A stretch of 64,000 nt of DNA from Serratia surfactantfaciens (lineage in GTDB: Bacteria; Pseudomonadota; Gammaproteobacteria; Enterobacterales; Enterobacteriaceae), in contig NZ_CP016948.1 in assembly GCF_001642805.2 (NCBI RefSeq), positions 1,240,001-1,304,000 on the forward strand, written 5' to 3'. A program made the position numbers and the translations under genes. This document shows, one piece after another, positions 1 through 64,000 of the stretch. Positions within the stretch are counted from its first letter, which is position 1. Each line of letters begins with the position of its first letter. Below the pieces are notes generated by a model. That model searched no databases. It was given only the letters and a program-made list of their open reading frames with translations, and was not told the origin of the DNA.

Positions 1-143
1 ATCTTTGCATCGGCGTGGGCGGCGCGGTCGGCTGGGAAAATCTCAACCTGGCGCGCGATCTGCGCTGGCAGCCGGAAGGCGGCTTTTTACGCCAGGGCGA
101 CAACGAAGTGCTGCGCATTTTTTATCGGCCTTTCCCCGCCTGA
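1..143 (+). CDS. C-terminal end of an unidentified protein
   Basis: An open frame enters from the left edge (third frame, codons from position 3) and stops at TGA 141-143, giving about 46 residues that end in RIFYRPFPA. A bidirectional terminator follows 28 bases later, which supports this being the true 3' end of a rightward gene. The visible part has no recognisable motif, transmembrane segment or catalytic signature, so no function is assigned. Confidence 0.5.
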   Translation, partial: LCIGVGGAVGWENLNLARDLRWQPEGGFLRQGDNEVLRIFYRPFPA

Positions 144-170
144 CCCGGCCAGCATGCTGCCCGAAATAAA

Positions 171-190
171 AAACCGCCGTCCGGCGGTTT
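171..190. terminator. Bidirectional terminator
   Basis: AAACCGCCG / CGGCGGTTT stem with a 2-base spacer (effectively a GC-rich hairpin) flanked by A and T runs. It separates the rightward partial gene (stop at 143) from the leftward gene stopping at 211. Confidence 0.8.
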
Positions 191-210
191 TTTATTGGTG
201 ACCATCGCCC

Positions 211-480
211 TTATTTGAAACCACCGTTGCGAATGAACTCGAGACCAGCGGCGGTGATCCGCGTTTGATGCGGATCGATGTCATAGTTGTTCTCGTCGAT
301 ATCGCTCATTACATAGGCCTGTATCAGCCCCTTGGTTTTGAGATAGGCGAAGGGATCGGCGAAGGCGTGCGGGCTGGTGGCGTCTTGCTTCCACAGCTCG
401 TAGGTTTTTTCATCCAGCGTGCCGGGGTGATTGGCGGCCAGCCGGGTCAGGATCTGATTGTAGAATGCATAGTCGGTCAT
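211..480 (-). CDS. Small hypothetical protein, possible winged-helix fold
   Basis: 89-residue protein of unknown function. It is soluble, has no signal peptide or membrane segment, and starts MTDYAFYNQILTRL. The pattern (N-terminal helix, LDEKTYELW, then FAYLKTKGLIQAY, a DIDENNYDID stretch and a final RITAAGLEFI helix) is like the winged-helix YjcQ-type proteins, where the last helix is preceded by 'kITaaGieyL'. That resemblance is an inference from pattern only. It is monocistronic between a terminator and a promoter-containing gap. No phage or toxin partner is adjacent. Confidence 0.6.
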   Translation of the reverse strand: MTDYAFYNQILTRLAANHPGTLDEKTYELWKQDATSPHAFADPFAYLKTKGLIQAYVMSDIDENNYDIDPHQTRITAAGLEFIRNGGFK

Positions 481-583
481 GATGCGGTCCTCTTTATCGC
501 GAGCGACAGTCTCGGAAAATGACGGTAACGTCTTTCAATCATAGTCGATGTTTGCTCATCGCCCGTGTTGCCGCGTACGCAGG

Positions 584-721
584 CTATCCTCGTTGGCTTT
601 CAATCCAGTGAAACAGACGAGAAATGGTGAAGGTGATATCGCCGATGTTGAACAGTGCGCCGAGCCACAGGGTTAGCATAACCAGGATGCCAATGATGAC
701 GGGAAGATCCATCTTGCTCAT
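584..721 (-). CDS. Small single-pass membrane protein
   Basis: Short protein of about 45 residues beginning MSKMDLPVIIG, with one clear hydrophobic segment (VIIGILVMLTLWLGALF) and an amphipathic tail ending in SRLFHWIESQRG. In-frame ATGs at 817, 736, 721 and 712 are all possible starts. The furthest upstream one (77 aa) runs to the edge of the proP terminator and lacks a ribosome site, so a shorter form is preferred. It lies just beyond the proP terminator, so it is probably independent of proP. Function unknown. Confidence 0.4.
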   Translation of the reverse strand: MSKMDLPVIIGILVMLTLWLGALFNIGDITFTISRLFHWIESQRG

Positions 722-821
722 GATCAGGTGCTTCATCAATAAAGAGTGTGGTTCAAAGCGTATCATCAATCCTGATTGCCATAAAATGCGCTGCGCGTTG
801 TTTCGCGTGAAACCCATGTAA

Positions 822-847
822 AAAAGCCACCCAAGCGGGTGGCTTTT
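822..847. terminator. proP terminator
   Basis: AAGCCACCC-AAGC-GGGTGGCTT hairpin with an A run on the left, which reads as a U run on the leftward transcript, 18 bases beyond the proP stop codon. Confidence 0.8.
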
Positions 848-862
848 GCCTTTCAGCGCCGA

Positions 863-2365
863 TCAGTCCAGCTTGGGATGCTGGTCGATCAGGATCTGCT
901 TTTTCTTTTCCAGTTCGGCGATCTGCGCGTTGATGTCCTCGACTTTCTGTTCGATGTTGTCGTAGGTCTCCTGCAGCAGCTCTTTCGCTTCGGTACGGTC
1001 AGATGCCGCCGGCGTCGCGCCGCGTAGTGGCTTGTTGGCAGTTTCTTTCATGTACAGACCGGTGATAAGACCGATTACCGCCACAACCATCAGGTAGTAG
1101 GCCGGCATGTACAGGTTGCCGGTCGCCTCCACCAACCAGGCGGCAGCGGTTGGCGTTGCACCGGCGATCAGCACCGAAATGTTGAACGAAATCGCCAGCG
1201 CGCTGTAGCGGATGTGCGTTGGGAACATCGCCGGCAGAATGGACGCCATCACCCCGGTGAAGGAGTTGAGCAGCACCGCCAGCACCAGCAGGCCGACGAA
1301 GATCAGGCCAATCACGTTGCTGTTGATCAGAATGAAGCACGGGATCGCCAGCGCCAACAGGCCAATGCTGCCGCCGATAATGAACGGCTTGCGGCCGATG
1401 CGGTCGCTGGTCAGGCCGATGACCGGCTGCACGAACAGCATGCCGATCATGATGGCGATAATGATCAGAACGCCGTGATCTTCCGAGTAGTGCAGGTTAT
1501 GCGACAGGTAGCTCGGCATGTAGGTCAGCAGCATGTAATAGGTCACGTTGGTGGAGATCACGATACCGACACACACCAGCAAACTTTTCCAATGTTTGGC
1601 CGCGATCTCTTTGAACGAGGTTTTCGGCGGATTTTCGATGGCGTTGCGGTCCTCTTTCTCCATCTTGTCCACGTGCTGCTGGAACGCCGGGGTTTCTTCC
1701 AGCGCATGGCGCAGATAGAGACCGATCAGGCCCAGCGGTGCGGCGATGAAGAACGGGATACGCCAGCCCCAGTCGAGGAAGTTGGCTTCACCGACGATGC
1801 TGGAGATCAGCACCACCACGCCGGCACCCATCACAAAGCCGGCGATGGAGCCGAAGTCCAGCCAGCTGCCCATAAAGCCGCGTTTGCGGTCCGGCGAGTA
1901 CTCGGCGACGAAGATCGCCGCACCGGAATATTCACCGCCGACGGAGAAGCCCTGTGCCAGCTTGGCCAGCAGCAGCAGGATCGGCGCCCAGATGCCGATC
2001 GACGCATAGGACGGGATCAGGCCGATACAGAAGGTGCTGACCGCCATGATGATAATGGTGACCGAGAGAACTTTTTGCCGGCCGAACTTGTCGCCCATGG
2101 CGCCGAAGAACAGACCACCGAGCGGACGCACCAGGAAGGGCACGGAGAAGGTCGCCAGCGCGGCGATCATTTGTACGCCGGGAGAGGCGCCGGGGAAGAA
2201 GACCTGGCCAAGCGCATAGGCGACAAAGCCGTATACGCCGAAGTCGAACCACTCCATCGCGTTGCCCAGGGCCGCCGCGGTGATCGCCTTCTTGAGTTTG
2301 CTGTCATCGATGATGGTGATGTCGTTAATGTGCATCGGTTTATGTCGTTTTTTTCTTAACTTCAT
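863..2365 (-). CDS. proP: Glycine betaine/proline/H+ symporter ProP
   Basis: 500-residue MFS symporter that imports proline, glycine betaine and other osmoprotectants with protons across the inner membrane; the E. coli family member is also 500 aa. It shows the cytoplasmic start TIIDDSKLKKAITAAALGNAMEWFDFG, the MFS loop motif GDKFGRQKV, and RYSALAISFNISVL in the C-terminal half. The last ~50 residues (TEAKELLQETYDNIEQKVEDINAQ and on) are the heptad-rich coiled coil that tunes the osmotic activation threshold in E. coli ProP. The start is supported by a GGGAT ribosome site upstream. The 5' region is long and AT-rich, as expected for a gene with several stress-responsive promoters. Confidence 0.97.
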   Translation of the reverse strand: MKLRKKRHKPMHINDITIIDDSKLKKAITAAALGNAMEWFDFGVYGFVAYALGQVFFPGASPGVQMIAALATFSVPFLVRPLGGLFFGAMGDKFGRQKVLSVTIIIMAVSTFCIGLIPSYASIGIWAPILLLLAKLAQGFSVGGEYSGAAIFVAEYSPDRKRGFMGSWLDFGSIAGFVMGAGVVVLISSIVGEANFLDWGWRIPFFIAAPLGLIGLYLRHALEETPAFQQHVDKMEKEDRNAIENPPKTSFKEIAAKHWKSLLVCVGIVISTNVTYYMLLTYMPSYLSHNLHYSEDHGVLIIIAIMIGMLFVQPVIGLTSDRIGRKPFIIGGSIGLLALAIPCFILINSNVIGLIFVGLLVLAVLLNSFTGVMASILPAMFPTHIRYSALAISFNISVLIAGATPTAAAWLVEATGNLYMPAYYLMVVAVIGLITGLYMKETANKPLRGATPAASDRTEAKELLQETYDNIEQKVEDINAQIAELEKKKQILIDQHPKLD

Positions 2366-2743
2366 ATAATCATCCCTTAATGAATTATTCGTTGTTCGTG
2401 AAAGCGTAATCTCCGTTCACTGTTGTTTTCGAGTTATCAAATCGGCTAATCGAATCGCGATTCAAGACGATCCATTATCCACATTTAAGTTGTGATGTGG
2501 ATCGCAAAATAACCTCGCTTATGCCGATGTTATGTCATTTAGGTGACTAATTATTTTGCATCTATAGCTTAACGTTATATCTTGCGGCGATCAAATCCAG
2601 CAGTTTAACTTAAGTGTTTGCACCGATTTGGTGCGAGATTGGTCTAATAATTGCGCGATCTGGCGATTTTTCGTCTGATTGACGATGCTTCAAGTATAGA
2701 GAGTGCGGGAGATAAAACAGGAAAAATTGATGTGTTTGCCGTC
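2366..2743 (-). promoter_or_regulatory. proP upstream region
   Basis: About 380 gene-free bases between proP and the terminator of the macAB operon. The sequence is AT-rich, with stretches such as TAATTATTTTGCATCTATAGC. In E. coli this region carries CRP/Fis-controlled and sigma-S promoters. I cannot place individual sites here with confidence. No open frame of credible composition is present. Confidence 0.4.
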
Positions 2744-2769
2744 AAAAAAGACCCGGCCCGATGGCCGGG
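2744..2769 (-). terminator. macA-macB-OM operon terminator
   Basis: CCCGGCC-CGAT-GGCCGGG stem with an A6 run on the left (U run on the leftward transcript), 10 bases after the outer-membrane gene's stop. Confidence 0.85.
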
Positions 2770-2778
2770 CCGGTTGGA

Positions 2779-4146
2779 TTATGGCGCCGACGAACCGCCG
2801 AATTCCAGATAGATTTTCGCCAGATTCTGGTACTGCGCGAAGCGGTTTTCGTCTACCGCCAGTTCCGCCTGACGACGTTGCTCCTGAGCGTTGAGCCAGT
2901 CGGTAATGGTGACGGCGCCCTGTCGGTAGCGCACCTCGTTCAGCCGCTCCGATTTGCGCGCCAGCGCCAATGAAGCCCGCAACTGCGTCTCCTGCGCCAG
3001 CAGCTGCGTACGCAATGACAGTGCGTTGTTCACGTCGCCCATCGCTTTGTACAGCGCCTGCTTGAACGCCAGAACCTGCTGTTCATAGTCGTTGCGGGCG
3101 ATCTTGATATCCACGCCCATTTGCCGCCATTGCAGGAACGGCAGCGTCAGACTGGCGCCGAGGCTGCCCGTCGGGTTGCGCAGGAACTCCAGTAGCGCAC
3201 TGCTGCTGGCACCCAGCGAGCCGGTCAGGCTGAACGCGGGATAGTATTGCAGCCGTTTCTCGTCGACGTTGGCCAGCGCGGCGCGCAACCGCAGCTCTTT
3301 AGCGCTGAGGTCCGGGCGGCGGCTCAAGACGCTGGCGGGAATGCCGGTGTTGATCTGCGGCATCGCCGCCGTCGGCAGACGTGCGGGGGCGATGGTGGCC
3401 TGGCCTGAAGGCGCACCCAGCAGCACCGCCTGTTCATTCAGCGCCTGTTGGCGTTCGTGCTGCAATGCCAGCAGCCGGCTTTCCTGCGTCAGCAAGCTTT
3501 GCTCCGCGTTCACCACGTCCAGCGCCGAGATGCTGCCGGCGCGGTAGCGGGCGTTGGCCAGCCGCAGGGTTTCTTTGGCGTAGGCGATGCTCGCCCGGCT
3601 GACGTCGATCTGCTGATTGAGGAAGCCGATGCGCCAGTAATTGGTGGCCGCGTCGGCCAGCAGCGTCAGGCGCGCCGTCTGCAGATCCTGCTCGGAAGCC
3701 TGGCTGGCCCACTCGGCGGCGTCGCGCTGGCGCGCCAGTTTGCCCCACAGATCGACTTCATAGCTCGTAGAGAGAGAGGCGCTGCTGGTTTTGTTCCAGG
3801 CGGAGGATTCGGACAGCGGGCGATTGATGCCGCTCGTCAACGAAGCGCTGATGCTGGGCGCGGTGCTGATGCCGACGCGTTCCGCTTCGAGCCGCGCGCG
3901 GTAAACGCGCAGCACGGCGAGGGCCAAATCGTTGTTGCTCGCCATCACCTGTTGCAGCCAACGATCAAGCTCGGGATCGTGGAAATCACGCCAGTCGAAC
4001 GGCGTCGGCGCGGCATTGTCTGCCGCGTGCTGCCAGCCCGCCGGGTAATTGACCTGCGGTGCCTGGTAGTCGCTTTTCAGGGCATTGCCGCAGCCGGCGG
4101 TGAGCAGGGCGGCGAGGCTTAGCGCCAGGGGGGATAAAATTTTCAT
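2779..4146 (-). CDS. Outer membrane efflux lipoprotein, NodT/OprM type
   Basis: 455-residue TolC-superfamily channel. It has a lipoprotein signal with lipobox L-T-A-G-C (Cys19), so it is predicted to be acylated and anchored in the outer membrane. Two OEP repeats follow, with the typical coiled-coil hairpins (TARLTLLADAATNYWRIGFL and the SISALDVVNAEQSLL region). GIPASVLSRRPDLSAKE matches the NodT-family signature between repeats. It starts 3 bases after the macB stop in the same operon, so it should form the outer-membrane exit of this MacAB pump. E. coli macAB instead borrows TolC, and the arrangement here resembles Pseudomonas PvdR-PvdT-OmpQ. Substrate unknown. Confidence 0.9.
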   Translation of the reverse strand: MKILSPLALSLAALLTAGCGNALKSDYQAPQVNYPAGWQHAADNAAPTPFDWRDFHDPELDRWLQQVMASNNDLALAVLRVYRARLEAERVGISTAPSISASLTSGINRPLSESSAWNKTSSASLSTSYEVDLWGKLARQRDAAEWASQASEQDLQTARLTLLADAATNYWRIGFLNQQIDVSRASIAYAKETLRLANARYRAGSISALDVVNAEQSLLTQESRLLALQHERQQALNEQAVLLGAPSGQATIAPARLPTAAMPQINTGIPASVLSRRPDLSAKELRLRAALANVDEKRLQYYPAFSLTGSLGASSSALLEFLRNPTGSLGASLTLPFLQWRQMGVDIKIARNDYEQQVLAFKQALYKAMGDVNNALSLRTQLLAQETQLRASLALARKSERLNEVRYRQGAVTITDWLNAQEQRRQAELAVDENRFAQYQNLAKIYLEFGGSSAP

Positions 4147-4149
4147 GGG

Positions 4150-6087
4150 TTACTCGCTGGCCAATGAAACGACCGGATCCATCCTTGCCGCTTTGCGGGC
4201 GGGGAGATAACCGAAGATCATGCCGATTAAGGTTGAACAGAAAAACGCCGTTGCGGCAGCTTGCCAGGAATAGATGGCGGTGAACATGCCGCCCGCCAGC
4301 GAGGTGAACAGCGACCCGGCGGCGAGCGACAGCGCAATGCCCAATGCGCCGCCGATCAGACAGACCAGCACCGCTTCGATCATGAACTGTTGCATGATGT
4401 CGCTGCGCCGCGCGCCGACCGCCATGCGCACGCCGATTTCGTGGGTGCGTTCGGTCACCGAAACCAACATGATGTTCATCACGCCGAGGCTGCCGATCAC
4501 CAGCGAGATCGAGGCTACCATCAGGATCAGCAGGCTGAGCGTCATCGAGGTGCGCTCGATCGACTTACGGAACTGATCGCGGTTGAAGGTCATGAAATCC
4601 TTGACGCCGTGGCGCTGGGTCAGCAACTGCGTGATGGCGCTGACGGCGGCGTCGCTGGCGACGTCATCCTTCAGCCGCACGGTGATGCCGCTGAGCGTGG
4701 TTTTGCCGACCATGCGGTACATCACCGTACTGTAGGGCATCCAAACGCTGATGCGGTTGGGCGCGTAGTTGCGCTCGCTTTTGGCGACGCCGACCACTCG
4801 CGCCGGCACCGAGCCGAGAAACACGATCTGGCCGAGCGGCTCGACGCCGAAGTCGCCGAACAGCGCCTGGCGCGCGTTGTCGTCGATGATCACTTCCTGC
4901 AGCGCGTTGCGATCGTCGCGGAAGGTGACGCCTTGCACCAGCGTGATGCCGTTGACGCGGAAATAGTCGCGCCCGACGCCGGTGATTGACGCGGTGGCGG
5001 ATTTGCTGCGAAAACGGATGCTGTCGGACGCGCTGACTTCCGGGCTGACGCTGTCGACGAAGCTTTGCTGCGCCAGGGCGTCGGCGTCGGCCGGCACCAG
5101 GGTGCGGATGCTGTCGATGGCGTCGTCGAAGAAGTCGCGCCCCGGATAGATGCTCACCACGTTGGTGCCGAGCCCTTTGATATTCTCCAGCGTGCGTTGC
5201 TTGGCGCCTTCGCCCAACGCGACGACCGTGACCACGGCGGCGATGCCGAAGATGATGCCGGTCATGGTCAGCGCGGTGCGCAGGCGGTGGGCATTCATCG
5301 CCTTCAGCGCCATATGCAGCGATTCGCGGGTGCGGTCGATAAGACTTTGCCAGCCGCTTTGCCGGCTGCGGTTCGGCGACGGCAGCGAAGGACCGGGCGC
5401 TGACTGGCGGCCGCTGTCAGCGATGATTTCGCCGTCCCGCAGCTCGATGACGCGCTGTGCATGCTGCGCCACTTTCATGTCGTGGGTGACGATCACCACG
5501 GTGTGGCCGCGCTGATTCAGCTCACTGAGGATCGCCAGCACTTCCTGGCCGGATTGGCTGTCCAGCGCGCCGGTCGGTTCGTCCGCCAAAATGATCTCGC
5601 CGCCGTTGATCAGCGAGCGGGCGATGCTGACGCGCTGCTGCTGGCCGCCGGAAAGTTGACCAGGCTTATGGTCTTCGCGTCCCTCCAGGCCTAACCGCGC
5701 CAGCAGCTGCGCTGCGCGCCGCCGCCGCTGATCGCGCCTGTCATTGGCATAAATCGCCGGGATCTCGACGTTGCCCAGCGCGCTGAGATCGGGCATCAGG
5801 TGATAGCGCTGGAAGATGAAGCCGATATGCTCGCGGCGCAAGCGGGCCAATTCGTCAGGCGACAGATGGGCGGCGTTCTGGCCGCTGATGTAGTAGTCGC
5901 CGCGATCCGGCACGTCGAGACAGCCCATGATGTTCATCAGCGTCGATTTGCCGGAACCGGAGGCGCCGATGATCGCCACCAGTTCGCCGGCGGCGATGGT
6001 CAGATCGATGTCTTTCAACACCGTCAACGCCTGGCCGCCGTTGGTGTAGGTTCGGCTGATGCCTTTTAGCTCGATGATCGCGTTCAC
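4150..6087 (-). CDS. macB: MacB-type ABC export permease/ATPase
   Basis: 645-residue fused ABC protein. The N-terminal ATPase (about 1-230) has Walker [10 protein letters not shown], signature LSGGQQQR and Walker [13 protein letters not shown]. It is followed by one membrane segment near residue 275, a large periplasmic MacB_PCD domain, and three C-terminal membrane helices of the FtsX-like permease domain. It is a mechanotransmission-type transporter that uses ATP to drive periplasmic export through MacA and an outer-membrane channel. Start is a GTG overlapping the macA stop by 4 bases (GTGA), showing translational coupling. In S. marcescens, MacAB has been linked to stress and drug tolerance (established knowledge); the exact substrates are not readable here. 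Confidence 0.95.
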
Positions 6088-7289
6088 AGGAAGAAGCCAT
6101 CCTCAGCCGATTTGGCGGCAGGCTGCGACAGCACCACGGCCTCACCGGCTTTCAGACCGCTGAGGATCTGAATGTCGACGTTGTTGGTGATGCCGGTGGT
6201 CACTTCGCGCGTTTCCAGCCGCTGGTCTTGGGTCAGCACCTGTACCTGCTGCACTTTCCCTTCGGTTTTATGCACCGCCTGGATCGGCACCAGCAGGGCG
6301 TTCTTCGCTTCGCCGAGCAGCAAGGAAACCTGCGCGGTCATGGCGATGCGCAGGCGATTTTCCGGGTTAGGTACGTCCAACAGCGCGTTGTAATAGACCG
6401 ACGCATTCGAGGTGCCGGAGCCGGACGCGGAGCTGGTGCCGGCGAGAGAATCGTCTTTCATCACCGATTCCGGCGCCAGTTCGATGGTGCGCAGCGTGGC
6501 GTCGTAGCGTTTATCCGGATCGGAGAAAATCGTGAAGTATGCCTTTTGCCCTGGCGAAATGCGGGTGATGTCGGCTTCGGAGATCTGCGCCTTGATAGTC
6601 ATCATATCCAGCCGCGCCAGCTTGACGATGGTCGGCGCGCTTTGGCTGGAGTTGACTGTTTGCCCCTGTTGCGTGACCACGGCGATGACGATGCCGTCCA
6701 TCGGCGCGACCACGCGGGTATAGCCCAGATCGATCTTTTTCTTGTCGACGTCAATCTGCGCCTGTACCAGGCGCGCATTGAGCGAAAGCTGTTCGGCGCG
6801 GGTGGTAGCGAGCGCGGTTTCGGCGGTTTCGAAGTCTTCACGCGAGCTGGCTTCGTCGCTCAGCATGCGGCGTTGGCGTTTGAAACGTGATTCCGCCTGT
6901 TTCAGCTGCGCCTGTTTGGCCTGCAGCTCGGCTTTGATCACGTTTAGCGCCGCTTCGGCGTTGCGCAGATCGTTGCGCTGTTGCAGGTCGTCGATGTCGG
7001 CGATCGGCTGGCCTTTGGTGACGCGATCGCCCAGTTTGACCTTCAGCGATTTGACCTCACCGGAGACTCGCGCACCGACGTTGACGCGTTCGACGGCGTC
7101 CAGCCGCCCGGTGGCCAGTACGGCGTTTTCGATATCGCCCAGCCGGGCCGGTGCGGTAACGTAATCCTGTTGCGGCGGGCGTTGCCAATAGATGGCCAAC
7201 GCGACAGCGACGGCGATGAAAACGATGACGGCGACCAACGCCAGGCGGCGGGAGGAGAGTTTCAGTGATGGCATACCCAGGTTTTCCAT
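6084..7289 (-). CDS. macA: MacA-type periplasmic adaptor
   Basis: 401-residue membrane-fusion protein. It has a short cytoplasmic N-terminus, a membrane anchor (LALVAVIVFIAVAVALAIYW), a biotinyl-lipoyl half (RVSGEVKSLKVKLGDRVTKGQPIADID), an alpha-hairpin coiled coil (about 105-185, AELQAKQAQLKQAESRFKRQ), a second lipoyl half (APMDGIVIAVVTQQGQTV), then beta-barrel and membrane-proximal domains. It bridges MacB and the outer-membrane channel encoded two genes on. First gene of the three-gene leftward operon. An alternative start 15 bases inside (MPSLKLSS) is equally plausible since neither ATG has a strong ribosome site. An AGCGCCAG/CTGGCGCT hairpin lies upstream at 7327-7348. Confidence 0.93.
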   Translation of the reverse strand: MENLGMPSLKLSSRRLALVAVIVFIAVAVALAIYWQRPPQQDYVTAPARLGDIENAVLATGRLDAVERVNVGARVSGEVKSLKVKLGDRVTKGQPIADIDDLQQRNDLRNAEAALNVIKAELQAKQAQLKQAESRFKRQRRMLSDEASSREDFETAETALATTRAEQLSLNARLVQAQIDVDKKKIDLGYTRVVAPMDGIVIAVVTQQGQTVNSSQSAPTIVKLARLDMMTIKAQISEADITRISPGQKAYFTIFSDPDKRYDATLRTIELAPESVMKDDSLAGTSSASGSGTSNASVYYNALLDVPNPENRLRIAMTAQVSLLLGEAKNALLVPIQAVHKTEGKVQQVQVLTQDQRLETREVTTGITNNVDIQILSGLKAGEAVVLSQPAAKSAEDGFFL

Positions 7290-7455
7290 AACGATAAAAG
7301 CGGCGGTTCCAGTCTGCCATCATGGCAGCGCCAGCTTGAACTGGCGCTAAACGTCAGGCGCTTTCCCGCTGGAAAGGGGATAGTAAAGGCTTTCTCGCTA
7401 AAGATCACGGCGAGTTACTATCCGTTGGGTGTGCAACCGACGGCGATGGGCGTTA

Positions 7456-7475
7456 TACTGGGTAAAAAACCAGTA
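7456..7475 (+). promoter_or_regulatory. LexA (SOS) operator of cho
   Basis: TACTG-N10-CAGTA palindrome: a perfect CTG-N10-CAG SOS box whose left half overlaps a TATACT -10-like element. It lies 30 bases before the cho start. E. coli cho (ydjQ) is also LexA-regulated, so position and sequence agree. Confidence 0.85.
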
Positions 7476-7505
7476 TTCATTTATCAGCAGGATGACACCG
7501 CCGCC

Positions 7506-8354
7506 ATGATGCCGAACCGCCTCGAGCCTGAACTCGATATTTACCAATACCCGGAGCACCTGCGCGCTTGCCTGGCGTCGTTGCCCAAGGGGCCGGGCGT
7601 GTATGTGTTCCATGGCCAGAGCGAAAGCCTGCCGCTTTACATCGGCAAAAGCGTCAACGTACGCAGCCGGGTGATGGCGCATTTTCGCGCGCAGGACGAG
7701 GCTAAAATGCTGCGTCAAACCCGGCGCATCAGCTTTATCGAAACCGCCGGCGAATTGGGGGCGTTGCTGCTGGAGGCGCAGCTGATCAAGCAGCAGCAGC
7801 CGCTGTTCAACAAACGCCTGCGGCGTTCGAAGCAGCTGTGTGCGCTGCGTTTGCTGGCGGGGAACGTGACGATAGCGCATGCCAAAGAGATTGATTTCGC
7901 CGTCACGCCCGATCTCTACGGGCTGTTCGCCAATCGCCACGCCGCGTTGGAAAAGCTGCGCGCCATCGCTGACGAGCATCGATTGTGTTACGGCAAGCTG
8001 GGGATCGACAAGCTGCCCGCCGGGCGAGCCTGTTTCCGTTACAGCCTGCGCAAGTGCGCCGGCGCCTGCTGTGGCGTGGAGTCGGCGCAGGAACATGCTC
8101 TGCGGCTCAGCGCGGCGCTTGAACAGTTGCGCATCGCCTGTTGGCCGTTCGCCGGGCGCGTGGCGCTGGAGGAGCAGGGCGAGGCGCTGCGGCAGTACCA
8201 TGTTATCCACAATTGGTTTTATCTGGGATCGGTCAGCAGCCTGGCGCAGGCGAAGTTGCTGCAGAGCGCGGCCAGCCACTTTGACAGCGATGGCTACAAG
8301 ATTCTGTGCAAGCCGCTCATCGGTGGCGATTACCGGATTATTGCGCTGCCTTAA
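7506..8354 (+). CDS. cho: Excinuclease Cho (UvrC homologue)
   Basis: 282-residue GIY-YIG endonuclease that makes the 3' incision at DNA lesions during nucleotide excision repair, an alternative to the UvrC N-terminal domain. It shows GVYVFHGQSESLPLYIGKSVNVRSRV (GIY-YIG core) and the catalytic Arg/Glu region ALLLEAQLIKQQQPLFNKRLRR. RACFRYSLRKCAGACCGVES follows, matching E. coli Cho closely. ATG-ATG at 7506/7509 is chosen over the in-frame TTG at 7425 because the longer form would put the LexA operator inside the coding region. Induction by DNA damage is inferred from that operator. A stand-alone gene with no clear terminator. Confidence 0.95.
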   Translation: MMPNRLEPELDIYQYPEHLRACLASLPKGPGVYVFHGQSESLPLYIGKSVNVRSRVMAHFRAQDEAKMLRQTRRISFIETAGELGALLLEAQLIKQQQPLFNKRLRRSKQLCALRLLAGNVTIAHAKEIDFAVTPDLYGLFANRHAALEKLRAIADEHRLCYGKLGIDKLPAGRACFRYSLRKCAGACCGVESAQEHALRLSAALEQLRIACWPFAGRVALEEQGEALRQYHVIHNWFYLGSVSSLAQAKLLQSAASHFDSDGYKILCKPLIGGDYRIIALP

Positions 8355-8417
8355 TGCCGGAACGCTAGCGATTACCTAAGACTTATCCGTAAATGCATGA
8401 CATTATGCTAAAAAAGC

Positions 8418-8445
8418 TTGAGTCCATAATGTTGTTATGGATAAT
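8418..8445 (+). promoter_or_regulatory. Putative promoter of the tRNA-like gene
   Basis: TTGAGT (8418-8423), 16-base spacer, GATAAT (8440-8445), then a GC-rich discriminator GTCGCCCC typical of stringently controlled stable-RNA promoters. Transcription would begin about 14 bases before the tRNA-like fold. Confidence 0.5.
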
Positions 8446-8466
8446 GTCGCCCCGAAGCGAAGGAAC

Positions 8467-8563
8467 GCGCTATTAACTCAGTTGGCAGAGTGATTGGTTT
8501 TATAATGGCTTGTTTTGGCTTGAAAATTGATAGACGCGGGTTCGAGTCCTGCATAGCGCGCCA
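8467..8563 (+). tRNA. tRNA-like gene with abnormal anticodon arm
   Basis: A 97-nt cloverleaf-like element. Acceptor GCGCTAT (8467-8473) pairs perfectly with ATAGCGC (8553-8559), followed by discriminator G and encoded CCA. D arm ACTC-AGTTGGCA-GAGT (8476-8491) is canonical. T arm GCGGG-TTCGAGT-CCTGC (8536-8552) has one G-T pair. The 43 bases in between do not fold into a normal 5-bp/7-nt anticodon arm. The best pairing is ATTGGTTTT (8493-8501) with AAAATTGAT (8523-8531), 9 bp including three G-T pairs, closing a 21-nt loop that contains the direct repeat GGCTTG-TTTT-GGCTTG, then a 4-nt variable region. No anticodon can be assigned. It may be a tRNA pseudogene, a tRNA with a loop insertion, or a tRNA-like regulatory RNA. 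Confidence 0.55.
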
Positions 8564-8590
8564 GCTTTCTTTCCCTTCACCTCACCGCGT

Positions 8591-8664
8591 TTACCGTAAA
8601 GCGCACCCGGGTTGATTTGCACTATCGGCTCCTCGTTGGGATTTTCTGGTGTGCTTTACCGTAA
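8591..8664. repeat. 17-bp inverted repeat with 40-base loop
   Basis: Left arm 8591-8607 (TTACCGTAAAGCGCACC) and right arm 8648-8664 (GGTGTGCTTTACCGTAA) pair at 16 of 17 positions including one G-T; the only mismatch is at the fifth base. It lies between the tRNA-like gene and the 99-aa gene. It has no U run, so it is not a classic terminator. It could be a regulatory hairpin or the ends of a small mobile remnant. Confidence 0.65.
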
Positions 8665-8749
8665 CCGCTGGCTTTCCTTCCTCTTTCTCTTTCGATCCTT
8701 TGCTAAACTGTAATCAGGCAGGCTGTCTGCCCGGCAACAGGAGGTCGAT

Positions 8750-9049
8750 ATGTCTCACTCCGAGCAACTGCAGGAGCTCTTGCAACGCGTCGCCGCCCTC
8801 GAGGCGAGGGAGAAAGCGCTGACCGCCGCATCCAACGCTTATCAGGCGATTATCACCACCATGTTGGGCAATATGGAGAAGGCCGAACGTGACCGGATCA
8901 TTGCCATGATCGATCAGGCCCATGAAATCGCCTACGCCCGCGCCATTCAACGCAGCAACGAACCGCAAAAGCAAAAAATCAAACAGGCCGACGACGTCGC
9001 CCAGCGCATGTTCATGTTTGCGCAAGGCAAAGCCGCTCAGCCGCGCTGA
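8750..9049 (+). CDS. Small coiled-coil protein, IraP/YecF-like pattern
   Basis: 99-residue soluble protein with an excellent AGGAGG ribosome site. N-terminal heptads (ELLQRVAALEAREKALTAA) lead into AIITTMLGNMEKAERDRIIAMIDQA and a basic, Gln/Lys-rich tail. The pattern of a coiled coil followed by 'aiixxML.nM....r.Iaxid.A' resembles the E. coli anti-adaptor IraP and the DUF2594 protein YecF. This is my reading of short similarity, not a verified match. If IraP-like, it would protect sigma-S from RssB-ClpXP. No operon partner; ylaC follows 124 bases later with its own ribosome site. Confidence 0.6.
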   Translation: MSHSEQLQELLQRVAALEAREKALTAASNAYQAIITTMLGNMEKAERDRIIAMIDQAHEIAYARAIQRSNEPQKQKIKQADDVAQRMFMFAQGKAAQPR

Positions 9050-9172
9050 AGCCGAACTATAACAGTTGCCGTCATTAAGTTGGCTAACTGATCTACCCGG
9101 CAAAACTGTACTTGTGTTACTTTTAGCGGTGAGATTTGATGGCAATGCTGTTTCCAGCATAAGGTTGTAACG

Positions 9173-9676
9173 ATGGACGCGATTAAAAGCATCTTGGTTA
9201 AAGAGATTGAACAGATCAATCGGCGCGAGGGGCGCGACGGCAAGCCGCGTTTCAACAGCGAATTCGCCCGCACTCACCGCTATTTGTGCCTTGCCATGTT
9301 CGCCGGTTACTTCGCGGTGATCGCCGTGATGTATCAGGTGCCGTATATGGGGATGTATGCCTTCCTGGGCTTCACCGCCTTCGTGCTGTTCATGTTCGCC
9401 ATGCTGCTGATCGAGATTCGGCCGGTGTATCGTTTCGAGGACATCGGGGTGCTGGATTTGCGGGTTTGCTACAACGGCGAATGGTACTTCACCCGCGCGC
9501 TGTCGCCTTATGCGGTGCAGCAGCTGCTGGATGAGCCGTCCATCGGCGCCGCGCTGAAACAGAAGATGCGAATCATCATCGGCAACAAGGGCGAAATCGA
9601 TTTCTACGACGTGTACGACATGGCCTACGGAAAAAAGCCGCAGGATGAGCCGTCTCAGCTGGCGGCGGCGAACTGA
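9173..9676 (+). CDS. ylaC: YlaC family inner membrane protein
   Basis: 167-residue protein matching E. coli YlaC in layout: a cytoplasmic start with NRREGRDGKPRFNSEF, two membrane helices (about 42-62 and 66-84, YLCLAMFAGYFAVIAVMY and YAFLGFTAFVLFMFAMLL), then the conserved block YRFEDIGVLDLRVCYNGEWY and FYDVYDMAYGKKP in a soluble C-terminal half. The molecular role of the family is not established. It has its own upstream region and is separated from the next small gene by 69 bases. Confidence 0.92.
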   Translation: MDAIKSILVKEIEQINRREGRDGKPRFNSEFARTHRYLCLAMFAGYFAVIAVMYQVPYMGMYAFLGFTAFVLFMFAMLLIEIRPVYRFEDIGVLDLRVCYNGEWYFTRALSPYAVQQLLDEPSIGAALKQKMRIIIGNKGEIDFYDVYDMAYGKKPQDEPSQLAAAN

Positions 9677-9745
9677 AAGGTTTCCGGCCGGCGGCTTGTC
9701 GATTATACTCAGCGTTTGAACGTGAAGCAGAATAAGGACCAAGCG

Positions 9746-9877
9746 ATGAGCGATGATATTTTCGATTTTGATATCGATGCCGAACTGGCGAAAGCCGAAG
9801 AAAAAGCGGCGCAGAAGGTAAAAGAGGTTCCTGAGTTCCTCGAGGACGAAGCGGACTGCGAAGGCTGCAAGATCTGA
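9746..9877 (+). CDS. Acidic 43-aa microprotein with C-terminal CxxC
   Basis: Very short gene that is easily missed: 43 codons plus TGA, starting MSDDIFDFDIDAELAK, strongly acidic, with one charged helix (ELAKAEEKAAQKVKEV) and ending EDEADCEGCKI. The CxxC pair two residues from the end suggests metal binding or thiol chemistry, but this is inference. AAGGACC lies upstream as a ribosome site. A strong hairpin terminator starts 17 bases after the stop, so it is the last gene of a short rightward unit, possibly with ylaC. Function unknown. Confidence 0.65.
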   Translation: MSDDIFDFDIDAELAKAEEKAAQKVKEVPEFLEDEADCEGCKI

Positions 9878-9890
9878 TCGCCTGCCCCAT

Positions 9891-9918
9891 AAAAAAAACC
9901 GCCGCGGCGGTTTTTTTT
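9891..9918. terminator. Bidirectional terminator
   Basis: AAAACCGCCG/CGGCGGTTTT palindrome (9895-9914) flanked by an A8 run and a T8 run. It serves the 43-aa gene on the right-going strand and the 37-aa gene on the left-going strand. Confidence 0.9.
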
Positions 9919-9939
9919 ATGTCTGAGCATCGCGCGGCG

Positions 9940-10053
9940 TCAATCCAGCACGAATCCCCAGATCAGGAACGCCGCCACCAAAATCAGGCAAAGCGCGGAC
10001 ACCGTCACCAGTATTTTCCCCAGAATGTCTTTTTCTTGTTCCCGCTGCGTCAC
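9940..10053 (-). CDS. 37-aa single-pass membrane protein
   Basis: Reading leftward from GTG 10053, 37 codons give MTQREQEKDILGKILVTV... with one strong membrane helix (ILVTVSALCLILVAAFLIWGFV) and a final LD. A GGATAA ribosome site sits 7 bases upstream of the GTG. A TTG 15 bases further upstream (MDNFNVTQ...) is a possible alternative. It follows another tiny membrane-protein gene after 7 bases and is followed by a strong terminator, so the pair looks like a genuine small operon. Function unknown. Confidence 0.5.
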   Translation of the reverse strand: MTQREQEKDILGKILVTVSALCLILVAAFLIWGFVLD

Positions 10054-10060
10054 GTTGAAG

Positions 10061-10168
10061 TTATCCAATTAAAAGTCTATGGACCAAACCGGCGATGCCG
10101 AGATCGAGCGCCGCTACGCCCAGCGCCATGATCATTATCACCGAAAGAAATCGAGTCTTGCCGTTCAC
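10061..10168 (-). CDS. 35-aa single-pass membrane protein
   Basis: Reading leftward from GTG 10168, 35 codons give MNGKTRFLSVIM... with a single hydrophobic helix (LSVIMIMALGVAALDLGIAGLV) and a C-terminal HRLLIG. AGGG is 6-10 bases before the GTG. It lies 7 bases upstream of a second membrane microprotein on the same strand. The two helices have different sequences, so this is not a duplication. Small hydrophobic pairs of this kind are often regulators of larger membrane complexes or stress peptides; no specific role can be read from sequence. Confidence 0.5.
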   Translation of the reverse strand: MNGKTRFLSVIMIMALGVAALDLGIAGLVHRLLIG

Positions 10169-10308
10169 ATCCCTAATCCCTGTCGGCGCCGTTATATCAA
10201 AGGGATATAATTTGGCGGCGCCGTACTGCATACATCGTGATAGAGATTAAGAGCGTTCTTAAGGCCAGAAGTTCCCTCATCTGATAGGCCGGCGCCTGAG
10301 CTGCAGCG

Positions 10309-12030
10309 TTAGTCGGTCACGATCCGCACGCCTATCTTGCTGACTTGATTGCCTTCCATTTCGGCGATGGTCCAGGTCAGACCGTCCCATTCCACCTGGT
10401 CGCCGATGACCGGTTCACCGCCGATCAATTGAATAACAAACTGGCCGAGCGTCTGCTGCTCATCCACGTCGTCTTGCAGATTGAGGCCATAGACCTGCGA
10501 GATATCGCTCAAACGGGCGTCGGACTGCAGGATAAAGTCGCCGAAGAACCGCTCATCGAGCGTCACGGCCGGCGCCTGGCTGAACAGCTTGCCGAGGATC
10601 GGCAGATCGTGCTCATGGCCGATAACGCACAGAATATCGTTCTCTCGCAGCCGGGTGCTGCCGCTCGGGTGCAGCAGTTCTTTGCCGCGGAACAGGGCGG
10701 CGATGCGGGTGTTGGGCGGCATTTTCAGCTCGCGCAGCGCCGCGCCGACGCACCAGTTTTCCGCCGAAAGTTGATAGACGAACTGCTCCCACTGGTTTTC
10801 CGGGTGCACGTCCAGCCCGACGCGGGAGATCGGCGTCAGCGCCGGCGGCACGATCACCTTGGCTTTTTTGGCGGCGAAAGACAGCGTGGTGCCCTGCAGC
10901 AGCAGGGAGACCAGCACCACGAAGAACGCCACGTTGAAGAACAGCTGGGCGTTGGGCAAGCCGGCCATCATCGGGAACACCGCCAGGATCACCGGCACCG
11001 CGCCGCGCAGGCCAACCCAGGAGATAAAGCCGCGCTCGCGCAGGGTAAAGCTGCGAAACGGCAGCAGGCCGATAAACACCGACAGCGGGCGGGCGAACAG
11101 GATCATCCACAGCGACAGCAGCAGGGCAGGGATGGCGATCGGCAGCAGCTCGTGTGGATTAAGCAGCAGGCCGAGCACCAGGAACATGCCGATCTGGCTG
11201 AGCCACGCCAGGCCATCGAAGGTTTGCACGATGCCGTGACGGTTGCGGATCGGCCGGTTGCCCAGCAGCAGGCCGCACAGGTACACCGCCAGAATGCCGC
11301 TGCCGTCCAGCGCGGTGGTCAGCGCGAAAATGAGAATGCCGCCGCTCACCGCCAGCAACGGATAGAGGCCGTCGGCCAGCTTGATGTGGTTGATCAGCGT
11401 CAGCAGCAGCCAGCCGCCGCCCAAACCGAAGACGATGCCCATGCCGAACTGCTGCATCAGATGCAGCGGGAAGGTCCAGCTCAGCGCGGTTTCCCCGGCG
11501 GCGATCATCGCAATCAACGTGATGGTGAGAAATACCGCCATCGGATCGTTGCTGCCGGATTCGATCTCCAGCGTGGCGCTAACGCGTTCGTTCAAGCCTT
11601 TGCCGCCGAGGAGCGAGAAGACTGCAGCGGCGTCGGTGGAACCGATGATGGCGCCGATCAGCAACCCCTGCAGCAGATCGAGATTGAACAGCCAGGCGGC
11701 GGCCATGCCGGTCAGGCCGGCGGTGATCACCACGCCAATGGTGGCGAGAGAGAGCGCCGGCCACAGGGCGACGCGGAAAGAGCTGACCCGGGTGCGCATG
11801 CCGCCGTCGAGCAGGATCACCGCCAACGCGAGGTTACTGACCAGATAAGCGACCGGGTAATTGCTGAAGACGATACCGCCTGGCCCGTCGACGCCGGCCA
11901 GCATGCCGATCGCCAGGAAGATCACCAGGATCGGAATGCCGAGCCGGGAAGAAAATGAGCTGAGCAGAATGCTTGCCCCCACCAGCACGGCACCGATGAC
12001 GAACAAACTGTTAATGGTGCTGGCATCCAA
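10309..12030 (-). CDS. cvrA: K+/H+ antiporter CvrA (NhaP2 type)
   Basis: 573-residue CPA1 antiporter involved in potassium export, cell-volume and osmotic control. About 12-13 membrane helices span residues 1-390, with family motifs [15 protein letters not shown] and [22 protein letters not shown] (the DAAAV ion-site region). They are followed by a TrkA-C/RCK-C domain (about 400-485, [24 protein letters not shown]) and a CorC-like C-terminal domain. E. coli CvrA is 578 aa. A TTG start at 12030 is chosen because it has AGGAG 9 bases upstream and gives [10 protein letters not shown], like the E. coli start; the longer frame adds a proline-rich tail with no family support. Confidence 0.93.
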
Positions 12031-12260
12031 AATATCGCTCTCCTGAGGCTGGGGGATAGGGGGCACTGCGCTGGTGTCGATGATAACGTGTTTAGTGGGT
12101 AAAACGCCAAGGCTGATTGCGAAAACAACCGATCAATTATTGCCCTTTGGTGCGATTAACCGAAGAAAGTGAGGGGAAGAGGGAGAATGCTGCCTTTTAT
12201 CCAACATTATCAGTCTGCTGTATTTCTGCTTTGGCAACAATGCCCGATCGTGGCTGAGGG

Positions 12261-12298
12261 AAAAACCATTAAGCCCGCGCAGGCAGGCTTAATGGTTT
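12261..12298 (-). terminator. Terminator of the 74-aa gene
   Basis: Perfect 13-bp stem AAACCATTAAGCC (12263-12275) / GGCTTAATGGTTT (12286-12298) with a 10-base loop. The AAAAA at 12261-12265 becomes a U run on the leftward transcript. It lies 16 bases after the stop codon at 12314. Confidence 0.8.
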
Positions 12299-12313
12299 GC
12301 AGGCGCGGCAGGG

Positions 12314-12538
12314 TTAATGGTCGAGCGATTCCAGCGCCCGCTTGATTAGCTCGGTCGCCAGCTTGCTTTCCGTTTCGGAAATGCCGTCGAGATTGAAGTT
12401 GGCGAGTTCAGTTACCAAAACGCTGCGTTCTTTGCCGCTGATCGAAGCGTCCAGCGCCGACAGCAGCCGGCCGAGGATCTTCAGCAAGGTGGCGTTTTCC
12501 GCTACGGCTTCCTCAGCCGGTGGGGTTTTATCGGTCAT
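12314..12538 (-). CDS. Small hypothetical protein
   Basis: 74-residue acidic soluble protein starting MTDKTPPAEEAVAENATLL, mostly helical (LLKILGRLLSALDASISGKERSVLVTELANF and ESKLATELIKRALESL). No signal, membrane segment or known motif. An AGAGAGGATTTT ribosome site precedes the ATG and a perfect hairpin terminator follows, so it is a well-bounded monocistronic gene. Function unknown. Confidence 0.65.
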   Translation of the reverse strand: MTDKTPPAEEAVAENATLLKILGRLLSALDASISGKERSVLVTELANFNLDGISETESKLATELIKRALESLDH

Positions 12539-12808
12539 TCAAAATCCTCTCTGTCGTGACGGAAGGGAGAAACAGCTAGCGCCATCGAATATATCAAGCG
12601 GTCGCGCAGCCCCTCGGGGGTGTTGAGCCCAATCGCTACCGTAAGGCAGGGATCCGGATTTCTACTTATGCATTGCAGTTATAACGCCTAGGTTATCTAT
12701 GCAGCCGTATCACTTTGCCTTAACGGTCGACGCCAGGCTGAGCAATGTGTGCTCTGCATGCAAACCACCAGTATAGGCTTTTTACGCGGCGTAAATATGA
12801 CAGGAAAT
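12539..12808. other. Gene-free stretch
   Basis: About 270 bases between the 74-aa gene and the opgC terminator. Short open frames on the plus strand here have poor composition and no ribosome sites. I see no RNA fold, repeat or clear operator. Confidence 0.5.
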
Positions 12809-12834
12809 CCCTGCAAACGATCGGGTTTACAGGG
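12809..12834 (-). terminator. opgC terminator-like hairpin
   Basis: CCCTG-C-AAAC ... GTTT-A-CAGGG stem (one internal mismatch) just beyond the opgC stop on the leftward strand, followed on that strand by ATTTCC. The U run is weak, so termination strength is uncertain. Confidence 0.5.
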
Positions 12835-12842
12835 AGGGAAGG

Positions 12843-13973
12843 CTATTGCGGCTTGCCGGAGAACAGGAAACGCAGCACCGGAATACGCTTATGCAGTTCA
12901 TATAAAGCGAAGGCCAGCGAGAACACAAACAGCAGGCCCAGCAAGAATCCCAACAGATTGTTGCCGATATAAGGCGTCACGAAAGCGCCATATATCAGCG
13001 TCAGAGGATGGTGCACCAGATATATAAACAGCGAGGCGTTGACCAGATAGGTGATGCGCGGCGAGTGATAATTCAGCAGGTTATGCCCGAAAGAGAACAC
13101 CACATTGGTCATCAGAATCCCCATTAGGGTTTTGATCACCACTTCCAGTTCGAACATATAGCTGCTGTGCGCCAGCAGTTTCTGGTTCAGCATATACGCG
13201 ATAAACAGCAGCAGCGAACCGAGCAGCGCCAGCGGCGAACGGCGCAGGAAAATCTCCTTAAGCCACACGTACTTAAACGCATAGGCGCCGAGGATGAAGA
13301 ACGGCAGGTAGAACATCGTCTCCATCACCACGAAATTGAACAGGCCGTTGGATAATAGCTGCGGCGCGAAAATCAAAATAATACGGTGCGCGGCCGAATA
13401 GCATACCGCATAAATAAAGAAATACAGTGAGATGTTTCCTAATCCCCGCATTCTATTTATTAAGGCTGGGATATGCTCACGGGTTTGACGCTTGATTTTA
13501 CGGAACAGATAAAAACAGGCGCAGGTTAACAGTGATAACGTCAATAAGAACCACAGATGAGAAACCAATTCCCAAACTGTTACATTTATTTTCTGATAGA
13601 GAGAAAACGTATCCCAGCCATTTAATTTATCGGTGAAATATTTCAGCATAAAGAACTGCGGCACCGTTATTAGCGGGATGGAACTCAGCAGCGGGATCGC
13701 CACCCGTTCCAGCCTGACCTTCAGCCACTGATGTCGCTCGTAGCGTTCGTAAAGCATGTAGGAGAAGTAGCCGGATATCACGAAGAACACCTGCATGCGG
13801 AAGGCGTGGATGAAGTCGTTCAGCACCGTGAGCGAGAAGGAGGGCGACGCGCTGTTCACCGCCCAGGCATGGCTGGAATAAATCAGGGAGAGGTGAAACG
13901 GAATGCCGAGCAACATCAAATAGGCTCGGATCGAATCGAGGAAAAACTCGCGCTGTTTGCTGCCTTTAGTCAT
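12843..13973 (-). CDS. opgC: Glucans biosynthesis protein C (succinyl transfer)
   Basis: 376-residue acyltransferase-3 family membrane protein with about 10 helices, needed for succinyl decoration of osmoregulated periplasmic glucans. It matches E. coli OpgC/MdoC (385 aa) from REFFLDSIRAYLMLLGIPFHLSLIYSSH at the N-terminus through FRMQVFFVISGYFSYML to LLFVFSLAFALYELHKRIPVLRFLFSGKP at the end. The conserved His and Arg of the family lie in the first helix region. It is divergent from opgGH, the same arrangement as in E. coli, so the three products act on the same glucan. Confidence 0.95.
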   Translation of the reverse strand: MTKGSKQREFFLDSIRAYLMLLGIPFHLSLIYSSHAWAVNSASPSFSLTVLNDFIHAFRMQVFFVISGYFSYMLYERYERHQWLKVRLERVAIPLLSSIPLITVPQFFMLKYFTDKLNGWDTFSLYQKINVTVWELVSHLWFLLTLSLLTCACFYLFRKIKRQTREHIPALINRMRGLGNISLYFFIYAVCYSAAHRIILIFAPQLLSNGLFNFVVMETMFYLPFFILGAYAFKYVWLKEIFLRRSPLALLGSLLLFIAYMLNQKLLAHSSYMFELEVVIKTLMGILMTNVVFSFGHNLLNYHSPRITYLVNASLFIYLVHHPLTLIYGAFVTPYIGNNLLGFLLGLLFVFSLAFALYELHKRIPVLRFLFSGKPQ

Positions 13974-14233
13974 AGATTACCGCTGGTGATTTAATCGGGT
14001 GCTCATTAACACGCTTAATAAGTCGTCAAAGGTTAAATTGTTATCCGAAACCCTACTATAGCCCCCCGCATTTTTCCATAGCGTCTTGTTGCGCGGCTTG
14101 CTACGCTGGTGCTCCATCAGCTGCTTAAACAATGAGCCGTAAACATGAACCATCCATTTATCATGTTGTCGGAAAGCTGAGTAATCCATTAATATGGATT
14201 TAAAATGATTTGAGCACACGAATAGGGGGGGAT
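13974..14233. promoter_or_regulatory. opgC-opgGH divergent promoter region
   Basis: 260 bases separate the two divergent starts. The sequence is AT-rich (for example TTAATATGGATTTAAAATGATTTG at 14188-14211) and should hold promoters for both directions. In E. coli opgGH is repressed at high osmolarity. A leftward 70-80 codon open frame also spans this region but lacks a ribosome site; see findings. Confidence 0.45.
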
Positions 14234-15802
14234 GTGCTAGTTAATATATTATCCGGACAACCACGCGCCGCGAGCGTTCGTTGGTTAGGTGCCACCGTAT
14301 TGTTCACGCTGTTCAGTGCGCCGGCGTGGGCCTTTTCTATTGATGATGTGGCCAAGCAGGCGCAGGATCTGGCTGCGAAAGGTTTCGAAGCCCCGAAGAG
14401 CAACCTTCCTTCTCAGTTCCGCGAGATGAAGTTCGCAGACTATCAGCAGATTCAGTTCAATCACGATAAAGCCTATTGGAGCAAGCTGAAAACCCCTTTC
14501 AAGCTTGAGTTTTATCATCAGGGGATGTACTTCGATACGCCGGTGAAAATCAACGAGGTCACCTCCACCAGCGTAAAACAGATTAAATACAGCCCGGATT
14601 ACTTCAATTTCGGTTCGGTCAAGCACGATCCTGAATCGGTGAAGAACCTCGGCTTTGCCGGCTTTAAGGTGATCTACCCGATCAACAGCGCCGACAAAAA
14701 CGATGAGATCATGAGCCTGCTGGGCGCGAGCTATTTCCGCGTGGTGGGTAAAGGGCAGGTTTACGGGCTTTCCGCTCGTGGCCTGGCTATCGATACCGCT
14801 TTGCCGTCCGGCGAAGAGTTCCCGCGTTTCCGCGAATTCTGGGTTGAGCGTCCGAAGCAGGGCGACAAACACCTGGTGATCTACGCGCTGCTGGATTCCC
14901 CGCGCGCTACCGGCGCTTACCGTTTCACGGTGATCCCGGGTCGCGATACCACCGTGGACGTCGAGTCCAAAGTGTTCCTGCGCGACAAAGTGGGCAAACT
15001 GGGCCTGGCGCCGCTGACCAGCATGTACCTGTTCGGGCCAAACCAGCCGTCGCCGACGCTGAACTACCGCCCGGCGCTGCACGATTCCAACGGCCTGTCC
15101 ATCCACGCTGGCAACGGCGAGTGGATCTGGCGCCCGCTGAACAATCCTAAACACCTGTCCGTCAGCACCTATACCGTCGAGAATCCGAAAGGCTTCGGCC
15201 TGCTGCAGCGCGGCCGCAACTTCAAGGATTACGAAGATCTGGACGATCGTTACGATCTGCGCCCGAGCGCCTGGATCGAACCGAAGGGCGACTGGGGTAA
15301 AGGCAAGGTCGAGCTGGTGGAGATCCCGACGGCGGATGAAACCAACGACAACATCGTCGCATTCTGGACGCCGGACACCTTGCCGGAAGCCAAAAAACCG
15401 CTGACGCTGAGCTACCGTCTGAACTTCACCCGCGATGAAGATAAACTGCATTCGCAAGACATTGCCTATGTGGCGCGCACTATGCGTTCGACCGGCGACG
15501 TGAAGCAGTCGAACCTGATTCGCGAGCCTGACGGCAGCGTGGCCTTCCTGGTCGACTTCGTCGGCCCGGTGCTGAAAGGGCTGGACGCCAACACGCCGGT
15601 CGCTTCTCAGATCAGCATCGGCGACAACGGTGAAATGGTAGAAAACAACGTCCGCTATAACCCAGTGACCAAAGGCTGGCGCCTGACGGTGCGTCTGAAA
15701 GTGAAAGACGACAAAAAACCGGTAGAAATGCGCGCGGCGCTGGTCAATGGCGATAAGACTCTGTCGGAAACCTGGAGCTATCAGCTACCTGCCAATGAAT
15801 AA
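14234..15802 (+). CDS. opgG: Glucans biosynthesis protein G
   Basis: 522-residue periplasmic protein needed to build branched osmoregulated periplasmic glucans. The signal peptide ends ...[10 protein letters not shown] before [19 protein letters not shown], exactly where E. coli OpgG matures. The OpgG/D beta-sandwich domains follow, with [34 protein letters not shown] and [16 protein letters not shown], ending [12 protein letters not shown] as in E. coli. A GTG start at 14234 behind AGGGGGG is preferred to the upstream TTG at 14210. It overlaps opgH by 8 bases, showing translational coupling. Confidence 0.95.
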
Positions 15803-18353
15803 GCCTACTCAACCCGCCCAGGATTATCTTGCGGCGCTGCCTCTGACCGCTGAGCGGTCGGAGGCGCTCACCCCTCAAACGGCGGATGACGCTCAGGCAC
15901 TGGAGGCGCTCCATCGGCAGATGGGCGCCGCCGACGCCAACGTCAATAGTTTGTCGGCGGATGACGTGGCGCTGGCCTCGGTCAAGCCGCGTATCGAAAG
16001 CGCCTGGCCGGATGCGGTCAGCGATGACGACTTCGATACCGACGCCGAAGGGCGCGCCATTCTGAAAGCGACGCCGCCGATCAAACGCACCACCATGTTC
16101 CCGGAAGCCTGGCGCACCAACCCGGTGGCGCGCTTCTGGGATTCTCTGCTGGGGCGTTCGCCGCACAATCGGCACGCCACCAAAGAGGAGGCCGAGGCCG
16201 AGAACCGCTGGCGTGTCGTCGGTTCGATGCGCCGCTATGTGCTGCTGGTGCTGATGCTGGTGCAGACCGGCATCGCCACTTGGTACATGAAAACCATCCT
16301 GCCTTATCAGGGCTGGGCGCTGATCGATCCTATCGCCATGCTGGATCAGGACCTGATGCAGTCGGTGTTGCAGCTGCTGCCGTATGTGCTGCAGACCGGC
16401 ATTCTGATCCTGTTCGCGGTGCTTTTCTGCTGGGTCTCGGCCGGTTTCTGGACCGCGCTGATGGGCTTCCTGCAACTGCTGATCGGCAAGGACAAATACA
16501 GCATTTCCTCCACCATCAAGGGTGATGAGCCGATCAACCCGGCGCACCGCACCGCGCTGATCATGCCGATCTGCAACGAAGACGTCGAGCGCGTGTTCGC
16601 CGGTCTGCGTGCGACCTATGAGTCCGTCGCCGCCACCGGTCAGCTGGAACACTTCGATATCTACGTGCTGAGCGACAGCTACGATCCGGACATTTGCGTG
16701 GCCGAGCAAAAGGCGTGGATGGAACTGTGTCGCGATGTCGACGGCCACGGCCGTATCTTCTATCGCCGCCGCCGCCGCCGCGTAAAACGCAAGAGCGGCA
16801 ACATCGACGACTTCTGCCGTCGCTGGGGCGGCGAGTACAGCTACATGGTGATCCTGGACGCCGACAGCGTGATGAGCGGCGAATGCCTCACCGGGCTGGT
16901 GCGCCTGATGGAAGCCAACCCGAACGCCGGCATCATCCAGTCCGCGCCGAAGGCGTCCGGTATGGATACCCTGTATGCGCGCGTGCAGCAGTTCGCCACC
17001 CGCGTTTACGGGCCGCTGTTTACCGCCGGTCTGCATTTCTGGCAGTTGGGCGAGTCGCACTATTGGGGCCATAACGCCATCATCCGCGTGAAGCCGTTTA
17101 TCGAGCACTGTGCGCTGGCGCCGCTGCCGGGCGAGGGCTCTTTCGCCGGTTCTATCTTGTCGCACGACTTCGTTGAGGCCGCGCTGATGCGCCGCGCCGG
17201 CTGGGGCGTGTGGATCGCTTACGATCTGCCGGGCAGTTACGAAGAGCTGCCGCCGAACCTGTTGGATGAGCTGAAGCGCGACCGTCGCTGGTGCCACGGC
17301 AACCTGATGAACTTCCGCCTGTTCCTGGTGAAAGGCATGCACCCGGTGCACCGGGCGGTGTTCCTCACCGGCGTGATGTCCTACCTGTCGGCGCCGCTGT
17401 GGTTCATGTTCCTGGCGCTCTCCACCGCGTTGCAGGTGGTGCACACGCTGATGGAGCCGCAATACTTCCTGCAGCCGCGGCAGCTGTTCCCGGTTTGGCC
17501 GCAGTGGCGGCCAGAGCTGGCGATAGCGCTGTTCTCCACCACGCTGGTGCTGCTGTTCCTGCCGAAGCTGCTCAGCATCGTGCTGATCTGGGCCAAGGGC
17601 GCGAAAGAGTATGGCGGGGCGTTCCGTCTGTTCATTTCGATGCTGATGGAAATGCTGTTCTCGGTGCTGCTGGCGCCGGTGCGCATGCTGTTCCATACCG
17701 TGTTCGTGGTGAGCGCTTTCCTTGGTTGGGAAGTGGTGTGGAATTCGCCGCAGCGTGACGATGACGATACGCCGTGGGGCGAAGCGTTCCGCCGCCATGG
17801 TTCGCAGATGTTGCTGGGCCTGGTGTGGGCCGGCGGCATGGCGTGGCTGGATCTGCGCTTCCTGTGGTGGCTGTCGCCGATCGTGTTCTCGCTGATCCTG
17901 TCGCCGTTCGTGTCGGTGCTGTCGAGCCGCGCGACGCTGGGCATGAAAAGCAAACGCGCCAAGCTGTTCCTGATCCCGGAAGAGTACAATCCGCCGCGTG
18001 AGCTGCTGGCGACGGAAGAGTACCTGCATCTCAACCGTAATCGTGCGCTGACCAACGGCTTTATGCACGCGGTGGTCAACCCGTCCTTCAACGCGCTGGC
18101 GACAGCGCTGGCGACGGCGCGTCACCATCTGCGCGCCACGCTCGATCGCAACCGCGAAGAGCGGGTGAACGAAGCGTTGCAGCTGGGGCCGGAGAAGCTG
18201 GTGAAGGGCAAACGTCTGGAGCTGTTGAGCGATCCGGTCACCCTGGCTCGTCTGCACCAGCGCGTCTGGCTGTTGCCGGAAGGCGCCGCCTGGCGTGAGC
18301 ATTATCAGCAGTTGCCGCATAACCCGCTGGCGCACCCAACGGGCCGGCGTTAA
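15795..18353 (+). CDS. opgH: Glucan glucosyltransferase H
   Basis: 852-residue inner-membrane family-2 glycosyltransferase that polymerises the beta-1,2 glucan backbone from UDP-glucose and exports it. The catalytic domain lies between the first membrane helices and the C-terminal helix cluster: [28 protein letters not shown] (DxD region), and [13 protein letters not shown] (R-x-x-R-W equivalent of QxxRW). In E. coli the N-terminus of OpgH also inhibits FtsZ when UDP-glucose is plentiful. The ATG at 15795 ([17 protein letters not shown]) is chosen over a longer upstream frame because it aligns with the E. coli start and overlaps the opgG stop. Confidence 0.97.
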
Positions 18354-18373
18354 CCGCTAAACGGCAACGCTCG

Positions 18374-18409
18374 ACGGGGAATGCGCATCGCGCGTTCCCC
18401 GTTTTTTTT
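18374..18409 (+). terminator. opgGH terminator
   Basis: ACGGGGAA ... TTCCCCGT stem (18374-18402) with an inner GC-rich extension and an 8-T run, 20 bases after the opgH stop. Confidence 0.85.
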
Positions 18410-18515
18410 ACCTTTTGCTTACGCGCGCCGGTACCGGTGGAGAAAGGGAACTGTGATAGACTGCGGCCAATGCATTGTTCACTCGCGAAACAACCCTTTG
18501 CTCAGAGTTAATGTC

Positions 18516-18761
18516 GTGACGCTCTCTTCCTACTTTCGCCTGGCCTGCGTGGCGGCCGGCGTGATGGTCTTAACCGGTTGCGGCAGCATCATCAGCCGCA
18601 CCGTGCCCGGTGCCGGGCATGGCCATCAGTATTATCCCGGCGTGCAGTGGGATCTGCGCGATACGCCCTGGCGCTACGTCACGGTGATAGACGTGCCGCT
18701 GTCGATGGTGGTGGACACCTTTATGCTGCCGTTCGATGCGCAGCATGGCCCCTATGAATAG
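18516..18761 (+). CDS. yceK: YceK family lipoprotein
   Basis: About 81-residue lipoprotein. Signal peptide with lipobox L-T-G-C (VMVLTGCGSI), then a mature part nearly identical in pattern to E. coli YceK: SIISRTVPG, GHQYYPGVQWDLRDTPWRYVTVIDVPLS and a terminal MLPFDAQHGPYE. The role of the family (DUF1375) is not known. A GTG start at 18516 gives a typical signal length; an in-frame TTG at 18498 is an alternative. Its position after opgGH is as in E. coli. Confidence 0.88.
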   Translation: MTLSSYFRLACVAAGVMVLTGCGSIISRTVPGAGHGHQYYPGVQWDLRDTPWRYVTVIDVPLSMVVDTFMLPFDAQHGPYE

Positions 18762-18767
18762 ATCCGT

Positions 18768-19313
18768 TCAGCGGGTGGCGAACACCACCAGCTGATAACC
18801 TTTTTGTCCGCAGTGGAAAGGCGTCAGCGCCGTCATGCCCAGCCCCTGCACGTGAGCGGCCAGCGAATGCGGGTTGTCGTCGTCGATAAACAGCGCGCCC
18901 ACGTCGTAGTCATGGCGGGTGTGCGCTTTGACCGCGTCGTAGAGGCGTTTCAGCACGCCCTTGCCGCGCCAGGCGGCGTCGAGGCAGACCGGGCCGTAGA
19001 GAAACACTCGCTGCTCGCTCAGCGCCCGGCCAGCGAAGGACTGCGTGACGAGCGTTGCCAGCATCGCGTCCACCACCGGCGGCCGCGGTTGCACGTCGGC
19101 GGGCATCAGGCAAACAAATCCTGCCAGTTGGCCATCCTGTTCCGCCACTACTATGCCGATGCCGCGGTTGATCGCCGCCAGCTGTGCCTCATTCATGCGC
19201 GAAACGATAAATCCCTGCCTTTTTTGGCGCTCGTCGAGCGCTTCCGGCACGTTTTCCCCCTGCAGCTGCAAAATGGCGGGGTAGTCACTGGGACGGGCCT
19301 GACGAATAATCAT
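18768..19313 (-). CDS. GNAT family N-acetyltransferase
   Basis: 181-residue cytoplasmic acetyltransferase of unknown substrate. It starts MIIRQARPSDYPAILQLQ after a perfect AGGAGG ribosome site, which rules out the longer upstream frame. The acetyl-CoA binding loop is seen as CLDAAWRGKGVLKRLYDAV (R/Q-x-x-G-x-G/A pattern). C-terminal HVQGLGMTALTPFHCGQKGYQLVVF contains the usual substrate-side strand. It lies tail-to-tail with yceK (6 bases apart) and is transcribed behind mysB, 34 bases downstream of that stop, so the two may form an operon. Confidence 0.88.
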   Translation of the reverse strand: MIIRQARPSDYPAILQLQGENVPEALDERQKRQGFIVSRMNEAQLAAINRGIGIVVAEQDGQLAGFVCLMPADVQPRPPVVDAMLATLVTQSFAGRALSEQRVFLYGPVCLDAAWRGKGVLKRLYDAVKAHTRHDYDVGALFIDDDNPHSLAAHVQGLGMTALTPFHCGQKGYQLVVFATR

Positions 19314-19347
19314 GTTGCCTCCTTGGCGATAAAATCTCTGGAGCGGA

Positions 19348-19725
19348 TTAGCGCTCATCCCATTCATCGGCGGCGGCCTGGCCCTCTTCGGTGTCCAGCG
19401 GCGGCTCGAGCTGGAAGTCGCCTTCTTCCCATTCGTACAGGGTATTTTCGTCTATCCACTCGGTGGTGATCTCCACCTCGTCGTAGTCACCGTCGAAAAT
19501 CGCCTGCGCCGCCGCACCGCTGCGTAGCGTCAGGCATTCCACCGCTTCGCCTTCGTCTTCGAAGAACTCCGCCTGCCACATCGTATCGCCATCCTGCATC
19601 ACGTACTTTTGCAGATTGAACTGCTGCGGCACCGGCGGTTCGCCATCGCTGCCGCCTTCTGCGGTGTCGATAAACTCTTCGCGTGCGGCCTCGATGGCTT
19701 CTTCCAGGGTTGCATACAGGCTCAT
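19348..19725 (-). CDS. mysB: Acidic protein MysB
   Basis: 125-residue, extremely acidic cytoplasmic protein. It matches E. coli MysB (124 aa) closely: SLYATLEEAIEAAREEF at the start, QQFNLQKYVMQDGDTMWQAEFF in the middle, and LEPPLDTEEGQAAADEWDER at the C-terminus. In E. coli, extra MysB suppresses secY and related export defects, but its direct role is unclear. GAGGCG lies upstream as a ribosome site. Confidence 0.95.
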   Translation of the reverse strand: MSLYATLEEAIEAAREEFIDTAEGGSDGEPPVPQQFNLQKYVMQDGDTMWQAEFFEDEGEAVECLTLRSGAAAQAIFDGDYDEVEITTEWIDENTLYEWEEGDFQLEPPLDTEEGQAAADEWDER

Positions 19726-19934
19726 GTTCGCCTCCGTTGACGATGAGAGTAAAGCGCCCGGCGTACTGTTGGCGCGGTGGGAGAAATATCAAAACTAATT
19801 GTTGTCTGACTGGCGCAGGATGCAAATTTTTTTATTGTCCGTTGTGCGACGACGATTGTCTGCAAAGCGGGAGAAGCAGAGGCGGAGGCGGGAAATAATG
19901 ACGTTATCGTTCACCCAGGCGTCAGGAGAAGCCC

Positions 19935-21614
19935 ATGTTAATCGACCCTTCACACAAATACCGACCGTTCCCGCCGGTGGCGTTACCGGATCGCCAGTGG
20001 CCTTCACGCACGCTGCGACAGGCGCCGCGTTGGTGCTCCAGCGATCTGCGCGACGGCAATCAGGCGCTGGCGGAGCCGATGGATAATGCGCGCAAACGCG
20101 AGTTTTATCAGTTGCTGTTGCAGTGCGGTTTCAATGAGATCGAAGTGGCTTTCCCTTCGGCGTCGCAAACGGACTTCGACTTTGTGCGCGCGCTGATCGA
20201 CGAGCGGCTGATCCCGGACGACGTCACGATTCAGGTGCTGACGCAGTCGCGCGATGATCTAATCGATCGCACTTTTGAGGCATTGCAGGGCGCCCCGCGG
20301 GCCATCGTACATTTGTATAACGCCACTGCGCCGATGTTTCGCGACATCGTGTTCCGTCAGGATAAGGCGGCGACCGTGGCGCTGGCGGTGAACGGCGCGC
20401 GCCGCATTCGCCGACATTGCGAGGCGCAGCCCGATACCGCCTGGTGCTTCGAGTATTCGCCGGAGACCTTCTGCTTTACCGAATTGGAGTTCGCGCTGGA
20501 GATCTGCGAAGCGGTGGCGGATGTATGGCAACCGGGGGCACAACGGCCGATGATCATCAATCTGCCGGCGACGGTGGAGGTGAGCACGCCCAACGTGTAT
20601 GCCGATCAGATCGAATGGTTCTGTCGCCATTTCAGTCGTCGCGCCGACGTGACGATCAGCGTGCACCCGCATAACGATCGCGGTACTGGCGTGGCTTGCG
20701 CGGAGCTGGCGCTGTTGGCCGGCGCCGACCGCGTCGAAGGTTGTCTGTTCGGCAACGGCGAACGCACCGGCAACGTCGATCTGGTCACGCTGGCGTTGAA
20801 TCTCTATACCCAGGGCGTGGCGCCGGGCCTGGACTTCAGCCGCCTGAAGCAGGTGGTGGAGGTGGTGGAGCAGTGCAATCAGCTGCCGGTGCATCCTCGC
20901 CATCCTTATGCCGGCGAGTTGGTGTTTACCGCCTTCTCCGATTCGCATCAGGATGCGATCAAGAAAGGCTTCGCCGCACAGCGGCAGCGGCAAGACGGCC
21001 GCTGGCAGGTGCCTTACCTGCCGCTCGATCCCGCCGATGTCGGTTGCAGCTATGAGGCGGTGATCCGGGTCAACAGCCAGTCCGGCAAAAGCGGCGCCGC
21101 CTGGCTGTTGGAACAGAATCATGGGCTGGCGTTGCCGCGCAGTTTGCAGATCGATTTCAGCCAGGTGGTACAGCGGGCGACCGACGGCAGCGGTAAGGAA
21201 ATGAGCGTCGCACAGCTGTGGCGTTTATTCCGCGACACTTACGGGCTGGTGGAGCAGCCGTGCTTGCAGCTGCTGAGCTACCAGACGGAAAGCCACGGCG
21301 CAGAGGCATACAGCTTCAACGCACGAGTCGCTTGCGCAGGAGAACAATTGCGGCTGCAGGGAGCCGGCAACGGTCTGCTTTCCAGCGCGGTGGATGCGTT
21401 ACGTCAGCGTTTCGGCTTGCCGTTGGCGATCGAGGATTACCACGAACACACGTTAGGGCATCAGAGCGACAGTCGAGCGGTGGCCTACATTCGCTGCGTC
21501 TTGCCGCATGGAGAGGCGAGCTACGGCGTTGGCATCGACGTCGACTCCGCCAGTGCCTCGCTGCAGGCGCTGTTCAACGTTGCCGGGCGCTATCTGGCGT
21601 CGCGGTTCGAGTGA
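19935..21614 (+). CDS. leuA: Second 2-isopropylmalate synthase (LeuA2 type)
   Basis: 559-residue enzyme condensing 2-oxoisovalerate with acetyl-CoA, the first step of leucine synthesis. It is of the long Pseudomonas/actinobacterial type rather than the ~520-aa enteric leuABCD form. It opens with [19 protein letters not shown], then the catalytic [11 protein letters not shown], the metal-binding [24 protein letters not shown], and a C-terminal regulatory (LeuA dimer) domain from about residue 430. AGGAG sits 7 bases before the ATG. It stands alone, away from leuBCD, and converges with an AraC regulator that overlaps its 3' end by 41 bases. No leucine-codon attenuator peptide was found upstream. 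Confidence 0.93.
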
Positions 21615-22365
21615 AATAGTCGCTGGGCGCGACGCCCAGCACCCGGCGAAACATGGCGCTGAACGCGCTGGGGCTGTCATAGCCGAGATCCAGCGCGACT
21701 TCCAATACTGAACGGCCGGTCGCCAGCGCGTTTAATGCCGCCAGCAAACGGGCGCGTCGCAGCCAATCGCTAAAACGCAGCCCGGTTTCTCGCTGGAAGC
21801 GTCGTGACAGGGTGCGTCCGCTGACGCTGAGGCGAGCGGCCGCCTGTTCCAGCGTCCAGGGCTGCGCCGGTGAGGTCTGTATATGGCGGCACAGGGCGAG
21901 CAGCGAGGCTTCGCGCGGTTCCGGCAGGTGCAGCGGCAGGATCGGCAGCATCCTTAACTCATCCAGAATCAGTTCCATCACCCGCTCATCGCGCCCGCCG
22001 CTTGGGTAGCCTGGCGCAATCTCCATCGCACAGATAATCAGCTCGCGCAGCAATGGCGAAACCTGCACCACCTGGCATTGGGCCGGCAGATCGGCGCGCG
22101 CCAACGGATCGACGAACAACGTTCTGGCTGCCACCTGGCCAGTGATGCGCAGGCTGTGCACCATTTTCGCCGGCACCCAGACGCCGCGGCCGGGCGGCAC
22201 AACCCAGCTGCCAAGCCGGGTTGTGACCTGCACTACACCGCTCAGGCTGTGTATCAGCTGTGCGCAATGATGGTAGTGCTCCGGCTCGCTGTCGCCGTGG
22301 CGATAATCTTTGGCTAATGGCCGGATAGGCTGATTGGCCGGCAGAACGTCGTGAAACAACAGCAT
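21574..22365 (-). CDS. AraC family regulator, cupin N-domain (NimR-like)
   Basis: 263-residue transcription factor. The N-terminal cupin sensor holds [18 protein letters not shown] and [21 protein letters not shown]. The C-terminal pair of helix-turn-helix motifs holds [26 protein letters not shown] and [32 protein letters not shown]. The layout is like E. coli NimR (YeaM), which represses a neighbouring transporter gene. Here no transporter is divergent; the nearest divergent gene is bigR, 137 bases away. Its 3' end overlaps the second leuA antiparallel. The ATG at 22365 is preferred over the longer frame since GGAG lies upstream. Confidence 0.88.
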
Positions 22366-22457
22366 GGTGAGTGTTCTCCGCGCGGCGAAAAGGGAATAAC
22401 AGCATGCCATGAGGCGCGGTTTAGCACCAGCCGGTGGCGCGGCACGGTTAGATGGTA

Positions 22458-22484
22458 TATAAAATGATATTATATAATTTTATA
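22458..22484. promoter_or_regulatory. AT-rich palindrome, likely BigR operator/promoter
   Basis: TATAAAAT (22458-22465) and ATTTTATA (22477-22484) form a perfect inverted repeat centred on 22471, 18 bases before the bigR start. It contains TATAAT-like -10 sequences. BigR-family repressors bind AT-rich palindromes over their own promoter, so autoregulation is inferred. Confidence 0.6.
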
Positions 22485-22501
22485 AATTGTTTGGAGGGTC
22501 A

Positions 22502-22819
22502 ATGGACATAGACGCGATGCGCAAGGCGGCGGCGCAGGCCGGCGCGATGCTGCGCACCTTAGGCAATGAAGATCGGCTGCTGCTGCTGTGCCGGCTCAGC
22601 CAGGGAGAAATGGCGGTGAGCGAGTTGGCGCAGGCGCTGGATATCCGCCAGCCGACGCTGTCCCAACAGCTTGGCGTGCTGCGTGAGGAAGGCTTGGTCT
22701 CCACCCGGCGCGCCGGCAAGCAGATTTACTATGCGGTGGCCGATGCCAAAGCGCTGGCGCTGCTCCATACCCTGTATCAACTCTATTGCCCACAGCCGGA
22801 GAACCGCGATGAACATTGA
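22502..22819 (+). CDS. ArsR-family sulfane-sulfur sensor (BigR/YgaV type)
   Basis: 105-residue winged-helix repressor. The recognition helix region is ALDIRQPTLSQQLGVLREEGL, followed by the wing STRRAGKQIYYAV. Two cysteines, Cys30 (LLLLCRLSQG) and Cys96 (LYQLYCPQP), are 66 residues apart, the same spacing as the reactive pair in BigR and SqrR. Those proteins form a di-, tri- or tetrasulfide bridge on exposure to persulfides and then release DNA. ATG 22502 follows GGAGG. It overlaps the next gene by 11 bases, so it heads a sulfur-response operon. Confidence 0.9.
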   Translation: MDIDAMRKAAAQAGAMLRTLGNEDRLLLLCRLSQGEMAVSELAQALDIRQPTLSQQLGVLREEGLVSTRRAGKQIYYAVADAKALALLHTLYQLYCPQPENRDEH

Positions 22820-23243
22820 CTGGCAACATTTCACGCCTTATTCCGCGTTGGCGGGCGGGGCCATTATCGGCGCAGCGGTGGCGCTGCTGCTGCTGTTCAA
22901 CGGCCGGATCGCCGGTATCAGCGGCATTACCGGCGGCTTATTGAGCGCCGGCGGTCGGGAGCGGGGCTGGCGCGTCGCATTTATTGGCGGGTTGTTGCTC
23001 TCTCCCTGGCTGTATGCTGCCGCTGCGGCTTTGCCGTCCGGTGAGATCGCGACCGGCAGCGGCTGGCTGGCGGCCGCAGGGCTGTTGGTGGGATTGGGCA
23101 CTCGATTGGGCAGCGGTTGCACCAGCGGGCACGGCGTGTGCGGCGTCGCAAGGTTGGCGCCGCGTTCGCTGGCCGCCACGGCGGTGTTCATGCTGCTGGG
23201 GTTTATGACCGTCTGGCTGATGCGCCACCTGTTGGGAGGGTGA
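22809..23243 (+). CDS. YeeE/YedE half-transporter, PmpA-like
   Basis: 144-residue membrane protein of the YeeE/YedE (DUF395) family with four predicted helices. It carries GISGITGGLLS and the conserved SGCTSGHGVCG loop, whose cysteine lies in the thiosulfate/sulfur path of YeeE-type transporters. The full-length family (about 350 aa) is here split into two consecutive genes. It starts inside the bigR stop region (11-base overlap) and is followed after 2 bases by its partner. It probably imports or moves a reduced sulfur compound across the inner membrane. Confidence 0.88.
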   Translation: MNIDWQHFTPYSALAGGAIIGAAVALLLLFNGRIAGISGITGGLLSAGGRERGWRVAFIGGLLLSPWLYAAAAALPSGEIATGSGWLAAAGLLVGLGTRLGSGCTSGHGVCGVARLAPRSLAATAVFMLLGFMTVWLMRHLLGG

Positions 23244-23245
23244 AA

Positions 23246-23674
23246 ATGCTTAAATCGTTGTTGGCGTTGCTGAGCGGCGTCATTTTCGGTCTGGGGCTGA
23301 TCGTCGCCGGCATGGCCAATCCGGCTAAGGTGTTGGCGTTTCTCGACGTTACCGGCCAGTGGGATCCTTCGCTGGCGTTAGTGATGGCTGGGGCGATCGC
23401 GGTAGCGGCGCCGGCCTTCCTGTGGGCGCGGCGACGCGAACGGAGCCTGTTGGGGGAAACATTGCAGATACCGGCCGCCGGACGTGTGGATCGCCGTTTG
23501 CTGGCGGGCAGCGCGCTGTTCGGCATCGGCTGGGGCATCGCGGGCATCTGCCCCGGCCCCGCCTGGGTGCTGGCGGGAGCGGAGATGCAGCGGGTGTGGC
23601 CGTTCCTGTTGGCGATGCTGGCGGGTATGGCGCTGTATGAAATTATCATGAGGCGGAGGCGTTCATGTCGATAG
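23246..23674 (+). CDS. YeeE/YedE half-transporter, PmpB-like
   Basis: 142-residue second half of the split YeeE/YedE transporter, with GVIFGLGLIVAGMANPAKVLAFLDV (the family's G-x-G-L...M-x-x-P-x-K-V motif) and GIGWGIAGICPGPAW with the conserved cysteine. Four predicted membrane helices. It starts 2 bases after the pmpA-like stop and overlaps the VOC gene by 10 bases, indicating tight co-translation. Confidence 0.88.
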   Translation: MLKSLLALLSGVIFGLGLIVAGMANPAKVLAFLDVTGQWDPSLALVMAGAIAVAAPAFLWARRRERSLLGETLQIPAAGRVDRRLLAGSALFGIGWGIAGICPGPAWVLAGAEMQRVWPFLLAMLAGMALYEIIMRRRRSCR

Positions 23675-24063
23675 CCAAAGCGGTGTTGCGCATCGCGCGC
23701 CCCACGGATCGGTTGCAAGAGATCGCCGCGCTGTATTGCCGCGGGTTGGGATTCGAAAGGCTGGGTGAGTTTGTCGATCATCAGGGCTTTGACGGCATTA
23801 TGATCGGGCATCCGCAGCATGCCTACCATCTGGAGTTCACACAGCATCGCGGAGTGCGAGTCGGACAGGCGCCGACGCAGGATCATCTGCTGGTGTTTTA
23901 TCTGCCGGATGAGAACGATTGGCGCGCAGCGTGTGAGCGGATGCGGGCGGCGGGGTTCCTATCGGTCGCCGCCTATAATCCCTATTGGGATCGGGCGGGG
24001 CAAACCTTTGAAGATCCTGATGGCTACCGGGTGGTATTGCAACATCAGGCCTGGCAAGCATAA
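23665..24063 (+). CDS. VOC (glyoxalase-fold) family protein
   Basis: 132-residue protein of the vicinal-oxygen-chelate superfamily. The first beta-alpha-beta unit is VLRIARPTDRLQEIAALYCRGLGFERLGEF, and the second ends FEDPDGYRVVLQHQ, with Glu and His residues in positions typical of metal ligands. Substrate unknown. It is the fourth gene of the bigR operon, where other bacteria usually have a persulfide dioxygenase. A role in handling reactive sulfur is therefore possible but not shown by the sequence. Confidence 0.85.
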   Translation: MSIAKAVLRIARPTDRLQEIAALYCRGLGFERLGEFVDHQGFDGIMIGHPQHAYHLEFTQHRGVRVGQAPTQDHLLVFYLPDENDWRAACERMRAAGFLSVAAYNPYWDRAGQTFEDPDGYRVVLQHQAWQA

Positions 24064-24090
24064 AAAAAACCGGCGCATCGAGCGCCGGTT
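24062..24090. terminator. Convergent terminator, bigR operon / POT gene
   Basis: AACCGGCGC-ATCGA-GCGCCGGTT perfect 9-bp stem (24068-24090). The A8 run on its left gives a strong U run for the leftward peptide-transporter transcript. The U run is short for the rightward direction. Confidence 0.85.
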
Positions 24091-24114
24091 TGCGAGATGA
24101 AAACGGTTTATCCG

Positions 24115-25668
24115 TCAGGCGTTGGTCGCCGGTTTTGGCGCGCTCTTGGACTGGGTATTTTCCAGCATGCGGCGAATCGGTACGATCAACACAATCAGCA
24201 CGGCGGCGCAAATCAGCAGCGCGACTGAGCAGCGAGCGAACAGATCAGGCAGCATATTCAGTTGGTCGGCCTTGACGTGACCGCCGATCAGACCGGCCGC
24301 CAGGTTGCCCAGCGCACTGGCGCAGAACCACAGCCCCATCATTTGCCCGCGCATTCTCTCCGGCGCCAGCAGCGTCATGGTAGCCAGCCCGATCGGGCTC
24401 AGACACAGTTCACCCAGCGTCAGCATCAGGATGCTGCCCACCAGCCACAGTGGCGATACGCCGGCGCCGCCATTGCTCAGCACGTTCTGCGCGGCCAGCA
24501 TCATCAGGCCGAAGCCGCCGGCGGCGCACAGGATGCCGATCACGAACTTGGTGATGCTGCTCGGACGCACGTTATTGCGCGCCAGCGCAGGCCAGGCCCA
24601 GCTGAACACCGGCGCCAGCAGGATGATGAACAGGGCGTTGATCGACTGGAACCACACCGCCGGGATCTCGAAGCCGCCAATCATGCGATTGGTGTAATCG
24701 TTGGCGAACAGGTTGAACGAGGTCGGTTTCTGCTCAAACGCCGACCAGAAGAACGCGGCGGAGATCAGCAGGATGAAGCACACCAGCAGGCGTGCGCGCT
24801 CTTTGCGGCTCAGGCCGGCAAAGGCGAACAGATAGATGAAGTACAGGGTGACCGACGCGGCGATCACGTACACCAGCACGCTGGCCACCTCGACCGGGTT
24901 GATGACGATGGTGCCTTGGGCGATCAGCACGATGACGGCCACCAGGATGGCCGCCAGCGCCAGCAACCAGGCGCCGACGCCTTTTTTCTTCGCGACCGGG
25001 CTGTTCCAGGTGGAGTCCAGGCCCACTTCGCGGTCATAGCGTTTCATTGCCGGTACGGCGAACACCCGGAAGATCACCAGCGCCACCAGCATCCCGATAC
25101 CGCCGATGCCGAAGCCCCAGTGCCAGCCGTGTGATTTGATCAGCCAGCCGGAGATCAGCGGAGCGATGAACGAGCCGATGTTGATGCCCATGTAGAACAG
25201 CGAGAAACCGCCGTCGCGGCGCGCATCGCCTTTCTTGTACAGCGTGCCGACCATCACCGAGATACAGGTCTTGAACAGGCCGGAACCGAGCACGATGAAC
25301 ATCAGGCCGATGAAGAACAGGTTGGTGCCCATCACCGCGGACAGGGCGATCGACAGGTGGCCGAGCGCGATCAGGATCGAGCCGTACCAGACGGCCTTGC
25401 GTTGGCCGAGCCAGTTGTCCGCCAGCCAGCCGCCCGGCAGCGCCGCCAGGTACATGCTGCCGGCGAAGATGCCGACGATCGCCGAAGCGTTCTCACGCGC
25501 CAGACCCAGACCGCCGTCGTACACGGTGGCGGCCATAAACAGGATCAGCAGCGGACGGATGCCGTAGAACGAGAAGCGCTCCCACATTTCGGTGAAGAAC
25601 AGCGAACCCAGCGGATAGGGATGGCCGAAGAAGGTCTGGCTTTCTGACTTATTGACAGAGGATTGCAT
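24115..25668 (-). CDS. POT family proton-dependent oligopeptide transporter
   Basis: 517-residue MFS-type peptide/H+ symporter with about 14 helices. The family signature E-x-x-E-R-F appears as FFTEMWERFSFYGIRPLL, with FKTCISVMVGTLYKKGDARRDGGFSLFYMGINIGSFIAPLISG as the PTR2 motif. FFWSAFEQKPTSFNLFA lies in helix 7, and GELCLSPIGLAT in the C-terminal half. It is longer and different in sequence from E. coli DtpA-D and is closer to the ydeE/DtpT-like group found in other Proteobacteria. Start ATG 25668 follows GGGAAAT. Monocistronic. Confidence 0.9.
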   Translation of the reverse strand: MQSSVNKSESQTFFGHPYPLGSLFFTEMWERFSFYGIRPLLILFMAATVYDGGLGLARENASAIVGIFAGSMYLAALPGGWLADNWLGQRKAVWYGSILIALGHLSIALSAVMGTNLFFIGLMFIVLGSGLFKTCISVMVGTLYKKGDARRDGGFSLFYMGINIGSFIAPLISGWLIKSHGWHWGFGIGGIGMLVALVIFRVFAVPAMKRYDREVGLDSTWNSPVAKKKGVGAWLLALAAILVAVIVLIAQGTIVINPVEVASVLVYVIAASVTLYFIYLFAFAGLSRKERARLLVCFILLISAAFFWSAFEQKPTSFNLFANDYTNRMIGGFEIPAVWFQSINALFIILLAPVFSWAWPALARNNVRPSSITKFVIGILCAAGGFGLMMLAAQNVLSNGGAGVSPLWLVGSILMLTLGELCLSPIGLATMTLLAPERMRGQMMGLWFCASALGNLAAGLIGGHVKADQLNMLPDLFARCSVALLICAAVLIVLIVPIRRMLENTQSKSAPKPATNA

Positions 25669-26099
25669 AACGATTTCCCAATAAAAGGCGCTGCAAGGCT
25701 GCAGCCCGTACTGTGGTATGTATGTGTATTTAATGAAGGCGCTCCGCCCAATGCGGATTACCCGACAAAACCGCGGCTGCAACGCTGATAAACCGTGGAA
25801 AGCGTGCTGACCTTTTCTTCACTTGGCCGATGGTTCACATCTGGCGTGATATTATTTAACCATTTGATAACTGGTCGTTGGTTTTGTCTAGTACCTGTAT
25901 CCCATTTTTTAGACGAAAAGTCGACAAGCATCTCCTTTTCTGGTTTTTCCGTTGGTTAAAGCAGGAATAAGATTGACAGCGGGTTTTATGTGCTGAAAGT
26001 TTGTTTTTTGTTGATAAACAAACTGTTGCGATAAGAATGTTCTGAGTGAGGCGAAAATTCACCGCTTCGGGGGAGGCACTATTAAAAGTAGGGGAAATG
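25669..26099. other. Intergenic region with POT-gene promoter
   Basis: About 430 bases, AT-rich between 25840 and 26080, upstream of the leftward peptide transporter and downstream of mdtG. A 68-codon leftward frame (25856-26062) is rich in Lys/Asn/Cys, has no ribosome site and is not called. No RNA fold was recognised. Confidence 0.4.
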
Positions 26100-26122
26100 C
26101 GCCGTTGATCCGGTCAACGGCG
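26100..26122 (-). terminator. mdtG terminator-like hairpin
   Basis: CGCCGTTGA-TCCGG-TCAACGGCG perfect 9-bp stem, 21 bases past the mdtG stop. Only three U residues follow on the leftward strand, so it may need Rho or act as a 3'-end stabiliser. Confidence 0.6.
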
Positions 26123-26142
26123 AAAACTGGCGATAAATGCAG

Positions 26143-27381
26143 CTATTGTTCCTCTTGCAGCGTGTCTTCCCGCATGTATCCCGGGCGCCGCCGCAGACAC
26201 CACCAGGAATAGCCGGCGTTGAACAGCACCACCAGCGCGGTGACGCAGAAGACCGCGCGGAAACCGTAGCCGGCGGAGACCGCGGCGCCGAGCAACGGAC
26301 CGCTGACGTTGCCGACATCGCGGAACGACTGGTTGTAGCTGAAAATACGACCGGCCACCTGATTGGTGCAGTTATAAATCAACAGCGTCTGTACCGCCGG
26401 CAGCAGCGCGCCGTCGGCCGCCCCCAGCAGAAAACGCAGTACCCCAAGCTGCCACGGCGTTTGCACGAACGCCATCGGGATCAGCAGCAGCACCGAAAGG
26501 AGCAGCATGCATACCAGAATCCGCTCCGGGCCGATGCGATCGCCCAGTTTGCCCAGCCGCGGGGCGCTCATCAAGGCCGCGACGCCGGGCACAGAGGCGA
26601 TCAGCCCGCTGATAAACGCCAGATTATGGGTGGCGCCGGCCAGATCGCGCACATACAGCGTCAGGATCGGCGCAATCGAGCCGGTGGCGATCTGAATGAT
26701 CATGGTGGTGACGAACAGGCTGAGCACCAGCTTCGGGTTCTTCAGCGAGGCGAACACCTGCCGTGCGTGCAACATGTCGCGTTTTTGCACTGGAGTGAAT
26801 TGCTCTTTGACATACAGCAGCGTCAGCACGAAGCAGACGAACAGCACCGCAGCGGTGATGTAAAACACCGGGCGCAGGCCGTACAGATCGGCCAACAGGC
26901 CACCGATCAGCGGGCCGATCAGCGCACCGCCTACGCCGCCGGTAGACAGGGTGCCCAGGGCCCAACCGCTGCGGTTGCGCGGCACCTGGGTGGCGATCAG
27001 CGCGTTGGCGTTGGGGATGAACCCGCCGAGCAGCCCCAGCACCGCGCGCAGCGCGAGAAACTGCCAGACCGTTTGCGCCATGCCCATCAGCACCATGACG
27101 ATCGCCATGCCCAATGCGGAGCGCAGCAACATCAGTTTGCGGCCGCGTCGGTCGGCCAGAGCGCCCCAAAACGGCGCGGCGATAGCGGAAAACAGGAAGG
27201 TGATGCTGAACAGCAGGCCGGACCACATGTTGAGCGCCTGATGGCCGGTTACGCCCAGCGTCTCTACGTACAGCGGTAGAAACGGCATCACCAGGCTGAA
27301 GGCGGCACCGGTGAGAAAACATCCCAGCCAGGCGACGAAAAGGTTGCGTTTCCAGTTAACGGGTTCTGCTGCCGAAGCCAT
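26143..27381 (-). CDS. mdtG: Multidrug efflux MFS transporter MdtG
   Basis: 412-residue, 12-helix MFS exporter of the DHA1 family, matching E. coli MdtG (408 aa) throughout: [31 protein letters not shown], the motif-A loop [36 protein letters not shown] and [19 protein letters not shown]. In E. coli, overproduction gives fosfomycin and deoxycholate resistance and the gene belongs to the MarA/SoxS regulon. ATG 27381 ([13 protein letters not shown]) is chosen by alignment. No marbox was verified. Confidence 0.95.
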
Positions 27382-27580
27382 AAATGTCCACTGCCGAAAG
27401 GTGACGCGTTTTGCCAGCGGCAAGGTGAAGGGGCAAAACGTGAAAGTTAGCCTGATAAGTATGCGCCGCCAGCGCGGCAACGGCAAACGAGGGGACGAAG
27501 ATCGGGGTAAAAATGAAATAAAGTTTTAAAAATGGCGTTTAAACCTTATTCCGCGCTTATCGCGCGGAATTTACAGCGTT

Positions 27581-27865
27581 TTATAGTCCGGCCAGCGCCT
27601 CGAAACCGGCGGCGGTGGTGGTGGCGCTAAAGTCGGTGACCTCATAGTGGGCCACGGCGTTGAAGGGATCTTCGGCCAGGATGGCGTCCAGACGCGCGCG
27701 TTCAATGCCCTTGGCCAGGATCACGCCGCCGGTGCGGGGATTCTTGCGGCCGGAGGCGACGAAGGTGCCGTCCTGAAAATATTGTTTAAGCCAGGCGATG
27801 TGCCCGTCAAGGTGGCTGTCGACTTCGGCAATCGGGCGATGGTAGGTCAGGCTGACAATGTACAT
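27581..27865 (-). CDS. YciI-like protein
   Basis: 94-residue ferredoxin-fold protein of the YciI/YCII family: MYIVSLTYHRPIAEVDSHLDGHIAWLKQYFQDG, then FVASGRKNPRTGGVILAKG and EDPFNAVAHYEVTDF. The His-Asp pair of the family is present in the N-terminal helix region (HLDGHIAWL). Some members are dehydrochlorinases; most have no known role. It is shorter than and distinct from E. coli YciI proper. Monocistronic. Confidence 0.85.
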   Translation of the reverse strand: MYIVSLTYHRPIAEVDSHLDGHIAWLKQYFQDGTFVASGRKNPRTGGVILAKGIERARLDAILAEDPFNAVAHYEVTDFSATTTAAGFEALAGL

Positions 27866-27936
27866 AGCGGCTCCAGGGTTGGCGGCAAAGGCTTTACCAT
27901 CCCACCCTCGCCGGCGATTCTCAAGGGGCGCACAAT

Positions 27937-27963
27937 AAAAAACCCGCCGGCGGCGGGTTTTTA
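27937..27963. terminator. lpxL terminator, bidirectional
   Basis: AACCCGCC-GGC-GGCGGGTT stem (27941-27959) with A6 on the left and T5 on the right, immediately past the lpxL stop. Confidence 0.85.
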
Positions 27964-27965
27964 GG

Positions 27966-28886
27966 TCAGTACAGCGAAGGCTCGCCTTCCGGGCGAGTCT
28001 TGAAGCGGCGATGCAGCCACATATACTGGTCCGGCGCCATCAGGATCTCTTTTTCCACCACTTTATTCATAAAGGCGGCGGCGTCGAGTTCGTTATCCAG
28101 CGGGAAGTTTTCCACCGCCGGCTGCATGATGAGCTCATAGCCTTTGCCGTCCGGCAGGCGGCGCGGGGTGAACGGAATGATCGCCGGCTTGCCCATCCGC
28201 ACCAGCACGTAGCTGCCGGTGGTGGTGGCGGCTTTGTCCACCGCGAACAGCGGCACGAAAACGCTGCTGCGCGGGCCGTAGTCGTGATCCGGCGCATACC
28301 AGATGATATCGCCCTGTTTCAGGGCGCGGATCATGCCTTTGACGTCCTTGCGATCCAACATGGATTTATTGGAGCGCATGCGTCCCCAGGTTTGCAGCCA
28401 GTCCATCAGCTTGTTGTCATGCGGGCGGTAAACGCCGATGCCTGGGTTGTGAATGCCGAAGATGCGCGCGCCCAGCTCCAGCGTCAAAAAGTGCAGGCCA
28501 ATCAGCAACACGCCCTGATGGTTATCGCGCGCTTTTTGGATATGCTCCAGGCCGCTGACCTTGAACCAACGCTCGATGCGCCAGTTCGGCCAGAACCACG
28601 CCATGCCGGTTTCAAACAGACCCATGCCGACCGACTCGAAATTCTTTACCACCAGCGCATCGCGTTCGGCCTGCGGCATGTCGGGAAAACAGAGCTCGAG
28701 GTTACGTTGGGCGATAACGACGCGCCGCTTGAGAAAGCGCATGGAAAACCGACCGATCGAGGTGCCGAGCCAGTAGATGACGGGGTAAGGCAGCAACACC
28801 AGCAGATACAGCAAGCCGATGCCTACCCAGGTCAGCCAGTAGCGCGGGTGCAATAAGGAACGATTGAAAGTAGGAACTTGAGTCAT
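27966..28886 (-). CDS. lpxL: Lipid A lauroyl acyltransferase LpxL
   Basis: 306-residue inner-membrane acyltransferase that adds the secondary laurate to Kdo2-lipid IVA using acyl-ACP. It has an N-terminal membrane anchor ([24 protein letters not shown]), the catalytic H-x4-E as [15 protein letters not shown], and [36 protein letters not shown]. It ends [19 protein letters not shown], as in E. coli LpxL/LpxP. LpxP (cold-induced palmitoleoyl transferase) is the close alternative; the context next to mdtG and trhO favours lpxL. Confidence 0.93.
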
Positions 28887-29280
28887 GGATTCTCTGTTTG
28901 AATACGGTTGTTTAAGTGTAATGACAGAGTCATAGCATGGTCTGGCGGCGGATATGCTCGGCCGTCAGGTTCGTTTCTGCCGTTTGTTTGCGACTATTGT
29001 GGCATTTTTCTGGCGCGTCGGGAAAAAACAACGCATTAAAATCCCCTTTTCGGCGTTAAATATGCATCAGGTGCGGGATTTTTCCACAAAATTTCCTGTG
29101 CAAGGACAACGGCATGGGCATCTTCGGCGATGCCATGGTGCACAAGGCAGCGATATGGTGGCCCTTGGCTCGTGCGCAACTGTGCGCTGCGCCGGTTTTT
29201 CGGGTATGATGTGCGCCGCGCGCGGGCCGGTTGGCAGCGCGCGGTAATCAGTCACCTCCCGAAAGACAGGAAAGTACACC
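28887..29280. promoter_or_regulatory. lpxL-trhO divergent intergenic region
   Basis: 394 bases between divergent starts. It should hold the lpxL promoter (leftward) and the trhO promoter; a TATGAT -10-like hexamer at 29205-29210 is a candidate for trhO, though its -35 is poor. No credible gene or structured RNA was seen. The segment 29100-29170 is less AT-rich than the rest. Confidence 0.45.
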
Positions 29281-30348
29281 ATGCCAGTGTTACATAACCG
29301 AATTTCTAACGAGGAACTGAAGGCGCGCATGCTGGCGGAAACCGAGCCGCGCACCACAGTTTCTTTTTACAAATACTTCTCCATCGACGATCCCAAAGCG
29401 TTTCGCGACAGCCTGTACGTTCAGTTTGAAAAACTGAAGGTGTTCGGCCGCATCTACGTGGCGAAAGAGGGCATCAACGCGCAGATCAGCGTGCCGCAGC
29501 ATAACTTCGACGCGTTCAAAGCCGCGCTGTTCGCCTCGCACCCGGCGCTGGATCAGGTGCGCCTGAACATCGCGCTGGAAGACGACGGCAAATCCTTCTG
29601 GGTGCTGCGCCTCAAGGTGCGCGAGCGCATCGTGGCCGATGGCATCGATGACGACAGCTTCGATCCGAGCAACGTCGGCGAGTATCTGCAGGCCGATCGC
29701 GTCAATCAGATGATCGACGATCCGAACACGGTATTCGTCGATATGCGCAACCACTATGAGTACGAAGTCGGTCACTTCGAAAATGCCATCGAGGTGCCAT
29801 CGGATACCTTCCGCGATCAGCTGCCGATGGCGGTGGAGATGCTGCAGGACAGCAAAGACAAAAACATCGTCATGTACTGCACCGGCGGCATTCGCTGTGA
29901 AAAAGCCAGCGCCTATATGCTGCACAACGGCTTTAAAAACATCTACCACGTGGAAGGCGGGATCATCGAGTACACTCGCAAAGCGAAAGAGCAGGGGTTG
30001 CCGCTGAAGTTTATCGGCAAAAACTTCGTGTTCGATGAGCGCATGGGCGAACGCATCTCCGACGATGTGATCGCCAACTGCCACCAGTGCGGTGCGCCGT
30101 GCGATACCCACACCAACTGCAAGAACGACGGCTGCCACCTGCTGTTCATTCAGTGCCCGAGCTGCGCCGCCAAGTTTGAAGGGTGCTGCAGCGAGATTTG
30201 CCGCGAAGAGCTGAAGCTGCCGCGCGAAGAGCAGCGCGCGCGCCGTGCCGGCCGTGAGAATGGCGTCAAGATCTTCAATAAATCGAAAGGATTGTTGCAG
30301 ACCACGATGCACATTCCGGCACCGGAAGAAGAAGGCCCAGCCCGCTGA
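29281..30348 (+). CDS. trhO: tRNA uridine(34) hydroxylase TrhO
   Basis: 355-residue rhodanese-family enzyme (YceA in E. coli) that uses O2 to hydroxylate U34 of certain tRNAs, giving 5-hydroxyuridine. It has an N-terminal acylphosphatase-like domain ([17 protein letters not shown] to [16 protein letters not shown]), a central rhodanese domain with the active-site loop [15 protein letters not shown], and a C-terminal cysteine-rich segment ([38 protein letters not shown]) that probably binds metal. Length and ends agree with E. coli (350 aa). AGGAAAG lies before the ATG. Confidence 0.96.
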
Positions 30349-30363
30349 GCCTGACGAAATGAG

Positions 30364-30392
30364 AAGCCCGGCCGTCTGGCCGGGCTTTTTTT
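30364..30392. terminator. trhO/yceI convergent terminator
   Basis: AAGCCCGGCC-GTCT-GGCCGGGCTT 10-bp stem followed by T7 rightward, between the trhO stop (30348) and the yceI stop (30391). Confidence 0.9.
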
Positions 30393-30969
30393 ATTTCTCG
30401 CGCACGCCTTCTACGGAGATGATCAGCTCAACGTCTTGCGACGCCGGGCCCAGATCGGTGGTGATGCCGAAGTCTTTCAGCTTGATCTTGCCGTTGGCTT
30501 CAAAGCCGGCGCGGTAGCCGCCCCACGGATCGTTGCCCTGGCCAATCAGTTTGGCGTCCAGCGTAACCGGCTTGGTCACGCCGTTCAGCGTCAGGTTGCC
30601 GACCACCGCATAACCGTCGCCGTTTTTCTTCACTTCGGTGGATTCAAACTTGGCCTGCTTGTTCTTCTCCACGTTGAGGAACTCGGCGCTGCGCAGATGC
30701 TTGTCGCGCTCGGCGTGGTTGGTGTCGACGCTGGCGGTATTGATGGTCACATTGACCTTGTCCTTGGACGGATCTTTTTCGTCGAAGGTGAAGCCGCCGT
30801 CGAAGTCTTTAAAGCTGCCGTACAGCCAGCTGTAGCCCAGGTGTTGGATGCGGAATTCGATAAAGGCATGCTGGCCCTGTTTGTCGATCTTGTAATTCGC
30901 CGCCAGTGCGGAACCGGCGCTCAGCAGCAGGGCGCCTGCGGTCAGGCCCAATACGGTCTTTTTCAACAT
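30391..30969 (-). CDS. yceI: Periplasmic YceI family protein
   Basis: 192-residue secreted lipocalin-like protein. Signal peptide cleaved at SALA before [28 protein letters not shown]. The rest forms the YceI eight-stranded barrel that binds polyisoprenoid-type lipids in characterised relatives ([60 protein letters not shown]). Induced by base and osmotic stress in E. coli. ATG 30969 follows GGAG; the ATG 12 bases earlier is less likely. Co-transcribed with the b561 gene upstream (23-base gap). Confidence 0.94.
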
Positions 30970-30992
30970 AGCAATCTCCATAAATCCAAAGG

Positions 30993-31547
30993 TTAATCGG
31001 CGCTGCTACCCAGCATCCGTTTCAAAGTGACATCACGATCGATAAAGTGATGTTTAAGCGCGGCCAGCCCGTGCAGTACCGAAAGCACGACCACGGTCCA
31101 GGCCAGGTAAAGGTGTATGGCGCCGGCGGTATCGGCCTGTTCGGCCATACCGGTGACGGTGGCGGGCACGTCGAACCAGCCGAACACGCTGATCGGCTGG
31201 CCGTCGGCGGTCGAGATCAGATAGCCGCTGATCAGAATGCCGAACAACACGGCGTACAGCGCCAGATGCGCGAGGATGGCGCTGACGCGAGTGAGGCGGC
31301 CATAGCTGGCCAAAGGTTTGGGTGGCGGCGAGACAAAGCGCCAGATCACGCGGATCACCATGACAATGAACAGCAGCGCGCCGATGCTTTTGTGGATCTC
31401 CGGCGCCTGGTGGTACCAGACGTCGTAATAGCCCAGTGTGACCATCCACAGGCCTAGCGCGAACATGCCGTATACCGTCAGCGCCACCAGCCAGTGGATC
31501 AACACTGACACATGGCCGAAACGATCGGCGGTATTTTTCCAGAGCAT
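30993..31547 (-). CDS. yceJ: Cytochrome b561 family protein YceJ
   Basis: 184-residue, four-helix di-haem cytochrome b of the inner membrane. Haem-ligand histidines lie in [55 protein letters not shown] and [28 protein letters not shown]. The family passes electrons between quinol and periplasmic acceptors such as superoxide (CybB). The pairing with yceI in one operon is conserved in enteric bacteria, suggesting a shared envelope redox or lipid-quinone role. Confidence 0.92.
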
Positions 31548-31989
31548 CCTGTTTCCTTCGATTACCGATTGGCTGGCTGCAATAATTAAACTTTAGGAAA
31601 CATAAAATCAATAATAAATTTAACTATGTTACTACTTTGAAATATTAGTCAGTGAATTTGTTTGAGATGTTGGGAGTTAATCAGATAAATCGTTGAAGAT
31701 GATATTATTTTGCTCACGTAAAATTTATGCTAGTTGTTGAAAATTAGGATTATTCTTTATTAACGTCAGCTTTTGTCATTTTACGTAAATTCTGCATGAA
31801 TTGCTCGGCGGGATTATTTGTTGGCAAAGGTTATGCCTATTTCTTGCGACGAGAGAAGGGCGAAAAGATTAGTTTCATCGAACGGTTGCGTTAAATCCCC
31901 TGCGGCGCGGCGGCGGAATTTTGCTACCATTAGCGCCAAGAGACGGCCCCATGAGGCCGGTTAACCCAGTGAAATAACAAGGAAACGTC
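31548..31989. other. AT-rich gene-free region
   Basis: 442 bases between divergent yceJ and tqsA. The part from 31590 to 31850 is notably AT-rich compared with the neighbouring genes, with many TTTA/AATT tracts suited to H-NS or promoter use. I found no convincing open frame, repeat or structured RNA. Confidence 0.45.
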
Positions 31990-33048
31990 ATGGGCCGTAC
32001 CCGCGTGACCGACAGCAGCCTGCGCCTGGCCGTCCTGCTGGCGATGTTGGTGATCATTTTGGCCGGGGTGAAAGCCGCCGCCGATATCGTGGTGCCGTTT
32101 TTACTGGCGGTGTTTCTCGCCATGGTGTTGAACCCGCTGGTGGCGATGCTGGAACGCAAGCGCGTGCCGCGCATCGTTGGCGTCACGCTGCTGGTGACGG
32201 CGGTGATCGTGGTCGTGATGCTGTTTATCGGCATGTTAGGCGCTTCGCTCAATGAGTTCGCCCGCTCGCTGCCGCAGTATCGCGGCATGATGATCGAGAA
32301 GCTGCGCGAGCTGCAGCATTACGCCGACCGCTTCAACATTAGCCTCTCCAGCGAAGCGATGCTGCAGTATGTCGATCCCAGCGCGGCGATGAATCTGGTC
32401 ACCCGCATGCTGGGGCACTTGTCTGGCGCCATGACCAACGTCTTCCTGCTGCTGATGACCGTGGTGTTCATGCTGTTCGAAGTGCAACTGCTGCCTTACA
32501 AGCTGCGGCAGGCGCTGAATAAACCGGACGAGGGGCTCGCCGCGATGCGGCGGGCGCTGGATGGCGTGACGCGCTATCTGGTGATTAAAACCATTATTAG
32601 CCTGGCCACCGGGGTGATCGTCTGGATCTTTCTGGCGGCGGTCGGCGTGCGCTTCGCCTTTATCTGGGGGCTGCTGGCGTTTCTGCTCAACTATATTCCC
32701 AATATCGGCTCGGTGTTGGCCGCCATTCCGCCGCTGATTCAGGCGCTGCTGTTCAACGGATTGGGCGATGCGTTGGTGGTGGCGGGCGGATTTATCGCTA
32801 TCAACATGGTGATCGGCAATATCCTCGAGCCGAGAGTGATGGGGCGCGGGCTGGGGCTGTCGACGCTGGTGGTATTCCTGTCGCTGATCTTTTGGGGTTG
32901 GCTGCTCGGCCCGGTCGGCATGCTGCTTTCGGTGCCGCTGACGATCGTGGCGCGCATCGCGCTGGAGACTACCGAGGGCGGCTATCGGCTAGCGGTCATT
33001 TTGGGGGACGGTCGCCCGCCGCGTCAGCCTCCGATGCCGCCGGAGTGA
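31990..33048 (+). CDS. tqsA: AI-2E family transporter TqsA
   Basis: 352-residue inner-membrane protein with about 7-8 helices, homologous to E. coli TqsA (YdgG, 344 aa), which affects AI-2 export and biofilm formation. Strong landmarks are ADIVVPFLLAVFLAMVLNPLV, FAFIWGLLAFLLNYIPNIGSVLAAIPP and ILEPRVMGRGLGLSTLVVFLSLIFWGWLLGPVGMLLSVPLTIV. AAGGAAA lies before the ATG. The C-terminal tail ends in RPPRQPPMPPE. Monocistronic, next to an AT-rich islet. Confidence 0.93.
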   Translation: MGRTRVTDSSLRLAVLLAMLVIILAGVKAAADIVVPFLLAVFLAMVLNPLVAMLERKRVPRIVGVTLLVTAVIVVVMLFIGMLGASLNEFARSLPQYRGMMIEKLRELQHYADRFNISLSSEAMLQYVDPSAAMNLVTRMLGHLSGAMTNVFLLLMTVVFMLFEVQLLPYKLRQALNKPDEGLAAMRRALDGVTRYLVIKTIISLATGVIVWIFLAAVGVRFAFIWGLLAFLLNYIPNIGSVLAAIPPLIQALLFNGLGDALVVAGGFIAINMVIGNILEPRVMGRGLGLSTLVVFLSLIFWGWLLGPVGMLLSVPLTIVARIALETTEGGYRLAVILGDGRPPRQPPMPPE

Positions 33049-33169
33049 GGTAATTTCTTGTGGCCACGTTGAGCCGCGCGTTGTTAAGGCGTTTTGAATA
33101 GGCCACCCAATGGTGGCTTAACGCTTCTACTGCTAATGCATACTGTGAACATTGGCCATTCAGTAAATA

Positions 33170-33346
33170 CTACAGCCACTTAGACCACCTTACATAGGCG
33201 ACACAAACGACAATGGCCCAGATGAGGGTGAGATAAAAACCAGTCTTTGGAAACACTGAAACGAGAATAACCCCGCCGACAATAATGAGTACGATAGGGA
33301 TTAGGTAAGCGAACGAGTTACCCAGCCATTCAATCAACCACTTCAT
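33170..33346 (-). CDS. 58-aa two-helix membrane protein, coupled partner
   Basis: Short gene that is easily missed: from ATG 33346, 58 codons to TAG at 33170. It has two hydrophobic helices (FAYLIPIVLIIVGGVILVSVF and FYLTLIWAIVVCVAYV) joined by a short PKTG turn, with an aromatic/basic end RWSKWL. Its ATG overlaps the stop of the 229-aa gene as ATGA, so the two are translationally coupled. The pattern of a soluble protein followed by a tiny coupled membrane protein recalls effector-immunity or toxin-antitoxin pairs. That is inference only; no homologue is recognised. Confidence 0.6.
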   Translation of the reverse strand: MKWLIEWLGNSFAYLIPIVLIIVGGVILVSVFPKTGFYLTLIWAIVVCVAYVRWSKWL

Positions 33347-34032
33347 TTTGTGAGGATCTTGTTCATCAGGAAAATGATTTCCTCTTCATTATTAGATCCT
33401 GAATTAGTTAGGTAGATGATTTTTTTCATTTCTGGCTCGATCATAAAGTACAGCAATTCTAGGTTTTCTTTGTAGAGAGCAGAGTAATAGTTAGGATCTG
33501 AAAATTGAAGTTTTCTTGCAGAAAGGGCGGCTGTTTGCATTTTTCCATAGAAACTTAAAACGCTTACGGCAACTAAACTACTTTTATTGATGATGTTAAT
33601 ATGTGATTCTTTGAAGTCGTGGGATTCAGTAATTAGTTTTGCGATCGTATACGCAACTGACAATTTAGAAAACTTTTCTGATGCATGGTTAGCAAGTTTT
33701 TCAGTGATAGCTTGCATAATTTTATGCTGACCTGAGCCACTGATCCTACTAAGCTTAATATTGAAATAGATTTCCACCATATCCAGTACTACGTCTTTTC
33801 GCTGGTACACCTGCCGAATTGATAACAACATGCGGGTATCTTCTTGCCTCAACTGCTTACATACGTCTTTGTAGTCATCAAACAGACAGGAACCATACCA
33901 ACTTGCTCGCTCGGCACCAGACCTAAAACTCTGTACAGTACTAGTAGTGTCTTTCTTGAGTTGTCCAAGGGACCTCTCAATACTTAGGGCAATGGCTCGG
34001 TCTGCCTGCATCTTTAACTTGAGATAGGACAT
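33343..34032 (-). CDS. Unknown 229-aa protein of AT-rich islet
   Basis: 229-residue, mostly helical soluble protein starting MSYLKLKMQADRAIALSIERSL. No known domain or enzymatic motif is visible, and there is no signal peptide. Base composition is clearly AT-rich compared with both flanks, and codon use differs (many AAA, ATA, TTA codons), so horizontal origin is likely. It overlaps the next small membrane gene by 4 bases and is divergent from a second small membrane gene 74 bases away. A central weakly hydrophobic stretch (KSSLVAVSVLSFYGKMQTAAL) could insert into a membrane. Candidates are a secreted effector, a bacteriocin-like protein or a phage-defence factor; none is demonstrated. Confidence 0.65.
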   Translation of the reverse strand: MSYLKLKMQADRAIALSIERSLGQLKKDTTSTVQSFRSGAERASWYGSCLFDDYKDVCKQLRQEDTRMLLSIRQVYQRKDVVLDMVEIYFNIKLSRISGSGQHKIMQAITEKLANHASEKFSKLSVAYTIAKLITESHDFKESHINIINKSSLVAVSVLSFYGKMQTAALSARKLQFSDPNYYSALYKENLELLYFMIEPEMKKIIYLTNSGSNNEEEIIFLMNKILTK

Positions 34033-34106
34033 GCGTTATCATTTCCTTTGATGTAGAATCCATTAGGCGATTATATATTGAACAGTAAATAATGCAAGGA
34101 TGACCA

Positions 34107-34334
34107 ATGAAGAGAGCAATTGCATATATCGTATTGACTCTGATCTACTTTGTCGTACTGGCTGAAGTGGTTTTCAGGCGTCTATCAGAGGATACGTACT
34201 TAAAGGTGGCGAAGATCTCAAACCCACTAGGTTTAATGAGTTCATCGTTTGACTCTCTAATTGTCATGCTCATTTTATTATCGATCGTTATTTCTTGGGT
34301 AACGATGCGTCTTATCTCAAAGCGTAGAGATTGA
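34107..34334 (+). CDS. 75-aa two-helix membrane protein
   Basis: Small membrane protein with an N-terminal helix (AIAYIVLTLIYFVVLAEVVF), a ~20-residue loop, and a C-terminal helix (SLIVMLILLSIVISWVTMRLI) ending in SKRRD. AAGGATGACCA precedes the ATG. AT-rich like its divergent neighbour at 33343-34032, with which it shares a 74-base promoter gap, so both probably arrived together. Unrelated in sequence to the 58-aa membrane protein. Function unknown. Confidence 0.6.
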   Translation: MKRAIAYIVLTLIYFVVLAEVVFRRLSEDTYLKVAKISNPLGLMSSSFDSLIVMLILLSIVISWVTMRLISKRRD

Positions 34335-34426
34335 TAGCTTAATAATGTCCGGTGCTCTAATAAAAGGGCATCTCAGGACTAATAAATTAGTATTGCTGGA
34401 AAAATTACCTTTTCCTCCATTGCATT

Positions 34427-35446
34427 TTATTTATTGGGAACCCCGTTGAATAAGGGTTCATCCACCGCAATCGTCTCCGATGTCGTCGGCGTAAGGAAGA
34501 TTTTGCCATTCACGCCTGGCTGGGCGGCATGCCGCAGCGCCGCAGCGAACTGGTGAAGAGGGTAAATCGCAGCGGGCGGGCGTAGCGCCAGCTCCCCGCG
34601 TCGCAGCAGCTGGAAGAGCTGATAAAACGCCATCTGCCACTGCGCCGGTGCTGCCTGTGCGTTCCATTTGCGCAGGTGAAACAGCGAAGCGCGGAGCTTC
34701 AGCTCGTCCACCACGCGCCGCCAGTCCACCTGACGCCCACCTAAAAGGCCCAGCGCCACGAAGTCGCCGCCGGTGCGAACCGCCCGCGCCAGCTGCAAGC
34801 CGTCTTCTCCACCGATGCAGTCGATGGCCGCGCGGGCGCCAAAATTCGTCATCTGTGCCAACTGAGGCGCGTCGATAACGCGCCAGGCGCCGGCGGCCAG
34901 CAGCGCCGGGCGATGAGCGGCGTTGCGCGCCACGATCGCCAGACGAATGCCGCGCAGCGCCGTCAGCTGCGCCAGCAGCAGGCTAACGGCGGAGCCGCCG
35001 CCGTTAAGCAGCAGCACGTCGCCGGCGGTGAGCGACAGCCATTGCGTCAACAGCACCCAGCAGGTGAGCGGGTTGATATAGATTTGCGCCGCGCTGGCGT
35101 CGTCGATGTCGTCCGGCACCCAGACCACCCGCTCGTCAGGCAGCGTGACGAAGGTTTGCCAGCTGCCGTCACCGGCTACCGCCAGCGCGCGTCGGCCGGT
35201 TGAGCGCCCGCTTTGCGGATCGACGATGACGCCCACGCCTTCATACCCCGGCACCTGCGGCAGGGCGATGCGGTGCGCATATTGACCGTGAATCGGGATC
35301 AGGTCGGAAGGGTTGATCGGGGTATAGCGCATCCGCAGCAACCGCTGGCCGGGGCGCAGTGGCGGTTTGCTCGCCTGCTGCAGTTCCAGCACCTCGGCGG
35401 GGTCGCCAAAGCGGTTGAAGCTCAGTCGGGGAAATGACGACGACAT
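34427..35446 (-). CDS. Zinc-less MDR oxidoreductase (quinone/enoyl reductase-like)
   Basis: 339-residue medium-chain dehydrogenase/reductase. The GroES-like N-domain reads RYTPINPSDLIPIHGQY and VPGYEGVGVIVDPQSG. The Rossmann domain reads LTAGDVLLLNGGGSAVSLLLAQLTALRG, where the usual G-x-G-x-x-G is replaced by GGGSAV, as in the mitochondrial trans-2-enoyl-CoA reductase (MECR/ETR1) group. Cysteines for structural or catalytic zinc are absent. It probably reduces an alpha,beta-unsaturated substrate with NADPH. Its ATG is 3 bases after the yceO-like stop, so the two are co-translated. Confidence 0.88.
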   Translation of the reverse strand: MSSSFPRLSFNRFGDPAEVLELQQASKPPLRPGQRLLRMRYTPINPSDLIPIHGQYAHRIALPQVPGYEGVGVIVDPQSGRSTGRRALAVAGDGSWQTFVTLPDERVVWVPDDIDDASAAQIYINPLTCWVLLTQWLSLTAGDVLLLNGGGSAVSLLLAQLTALRGIRLAIVARNAAHRPALLAAGAWRVIDAPQLAQMTNFGARAAIDCIGGEDGLQLARAVRTGGDFVALGLLGGRQVDWRRVVDELKLRASLFHLRKWNAQAAPAQWQMAFYQLFQLLRRGELALRPPAAIYPLHQFAAALRHAAQPGVNGKIFLTPTTSETIAVDEPLFNGVPNK

Positions 35447-35449
35447 GGG

Positions 35450-35566
35450 TTACATCACGAAGAAGAAATAGACATCCAGCGCCAGCAGCACCAGCCACAG
35501 ACACAGGTACAGCACCAGGTGCTCGCGCACGTTGTTGACGATCGCCGCCAGAATTCGGTTTAACAT
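35450..35566 (-). CDS. yceO: YceO-like small membrane protein (DUF2770 type)
   Basis: 38-residue single-pass membrane protein from ATG 35566: MLNRILAAIVNNVREHLVLY, then a hydrophobic stretch LCLWLVLLALDVYFFFVM. Length, layout and position (between yceJ and solA in E. coli) point to YceO, but the assignment rests on context and pattern rather than a verified alignment. It is directly followed by the MDR oxidoreductase gene. Function of the family is unknown; yceO has been named in biofilm and stress screens. Confidence 0.6.
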   Translation of the reverse strand: MLNRILAAIVNNVREHLVLYLCLWLVLLALDVYFFFVM

Positions 35567-35660
35567 TTCAGCCGCCTGAAGAAAGGGACCTTTGATTATA
35601 GTCCTTTTCTTGGCGTCTTTTATAGCGCGCCGCGTGGGGGCGGTGGGCGAATGGCGATAA

Positions 35661-35684
35661 AAAAGCCTGCGTTATCGCAGGCTT
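35661..35684 (-). terminator. Terminator of the LuxR-type gene
   Basis: AAGCCTGCG-TTAT-CGCAGGCTT stem (35663-35684) with an A run on the left that gives U6 on the leftward transcript, just after the stop at 35689. Confidence 0.85.
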
Positions 35685-35688
35685 GATG

Positions 35689-36315
35689 CTAAACCGCCAG
35701 CAGCGCCAACGGCGTCGAATTGGTTGGTGCACTCGGCGGATAGAAGTAGCGCAGTACGTTATACAGCGAGTAAAACTCCAGGCGATTGCGCGCGTTGATC
35801 TTCTCCGTAATGTGACGTTTGTGCACGTACACCGTATGCGAGCTGATCTGCAGTTTCTTCGCGATGCGGTAGTTGGGCATTTCCGCCATCCAATATTTCA
35901 TCACCGTCAGTTCCTGCGGGCTGAACAGCGAACGCTCTTCGCCGTCATCGGCCAGCGCCAGCGGATTTTCGCGCAGCATGCGCAAGGTGAACGGCAGGAT
36001 GCTTTTATTGAACAGAAATGCGTTATCGGCGATACGCATTGGCGTTTCGCTGTAAGGGTAAGGGGTGTCGAGATAGATGAACAGCAGGGCGGACTGGCTG
36101 GCTTCCATAAACGCCAGCAGCTGCGCGTCGGCTTCGTTATAGCGGCATTGGTTGCTGAGGTTCACCAGTATATGACTCGGCTGAAAGCTGGCCAACAGCG
36201 GCGTAGCGTGCTCAATGCTATGGCAGCATTTGATCGTCGTAATTCCACTATCCGCAAAGTAGCTGGCTATACCGACCCGGGTGAAGCAGCATTCGTCCAC
36301 GACAAGTAGTTTCAT
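35689..36315 (-). CDS. LuxR-family regulator with degenerate receiver (RcsA-like)
   Basis: 208-residue regulator. The N-terminal half has a receiver-like fold (MKLLVVDECCFTRVGIASYFA ... HILVNLS), but Asn takes the place of the phospho-accepting Asp and the acidic pocket is reduced to D-E, so phosphorylation is unlikely. The C-terminal LuxR helix-turn-helix is SPQELTVMKYWMAEMPNYRIAKKLQISSHTVYVHKRHITEKINARNRLEFYSLYNV. Size and layout resemble RcsA and similar auxiliary regulators that act with a partner. It is monocistronic with its own terminator and sits in the solA-yceO gap, where E. coli has no regulator. Targets cannot be deduced. Confidence 0.85.
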   Translation of the reverse strand: MKLLVVDECCFTRVGIASYFADSGITTIKCCHSIEHATPLLASFQPSHILVNLSNQCRYNEADAQLLAFMEASQSALLFIYLDTPYPYSETPMRIADNAFLFNKSILPFTLRMLRENPLALADDGEERSLFSPQELTVMKYWMAEMPNYRIAKKLQISSHTVYVHKRHITEKINARNRLEFYSLYNVLRYFYPPSAPTNSTPLALLAV

Positions 36316-36531
36316 GGTGACGTCCTTGTTGAAAGCCGATGGAGCATATCTTCTGTAAAATAGGACTTACACTGCAAGTGTTCAATTCGGAAATTCAATT
36401 GCTGAATACAAGAAATTTCCGTTATCAGGATTTTTACTTGATATTTAAAAGCGTTAGCAGGTTAATAAATTGTAACCATCAAATTTCGCTGTCCAGGGGC
36501 AAGGGTGAATGCGGACAGCGAAACCCTTAGC

Positions 36532-37647
36532 TTAACTAAATCGCTTCAGGCCAAAGCAGGAAACGTCGACCGGCGGCGCTTTGTCCTGCGCGAACAGCGC
36601 GGCGATCTCGCCCAGTGCGCTGGCGAACTTGAATCCGTGGCCGCTCAAGCCGCTGATGACCATCAGGCGATCGCAATCCGGCAGGGTATCGATAATAAAA
36701 TCTTCGTCGGGGCTCATATCGTAACTGCAGGCTTCACCGTGTAAACATACGCCTACACCCGGCAAAAACTGCCGCAGGAAGGCGAAGACTTCCGTGCCGT
36801 CGCTGGCATAGCTGCCGAAGGGTTTACGCTGCTCGGGGGCATCCATCGGCTGGCCGCCGTCGTGCTTGCCTATTTTCAGCCCGTCGTTGTCCGCCGGGAA
36901 GCCGTAATAGTGCGTGCCGTCTTGCGCTTCGACGGTAAAGGCCGGGAAACGATTGTTCACGCTGTAGCGGCCGTCCGCCTGGTGCCAGGAGAAGACCTTG
37001 CGCAATGGCGTGACCGGCAATTGCGGCAACAGCGCTTTGACCCAGGTGCCGGCGGTAACTACCGCTTTGCGCGCCGTAAAGCGCCCTTCGCCGGTGACGA
37101 CCTCCACACCGCCATCGATAGGCGTTACCGCGTTGACCGGGCAGTTGAACAACTGACTGCAGCCGGCTTCTTTCGCCAGCTTGATCAGGCCGGCTACCGC
37201 CAGCTCGGAACGCAGGAATCCGGCGTCCGGCTCGAAGACGCCGACGTAGCCTTCCGGCGCACGAAATTCCGGCCAGCGTTGATTGATCTGTTCGGCGCTG
37301 AGGGTTTGCGCGTTCAGGCGGAATTGTTGTGCGCTGTGCTGCGCATTGCGAATGAATTCGGACTGCTGCGGCCCCAGGTTGAGCACGCCGCATGACTGGA
37401 ACAGTTCCTCGCCGGATTGCTGAATCAACGCATTCCACAGCGCCTGCGCGCGCAGCACTAACGGCACGTATTTTTCGCCTTCGCCGTAAGCGTGACGGAT
37501 AATGCGGGTATCGCCGTGATGGCTGCCGTTGCGGTGCGGCGGGATGGCGCTGTCGATCATCAGCACTTTCAAGCCGGCGCGCGTGGCGTAATAACCTGCC
37601 GCTGCGCCGACGGAACCGCTGCCCACCACAATCAAATCATATTCCAC
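36532..37647 (-). CDS. solA: N-methyl-L-tryptophan oxidase SolA
   Basis: 371-residue FAD enzyme of the monomeric sarcosine oxidase family, which oxidatively demethylates N-methyl-tryptophan and sarcosine. The dinucleotide-binding motif is [51 protein letters not shown] is the family substrate-site block. A cysteine near residue 307 ([16 protein letters not shown]) corresponds to the covalent flavin attachment. [21 protein letters not shown] closes the flavin site. Genome position beside bssS is as in E. coli. Confidence 0.95.
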
Positions 37648-37788
37648 GTGCCCACCTTCTCTGATAGCGATTTCTTATCGGCCCATGATAAAAGTTTGGC
37701 GAGCGCAATGCACTGATTGAACGGCGAAAGGCAAAGAAAAAGGCGCCGGGAATGGGGCGCGGCGCCTTAGGGGGTAAGGGACGATGAA

Positions 37789-38043
37789 TCAATGCTTTCT
37801 GCGATCAAGATCCTGGTAATCCGTAGCTTCAATTTTGGCGATGCCGGCCTCTAAGATATTGATTAATTGACGGGCGACATCTGTGGTCAGCCAAAGCGTT
37901 CGGTCTACTTGGGCTTCTTCGGGCGTTTGGTCTAGTGAAGACAGGTAATGAAGGCGTATCATCATGGCGTCGTAAACGTCGACAGTACTGATATCCCAAC
38001 CGACAAGCGGGTGCGTCTGAATTACTTCATCATTTCTGTCCAT
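37789..38043 (-). CDS. bssS: Biofilm regulator BssS
   Basis: 84-residue protein, the same length as E. coli BssS, sharing EVIQTHPLVGWDISTVDVYDAMMIRLHY and TLWLTTDVARQLINILEAGIAKIE. In E. coli it alters biofilm formation through indole and AI-2 signalling; the biochemical activity is unknown. Monocistronic, between solA and an unrelated small gene. Confidence 0.95.
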   Translation of the reverse strand: MDRNDEVIQTHPLVGWDISTVDVYDAMMIRLHYLSSLDQTPEEAQVDRTLWLTTDVARQLINILEAGIAKIEATDYQDLDRRKH

Positions 38044-38243
38044 AAAGACCCCTTATTGAGTAGTAACTACCGTGAGTGACTAACGAGGATCAATGCGGCT
38101 CATCATCATGAGAGCAATTACAGTATACGCATCCGCTTTCATCGGTGGAGGGGGTTGTCACCGAAATTTGCAAAATAAATATTTATTTGAACAATTATTC
38201 TACAAATTCGTATGCGGTTCTGTGGATGAAAAGCGCGGCGGCG

Positions 38244-38522
38244 TTATTCCGCGCCGGCAGGCGGCGGTGAGCCGTGCAGGCATTTTTCCAGCTCCTCGGC
38301 CAAATGCGCGAAATGCTTTTGCGTTTCGGCGTCGCGGTTCTGGCTCTGCGATTCCAGCTTCAGGCTGTGGATCAGCAATTGGTTGGCTTTGTCATCCAGG
38401 CTGAATGCCAGATAAGAGAAAGCCACTTCCAGTACGTTCAGACGCCTTTTCTGATCGGCAATCAGCGCCAGCAATTCGCCAAACGTCATCGCGTCTTCGG
38501 ATTTCACCTTGTCCGGGGCCAT
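38244..38522 (-). CDS. Small helical hypothetical protein
   Basis: 92-residue soluble helical protein: MTFGELLALIADQKRRLNVLEVAFSYLAFSLDDKANQLLIHSLKLES and an acidic tail ending SPPPAGAE. The first helix pair (LLALIADQKRRLNVLEVAFSYL...D..AN.LLIHSL) has the same heptad layout as the 99-aa protein at 8750 and the IraP/YecF group, but the similarity is weak. AAGGAG lies before the ATG. It is inserted between bssS and dinI, which are adjacent in E. coli. Function unknown. Confidence 0.65.
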   Translation of the reverse strand: MAPDKVKSEDAMTFGELLALIADQKRRLNVLEVAFSYLAFSLDDKANQLLIHSLKLESQSQNRDAETQKHFAHLAEELEKCLHGSPPPAGAE

Positions 38523-38609
38523 GCTAACTCCTTTGCGTTAAAAACAGTATGCAGCGGATTTTGTTCCAGAATAAGGGTAAGCGATGAAAGAGCAGGGCGC
38601 CAGAAACAA

Positions 38610-38634
38610 AAAAGCCGGAGAGCGACCCCCGGCA
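38610..38634 (-). terminator. dinI terminator
   Basis: GCCGG ... CCGGC stem with a 10-base loop and a U6 run on the leftward strand (AAAAAA at 38610-38616), 18 bases past the dinI stop. Confidence 0.7.
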
Positions 38635-38651
38635 AAAACAGCATTGCAGTG

Positions 38652-38891
38652 TTATTCTGCGCTGAACCATTCGTCCGCGCTTTCCCAGGTTTCCTGAAGG
38701 ATTTCCTCGATCAGATCCCGGTCGGTTTTGGCACCCCCCAGCACGGAGAGCCCGTTGGTGCCGGCATAGCGGACGTGCACGACGGCGTCTGGAAACTGGC
38801 GATTGACCCGCTTGCCCAGTTCACCGGTCAGCGCCTCAATCGCGCCCGACGGCAGCGGCCGGGTTTTATCTATAGTGACTTCAACACGCAT
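38652..38891 (-). CDS. dinI: DNA damage-inducible protein I
   Basis: 79-residue regulator that binds and stabilises RecA filaments and tempers the SOS response. It matches E. coli DinI (81 aa): MRVEVTIDKTRPLPSGAIEALTGEL, VRYAGTNGLSVLGG and the acidic C-terminal helix RDLIEEILQETWESADEWFSAE, which mimics DNA toward RecA. It has a perfect LexA box 20 bases upstream and its own terminator, so it is a single-gene SOS unit. Confidence 0.96.
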   Translation of the reverse strand: MRVEVTIDKTRPLPSGAIEALTGELGKRVNRQFPDAVVHVRYAGTNGLSVLGGAKTDRDLIEEILQETWESADEWFSAE

Positions 38892-38910
38892 AATTGCCCC
38901 CGAAGCGATT

Positions 38911-38930
38911 TACTGTTTATTTATACAGCT
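38911..38930 (-). promoter_or_regulatory. LexA (SOS) operator of dinI
   Basis: TACTGTTTATTTATACAGCT: CTGT-N8-ACAG core with the AT-rich centre expected of a strong SOS box, placed 20 bases before the dinI start. Confidence 0.9.
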
Positions 38931-38966
38931 AACTGCGAGCGGGAGCAAGTAGGGAAAGCAAAAATA

Positions 38967-40013
38967 TCAGTCTTTCAACGACCAGCTTAAGGTTTCGCCG
39001 GCCAGGAAGGGGATGACGGACTCATCGCCCAGGGCGATCGCTTCCGGCTGGGTGGTTGGCACGCGCTGCAGCTCGATGAAGTCTTCGTTGAGCGGCAGTC
39101 CGTAGAAGCGCGGGCCGTTGAGCGAACAGAAGGCCTCGAAGTGCTCCAGCGCGCCGAGCTGTTCGAAAACGGCGGCGTAAGCCGGGATGGCATTCGGTGC
39201 GTTGAAACAGCCGGCGCAGCCGCAGCTGGACTCCTTGCGATGCTTGAGGTGCGGCGCAGAGTCGGTGCCGAGGAAGAAACGGTCCGAGCCGCTGGCCACC
39301 GCCTGGCGCAGCGCTTCCTGATGCACATTGCGCTTGAGGATCGGCAGGCAGAACAGGTGTGGGCGAATGCCGCCGACCAGCATGTGGTTGCGGTTGAACA
39401 TCAGGTGCTGCGGCGTGATGGTGGCGCCGAGGAAACGGTTGCCTGCCTGCACGTATTGAGCCGCTTCTTTGGTGGTGATGTGCTCGAAGACGATTTTCAG
39501 TTCCGGGAAGTGATGGCGAATAGGCTCCATCACCTGTTCGATAAAGCGCGCCTCGCGGTCGAAGATATCGACGGCAGGATCGGTCACTTCGCCGTGGATA
39601 AGCAGCGGCATGCCGATTTTTTGCATCTGCTCGAACAACGGGTAAATGCCGGTCACGTCGCTGACGCCGTGGCTGGAGTTGGTGGTGGCGTTGGCCGGAT
39701 ACAGCTTGGCGGCGGTAAACACCCCTTGCTCGAAGCCGTTGATCAGTTCACTGGCCGCCAGGGAGTTGGTCAGGTAGCAGGTCATCAGCGGAGTGAAATT
39801 GTGGCCCTGCGGAACCGCCGCCAGAATGCGATCGCGGTAGACGCGCGCGGCGGCCACGGTCGTTACGGGCGGAACCAGGTTCGGCATCACGATCGCCCGG
39901 CCAAATACCTGGCTGGTATAGGGCACCACGGTTTTCAGCATCTCATCGTCACGCAGGTGAATATGCCAGTCGTCTGGGCGGCGGATTTTCAGAACTTGAG
40001 GTTGTGCGGTCAT
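38967..40013 (-). CDS. pyrC: Dihydroorotase
   Basis: 348-residue class II dihydroorotase, third step of pyrimidine synthesis (carbamoyl-aspartate to dihydroorotate). Zinc ligands in [12 protein letters not shown], the carbamylated lysine in [18 protein letters not shown], further ligands in LLIHGEVT and [13 protein letters not shown], and the substrate loop [26 protein letters not shown] carries the catalytic Asp. Length equals E. coli PyrC. E. coli pyrC is regulated by CTP-dependent start-site switching and a leader hairpin; I could not confirm that structure in the 5' region here. Confidence 0.97.
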
Positions 40014-40226
40014 CTAGCTAGGCTCCGGCGGTCAAATACGTCTAATGAAAAGCGAATAATGGGTTTATTCACGCCGGGGTGTAAGGATAAGCGGAAAGTG
40101 CCGCAGATGCATCTGTTTGTTGCCGACAAGTTGAAATCAATGGGCCAGCAGGCGCATAGTGGCAGGGATTTCAACGATGCCGACATGATTAGGGTCGACT
40201 GCCATCAAGTGGAAAGGGAGAAAACA

Positions 40227-40514
40227 ATGGAAGTACGCGTTATCGCCACCCTGCAAGCAAAAGCGGGATTTGAGGCCGCCGTCAGCGAAGCGGTGCACGA
40301 CATACTCGAGCCTAGCCGCCAGGAGTTGGGCAATCTGCAATATGATTTGCATCGCGACCTGGAAAAACCGGGCGTCTTCGTGTTCTTCGAGCGCTGGGCC
40401 AGCAGCGAAGCGCTGGATAAGCATAATGAGACGGCACATTTTCAGCAGTTCGTCAGCCGGCTCGATGGCAAGCTGGATGTTTTGGACATCAAAAAGCTGA
40501 AGAAGATCGCCTGA
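40227..40514 (+). CDS. Small ABM-family monooxygenase (YgiN-like)
   Basis: 95-residue ferredoxin-like alpha/beta protein of the antibiotic-biosynthesis-monooxygenase family: MEVRVIATLQAKAGFEAAVSEAVHDILEPSRQE, NLQYDLHRDLEKPGVFVFFERWAS, HNETAHFQQFVSRL. Relatives such as YgiN act as quinol monooxygenases without cofactor. GGGAG precedes ATG 40227, so the longer frame reaching back into the pyrC region is rejected. Divergent from pyrC, with its own terminator. Confidence 0.9.
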   Translation: MEVRVIATLQAKAGFEAAVSEAVHDILEPSRQELGNLQYDLHRDLEKPGVFVFFERWASSEALDKHNETAHFQQFVSRLDGKLDVLDIKKLKKIA

Positions 40515-40532
40515 ACCTTTTTGCAGCCAAGA

Positions 40533-40558
40533 AAAAACCCGCCGATGGCGGGTTTTTT
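40533..40558. terminator. Convergent terminator, ABM gene / rne
   Basis: AACCCGCC-GAT-GGCGGGTT stem (40537-40555) flanked by A6 and T8 runs, between the ABM stop (40514) and the rne stop (40577). Confidence 0.9.
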
Positions 40559-40576
40559 TTAGGGTTGCAGATTAAC

Positions 40577-43500
40577 TTATTCGTTAACCGGCTGCGGCTT
40601 GGTGGCCGGCGCGGTCGCCTGGCTCACCGCCGAGTGACCGCCGGCGGAACCTTTGCCTTCAAAGTTGAAGGAAGGGCGCTGCCAGTCGCTGTGCTTGCGT
40701 TCTTCCGGCACGTAGGCAGGCGCAGGCGCTTTAGTCATCGGCGCAGTGGCGATGTGCTTGTACAGCACGTCCTGCACGGCTTTCACCGGCGTTGGTTGTT
40801 GAACAACCGCAGGCACAGGTTCAGCGGCGATAGTCGCAGGAGCTTTTTCCTCCGGGGCCACTTCCACGGCGGCGGCTGCAGGCGCTGTTTCTGCCACAGG
40901 CGCAGCTTCTACCGGCGCAGCGACGGCCACAGGGGCCTCTTCCGCTGGTGCGGCAGTTTCAACCACAGGTTCTGCCGCAACGGTTTCAGCTACCGGCTCG
41001 GCTTCCACTGCCGGGGCAGTTTCTTCCGCTTTCGGCTCTTCAACCGCGACAGCTGCCGGCGCTGCTGCTACCGGCGCAGGGGTTTCCTCGGCCGGGGTAG
41101 CAACGACTGCGGCTTCTTCCGCTACGGCGACGGTAACAGTTTCAGCGGCGGCTTCTGCTGTCGGTTCGTTGACGCTGGCCACGATCTGCGCTTCTTCCAC
41201 GGCAACGCTGTGCTGTTCAACCGCTGCGGCGACAACGGGTGCCGCTGCCTGTTCTACGGTTTCGGTCTGCACTTCGGCTTCTTCAACCTGAGCGACCGGG
41301 TAGCTCACCCACACTTTGCCCGACGCCATTTCCGGCGAAGCGAAGGCGCCCGCCAACGGCATTGGGGATTGCAGCGGGTAACGCTCATCGCGGTAACGAC
41401 GGCGACGCTGGCCGCTGACGCGCAGGTGACGCGGTGAACGACGGGAACGGCGCGGCATGCCTTCGCCGTTGCCGCGGTTTTCACCTTGGGCATCGTCTTC
41501 CGGTTGTGCAGCAACGGTTTCCGGCAGCAGCTTGACGCTGTCGTCGGCAGTCGGCTGCGCGTCTTCGGCTTTCGCTACCGGCGCTTTCGGCGCCAACAGC
41601 TCTTCCGCTGCACGCTGCAGTTCTTCTTCCGCAGACAGGATACGCACTTTCTGCGACAGTGGACGGCGCTGACGGCGCTGCATGTTCTGCTGCTGGCGTT
41701 CTTCCTGCTCTTCGTCGGTGCTCTCGACCGCTTCAACGCTTTCCAGCGCTTTCACTTCCTGCTGAGCCTGACGTTTCTCTTCCTGACGACGACGCTGGCG
41801 TTCAGCACGCTGCTCACGGCGCTGCTGCTGATCTTCGCGCGGCGCTTTAGCGCTTTCTTCCGTTGCGGTTTCCTCAGCTACCGGCGCGTTCTGCTGCTGG
41901 TTGCGGCGGTTACGGCGCTGCTCATCGCGGGATTCACGCGATTCACGGCCTTCACGGTTCTCACGCGGTTCACGGTTGTCGCGCTCGCGATTGTCACGGC
42001 CTTCACCGCGCTCTTTACGCTCGCCGCGTTCCGGACGATCGCCACGCTCACCGCGCTCTTTACGGCCGGTGCCTTGGCGGCGCTGACCGCGACGATCCTG
42101 ACGACGGTTTTCACCGTTGCCTTCCGCTTTCGGCGTTTCGGCCGGTTTGGCTTCTTCGACGGCAGGTTGTTCTTCACCGGCGAACAGGCTCTTAAGACCA
42201 CCGAACAGGCGGCCCAGGAAGCCTGGCTTGGCGGCGACCGGCGCTGCGGCTTTAGCCTTGGCGGCTGCAGCGACAGGTTTGGCCACGGCGACAGGCTCTT
42301 CAGCCGGCGGCGGCGCATCGGCGGACAGAGAGAAGGAAGCCAGGGCCGGTTGCTCCGGACGCTTGCGTTCCATCGGCGCATCTTCCAGCGGGCGCTCCAT
42401 GTCTTCTTCGTGCAGCTTCGGCAGCAGGTAGCTGAGGGTGGAAGTCTCTTCACCCTTACGCACGCGCAGCACCGAGTAGTGCGGGGTTTGCATCTGATCG
42501 TTCGGCACGATGACGGCTTTCACGCCGCCCTGGCGTTTTTCGATCGCGCTGACGGATTCGCGCTTTTCGTTCAGCAGGTACGAAGCGACCTGAACCGGCA
42601 CGATAGCGTGAACTTCTTTGGTGTTTTCCTTCAGCGCTTCTTCTTCGATCAGACGCAGGATGGACAGCGCCAGCGATTCGTTGTCGCGAATGGTGCCGGT
42701 GCCGTTACAGCGCGGGCACACATGGTGGCTGGACTCGCCCAGCGACGGGCTGAGGCGCTGACGCGACATTTCCAGCAGGCCGAAGCGGGAGATGCGGCCG
42801 ATCTGGATGCGCGCGCGGTCCTGACGCACGGCGTCGCGCAGGCGGTTTTCCACTTCGCGCTGGTGGCGTACCGGCGTCATGTCGATGAAGTCGATGACGA
42901 TCAGGCCGCCGAGGTCACGCAGGCGCAGTTGGCGCGCGATCTCGTCCGCCGCTTCCAGGTTGGTGTTGAACGCCGTCTCTTCGATGTCGCCGCCTCGGGT
43001 TGCGCGCGCGGAGTTGATATCGATGGCGGTCAGCGCCTCGGTGCTGTCGATGACGATCGAACCGCCGGACGGCAGGCGCACTTCGCGCTGGAAGGCGGAT
43101 TCGATCTGCGATTCGATCTGGTAGTGGCTGAACAGAGGGATCTCACCGCTGTACAGTTTGATCTTGCTGCTGAAATCCGGGCGGCCCAGCGCAGCGATGT
43201 GCTCTTTGGCCAGATCGAGAATTTTCGGGTTGTCGATCAGGATTTCGCCGATGTCCGGGCGCAGGTAATCGCGGAAGGCGCGCACGATAACGTTGCTTTC
43301 CTGATGGATCAGGAACGGCGCAGGGCGGCCTTCGGCGGCTTTTTTAATCGCTTCCCAGTGCTTCAGGCGGAAGGAGAGATCCCACTGCAGCGCGTCGGCG
43401 GATTTGCCTACGCCCGCGGTGCGAACGATCAGGCCCATGCCGTCCGGCAGTTGCAGCGAAGAGAGCGCTTCTTTCAGCTCGGTGCGATCGTCACCCTCGA

Positions 43501-43927
43501 TGCGGCGAGAAATGCCGCCGGCGCGCGGGTTGTTCGGCATCAGCACCAGATAGCTGCCCGCCAGGCTGATGAAGGTGGTCAAGGCGGCGCCTTTGTTGCC
43601 ACGTTCTTCTTTGTCTACCTGAACGATGACTTCCTGGCCTTCGCGCAGCACATCTTTGATGTTCGGGCGGCCATGGGAAGAGTAATTGCTAGGGAAGTAT
43701 TCGCGGGCGATTTCTTTAAGAGGGAGGAAACCATGTCGTTCTGCGCCGTAGTCCACGAACGCTGCTTCAAGACTTGGTTCAATGCGGGTGATTTTGCCTT
43801 TGTAAATATTCGCTTTTTTCTGCTCATGACCCGGACTTTCGATATCCAAATCATACAGCCGCTGTCCATCTACGAGGGCAACACGCAACTCTTCCTGCTG
43901 AGTTGCGTTAATCAACATTCTTTTCAT
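40577..43927 (-). CDS. rne: Ribonuclease E
   Basis: 1116-residue endoribonuclease and degradosome scaffold. Catalytic half (1 to ~530): [28 protein letters not shown], an S1 domain (about 39-119), a 5'-phosphate sensor, and a DNase I-like core with the metal-binding Asp pair in [15 protein letters not shown] and IVIDFIDM (near residues 303 and 346 by alignment to E. coli). The zinc link is VCPRCNGTG. The disordered half has arginine-rich RNA-binding stretches ([20 protein letters not shown]), long Ala/Glu/Val-rich repeats and a final [21 protein letters not shown], the PNPase-binding end. It is somewhat longer than E. coli (1061 aa) because the Ala-Glu-Pro-rich region is expanded. Confidence 0.98.
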
Positions 43928-44250
43928 CTTAACTTACTCGTTATTTTTACATTATCGACAAAGCTGCGGGCAAAATAACCTCATGGCCGGAGTTAAACCG
44001 AAAGCCCCGTGTCTTCTCGCAAAGCCGTCAACCTCACGGTTGTCGCCTGCATAGGGGCGCATTATCTCGGTAAGCCTGCCTTTCTTTGTGAAAGGCAGCA
44101 CTTTTACTAGGGGAATAGCCTCTGATTTACGTCGACAGATCTGATTCCATTTGCCGGCCAAGCTGCAACCCGCAGCCCGCTAATTGTTTGATTTCGCATT
44201 ACGTCTTACGCCATTGCTGCGTTTTTGCGCGATCAGACAAATTTTATAAT
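43928..44250 (-). promoter_or_regulatory. rne 5' leader (autoregulatory)
   Basis: Long untranslated region before rne. Seen as RNA: hairpin CAACC-GTGA-GGTTG with a GNRA loop (44029-44042) and TGCCTTTC-ACAAA-GAAAGGCA (44077-44097), in the order and distance expected of the rne leader, whose hairpins let RNase E cleave its own message in E. coli. The far end of the leader and the promoter cannot be fixed exactly. Confidence 0.65.
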
Positions 44251-44479
44251 TCCACCGTTTTCCCTGTTTAACGAGAATCAACGCGGAAAGTGACTGCATT
44301 ATTCCACTGCTGATGCCGTTATAGCAAGGTGACTTTTCCTTAACTGCGGAAGAAATCGCAAACGTTCAAATCGGCTTGCTGCCTTATTGTCCGCTGGGGT
44401 TTCGCCCGCCGTCAGAGAGACAGTTAAGCACAGAAAAAGATGTGGCGCTATTCACGCGCTCTATTTAGAATCCCGCACC

Positions 44480-45439
44480 ATGAAAACGAACAATCCAGCA
44501 GTACAATTCATCACGATTTCTGACGACGAAGCCGGTCAGAGAATCGACAACTTTCTGCTCGCTCGCCTGAAAGGCGTGCCGAAGAGCATGATTTACCGCA
44601 TCGTGCGTAAAGGCGAGGTGCGGGTCAATAAAGGGCGCATCAAGGTCGAATACAAATTGGCGGCCGGCGACGTGGTGCGCGTGCCGCCGGTGCGCGTGGC
44701 CGAACGCGAAGAGGCGCCGGTGTCGGCCAAGCTGGATAAGGTGGCCGCGTTGGCCGACTGCATTCTGTATGAAGACGACCACTTGCTGATCCTCAACAAG
44801 CCTTCCGGCACTGCGGTGCACGGCGGCAGCGGCCTGAGCTTCGGCGTGATTGAAGGGCTGCGGGCGCTGCGCCCCGAGGCTCGCTTCCTCGAGCTGGTGC
44901 ATCGCCTGGATCGCGACACCTCCGGCGTGCTGTTGGTGGCCAAGAAGCGTTCCGCGCTGCGCTCTTTGCATGAGCAACTGCGGCTGAAGGGCATGCAGAA
45001 GGATTATCTGGCGCTGGTGCGCGGCCAGTGGCAATCCCACTGCAAGGCCGTACAGGCGCCGCTGCTGAAAAACATTCTGCAAAGCGGCGAACGCATCGTG
45101 CGCGTCAATAGCGAAGGCAAGCCTTCAGAAACCCGCTTCAAGGTGGAAGAGCGTTACGAGTTCGCCACCCTGGTGAAGGCCAGCCCGATCACCGGGCGCA
45201 CCCACCAGATCCGCGTGCACACCCTGCATGCCGGGCACCCGATCGCTTTTGACGATCGCTATGGCGATCGCGAGTTCGATCGTCAACTGGCGGGCACCGG
45301 CCTGAAACGTCTGTTCCTGCACGCTGCGGCGCTGCGCTTTGAGCATCCGGCCACCGGCGAAACGATGCGCATCGAAGCGCCGATGGACGAAGAACTGCGC
45401 CACTGCCTGCAGGTGCTGCGCCGGCAGGCGGCCAAGTAA
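44480..45439 (+). CDS. rluC: 23S rRNA pseudouridine(955/2504/2580) synthase
   Basis: 319-residue pseudouridine synthase, identical in length to E. coli RluC. N-terminal S4 RNA-binding domain ([36 protein letters not shown]), then the catalytic domain with [27 protein letters not shown], where the Asp of HRLDRDTSG is the nucleophile, and [30 protein letters not shown] 44480 ([10 protein letters not shown]) is chosen by alignment over a frame starting 93 bases earlier. Divergent from rne across a ~550-base region holding both promoters. Confidence 0.96.
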
Positions 45440-45445
45440 TCCGCA

Positions 45446-46027
45446 TCAGACCAGCGGGTTGACGCCTTCAGCCCGCAACATATCCAACAGCGCGATCAAC
45501 GGCAGGCCGATCAGGGCATTCGGATCCCGGCCCTCCAGCCTGTCGAACAGCGCGATCCCCAATCCTTCGCTTTTGAAACTTCCCGCGCAATTCAGCGGTT
45601 GCTCCAGACGCACATAGGCCGCGATCTCCGCTTCGCTCAGCGCGCGAAAATGTACGTGGAAAGGCTCGCACAGAGCCTGCAGCTGTTTGCTGCGGCCGTT
45701 GTACAGCGCCAGGCCGGTATAGAAGGTCACGGCCTGGCCGGCGGCCTTGCGCAGCTGCGCGCGGGCGTTTTCCTCGGTATGCGGCTTGCCGGTGATGGCG
45801 CCGTCGATCACGCAGACCTGATCGGAGCCGATGATCAGATGTTCAGGATAGGCGAGGGCCAGCGCCCGAGCCTTCGCCGCCGCCAGGCGCAGCACCAGCG
45901 CTTCGGCGTTTTCACCCGGCAGTGGCGTTTCATCCACCTGCGGCGCGGCGCAGTCGAAGGGCAGTTGCAGCTTCTCCAGCAGCATTTTTCGATAGGGGGA
46001 GGTGGAGGCTAAAAGCAATCTCTGCAT
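45446..46027 (-). CDS. yceF: Maf-like nucleotide pyrophosphatase YceF
   Basis: 193-residue Maf-family enzyme that hydrolyses modified nucleotides; the E. coli YceF subfamily prefers m7GTP. N-terminal [21 protein letters not shown] (S-x-S-x-x-R), VDETPLPGE, the catalytic Asp in [26 protein letters not shown] and the C-terminal [32 protein letters not shown]. Tail-to-tail with rluC (6 bases apart) and divergent from yceD, as in E. coli. Confidence 0.95.
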
Positions 46028-46130
46028 AATTTTTTTCGCAAACCGTAGCGTAAATGGGTACGGCATTTTAAACTGTCGGCCGCTGTGGAAGCGAATATTG
46101 GTGAAAGGAGCCGTTTTACGGCCTTTTTCT

Positions 46131-46159
46131 TTGACTCTATGTCGTTACAAAGTTAATAT
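46131..46159 (+). promoter_or_regulatory. yceD-rpmF promoter
   Basis: TTGACT (46131-46136), 17-base spacer, TAATAT (46154-46159), then the GC-rich discriminator GCGCGCCC. A start 6-9 bases downstream would fall at 46166-46169, on or next to the yceD ATG, implying a leaderless or near-leaderless transcript. Confidence 0.75.
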
Positions 46160-46168
46160 GCGCGCCCT

Positions 46169-46690
46169 ATGCAAAAGGTAAAATTACCCTTGACCATTGA
46201 TGCGGTACGTACCGCTCAGAAACGCCTGGACTATGCTGGTGTCTATGCGCCTGAGCAGGTTACTCGTGTTGCCGACTCCGTGGTCAGTGTGGACAGTGAT
46301 GTCGAGGTGTCATTGTCGTTTAATATCGACAATCAGCGCCTCGCGGTGATAACAGGGCATGCGGACGTCACGGTAACGTTGATGTGCCAACGCTGTGGAG
46401 TCCCGTTCGAACATCAGGCCCACACAACATATTGTTTTAGCCCGGTCGTCAATGATGAGCAGGCTGAGGCATTACCGGAAGCGTACGAACCGATCGAAGT
46501 TGACGAGTTTGGCGAAGTCGATCTGTTGGCAATGATTGAAGACGAAATTATTCTTTCACTGCCTGTCGTTCCGGTACATGAATCTGAACACTGTGAAGTG
46601 TCCGAAGCGGACATGGTATTTGGCCAACTGCCTCCTGAGGCGGAGAAACCGAATCCGTTTGCCGTATTAGCCAGTTTAAAGCGTAAGTAA
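46169..46690 (+). CDS. yceD: 23S rRNA accumulation protein YceD
   Basis: 173-residue DUF177 protein, the same length as E. coli YceD, needed for normal 23S rRNA levels. It shows [26 protein letters not shown], a cysteine pair in [34 protein letters not shown] and a terminal [10 protein letters not shown]. It precedes rpmF by 16 bases, a pairing conserved across bacteria. No ribosome site is present upstream of ATG 46169 and the promoter sits immediately before it, so translation may start from the 5' end of the RNA. Confidence 0.96.
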
Positions 46691-46706
46691 TTGAGGAGTA
46701 AGGTCC

Positions 46707-46874
46707 ATGGCCGTACAACAGAATAAACCAACCCGTTCCAAGCGTGGCATGCGTCGTTCTCACGATGCTCTGACCACGACTACTCTGTCTGTAGACAAAG
46801 TATCCGGTGAAACTCACCGTCGTCACCACATCACTGCCGACGGTTTCTACCGCGGTCGCAAGGTTATCGGCTAA
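46707..46874 (+). CDS. rpmF: 50S ribosomal protein L32
   Basis: 55-codon ribosomal protein gene: [22 protein letters not shown], then [21 protein letters not shown] and a C-terminal FYRGRKVIG. It has a strong GAGGAGTAAGG ribosome site and sits between yceD and plsX, the standard place. L32 lies near the peptide exit region of the large subunit. The cysteines found in zinc-binding L32 variants are absent, as in the enteric form. Confidence 0.98.
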
Positions 46875-46885
46875 GTAGCGATACC

Positions 46886-47920
46886 TTGACTCGTCTAACC
46901 CTGGCGTTAGATGCAATGGGCGGGGACTTCGGTCCCTGCGTCACAGTGCCTGCTTCGTTGCAGGCACTGGCCTCTAATTTACAGCTTCATCTCCTGCTGG
47001 TCGGCAATCCCGACGTCATCTCCCCTTTGCTTGCCCACGCCGATCCGGTTCTTCTGGAGCGTCTGCAAGTCGTGCCCGCCGAGTCGGTGATCGCCGGCGA
47101 CGCCAAACCTTCACAAGCGATACGCGCCAGCCGCGGCACGTCGATGCGCATTGCGCTCGAACAGCTTAGCAGCGGCAACGCGCAGGGCTGCGTCAGCGCC
47201 GGCAATACCGGTGCGTTGATGGGGTTGGCGAAGCTGCTGGTCAAGCCGTTGGAAGGCATCGAACGCCCGGCGCTGATGACGGTGATCCCGAATCAGCAAC
47301 GCAGCAAAACCGTGGTGCTGGATTTGGGCGCCAACGTCGAGTGCGACAGCACCATGCTGGTGCAGTTCGCCGTGATGGGCGCGGTGATGGCGGAAGAGGT
47401 GATCGGCATTGCGCAACCGCGAGTGGCGCTGCTGAATATTGGCGAAGAAGAGACCAAAGGCCTGGATAATATCCGCGAAGCGGCCGCTGTGCTAAAAAAT
47501 ACGCCGGCAATCAACTATATTGGTTATCTGGAAGGAAACGAGCTGCTCACCGGCAAGACCGACGTGTTGGTCTGCGACGGTTTCGTGGGCAACGTCACCC
47601 TGAAAACCATGGAAGGGGTGGTCAGGGTGTTCTTATCGCTGCTGAAATCGTCCGGCGACGGAAACAAGCGAGCCTGGTGGCTGAAATTGTTGGGCCGTTG
47701 GCTGCAAAAACGGGTGGTTAAGCGGTTCGGCCACCTGAACCCCGACCAGTATAATGGCGCATGTCTGTTAGGATTGCGCAGCACCGTAGTCAAGAGCCAC
47801 GGCGCTGCGAACCCTCACGCGTTTGCAGTCGCAATCGAACAGGCTGTGCAGGCGGTGCAGCGGCAAGTCCCGGAAAGGATTGCTGCGCGCCTTGAGGCTG
47901 TATTACCTAAGAGTGACTGA
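46886..47920 (+). CDS. plsX: Phosphate acyltransferase PlsX
   Basis: 344-residue enzyme making acyl-phosphate from acyl-ACP for phospholipid synthesis. Landmarks are [78 protein letters not shown] and [16 protein letters not shown]. It begins at a TTG (46886; MTRLTLALD), as E. coli plsX does, 11 bases after rpmF. It leads into fabH after 6 bases. Confidence 0.97.
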
Positions 47921-47926
47921 TCGTAC

Positions 47927-48880
47927 ATGTATACAAAGATTCTCGGTACGGGGAGTTATTTGCCCGTACAAGTGCGCACCAATGCTGATTTGGAAAAAAT
48001 GGTGGATACCTCTGACGAGTGGATCGTCACGCGTACCGGTATTCGCGAACGCCGTATCGCCGCTGCGGATGAAACCGTTGCGACGATGAGCTTCCAGGCC
48101 GCTGAAAAAGCGCTGGAAATGGCAGGTGTGGCTAAAGAAGACATCGGGCTGATCGTGGTGGCGACCACCACGAATACGCACGCGTTCCCGAGCGCGGCGT
48201 GCCTGGTGCAAGACATGCTGGGTATCAAGGACTGCGCGGCGTTCGATCTGGCCGCGGCCTGCGCCGGCTTTACTTATGCGCTCAGCGTGGCCGATCAGTA
48301 CGTGAAAAACGGCGCGGTCAAACATGCGTTGGTGATCGGCGCAGATCTGTTGTCACGCACGCTGGATCCTGAAGATCGCGGCACCATCATTCTGTTTGGC
48401 GATGGCGCAGGGGCGGTGGTGCTGGGGGCTTCCGAAGAGCCGGGCATCATGTCCACCCATCTGCACGCCGACGGCAGCTACGGCGGCCTGCTGACGCTGC
48501 CGTACAAGGATCGTCAGAATCAAGACAAGCCGGCCTATGTCACCATGGCGGGCAACGAAGTCTTCAAGGTTGCGGTCACCGAGCTGGCGCGCATCGTCGA
48601 CGAGACGCTGCAGGCCAATAATCTGGACCGCAGCGAGCTGGATTGGCTGGTGCCGCACCAGGCCAACCTGCGCATCATCAGCGCAACGGCGAAAAAATTG
48701 GGCATGGGGATGGACAAAGTGGTGGTGACGCTCGATCGTCACGGCAACACCTCCGCCGCCTCGGTGCCTTCCGCACTGGACGAAGCAGTGCGCGACGGGC
48801 GAGTTCAGCGCGGCCAACTGGTGCTGCTGGAAGCCTTCGGCGGCGGCTTTACCTGGGGCTCGGCGCTGGTTCGTTTCTGA
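47927..48880 (+). CDS. fabH: 3-oxoacyl-ACP synthase III
   Basis: 317-residue KAS III that starts fatty-acid synthesis by condensing acetyl-CoA with malonyl-ACP. Catalytic triad visible: Cys in [13 protein letters not shown] (near 112), His in [11 protein letters not shown] (near 244) and Asn in [12 protein letters not shown] (near 274). The C-terminus [22 protein letters not shown] is typical. Starts 6 bases after plsX within the fab cluster. Confidence 0.98.
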
Positions 48881-48898
48881 TTTGGACAGGAAGAAAAA

Positions 48899-49828
48899 AT
48901 GACGCAATTTGCTTTTGTTTTCCCGGGCCAGGGGTCGCAGACCGTTGGCATGTTGGCCGATTTGGCCGCACAGTTCCCGATCGTCGAAGAGACCTTCGGC
49001 GAGGCTTCCTCCGCCCTGGGTTACGATCTGTGGCAGCTGGTGCAACAAGGCCCGGCGGAAGAGCTGAACAAGACCTGGCAGACCCAGCCGGCGCTGCTGG
49101 CCGCCTCGGTGGCGATTTTCCGCGTTTGGCAGCAGCAGGGCGGTAAAGCGCCGGCGCTGATGGCGGGCCATAGCCTGGGCGAATACTCGGCGCTGGTCTG
49201 CGCCGGCGTGCTGGACTTCAAGGCGGCGATCCGTCTGGTCGAGCTGCGCGGCAAGCTGATGCAGGAAGCGGTGCCGGAAGGCACCGGCGCGATGTACGCC
49301 ATCATCGGCCTGGACAACGACGCGATCGCCAAGGCGTGCGAAGAGTCCGCGCAAGGGCAGGTGGTTTCACCGGTCAACTTCAACTCGCCGGGCCAGGTGG
49401 TTATCGCCGGCAACAAGGAAGCGGTTGAACGCGCAGGCGCCGCCTGTAAAGCCGCCGGCGCCAAACGCGCGCTGCCGCTGCCGGTGAGCGTGCCTTCGCA
49501 CTGCGCACTGATGAAACCGGCCGCCGACAAGCTGGCCGTGGCGCTGCAGGACATCGCCTTCAACGCGCCGCAGGTGCCGGTGGTGAACAACGTCGACGTG
49601 CGTACCGAAAACGATCCTGAAGCGATCCGCAGCGCGCTGGTGCGTCAACTGTACAGCCCGGTGCGTTGGACCGAAAGCGTAGAATTTATCGCAGCACAGG
49701 GAGTGACGTCGCTGCTGGAAGTGGGGCCGGGCAAAGTGCTGACCGGCCTGACTAAACGTATTGTTGACACCCTGACGGCTGCGGCGGTGAACGACACCGC
49801 CAGCCTGTCGGCGGCGCTTGAACAATAA
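48899..49828 (+). CDS. fabD: Malonyl-CoA:ACP transacylase
   Basis: 309-residue enzyme transferring malonyl from CoA to ACP. FVFPGQGSQTVGML at the start, the nucleophilic Ser in AGHSLGEYSALVCAG (near 92), Arg in RLVELRGKLMQEA (near 117), His in PVSVPSHCALM (near 201) and EVGPGKVLTGLTKRI toward the end. A GGAAGAAAAA ribosome site precedes the ATG. Operon member between fabH and fabG. Confidence 0.98.
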   Translation: MTQFAFVFPGQGSQTVGMLADLAAQFPIVEETFGEASSALGYDLWQLVQQGPAEELNKTWQTQPALLAASVAIFRVWQQQGGKAPALMAGHSLGEYSALVCAGVLDFKAAIRLVELRGKLMQEAVPEGTGAMYAIIGLDNDAIAKACEESAQGQVVSPVNFNSPGQVVIAGNKEAVERAGAACKAAGAKRALPLPVSVPSHCALMKPAADKLAVALQDIAFNAPQVPVVNNVDVRTENDPEAIRSALVRQLYSPVRWTESVEFIAAQGVTSLLEVGPGKVLTGLTKRIVDTLTAAAVNDTASLSAALEQ

Positions 49829-49839
49829 AGAGGAAAATG

Positions 49840-50574
49840 ATGAGCTTCGAAGGTAAAATCGTTCTGGTCACCGGCGCGAGCCGCGGTATTGGCCGAGCTA
49901 TTGCAGAAACGTTTGTGGCACGCGGCGCCAAAGTGATCGGCACCGCGACCAGCGAGAGCGGCGCTGAAGCGATCAGCGGCTACCTGGGCGCAAACGGCAA
50001 AGGGTTTATGTTGAACGTTGTTGATGCGCAATCTATCGACAGCGTGCTGGCATCGATTCGCGCCGAATTTGGCGAAATCGACATTTTAGTGAATAATGCC
50101 GGCATTACGCGTGATAACCTGCTGATGCGCATGAAGGATGATGAGTGGGAGGATATCCTCGACACCAACCTGACTTCCGTATTCCGTCTGTCAAAAGCGG
50201 TAATGCGCGCTATGATGAAAAAGCGGTTTGGCCGTATCATCACCATCGGTTCCGTTGTCGGTACCATGGGGAACGCAGGGCAGGCGAACTACGCGGCGGC
50301 TAAAGCCGGCCTGATTGGTTTTAGCAAATCTTTGGCACGTGAAGTTGCTTCGCGTGGCATTACGGTCAACGTCGTGGCACCTGGCTTTATTGAGACGGAC
50401 ATGACACGGGCGTTGACAGATGATCAACGCGCAGGCATTTTGTCATCAGTTCCAGCCAACCGGCTGGGCGATGCTAAAGAAATCGCCAGCGCTGTTGCAT
50501 TTTTGGCCTCTGATGAGGCCGGCTATATCACCGGTGAAACGTTACATGTCAATGGCGGCATGTACATGATTTAA
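49840..50574 (+). CDS. fabG: 3-oxoacyl-ACP reductase
   Basis: 244-residue NADPH-dependent short-chain reductase, the same length as E. coli. The cofactor site is [23 protein letters not shown]. Catalytic Ser near 138 lies in [13 protein letters not shown], and Tyr151/Lys155 in [31 protein letters not shown] and [16 protein letters not shown] complete the signature. Two adjacent ATGs exist; the second is chosen since GAGG lies 6 bases before it. Confidence 0.97.
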
Positions 50575-50655
50575 AAAATGCGAAAACCATTTGCGTTATT
50601 TGAGGCAAAAACCGCAAAATAGCGTAAAATCGTGGTTTGACCAGCCGGGATTTAG

Positions 50656-50683
50656 TTGCATCTTTTTCAGCATTTTATACACT
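50656..50683 (+). promoter_or_regulatory. Candidate acpP promoter
   Basis: TTGCAT (50656-50661), 16-base spacer, TACACT (50678-50683) within TTTTATACACT, in the 154-base fabG-acpP gap. acpP has its own strong promoter in E. coli, so a local promoter is expected; the exact hexamers are tentative. Confidence 0.45.
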
Positions 50684-50728
50684 ACGAAAACCATCGCGAA
50701 AGCGAGTTTTGATAGGAAATTTAAGAGT

Positions 50729-50965
50729 ATGAGCACTATCGAAGAACGCGTTAAGAAAATCATTGTTGAGCAACTGGGTGTTAAACAGGAAGAAGTTTTG
50801 AACAACGCTTCTTTCGTTGAAGATCTGGGCGCTGATTCTCTTGACACCGTTGAGCTGGTAATGGCACTGGAAGAAGAATTCGACACCGAGATTCCAGACG
50901 AAGAAGCTGAGAAGATCACTACTGTTCAGGCAGCTATTGATTTCATCAACGCTAGCCAGCAGTAA
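50729..50965 (+). CDS. acpP: Acyl carrier protein
   Basis: 78-residue carrier, nearly identical to E. coli [32 protein letters not shown], the phosphopantetheine Ser in [20 protein letters not shown], ending [11 protein letters not shown]. Very acidic, four-helix bundle. Preceded by a 154-base gap with promoter-like sequence and followed by a hairpin, so it can be expressed far above its neighbours. Confidence 0.99.
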
Positions 50966-50976
50966 GAGAACATATC

Positions 50977-51006
50977 TAGGCGGTCGTTCGACCGCCTAAG
51001 TTTTTT
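50977..51006 (+). terminator. acpP terminator/attenuator
   Basis: TAGGCGGTC-GTTC-GACCGCCTA perfect hairpin (50977-50998) followed by AAG and T6. It lies 42 bases before fabF, so it must be partial or fabF must have its own promoter. Confidence 0.8.
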
Positions 51007-51047
51007 CTATCCCTAGTGTCATATTTTTCCCTCCCTGGAGGACAAAC

Positions 51048-52289
51048 GTGTCTAAGCGTCGAGTAGTTGTGACCGGACTGGGCATGTTGTCTCCTGTCGG
51101 CAATACGGTAGAGTCCACGTGGAACGCTCTTCTTGCCGGTCAGAGTGGCATCAGCCTGATCGACCATTTCGATACCACTGCCTATGCGACCAAGTTTGCT
51201 GGCCTGGTAAAGAATTTTAATTCTGAGGATTTCATCTCTCGCAAAGATGCGCGCAAGATGGACGCCTTTATCCAGTACGGTATCGCTGCCGGCATGCAAG
51301 CCATGCAGGATGCAGGTCTGGACATCACCGAGGCTAACGCCACCCGCATTGGAGCCGCGATCGGTTCCGGCATCGGCGGCCTGGGTTTGATTGAAGAAAA
51401 CCACAGTTCACTGGTTAACGGTGGCCCACGGAAAATCAGTCCGTTCTTCGTGCCATCCACCATCGTGAATATGATTGCAGGCCACCTGACAATCATGTAC
51501 GGCATGCGTGGCCCAAGCATTTCCATCGCCACCGCCTGTACATCAGGTGTGCACAACATCGGCCATGCGGCGCGTATCATTGCTTACAATGATGCTGACG
51601 TGATGCTGGCCGGTGGGGCAGAGAAAGCCAGCACCCCATTGGGCGTCGGCGGCTTTGGCGCAGCGCGCGCCCTGTCCACCCGTAATGACAACCCGCAGGC
51701 GGCGAGCCGTCCGTGGGATAAAGACCGCGACGGCTTCGTGCTGGGCGACGGCGCCGGCATGATGGTGCTGGAAGAGTACGAACACGCGAAAAAACGCGGC
51801 GCGAAAATCTACGCCGAAGTGGTTGGCTTTGGGATGAGCAGCGATGCTTATCACATGACTTCGCCACCGGAAAACGGCGCTGGCGCTGCGCTGGCGATGG
51901 AAAATGCCCTGCTTGACGCCGGTGTGACCCCGTCACAAATCGGCTACATCAACGCACACGGCACCTCTACGCCGGCGGGCGATCAGGCGGAAGCGCAGGC
52001 GGTGAAATCCGTATTTGGCGCCGATGCCCAGCGCGTACTGGTGAGCTCGACCAAATCGATGACCGGCCACCTATTGGGTGCGGCAGGCGCGATCGAGTCC
52101 ATCTTCACCGTGCTGGCGCTGCGCGATCAGGCGGTACCGCCAACCATCAACCTGGATAACCCGGATGAAGGTTGCGATCTGGACTTCGTGCCTCACGAAG
52201 CGCGCCAGGTCAGCGATATGGAGTTCACCCTGTGTAACTCCTTCGGCTTCGGCGGCACCAACGGCTCGCTGATCTTCCGCCGAGTGTAA
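51048..52289 (+). CDS. fabF: 3-oxoacyl-ACP synthase II
   Basis: 413-residue KAS II elongating acyl-ACP, important for cis-vaccenate and membrane fluidity. Catalytic Cys in [15 protein letters not shown] (near 163), His in [14 protein letters not shown] (near 303) and His in [15 protein letters not shown] (near 340). The end is [20 protein letters not shown] start at 51048 behind CTGGAGGA. Last fab gene of the cluster, followed by a terminator. Confidence 0.98.
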
Positions 52290-52311
52290 CTCGCACGGTC
52301 GACTGCTGATG

Positions 52312-52340
52312 AAAGCCCGGTTTTTTAACCGGGCTTTTTT
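52312..52340 (+). terminator. fabF terminator
   Basis: AAAGCCCGGTT ... AACCGGGCTTT stem (52312-52337) with T6, 23 bases after the fabF stop. Confidence 0.88.
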
Positions 52341-52433
52341 ACGTCTGACGCCTGACTCTCTGCGGGGCTGCACATCGCTTCATCGCCTGCTATTCTGCGA
52401 GCGTGAAGTCATCAGCCGGCAACAGGAGGAAGC

Positions 52434-53231
52434 ATGTATTGGATTAACGGACAACGCCACGATGCGCTGGCGCCGAGCGATCGCGGCCTGCAATTCGGCG
52501 ATGGCTGCTTTACTACCGCCCGGGTTATCGACGGCAAAGTCGAGCTGCTGCCCTGGCATCTGGAGCGGCTGCAGCAAGCGGCGCAGCGGCTGATGCTGCC
52601 CGCCACCGATTGGCTGGCTTTCGAACGGGAGATGGCGCAGGCGGCCGAATCAATTCCGCTCGGCGTGGTCAAAGCGATACTGACGCGCGGCAGCGGTGGG
52701 CGCGGCTACAGCCCGTCGGGGTGCGAAAACCCAACGCGCATCGTCGCCCGCAGCAGCTATCCCGCGCACTATTTGCAGTGGCGGGCGCAGGGCATCACGC
52801 TCGCGCTCAGCCCGGTGGCGCTGGCGCGTAACCCGCTGCTGGCGGGGCTAAAGCATTTGAACCGTCTGGAGCAGGTGCTGATCCGCGCGCATCTTGACCA
52901 GACGGCCGCCGACGAGGCGCTGGTGCTTGACACTGCCGGTATGCTGGTGGAATGCTGTGCGGCTAATTTGTTCTGGCGTAAGGGAAAAGCGGTGTTTACC
53001 CCGGACCTGAGCCAGGCGGGCGTCGCCGGGCTGATGCGGCGGCGGGTGATCGCGCTGCTGACCGGTTCGGAATACCGTCTGCACTGCGTCAGTGAACCGC
53101 TGGAGACGCTGGCCGACGCTGACGAAGTTCTGGTGAGCAACGCGCTGATGCCGCTGCTGCCGGTAAACGTTGCCCAATCATGGCGTTATCATTCGCGCCA
53201 GCTGTATGATTTTTTGCGTCCACACTGTTAA
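52434..53231 (+). CDS. pabC: 4-amino-4-deoxychorismate lyase
   Basis: 265-residue PLP enzyme converting aminodeoxychorismate to p-aminobenzoate and pyruvate in folate synthesis. MYWINGQRHDALAPSDRGLQFGDGCFTTARVIDG is the family start. The PLP lysine lies in AGLKHLNRLEQVLIRAHLDQT, with LVECCAANLFWRKGKAVFTP and SNALMPLLPV after it. AGGAGGA precedes the ATG. It heads a compact run pabC-mltG-tmk-holB-ycfH with very short gaps. Confidence 0.96.
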   Translation: MYWINGQRHDALAPSDRGLQFGDGCFTTARVIDGKVELLPWHLERLQQAAQRLMLPATDWLAFEREMAQAAESIPLGVVKAILTRGSGGRGYSPSGCENPTRIVARSSYPAHYLQWRAQGITLALSPVALARNPLLAGLKHLNRLEQVLIRAHLDQTAADEALVLDTAGMLVECCAANLFWRKGKAVFTPDLSQAGVAGLMRRRVIALLTGSEYRLHCVSEPLETLADADEVLVSNALMPLLPVNVAQSWRYHSRQLYDFLRPHC

Positions 53232-53244
53232 CCATGGCTGATTG

Positions 53245-54270
53245 ATGAAGAAAAGAAAGCTGAAGGTCCTGTCTGTTATTGTTGTTCTGGCATTGGCGCT
53301 GCTGTTTTGGGGCTACCAGAAGATCGAACGCTTTGCCGATACGCCGCTGGCCATCCAGCAAGAGACTATCTTCAAACTGCCTGCCGGCACCGGCCGGGTG
53401 GCGCTGGAAGGGGTGCTGGTGCGCGATAAACTGGTGCGCAACGGCCGCTGGTTCCAGTGGCTGCTGAAACTGGAGCCGGAGCTGGCGGAGTTCAAGGCCG
53501 GTACCTACCGTTTCACGCCGGGCATGACGGTGCGCCAGATGCTGAAGCTGTTGGCCAGCGGCAAAGAGGCGCAGTTCACCGCGCGCTTTATCGAAGGCTC
53601 ACGCCTGCGTGACTGGCAGCAGGTGCTGCAGCAGTCCAAATACCTGAAACACACTCTGGCGGACAAGAGCGAAGCGGAGATCGCCACCGCGCTAGGCATT
53701 CCTGCGGGCGAAACGCCGGAAGGGCACCTGTACCCGGATACCTATCAGTATACCGCCGGCATGAGCGACATTGCGCTACTCAAACGCGCTCACGTGCGCA
53801 TGAACAAAGCGCTGCAGGCAGCCTGGGCCGGCCGCGACGCCAGCCTGCCGTATAAAACGCCGGAAGAGTTGTTGACCATGGCTTCGATCGTCGAGAAAGA
53901 GACCGCCGTGCCGGAAGAGCGCAGCAAGGTGGCGTCGGTGTTCGTCAACCGCTTGCGCATCGGCATGCGTCTGCAGACCGATCCGACGGTGATCTACGGC
54001 ATGGGCGAAAGCTATAATGGCAACATCACGCGCAAGGATCTGGAGACGCCGACGCCTTATAACACCTATGTGATCGCCGGCCTGCCGCCAACGCCGATCG
54101 CCATGCCGGGTGAGGCCTCGCTGCAGGCGGCCGCCAATCCGGCCAAAACGCCTTATCTCTATTTTGTCGCCGACGGCAAGGGTGGGCATACCTTCACCAC
54201 CAATCTGGCGAGCCATAACCAGGCGGTGCGCGCGTACCGTCAGGCGTTAAAGGAAAAGAATGAAAAGTAA
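53245..54270 (+). CDS. mltG: Endolytic murein transglycosylase MltG
   Basis: 341-residue inner-membrane protein that cuts nascent glycan strands and so sets chain length. One N-terminal membrane helix ([19 protein letters not shown]), a LysM-like part ([20 protein letters not shown]), and the YceG catalytic domain with the Glu in [54 protein letters not shown] is the family signature. ATG 53245 chosen over a TTG one codon earlier. Overlaps tmk by 11 bases. Confidence 0.96.
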
Positions 54271-54898
54271 ATTCGTTGTTATCGAGGGGCTGGAAGGCGC
54301 GGGCAAGACCACCGCGCGCGACACGGTGGTCAATGTACTGCGTGAACACGGCGTCAGCGATATCGTCTTCACCCGCGAACCGGGCGGTACGCCGCTGGCG
54401 GAAAAGCTGCGCGATCTGTTCAAGCGCGGCATCGATGGCGAATTGCCGACCATCAAGGCCGAAGTGCTGATGCTGTACGCCGCGCGCGTGCAGCTGGTGG
54501 AGACCGTAATTAAACCGGCTCTGGCGCGCGGCGCGTGGGTGGTGGGCGACCGTCACGATCTCTCTTCACAGGCTTACCAGGGCGGCGGCCGTGGCGTGGA
54601 TCCGCAGCTGATGGCCTCGCTGCGCGACACCGTGCTGGGGGATTTCCGGCCGGACCTGACGGTCTATCTCGATCTGCCGCCGCTGGTTGGCCTGCAACGC
54701 GCACAGGCTCGCGGCCAGCTGGATCGCATCGAACAGGAGGCGCTGCCGTTCTTCGAACGCACCCGCGCGCGTTATCTCGAGCTGGCGGCGCAGGATGAAA
54801 CCATCGTCACCGTCGACGCCGCCCAACCGCTGGAACAGGTGACGGCGGCGATCCGCGACTGCGTCAGCCAGTGGCTGCGGCAGCAGGAAGGCGCATAA
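54260..54898 (+). CDS. tmk: Thymidylate kinase
   Basis: 212-residue kinase phosphorylating dTMP to dTDP. P-loop [15 protein letters not shown], the DRX motif region [40 protein letters not shown] and the lid near [23 protein letters not shown]. Overlaps mltG at its start and shares one base with the holB start (TAATG), so translation is coupled. Confidence 0.97.
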
Positions 54899-55905
54899 TG
54901 AACTGGTATCCGTGGCTGAATGGCCCTTATCGCCAGCTGGTTGGGCAGTACGCCGAGGGCCGCGGCCATCATGCGCTGCTGCTGCACGCTGCGGCGGGCA
55001 ACGGTGACGATGCGCTGGCCTACGGCCTGAGCCGTTGGTTGATCTGTCAGCAGCGCAACGGTGAAAAAAGCTGCGGTGAGTGCCATAGCTGCCGGCTGAT
55101 GCTGGCGGGTAACCACCCGGATTATCACGTGCTGGCGCCGGAAAAGGGCAAGAGCAGCCTGGGGATCGAACCGATTCGCCAGGTGATTGAGAAGCTGTAT
55201 GCCCACGCGCAGCAGGGCGGCGCCAAGGTGATTTGGCTGCCTCAGGCGGAACAGCTGACCGAGGCGGCGGCCAACGCGCTGTTGAAAACGCTGGAGGAGC
55301 CGCCGGAGAAAACCTATTTCCTGCTGGGGTGCCGTGAGCCGTCGCGGCTGATGGCGACGCTGCGCAGCCGCTGCCTGTACTGGCATTTGGCCAGCCCGGA
55401 GGAGCAGCTCAGTCTGCAGTGGCTGGGCCGACAGGCGGCCGGATCTCAGACGGACCGCCTCACGGCGCTGCGCCTGCACGACGGCGCGCCGCTGGCCGCC
55501 GAACAGCTGTTGCAGCCGCAGCAGTGGCAACAGCGCAGCGCCATGTGCGCTGCATTGAGCGCCGCGCTGCCGCAGCGCGATATGCTGTCGCTGCTGCCGG
55601 CGTTAAACCACGAAGACGTCGCCGAGCGCCTGCACTGGCTGTGCGCGCTGCTGGTGGACGCGATGAAGTGGCAACAGGGCGCGCATCACTATGTATTGAA
55701 TCAGGATCAGCAGCCGCTGGTGCACCAGTTGGCCAGCCTGCTGAGCAGCGCCTCGCTGCAGCAGATCGTGCAGCAGTGGCTGAACTGTCGTCACCAGCTG
55801 CTCAGCGTGGTGGGCGTCAATCGCGAGCTGCTGCTGACCGAACAGTTACTTCGCTGGGAACAGATGCTCGGCGCCGCCGGCTATTCCCAACCTCATTCGC
55901 TGTAA
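54898..55905 (+). CDS. holB: DNA polymerase III subunit delta'
   Basis: 335-residue clamp-loader subunit. AAA+ fold without a functional Walker A, as usual for delta' (HHALLLHAAAGNGDDALA). The four-cysteine zinc module is in ICQQRNGEKSCGECHSCRLM. DYHVLAPEKGKSSLGIEPIRQV, QAEQLTEAAANALLKTLEEPPEKTYFLLGC and LRSRC (the SRC motif that supplies the arginine finger) follow. Start overlaps the tmk stop by one base. Confidence 0.96.
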   Translation: MNWYPWLNGPYRQLVGQYAEGRGHHALLLHAAAGNGDDALAYGLSRWLICQQRNGEKSCGECHSCRLMLAGNHPDYHVLAPEKGKSSLGIEPIRQVIEKLYAHAQQGGAKVIWLPQAEQLTEAAANALLKTLEEPPEKTYFLLGCREPSRLMATLRSRCLYWHLASPEEQLSLQWLGRQAAGSQTDRLTALRLHDGAPLAAEQLLQPQQWQQRSAMCAALSAALPQRDMLSLLPALNHEDVAERLHWLCALLVDAMKWQQGAHHYVLNQDQQPLVHQLASLLSSASLQQIVQQWLNCRHQLLSVVGVNRELLLTEQLLRWEQMLGAAGYSQPHSL

Positions 55906-55924
55906 AGTAAAAGAGTTAAAAATT

Positions 55925-56701
55925 ATGTTGTTAGTCGATTCTCATTGCCATCTTGACGGCCTGGATTATCAAACGCTGCACCAGAATGTGGACGATGCGC
56001 TGGCCAAGGCCAAAGCGCGCGACGTCGGCTATGTGCTGGCGGTCGCCACCACGCTGCCGGGCTACCGTTCCATGACCGAACTGATCGGCCAGCGCGACGA
56101 TGTGGCCTTCTCCTGCGGGGTGCATCCGCTCAACCTGGAAGAAGGCTATGATTACGCCGAGCTGCGTCGCCTGGCGGCGGCGGAGCAGGTGGTGGCGCTG
56201 GGGGAGACCGGGCTCGATTACTTCTACCAGAAAGACAACCTTGAGCTGCAGCAGGACTCTTTCCGCGAGCATATCCGCATTGGCCGGGATCTGAACAAGC
56301 CGGTGATCGTCCACACCCGCGATGCGCGCGCGGATACGCTGGCGATCCTGCGTGAAGAGAACGCACAGGACTGCGGTGGCGTACTCCACTGCTTCACCGA
56401 AGATCTGGCCACGGCCGAAGCTTTGCTGGATCTGGGCTTTTACATCTCTTTCTCCGGCATCGTGACCTTCCGCAACGCCGAACAGCTGCGTGAAGTAGCC
56501 CGCTATGTGCCGCTGGACCGCATTCTGGTGGAAACCGACTCGCCTTATCTGGCGCCGGTGCCGCATCGCGGCAAAGAAAACCAACCCGCCTATGTGCGCG
56601 ATGTGGCTGAATACATGGCGGTATTGAAGGGCGTTAGCCTGGAACAACTGGCCGAAGCGACCACCGCCAACTTTTCACGCTTATTTCACCTCGATCTGTG
56701 A
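55925..56701 (+). CDS. ycfH: TatD-family metal-dependent hydrolase YcfH
   Basis: 258-residue TIM-barrel hydrolase. Metal ligands in LLVDSHCHLDGLDY, VALGETGLDYFYQ, PVIVHTRDARADTL, GVLHCFTED and LVETDSPYLAPVPHRGKENQP. TatD relatives are DNases or D-aminoacyl hydrolases; the role of YcfH is unclear. Last gene of the pabC-ycfH run, 19 bases after holB, with hairpins starting 67 bases later. Confidence 0.94.
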   Translation: MLLVDSHCHLDGLDYQTLHQNVDDALAKAKARDVGYVLAVATTLPGYRSMTELIGQRDDVAFSCGVHPLNLEEGYDYAELRRLAAAEQVVALGETGLDYFYQKDNLELQQDSFREHIRIGRDLNKPVIVHTRDARADTLAILREENAQDCGGVLHCFTEDLATAEALLDLGFYISFSGIVTFRNAEQLREVARYVPLDRILVETDSPYLAPVPHRGKENQPAYVRDVAEYMAVLKGVSLEQLAEATTANFSRLFHLDL

Positions 56702-56767
56702 TCTTTGACCTAGGCTATAGCTGTAGGTCATTGTCTGCATAATTTTTTTTGAGCTCGTAATTAATCA

Positions 56768-56838
56768 CTGAAACGGGTAAGGTTCCCTCCCGTTTCAGGT
56801 TGTTCGGTGCGTATTTTTTGGCCTGTTTTGCCAAAAAA
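56768..56838 (+). terminator. Hairpins downstream of ycfH
   Basis: Two stems: CTGAAACGGG/CCCGTTTCAG (56768-56798, 11-base loop) and TTTTTTGGC/GCCAAAAAA (56814-56838). The first lacks a U run; together they probably end the pabC-ycfH transcript before the ptsG promoter. Confidence 0.5.
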
Positions 56839-56879
56839 CAGCCGGTTTATGCAAAGTTGCTGCGGCTCGATCATCGAAA

Positions 56880-56895
56880 CGTGATTGTCATCAAA
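56880..56895 (+). promoter_or_regulatory. Putative CRP site of ptsG
   Basis: CGTGA-TTGTCA-TCAAA fits the TGTGA-N6-TCACA consensus at 8 of 10 positions and lies 165 bases before ptsG, in the position of the E. coli ptsG CRP site. Confidence 0.65.
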
Positions 56896-56910
56896 CATTG
56901 CGCAGGCTAT

Positions 56911-56933
56911 TTATTTTACTCTGCGTAATAAAT
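56911..56933 (+). promoter_or_regulatory. Putative Mlc operator of ptsG
   Basis: TTATTTTACTCTGCGTAATA (56911-56930, running on to AAT) closely resembles the Mlc operator upstream of E. coli ptsG as I remember it, and lies just downstream of the CRP-like site. Mlc repression relieved by glucose uptake is inferred. Confidence 0.7.
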
Positions 56934-57024
56934 TCAAGGGGTGCTCAGACACCCTGAATTGCAGGGGTTTTTCTCCCCCCCTTGCAGCGCGACGTATCGC
57001 GACAAGAAGTAGCAAAGCATTATT

Positions 57025-57040
57025 ACTCAGGAGCACACTC
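57025..57040 (+). promoter_or_regulatory. SgrS pairing site in ptsG leader
   Basis: ACTCAGGAGCACACTC covers the ribosome site of ptsG and matches the E. coli sequence that pairs with the small RNA SgrS during sugar-phosphate stress. Conservation of this stretch suggests the same control. Confidence 0.7.
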
Positions 57041-57044
57041 AACT

Positions 57045-58478
57045 ATGTTCAAGAACGCATTTGCAAACCTGCAAAAAGTAGGTAAATCGCTCATGCTGCC
57101 GGTGTCCGTGTTGCCTATCGCAGGTATCCTGCTGGGCGTCGGTTCCGCCAACTTTAGCTGGCTACCTGCGGTAGTCTCCCACGTGATGGCAGAAGCGGGC
57201 GGTTCGGTCTTCGCCAATATGCCGTTGATTTTCGCTATCGGCGTCGCCTTGGGCTTCACCAACAACGACGGCGTTTCCGCGCTGGCGGCGGTGGTGGCTT
57301 ACGGCATCATGGTGAAAACCATGGCGGTGGTTGCGCCGCTGGTGCTGCACCTGCCGGCTGAAGAGATTGCGGCCAAACACCTGGCGGATACCGGTGTGCT
57401 CGGGGGGATTATCTCCGGCGCCATCGCGGCCTATATGTTCAACCGCTTCTTCCGCATTCAACTGCCGGAATACCTGGGCTTCTTTGCCGGTAAGCGTTTC
57501 GTGCCGATCATTTCCGGTCTGGCGGCGATCGTTCTGGGCGTAGTGCTGTCCTTCATCTGGCCACCGATCGGTACGGCTATCCAGACCTTCTCGCAGTGGG
57601 CGGCTTATCAGAACCCGGTTGTAGCCTTCGGCATTTACGGCGTGGTTGAGCGTGCTCTGGTGCCGTTCGGTCTGCACCACATCTGGAACGTGCCGTTCCA
57701 AATGCAAATTGGTGAATTCACCAACGCGGCGGGCCAGGTGTTCCACGGCGACATCCCTCGCTACATGGCGGGCGACCCAACTGCGGGCAAACTGTCCGGC
57801 GGCTTCCTGTTCAAAATGTACGGTCTGCCTGCTGCGGCCATCGCCATCTGGCACTCGGCTAAGCCGGAAAACCGCGCTAAAGTCGGCGGCATCATGATCT
57901 CCGCTGCGCTGACCTCGTTCCTGACCGGTATCACCGAGCCGATCGAGTTCTCCTTCATGTTCGTCGCGCCGATCCTGTACGTGATCCACGCTATCCTGGC
58001 CGGTCTGGCGTTCCCAATCTGCATTCTGTTGGGCATGCGTGACGGCACCAGCTTCTCGCACGGCCTGATCGACTTTATCGTACTGAGCGGCAACAGCAGC
58101 AAAATCTGGCTGTTCCCAATCGTCGGCATCATCTACGGTCTGGTGTACTACACCATCTTCCGCGTGCTGATCGCCAAGCTGGATCTGAAAACCCCGGGCC
58201 GTGAAGACACCGCTGCCGAGCAGACTGCGCAGGGCGGTTCCGAAATGTCCGCAGCGCTGGTTCAGGCCTTCGGCGGTAAAGAAAACATCACTAACCTGGA
58301 TGCTTGCATCACCCGTCTGCGCGTCAGCGTGGCCGACGTGTCCAAAGTTGACCAGGCGGGCCTGAAGAAACTGGGCGCAGCCGGCGTAGTCGTCGCTGGC
58401 TCTGGCGTGCAGGCCATCTTCGGCACCAAATCTGACAACCTGAAAACCGATATGGACGAATACATCCGTAATCACTGA
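57045..58478 (+). CDS. ptsG: Glucose-specific PTS enzyme IIBC
   Basis: 477-residue glucose permease of the phosphotransferase system, the same length as in E. coli. EIIC membrane domain (1 to ~385) with [59 protein letters not shown] and [22 protein letters not shown] linker leads to the EIIB domain, whose phosphorylated Cys is in [21 protein letters not shown] (near 421), ending [15 protein letters not shown]. The upstream region carries CRP, Mlc and SgrS elements; a strong terminator follows. E. coli has fhuE next; here a prophage remnant begins. Confidence 0.98.
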
Positions 58479-58497
58479 TTCAGGCAGGGGAGTTACC

Positions 58498-58526
58498 AAG
58501 GGAGGCGAAAGCCTCCCTTTTTTATT
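58498..58526 (+). terminator. ptsG terminator
   Basis: AAGGGAGGC-GAAA-GCCTCCCTT perfect stem with a GNRA loop and a T6 run, 19 bases after the stop. Confidence 0.92.
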
Positions 58527-58641
58527 AGTTTTTAATTGATTTATAAGTGTTTTTTATTTTACATATCCACATTTAGACCGAGAGATAAGCGATGCTGTGC
58601 AACCGCCCACTTCTGCGGGCAGTCTAATTAGCCAAAGATCA

Positions 58642-59751
58642 ATGAGGTTTGTCCGCTGCTTTTGGGGGCGACTGGACAGGACACACTTCTTAGATATCAA
58701 CTCCAACACCGCCCAGGGGCGACCGGGCAACCTGTATCTGGATGAGTATTTTTGGATACCTGGCTTTGAGATGCGCCAGGCTGCATCGGGCATGGCGTCG
58801 CAAACGCGCTACCGTTCAACGTACTTTTCCACACCGTCCAGCATGACCCATGAAGCCTATTCATTCTGGAATGGCACGCTGTTTAACAAGGGCAAATCGA
58901 AGAACAGACGCCGGGAAATTGACGTTAGCTATAAACGCCTGGCCAGCGGCCTGCTCTGTGAAGATAAGCAGTTTCGCCAGATTGTCACCATTGAGGATGC
59001 GTTACGCGGTGGCTGTGATCTGTTTGATCTGGATGAATTGCGCGAGGAAAACAGCGATGAAGACTTTGAAAACCTATTCATGTGTAACTTCATTGACGAT
59101 ACTGCGTCGGTGTTCCCGATGGGGGAAATGCAGCGTTACATGGTCGACAGTTGGGAGCATTGGACTGACGTTAAACCCTTCGCATTGCGCCCGGTGGCGG
59201 CGCGGGAAGTCTGGATCGGTTATGACCCGGCCAGTTCTGAAAATGGTGATAGCGCAGGTTGTGCGGTTATCCTGCCGCCGCTGATTGCTGGCGGCAAGTT
59301 CCGCGTGCTGGAGCGCCATCAATGGCGCGGCATGGATTTTTCCGCCCAGGCCAAAAATATCAAGGCGTTGACAGAGCGCTACAACGTGACCTATATCGGC
59401 ATCGATAACACCGGCTTCGGCCGTGCGGTGTCGCAACTGGTGCGCCAGTTCTTCCCGGCGGTTAACGCCATCAACTACAGCCTTGAAATGAAAACCGACC
59501 TGGTGCTGAAAGCCCGCGATGTGATCCGCTCTGGCCGCCTGGAGTTCGACGCCGGCGCGCTGGATATCGCCCAGGCGTTTATGTCCACCCGCAAACAGAT
59601 GACCGCAACGGGCCGGCGGGCAACCTATGTCACCAGCCGCGCCGAAGGCGTCAGCCACGGCGATGTGGCCTGGGCGGTCATGCATGCCTTATTCAATGAA
59701 CCGCTTGAAGGGGCAACCGGTAGCAATACAGGTTTTATGGAGATTTTTTAA
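58642..59751 (+). pseudogene. Truncated P2 gpP terminase ATPase/nuclease subunit
   Basis: About 370 codons, while P2-type gpP is about 590. Homology begins around 58686 with FLDINSNTAQ and GNLYLDEYFWIPGFEMRQAASGMA (Walker B region LYLDE retained). It continues through STPSSMTHEAYSFWNGTLFNKG, LFMCNFIDDTASVFPMGEMQ and the nuclease half WIGYDPASSENGDSAGCAVI, YIGIDNTGFGRAVSQLVRQFFP and SHGDVAWAVMHALFNEPLEG. The first ~200 residues, including the Walker A ATPase site, are gone and no ribosome site precedes the in-frame ATG at 58642. DNA packaging function is therefore lost. The stop abuts the portal gene ATG. Confidence 0.9.
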
Positions 59752-60789
59752 ATGAGTAAACGCAACCGGTACCGCAAAAATACCCAGCCGATCACGCAGA
59801 AACAAAGCGGCGCACAGCATGTTGAGGCCTTCACCTTCGGCGACCCGATCCCGATGCTGGATCGGCGTGAAATCCTGGATTATCTGGAGTGCAGCATTGT
59901 TGAACGTTGGTATGAGCCGCCGATCTCTTTCAGTGGCCTGGCGAAGACGTTTCGCGCAGCAGTGCATCACAGTTCACCGATCACCATGAAGCGCAATATT
60001 TTGGTGAGCATGTTCAAGCCTCATCGGCTACTGTCAAAGCAGGATTTTAGCCGCTATGCGCAGGATTTTATGGTGTTCGGCAACAGCTTTATTGAGGGGC
60101 GCTATAACCGGTTGGGCGGTTTGATGAAGCTGGCCCCCAGCCTGGCGAAATACACACGCCGTGGTGTTGATACTGATTCTTACTGGTTCGTGCAATCGTG
60201 GATGGAACCGCACCAATTCGAGGGGGGCTCTATTTTTCACCTGATGGATCCTGACATTAACCAGGAGATTTACGGTGTTCCCGAATACCTTTCCTCGCTT
60301 AACTCCATCTGGCTTAACGAGGCTGCGACGCTGTTTCGCCGGAAATACTACCTTAACGGCAGTCATGCCGGATTTATCCTGTACATGAACGATGCGGCGC
60401 ATAAGCAGGAGGATATTGATAACCTGCGTAAAGCGCTGAAAGAGTCAAAAGGGCCGGGTAACTTCCGTAACCTGTTTATGTATGCGCCTGGTGGTAAGCC
60501 AGACGGGTTACAACTGATCCCTCTGGCAGAAGTCGCGGCAAAAGACGAGTTTTTGAACATCAAAAACGTGACGCGTGATGATCAGCTTGCGGCCCAGCGC
60601 ACGCCACCGCAACTGATGGGGATTTTGCCAAACAACACCGGCGGTTTTGGTGATGTTGAGAAGGCCGCGCGGGTATTTGCGATTAACGAGCTGGCACCGT
60701 TGCAGGAACGGCTATGTGAGCTTAACGAGTGGGCAGGGGAAGAGGTGATCAGCTTCAAGCCTTATGAACTGCTGAAACAGGACTCATAA
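59752..60789 (+). CDS. P2-like phage portal protein (gpQ)
   Basis: 345-residue portal vertex protein of the PBSX/P2 family, full length compared with P2 gpQ (344 aa). Landmarks are VEAFTFGDPIPMLDRREILDYLEC, YEPPISFSGLAKTFRAAVHHSSPI, FMVFGNSFIEGRYNRLGG, DPDINQEIYGVPEYLSSLNSIWLNEAATLFRRKYYLNGSHAGFILY and QRTPPQLMGILPNNTGGFGDVEKAA. It follows the terminase remnant with no gap (TAA then ATG). Intact reading frame although the element is defective. Confidence 0.93.
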   Translation: MSKRNRYRKNTQPITQKQSGAQHVEAFTFGDPIPMLDRREILDYLECSIVERWYEPPISFSGLAKTFRAAVHHSSPITMKRNILVSMFKPHRLLSKQDFSRYAQDFMVFGNSFIEGRYNRLGGLMKLAPSLAKYTRRGVDTDSYWFVQSWMEPHQFEGGSIFHLMDPDINQEIYGVPEYLSSLNSIWLNEAATLFRRKYYLNGSHAGFILYMNDAAHKQEDIDNLRKALKESKGPGNFRNLFMYAPGGKPDGLQLIPLAEVAAKDEFLNIKNVTRDDQLAAQRTPPQLMGILPNNTGGFGDVEKAARVFAINELAPLQERLCELNEWAGEEVISFKPYELLKQDS

Positions 60790-60911
60790 GCAATTGGCTT
60801 AGTGGTTGTACTTATTCATACTTAGTCTGAGATTTTTATGGCCTGAGTTAATCCAGTATGACAGTAGATTTTGTGCGTGAAGCGGACATTCGTAAAGGTA
60901 CTTATTGCTCT

Positions 60912-60940
60912 TTGACAGAAAAATAACCTGTTGATATATT
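60912..60940 (+). promoter_or_regulatory. Strong sigma-70 promoter of the Abi_C gene
   Basis: TTGACA (consensus -35, 60912-60917), 17-base spacer, TATATT (60935-60940). The predicted transcript would have a ~135-base AT-rich leader before the TTG start at 61084. The rest of the 294-base gap after gene Q holds no open frame. Confidence 0.75.
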
Positions 60941-61083
60941 GGAAAAGGTTAAATAAACAAGCTGTTGTAAAACATACAGAATGAGTTTAATGTTGAAAGC
61001 ATTAAATTTGCAATCGCGTAAAAATCCTTGTTTAAGTGCGATTTTTACCTAAAAATAAACATTAGGTTTATGGAGATTCTAGT

Positions 61084-61905
61084 TTGAGTCAGAAAATTCC
61101 AAACTCTGTAATAGGTGCGGTTGCGTCAGTTATTGCGGAGCATTATTACAGCCATTCAAAATTGAATACGCTTTTCATGGAGAGTGGAGCCCCTGGTGAC
61201 CCTCCAGATGGCAACTGTGAGACAAAGTGCAGTAATTGGCTTAAACACTGCAACGACGACACACTGGTTAATGCCTTAGAAGTCCTTGGCGCATTGCTTC
61301 AAGAGTATATGGACCAAGAGCCACCTACCTCGTTATTTGGTGGACCGTTACCTTCAAAAATTACGGAAGGTCAAACTAGAATTATCAATGCGTTAGCAAA
61401 AAATCAATTGGTCTATCGAACTAATGGTTATATTGTTCAAGCTGGGTCGACAGCGATATCGAAAACACTTGAAGACTATTTAAAATCCGGTGATTTTTTT
61501 TCTATTGAAAAGGAATTTGAAAGAGCCGTAGAGCATATCAATGGCGATCCACAGGCATCTATTACGGCGGCCTGTGCAATTATTGAGGCTACTTTGAAGT
61601 TTTACATAGAGCGTTTCAGTTTGGTTATGCCGAATAAGCTTAATGTTATGAACTTGTGGGCCACAGTCCACCCTCAACTTAGTTTGAATTCGGATGTCAC
61701 ATTAGCTGCTGATCAGCAAAAAGTATTAAAGGGGCTTTCCTCTATTATTGATGGTGTAGGGGCATTTAGGTCGCACATAGGGTCGGCACATGGCCGCGGT
61801 TCTAACCCGCCGAATATCGTAGTTGCAGAAGCACGGTTGGTCATTAACGCAGCCCACACTATTGTGGTTTTTGTAATGGAGTTAATGCATGCAAAAACTA
61901 ACTAA
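61084..61905 (+). CDS. Abi_C-type abortive infection family protein
   Basis: 273-residue soluble protein. The C-terminal third (from about residue 145, EFERAVEHINGDPQASITAACAIIEATLKFYIERF) has the Abi_C layout. It ends in FRSHIGSAHGRGSNPPNIVVAEARLVINAAHTIV, where R229-x6-H236 fits the R-x4-6-H signature of HEPN ribonuclease folds and the 'hGxAHGrG' block typical of Abi_C. The N-terminal half is unlike anything I recognise. TTG start with GGAG 8 bases upstream. Strongly AT-rich compared with genes P and Q. It has its own promoter and a hairpin after the stop. Such proteins are thought to stop growth of phage-infected cells; the trigger and target here are unknown. Confidence 0.8.
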   Translation: MSQKIPNSVIGAVASVIAEHYYSHSKLNTLFMESGAPGDPPDGNCETKCSNWLKHCNDDTLVNALEVLGALLQEYMDQEPPTSLFGGPLPSKITEGQTRIINALAKNQLVYRTNGYIVQAGSTAISKTLEDYLKSGDFFSIEKEFERAVEHINGDPQASITAACAIIEATLKFYIERFSLVMPNKLNVMNLWATVHPQLSLNSDVTLAADQQKVLKGLSSIIDGVGAFRSHIGSAHGRGSNPPNIVVAEARLVINAAHTIVVFVMELMHAKTN

Positions 61906-61951
61906 GTGAAACATGTACCCATTGTTGCAGGGATGAAAGTCCACTAAATTT

Positions 61952-61983
61952 CAATAGAAATATAGCGTTAGCTATTTCTATTG
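61952..61983 (+). terminator. Hairpin after the Abi_C gene
   Basis: CAATAGAAATA ... TATTTCTATTG perfect 11-bp stem with a 10-base loop, 47 bases past the stop. The following sequence has T-rich patches (ATTTATTGATTTTTTGG), so termination is likely but not canonical. Confidence 0.65.
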
Positions 61984-62210
61984 TGACCGCATTTATTGAT
62001 TTTTTGGCTAAAACGATCGCGAAATTTATCTCCGTTTGTATGAGTTTTTATAAACTGTAAAGATTATACTTTTAACGATTGATGAGTAACTAATTTAAAT
62101 GAAGTAGAGTTGGAAATAATATAGCATAAATAATTATGAAAGTTCTGGGGAGAAAATTACGATAAGTTACCCTCAGCTAAAATTTATCCTTATATCTCAT
62201 GGAGTATGGA
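61984..62210 (+). promoter_or_regulatory. Upstream region of the HExxH gene
   Basis: About 230 AT-rich bases with several possible -10/-35 pairs, for example TTGGAA at 62110 with TTATGA about 18 bases on. None stands out. The hairpin before it and this gap suggest the next gene has its own promoter rather than sharing that of the Abi_C gene. Confidence 0.4.
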
Positions 62211-63854
62211 ATGCAACTCAATTTCGAATTATTGAAAGATGATCAATATAGCGACTATCCGCATGATTACAAAAATTGCTACAATGCAAGAGGGTTATAT
62301 CATTCAATGCAGTTTGTGTTGAGACTGCGACCTGATTTACATAGATTATTAAATGCTACAGAAAATGGAATTCATGCATCTAGTAAATATGATTTTGATA
62401 CGGTTCAAGCATTCTCTACTTATTTACATGAAACAATTCACTGGTGGCAACACATTGGCTCTACATCAGGATTATTGTTAAGCTTGTCGTACCCAGCCCA
62501 AGCTCATATAAACCATGATCTCTTAAAAGAATATATCGATAATACTGGTCTAAAAAAACCCATTGTTCGTTATAACGAAATAAACTCTAAAGAATATCAA
62601 CCTAAAAGCAAAGAATTTTTGACAATAAATCCAATATTGAATAATTTTCATGATATTGAGTTTTTCAAGTGTTTAATTATTCAGCCAAAGTCAGCCACTT
62701 CAATAGTTAACGATAAGCTCTTTGAATCAGTGGGCCATTCATTTCATATAACCTACTCGTCATTTTTATCTGTTTTATCTTCAACCTTTGATAGGGAATT
62801 AAATTTCCTTCCAAGAGGGGATGTTTGGCATCAAGGATTTAAAGTATTGTCAGACAATAATCATATTAATCATAAGTTTGGTGAGCCGTCTTATATTTGC
62901 CCCATCGGGTTAATTGAATTATATGAAGGTCAAGCTAGGTTTTCCCAAATGCAGTATTTATTTTTCTATTCGGGAGAAAGTCTTAGCTGGTCTGATTTTG
63001 AACAGATGAAGATGCTGGATGGAGTTTACTATTCAGCTTTTGATAATTTCTTAAAACTTACTAACTCTGTGAGACCGGATAACTTAGGAAGTCCGTTGGT
63101 TTCTTTGTTTTTACTAATATTGGATATTGCGATAAATCCCGCAGAAGGGTTTCCATTTGATATTAAAAACTATGAAAACTTCATAAATTCCACACACCCG
63201 GGGATTAGATTTATAGATTTGTGTCGTGCAGTTAAAGATAAATACCCTGAATTTAAAGAGTTGATAGTGAGATTCTCATCCTCTGAATATTATCAAGTAT
63301 CCACAGCGCTGTCCGCAGCAATCAATAGCCCATCTCCGTTAGATATAGCTACAGAAATTAATCGTTGGTCGAAAAATCAAAATTCAATCATAAAATTAAT
63401 GGAGGAAGAGGAGGTATTTGATTTTAATGAAGAAAATCAGCCTATTAGATTGATTTTCTCTCAATTCATTAAATATCAACAAGATAAGGTCTTGAATCCT
63501 GCCTATTTCTGTTGGGCTGGGGCTTATAGTGCTGGTAATAGATTGACTGAAGAAAGCAAAAATCTTTTCCTGAAGCATCAGTCTCTATTTGTTGATAAAG
63601 AGGACGGAGACATTTACCCGAGGAAATTTCCTGACAAAGACGAAGTTAAAGTGCAAAAATCTTTCGATCTTTTTTACACATGGGTAGTGAATTATGACCT
63701 GTGTAAACAGTGGATAGTTGCTGAAGGCGCGTTTACTTACGACTTTTTTTGGTTGTCCAGCAAACATTCAATGCTCGATTTGGAAAACTGGGCTCGACAT
63801 AATTTTAAACTCGCATACGGAGTGGATCCGGCTGATTTCGAAGTGATTGATTAA
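62211..63854 (+). CDS. Unknown protein with HExxH metallopeptidase-like motif
   Basis: 547-residue soluble protein, very AT-rich, no signal peptide or membrane segment. Residues 71-83 read YLHETIHWWQHIG, an H-E-x-x-H motif (73-77) in a helix, as in zincin peptidases. A second motif near 232-244, IGLIELYEGQARF, contains E239-G-x-A242, like the third-ligand helix (E-x-x-A/D or EGxA) of gluzincins. The remainder (about 250-547) is helical and rich in aromatic residues, with no known domain. ATG 62211 is preferred to 62199 because GGAG lies 6 bases upstream. Its place beyond the P2 portal gene and next to an Abi_C gene suggests an anti-phage protease. Both the protease and the defence role are inference. 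Confidence 0.7.
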   Translation: MQLNFELLKDDQYSDYPHDYKNCYNARGLYHSMQFVLRLRPDLHRLLNATENGIHASSKYDFDTVQAFSTYLHETIHWWQHIGSTSGLLLSLSYPAQAHINHDLLKEYIDNTGLKKPIVRYNEINSKEYQPKSKEFLTINPILNNFHDIEFFKCLIIQPKSATSIVNDKLFESVGHSFHITYSSFLSVLSSTFDRELNFLPRGDVWHQGFKVLSDNNHINHKFGEPSYICPIGLIELYEGQARFSQMQYLFFYSGESLSWSDFEQMKMLDGVYYSAFDNFLKLTNSVRPDNLGSPLVSLFLLILDIAINPAEGFPFDIKNYENFINSTHPGIRFIDLCRAVKDKYPEFKELIVRFSSSEYYQVSTALSAAINSPSPLDIATEINRWSKNQNSIIKLMEEEEVFDFNEENQPIRLIFSQFIKYQQDKVLNPAYFCWAGAYSAGNRLTEESKNLFLKHQSLFVDKEDGDIYPRKFPDKDEVKVQKSFDLFYTWVVNYDLCKQWIVAEGAFTYDFFWLSSKHSMLDLENWARHNFKLAYGVDPADFEVID

Positions 63855-63883
63855 AAGTTTCCCAAAGAGATTATTTTGGTAGT

Positions 63884-63930
63884 AAAATACTGGTGCCCTC
63901 TGGTTTCCATCGAGTACATCAGTATTTTTT
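63884..63930 (+). terminator. Terminator after the HExxH gene
   Basis: AAAATACTG (63884-63892) and CAGTATTTT (63920-63928) form a 9-bp stem with a 27-base loop, running into T6. It lies 30 bases after the stop codon. Confidence 0.65.
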
Positions 63931-64000
63931 GTTATTCTTAAAATATAATTGGTTTGTGACCACGAAACACTACTAGGTCAGTTCTAATACATTTTAATTT

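Follow-up and report, generated by a model that had tools for sequence, protein, structure and literature searches.

A gene of 547 codons beyond the portal gene of a decayed prophage, carrying an HExxH motif and no known domain, raises the question of what it does there. The stretch analysed here, hereafter the window, comprises 64,000 nucleotides of Serratia surfactantfaciens DNA (NZ_CP016948.1, positions 1,240,001 to 1,304,000). The gene, an HExxH...EGQA metallopeptidase-like gene, lies close to its right end (62211..63854, + strand) and is supported by the open reading frame, family conservation and an AF2 model. A sequence-only reading had proposed a soluble, phage-borne zinc peptidase of an undescribed family. 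We asked how far this proposal holds and which function the surroundings of the gene suggest.

The open reading frame is intact. Its longest frame (62199-63854) encodes 551 aa, and an in-frame ATG at 62211, with GGAG six bases upstream, gives 547 aa. The 62211 start has the better ribosome site of the two, and we prefer it because alignments to several of the nearest homologues start at residue 5 in the 551-aa frame, which is this start; the 547-aa gene first proposed is therefore retained. Residue numbers below refer to the 551-aa frame unless stated, and subtracting 4 gives the 547-aa numbering. As had been noted, the gene is AT-rich, with a GC content of 0.347 against 0.520 in the portal gene and 0.585 in window positions 1-56700. 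The claim that it holds no other recognisable domain also stood, since the protein matched 0 Pfam families and 0 PADLOC 2023 models at E<=1 and gave no match in PHROGs or NCBIfam at the thresholds used. The family profile had no match to PDB sequences at E<=10.

Solubility was less clear-cut. On the 19-residue Kyte-Doolittle scale the usual membrane limit is 1.6, and the protein peaks slightly above it (1.73, at about residues 296-318). This stretch coincides with a predicted helix of 13 residues (299-311) holding the invariant Asp D309, and because of this length and this residue a buried helix fits better than a membrane helix. The protein is thus likely, with caution, to be cytosolic; the first description as soluble is probably right, although the hydropathy profile is not clean.

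The metal-site signature lies where it had been placed, with HExxH at 73-77 and EGQA at 239-242 in the 547-aa numbering (beginning at 77 and 243 in the 551-aa frame). The codons of H-E-T-I-H (H77, E78, H81) occupy 62427..62441 (+) in a predicted helix at 66-87, and those of EGQA occupy 62925..62936 (+) in a predicted helix at 238-257, with E243 as the putative third zinc ligand. Among 63 family sequences, 8 shorter or broken ones were left out; all 55 of those over 450 aa, the window's own included, share H, E, H and E-G-Q-A without exception. Poor conservation of HExxH, which had been named as a ground for rejecting the proposal, was therefore not found. H81 and E243 are 154-164 residues apart in 47/47 aligned sequences (153-163 between). 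The weight of the evidence for the signature lies in this family conservation, because HExxH alone is also common by chance, being present in 790 of 20,000 shuffles of the peptidase sequence; HExxH followed by E[GN]xA 100-220 residues on was present in 19 of 20,000.

The AF2 model is confident (pLDDT 90.2, pTM 0.92). The top structural rows for the protein are catalytic domains of M1 enzymes (APN, IRAP, ERAP1/2, PSA, LTA4H), all in one consistent range, and a Foldseek search against PDB and BFVD gave no match at E<=0.001, which does not imply a new fold. An invariant HExxH on one helix and an invariant downstream glutamate on a second are the features of a gluzincin, and together with the M1 rows they sustain the gluzincin-type assignment made from the sequence. 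It is therefore very probable that the window protein is a gluzincin-like zinc metallopeptidase, and from these features we infer that it binds zinc and acts by proteolysis.

The surroundings of the gene were then compared with those of its closest prophage relatives. The left anchor of the slot is the P2-type portal gene gpQ (59752..60789, +; phrog_68 portal, 3e-163). Portal relatives occur in 21/30 same-genus genomes, own included; besides the own copy, four proteins are 97-98% identical and one 88%, and the stretches around these five (L124-L128) are P2-like prophages or remnants with 84-94% DNA identity to the window over gpP and gpQ. The terminase large subunit gene gpP (58597..59751, +) is N-terminally truncated in the window, with a Terminase_6N match only from profile position 79; the version in L127 has 589 aa. 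The window prophage is a remnant beside ptsG, as are L125 and L126. By blastn against L124-L128, the gpQ-side cargo bay covers 60790..64000 and has its right border beyond the window, the shared segment resuming 60-96 bases past the window end (genome 1304060-1304096). Also shared on this right side is a short gene (97 aa in the window genome; 114 aa in L125, L127 and L128), seen in all but L126, where the contig ends. We take gpA as the right anchor because an 840-aa protein of L127 resembles the A protein of phage 186 (58% identity) and replication protein A of ENT90 (58.5%), from its N-terminus through two thirds to four fifths of its length. The gpA place is held by an 840-aa protein in L124, an 819-aa protein in L128 (one 232-aa gene between) and a 442-aa protein in L125; gpA itself is absent from the window's remnant.

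The cargo of this slot varies. On the gpQ side, the window holds the peptidase and an Abi_C/AbiJ-like abortive-infection gene (61084..61905, +; Pfam Abi_C 57.6 bits against a cut-off of 24; PADLOC AbiJ 2.8e-12), which is read as separate cargo. The same bay holds AbiV HEPN and small genes in L124, a 291-aa gene without known match in L125 and L126 (L125 4054-4929) and DndB in L127, and it is empty (about 110 bases) in L128. L124 also has a 120-aa gene (11781-12143) and a 158-aa cargo gene without a match (12133-12609). The other bay contains DUF4238 in the window genome, a SMODS cyclase with a 2TM effector (CBASS) in L124, a SIR2/ThsA-like gene in L125, an OLD-like ATPase in L127 and PD-T7-5 (E 1e-132) in L128. 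The region beyond gpQ is thus a hotspot whose content is variable or empty in relatives, with gpA following in the same-genus prophages, and the map of it collects P2-type defence cargo from one genus, some genes of which have no match. Excerpts of Rousset et al. (2022; PMC9122126) describe an established gpA-gpQ/cos hotspot in E. coli P2-like phages, with old and tin in it. Both that account and the same-genus prophages agree with what the sequence-only reading had stated about exclusion genes beyond gpQ, and its description of the gene as phage-borne accessory cargo held as well. By its position, the window gene is probably anti-phage defence cargo.

Other features were seen in this island and in the window. 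Past the window end, an IS3-type element, recognised by eye, lies within the conserved segment between the bays (L002 about 8427-9670, genome 1304426-1305669), close to a stretch rich in G that is perhaps cos-like; in L128 the conserved segment is continuous. Farther along are the DUF4238 gene (L002 9991-10929, -) and a PIN_8 gene (11713-12858, -), and a Rhizobium plasmid likewise has a DUF4238 gene annotated close to its peptidase (L064 4114-5043). ARAGORN called a tRNA-Tyr of 97 bases with an unusual anticodon, ATA, at window positions 8467-8563 (+); the call is probably false.

The family is widespread and rare at the same time. At least 57 peptidase loci were found in a collection of genomes from 84,980 species, a lower bound because only six exact peptide patterns were scanned, once. 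They come from about ten phyla (Pseudomonadota, Bacteroidota, Balneolota, Bacillota, Acidobacteriota, Planctomycetota, Verrucomicrobiota, Nitrospirota, Fibrobacterota and Thermodesulfobacteriota), many of them in metagenome assemblies, where a contig may be assigned to the wrong organism. The copy in Paenibacillus (Bacillota) has a stop codon. IMG/VR yielded 13 loci, two of which match residues 237-468 only, and 8 plasmid records carry the family; none was found in the deposited phages searched. Within the window's own taxonomic family the gene occurs in 1/392 genomes, its own, and the samples of the class and phylum gave 1/369 and 2/398, own genome counted in each. The second match of the phylum sample (G843) covers 36 residues and was treated as chance. 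Among E. coli genomes 1/5,426 has the gene by DNA similarity, a measure that may overlook distant copies. The window gene has its nearest relatives in Vibrio (74%), Aeromonas (69%) and E. coli (69%), indicating that the gene moves between families. The peptidases of L066 and L069 are identical to those of L031 and L068. A housekeeping role was rejected because the gene is rare and patchy; homologues lying only in housekeeping contexts, another result that would have spoken against the proposal, were not seen, and phage, mobile and defence surroundings were found. The family appears to be undescribed, as had been suspected: it had no annotation in the four libraries searched and no description among the matches listed in the open-access literature (supplements and most subscription papers lie outside this scope), where the accession numbers of three homologues were not mentioned either.

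A second phage context was found in Pantoea phage-plasmids, whose capsid gene is related to gp23 (45% identity to P1, 66% to D6). Here the peptidase lies between a small lysis-like gene, so named by eye, and another small gene preceding gp23. This cargo site (L061 7822-9779) has equivalents in L062, L068-L071, L074, L075 and L080-L083. The phage-plasmid and IMG/VR loci L061, L062, L068-L071, L074 and L075 carry the peptidase there as sole cargo. In L081 the slot is empty, with a capsid 97% identical to that of L061, while the peptidase is replaced by a gene of 278 aa in L080 (HNH_5-like, below cut-off) and by one of 196 aa in L082/L083. The more distant relatives L084-L088 have other arrangements, with no peptidase-sized gene lacking another name before gp23. 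Near the same capsid region, phage D6 (L087 1-120) has an annotated glutaminyl-tRNA synthetase gene. DNA similarity to L061 breaks off and resumes at nearly the same bases in 7/8 comparisons, L071 aligning across. With L069 left out, as its peptidase is that of L068, the slot peptidases are 36-69% identical to each other compared with 89-98% for the capsids and 89-100% for the sheaths. They form one clade (100/100), in which L075 is on a long branch, and separate acquisitions of the alleles from outside are therefore not supported; rapid divergence or exchange inside the phage pool is the likelier origin. The slot thus holds a cassette that is retained in some phages and lost from others, and whose alleles have been exchanged or have diverged, as one would expect of an arms-race gene. 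The phage-plasmids offer a natural experiment, as those with capsids at least 89% identical may lack the peptidase, have another gene in its place or carry widely differing copies of it, and comparing alleles in one laboratory backbone could reveal trigger and target.

Invariant metal-site motifs, a confident predicted fold, a position in a defence slot, mobility and diverged alleles at one site are directly in hand. As the best explanation for them we tentatively favour, at somewhat less than even confidence, a Lit-like mechanism. A gluzincin-type zinc protease would sit latent in the cytosol of the lysogen until a product of an incoming phage switched it on; it would then cut either a phage protein or a single essential host protein and thereby abort the infection, as Lit of prophage e14 does. 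Latency and triggering are proposed by analogy, because a protease active in a lysogen must be either specific or silent, and a trigger and a target are likewise postulated.

It is also conceivable, but unlikely, that the protease excludes superinfecting phages directly, being constitutively active on an incoming phage protein (e.g., a capsid, tail or early protein) with the host not killed. The same positional evidence applies, and the strong allele divergence in one phage-plasmid slot would fit the matching of changing phage targets. However, nothing sets this alternative apart from cleavage of a host protein, and a protease active at all times would need very high specificity.

We further considered a non-protease metal enzyme, or a peptidase for element maintenance or regulation that cuts a repressor in the way of ImmA/IrrE; this we regard as improbable. 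HExxH also occurs in proteins that are not peptidases. Pfam scans of 107 of the 221 neighbours selected (16 loci that were duplicates, phage-slot loci or fragments being left out) found HTH_3 domains in 3/107, integrases in 5/107 and AbiJ_NTD5 in 2/107. On the other hand, the best structural rows belong to catalytic domains of M1 enzymes, the glutamate helix of EGxA is kept, and no repressor-like gene was recognised by eye among the recurrent neighbour clusters. At E<=1e-5 the 107 neighbours matched 278 PADLOC models compared with 6 for 46 chromosomal genes of the window, a tally that is indicative only because of overlap between models and because a small number of proteins account for many matches. 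Genes in unannotated loci are crude longest-ORF calls, and some small ones are probably spurious.

Next in order, and hardly probable, is a two-gene system in which the upstream Abi_C/AbiJ-like gene works with the protease as its sensor, activator or antitoxin. In the window both genes share one bay and one direction, with 293-305 nt between them. Apart from the Abi gene of the window, single scans covered 20 upstream genes (8 against Pfam and PADLOC, 2 against PADLOC only, 10 against Pfam only). The gene directly upstream is of an Abi type in L030 (AbiJ_NTD5), L048 (a homologue of the L030 gene, phmmer 4e-86) and L033 (putAbiC), and the upstream gene of L015 resembles HEPN, below cut-off. The other defence, toxin, nuclease or DNA-modification types are HipA (L007), T5orf172 (L014), HsdR (L020) and a DUF1156 methyltransferase (L055); L003 (DUF2971), L064 and L065 have DUF or AAA families, and the scanned genes of L005, L011, L017, L023, L024, L027, L029, L039, L041 and L067 had no match. 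The upstream gene is co-directional with the peptidase in 63/76 loci and the downstream gene in 33/68, or 52/65 against 30/57 without the slot and duplicate loci. However, the upstream genes of the closest homologues differ, with DUF2971 in L003, no match in L005, an integrase in L046 and an opposite-strand host gene in L060. The Abi gene has an E. coli plasmid relative (66% DNA identity) with no peptidase gene annotated within 4 kb, and the peptidase is the only cargo in the phage-plasmid slots. As background, 12/150 genomes have Abi_C over the cut-off, own included.

Besides the phage-slot genes, some other neighbours recurred in three or four loci. With E-values of 1e-138 to 1e-146, GajB is matched over its full length directly upstream of the peptidase in L031 and L053 and one gene farther in L037, and the Gabija-type gene pairs are at L031 521-3230, L053 5215-7918 and L037 4792-7977 (L066 equals L031); only such strong matches count, because GajB matches also appear in 12/14 control genomes. 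A 190-aa 'GWGSL' protein, whose L027 copy has no Pfam match, separates the Gabija-type genes from the peptidase in L037 and immediately precedes the peptidase in L027 and L058; the upstream gene of L029 looks similar by eye only, with no phmmer match. A gene of roughly 500 aa recurs in L020, L040, L045 and L076. No neighbour is constant across loci, which rules out a fixed partner gene, and the peptidase is therefore read as a single-gene unit.

Least probable is a counter-defence or virion-delivered factor that cuts host defence proteins at entry. It would suit the place just before gp23 and the tail genes in P1-like phage-plasmids; zincin domains are also frequent, according to the excerpt of PMC5512222, in the 'polyvalent' proteins of phages and plasmids, which are believed to be delivered at invasion. 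However, the peptidase stands alone rather than as a domain of such a protein, it also lies beside integrases (directly upstream in L046, L072 and L073), HsdR and Gabija genes, and the sole E. coli copy found by DNA similarity (K56-43-un, L060 15002-16645) is in a ygbA-mutS island with integrase and relaxase genes and no annotated phage structural gene.

The preferred reading of a latent, infection-triggered protease can be set against known systems. M1 aminopeptidases, whose glutamate-helix motif is E-G-x-A-x-[YF] and whose HExxH lies 18 residues from the glutamate, are like the window protein in the HExxH and the E-G-x-A-type glutamate helix, and the top structural rows point to a putative gluzincin catalytic core as well. 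They differ in that 18-residue spacing, compared with 153-163 residues throughout the new family, and in the M1 profile, which the window protein does not match. The gpA-gpQ hotspot of P2-like phages is the same position beyond gpQ, whereas the main text of Rousset et al. (2022; PMC9122126), as excerpted, has no such peptidase, using 'protease' 0 times and 'peptidase' 2 times, one of them for a Bacillales anchor gene. Excerpts of PMC9519451 place an ImmA/IrrE or Xre-fused peptidase domain in experimentally selected anti-phage systems; the window protein differs from these in having no Pfam match and no fixed HTH or toxin partner.

The closest parallel to the proposed action is Lit, the cell death peptidase of the E. 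coli cryptic prophage e14 behind Gol-Lit exclusion of phage T4, a protease that like the window gene is borne by a prophage. Known anti-phage effectors mostly target nucleic acids, nucleotides or membranes, and to our knowledge infection-aborting stand-alone proteases are few, Lit being the classic one. Lit is a HExxH zinc enzyme, of 297 aa compared with 547 aa for the window protein. Homology to it (peptidase U49) was ruled out, with an hhalign probability of 0.6% and no Pfam match either, and since the profile comparison revealed no relation, we suggest that the window protein may work like Lit and not that it is one. Excerpts of PMC6379469 and PMC3014915 describe Lit as an e14 protease that excludes phage by cutting one protein, EF-Tu, upon the Gol peptide of T4. 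It is possible, though doubtful, that the family as a whole is a large set of phage-triggered gluzincin proteases from about ten phyla, swapped as allelic cassettes by temperate phages and phage-plasmids. If so, alleles would differ in the infection signal that they sense or in the target that they cut, and protease-based immunity would be diversified well beyond Lit.
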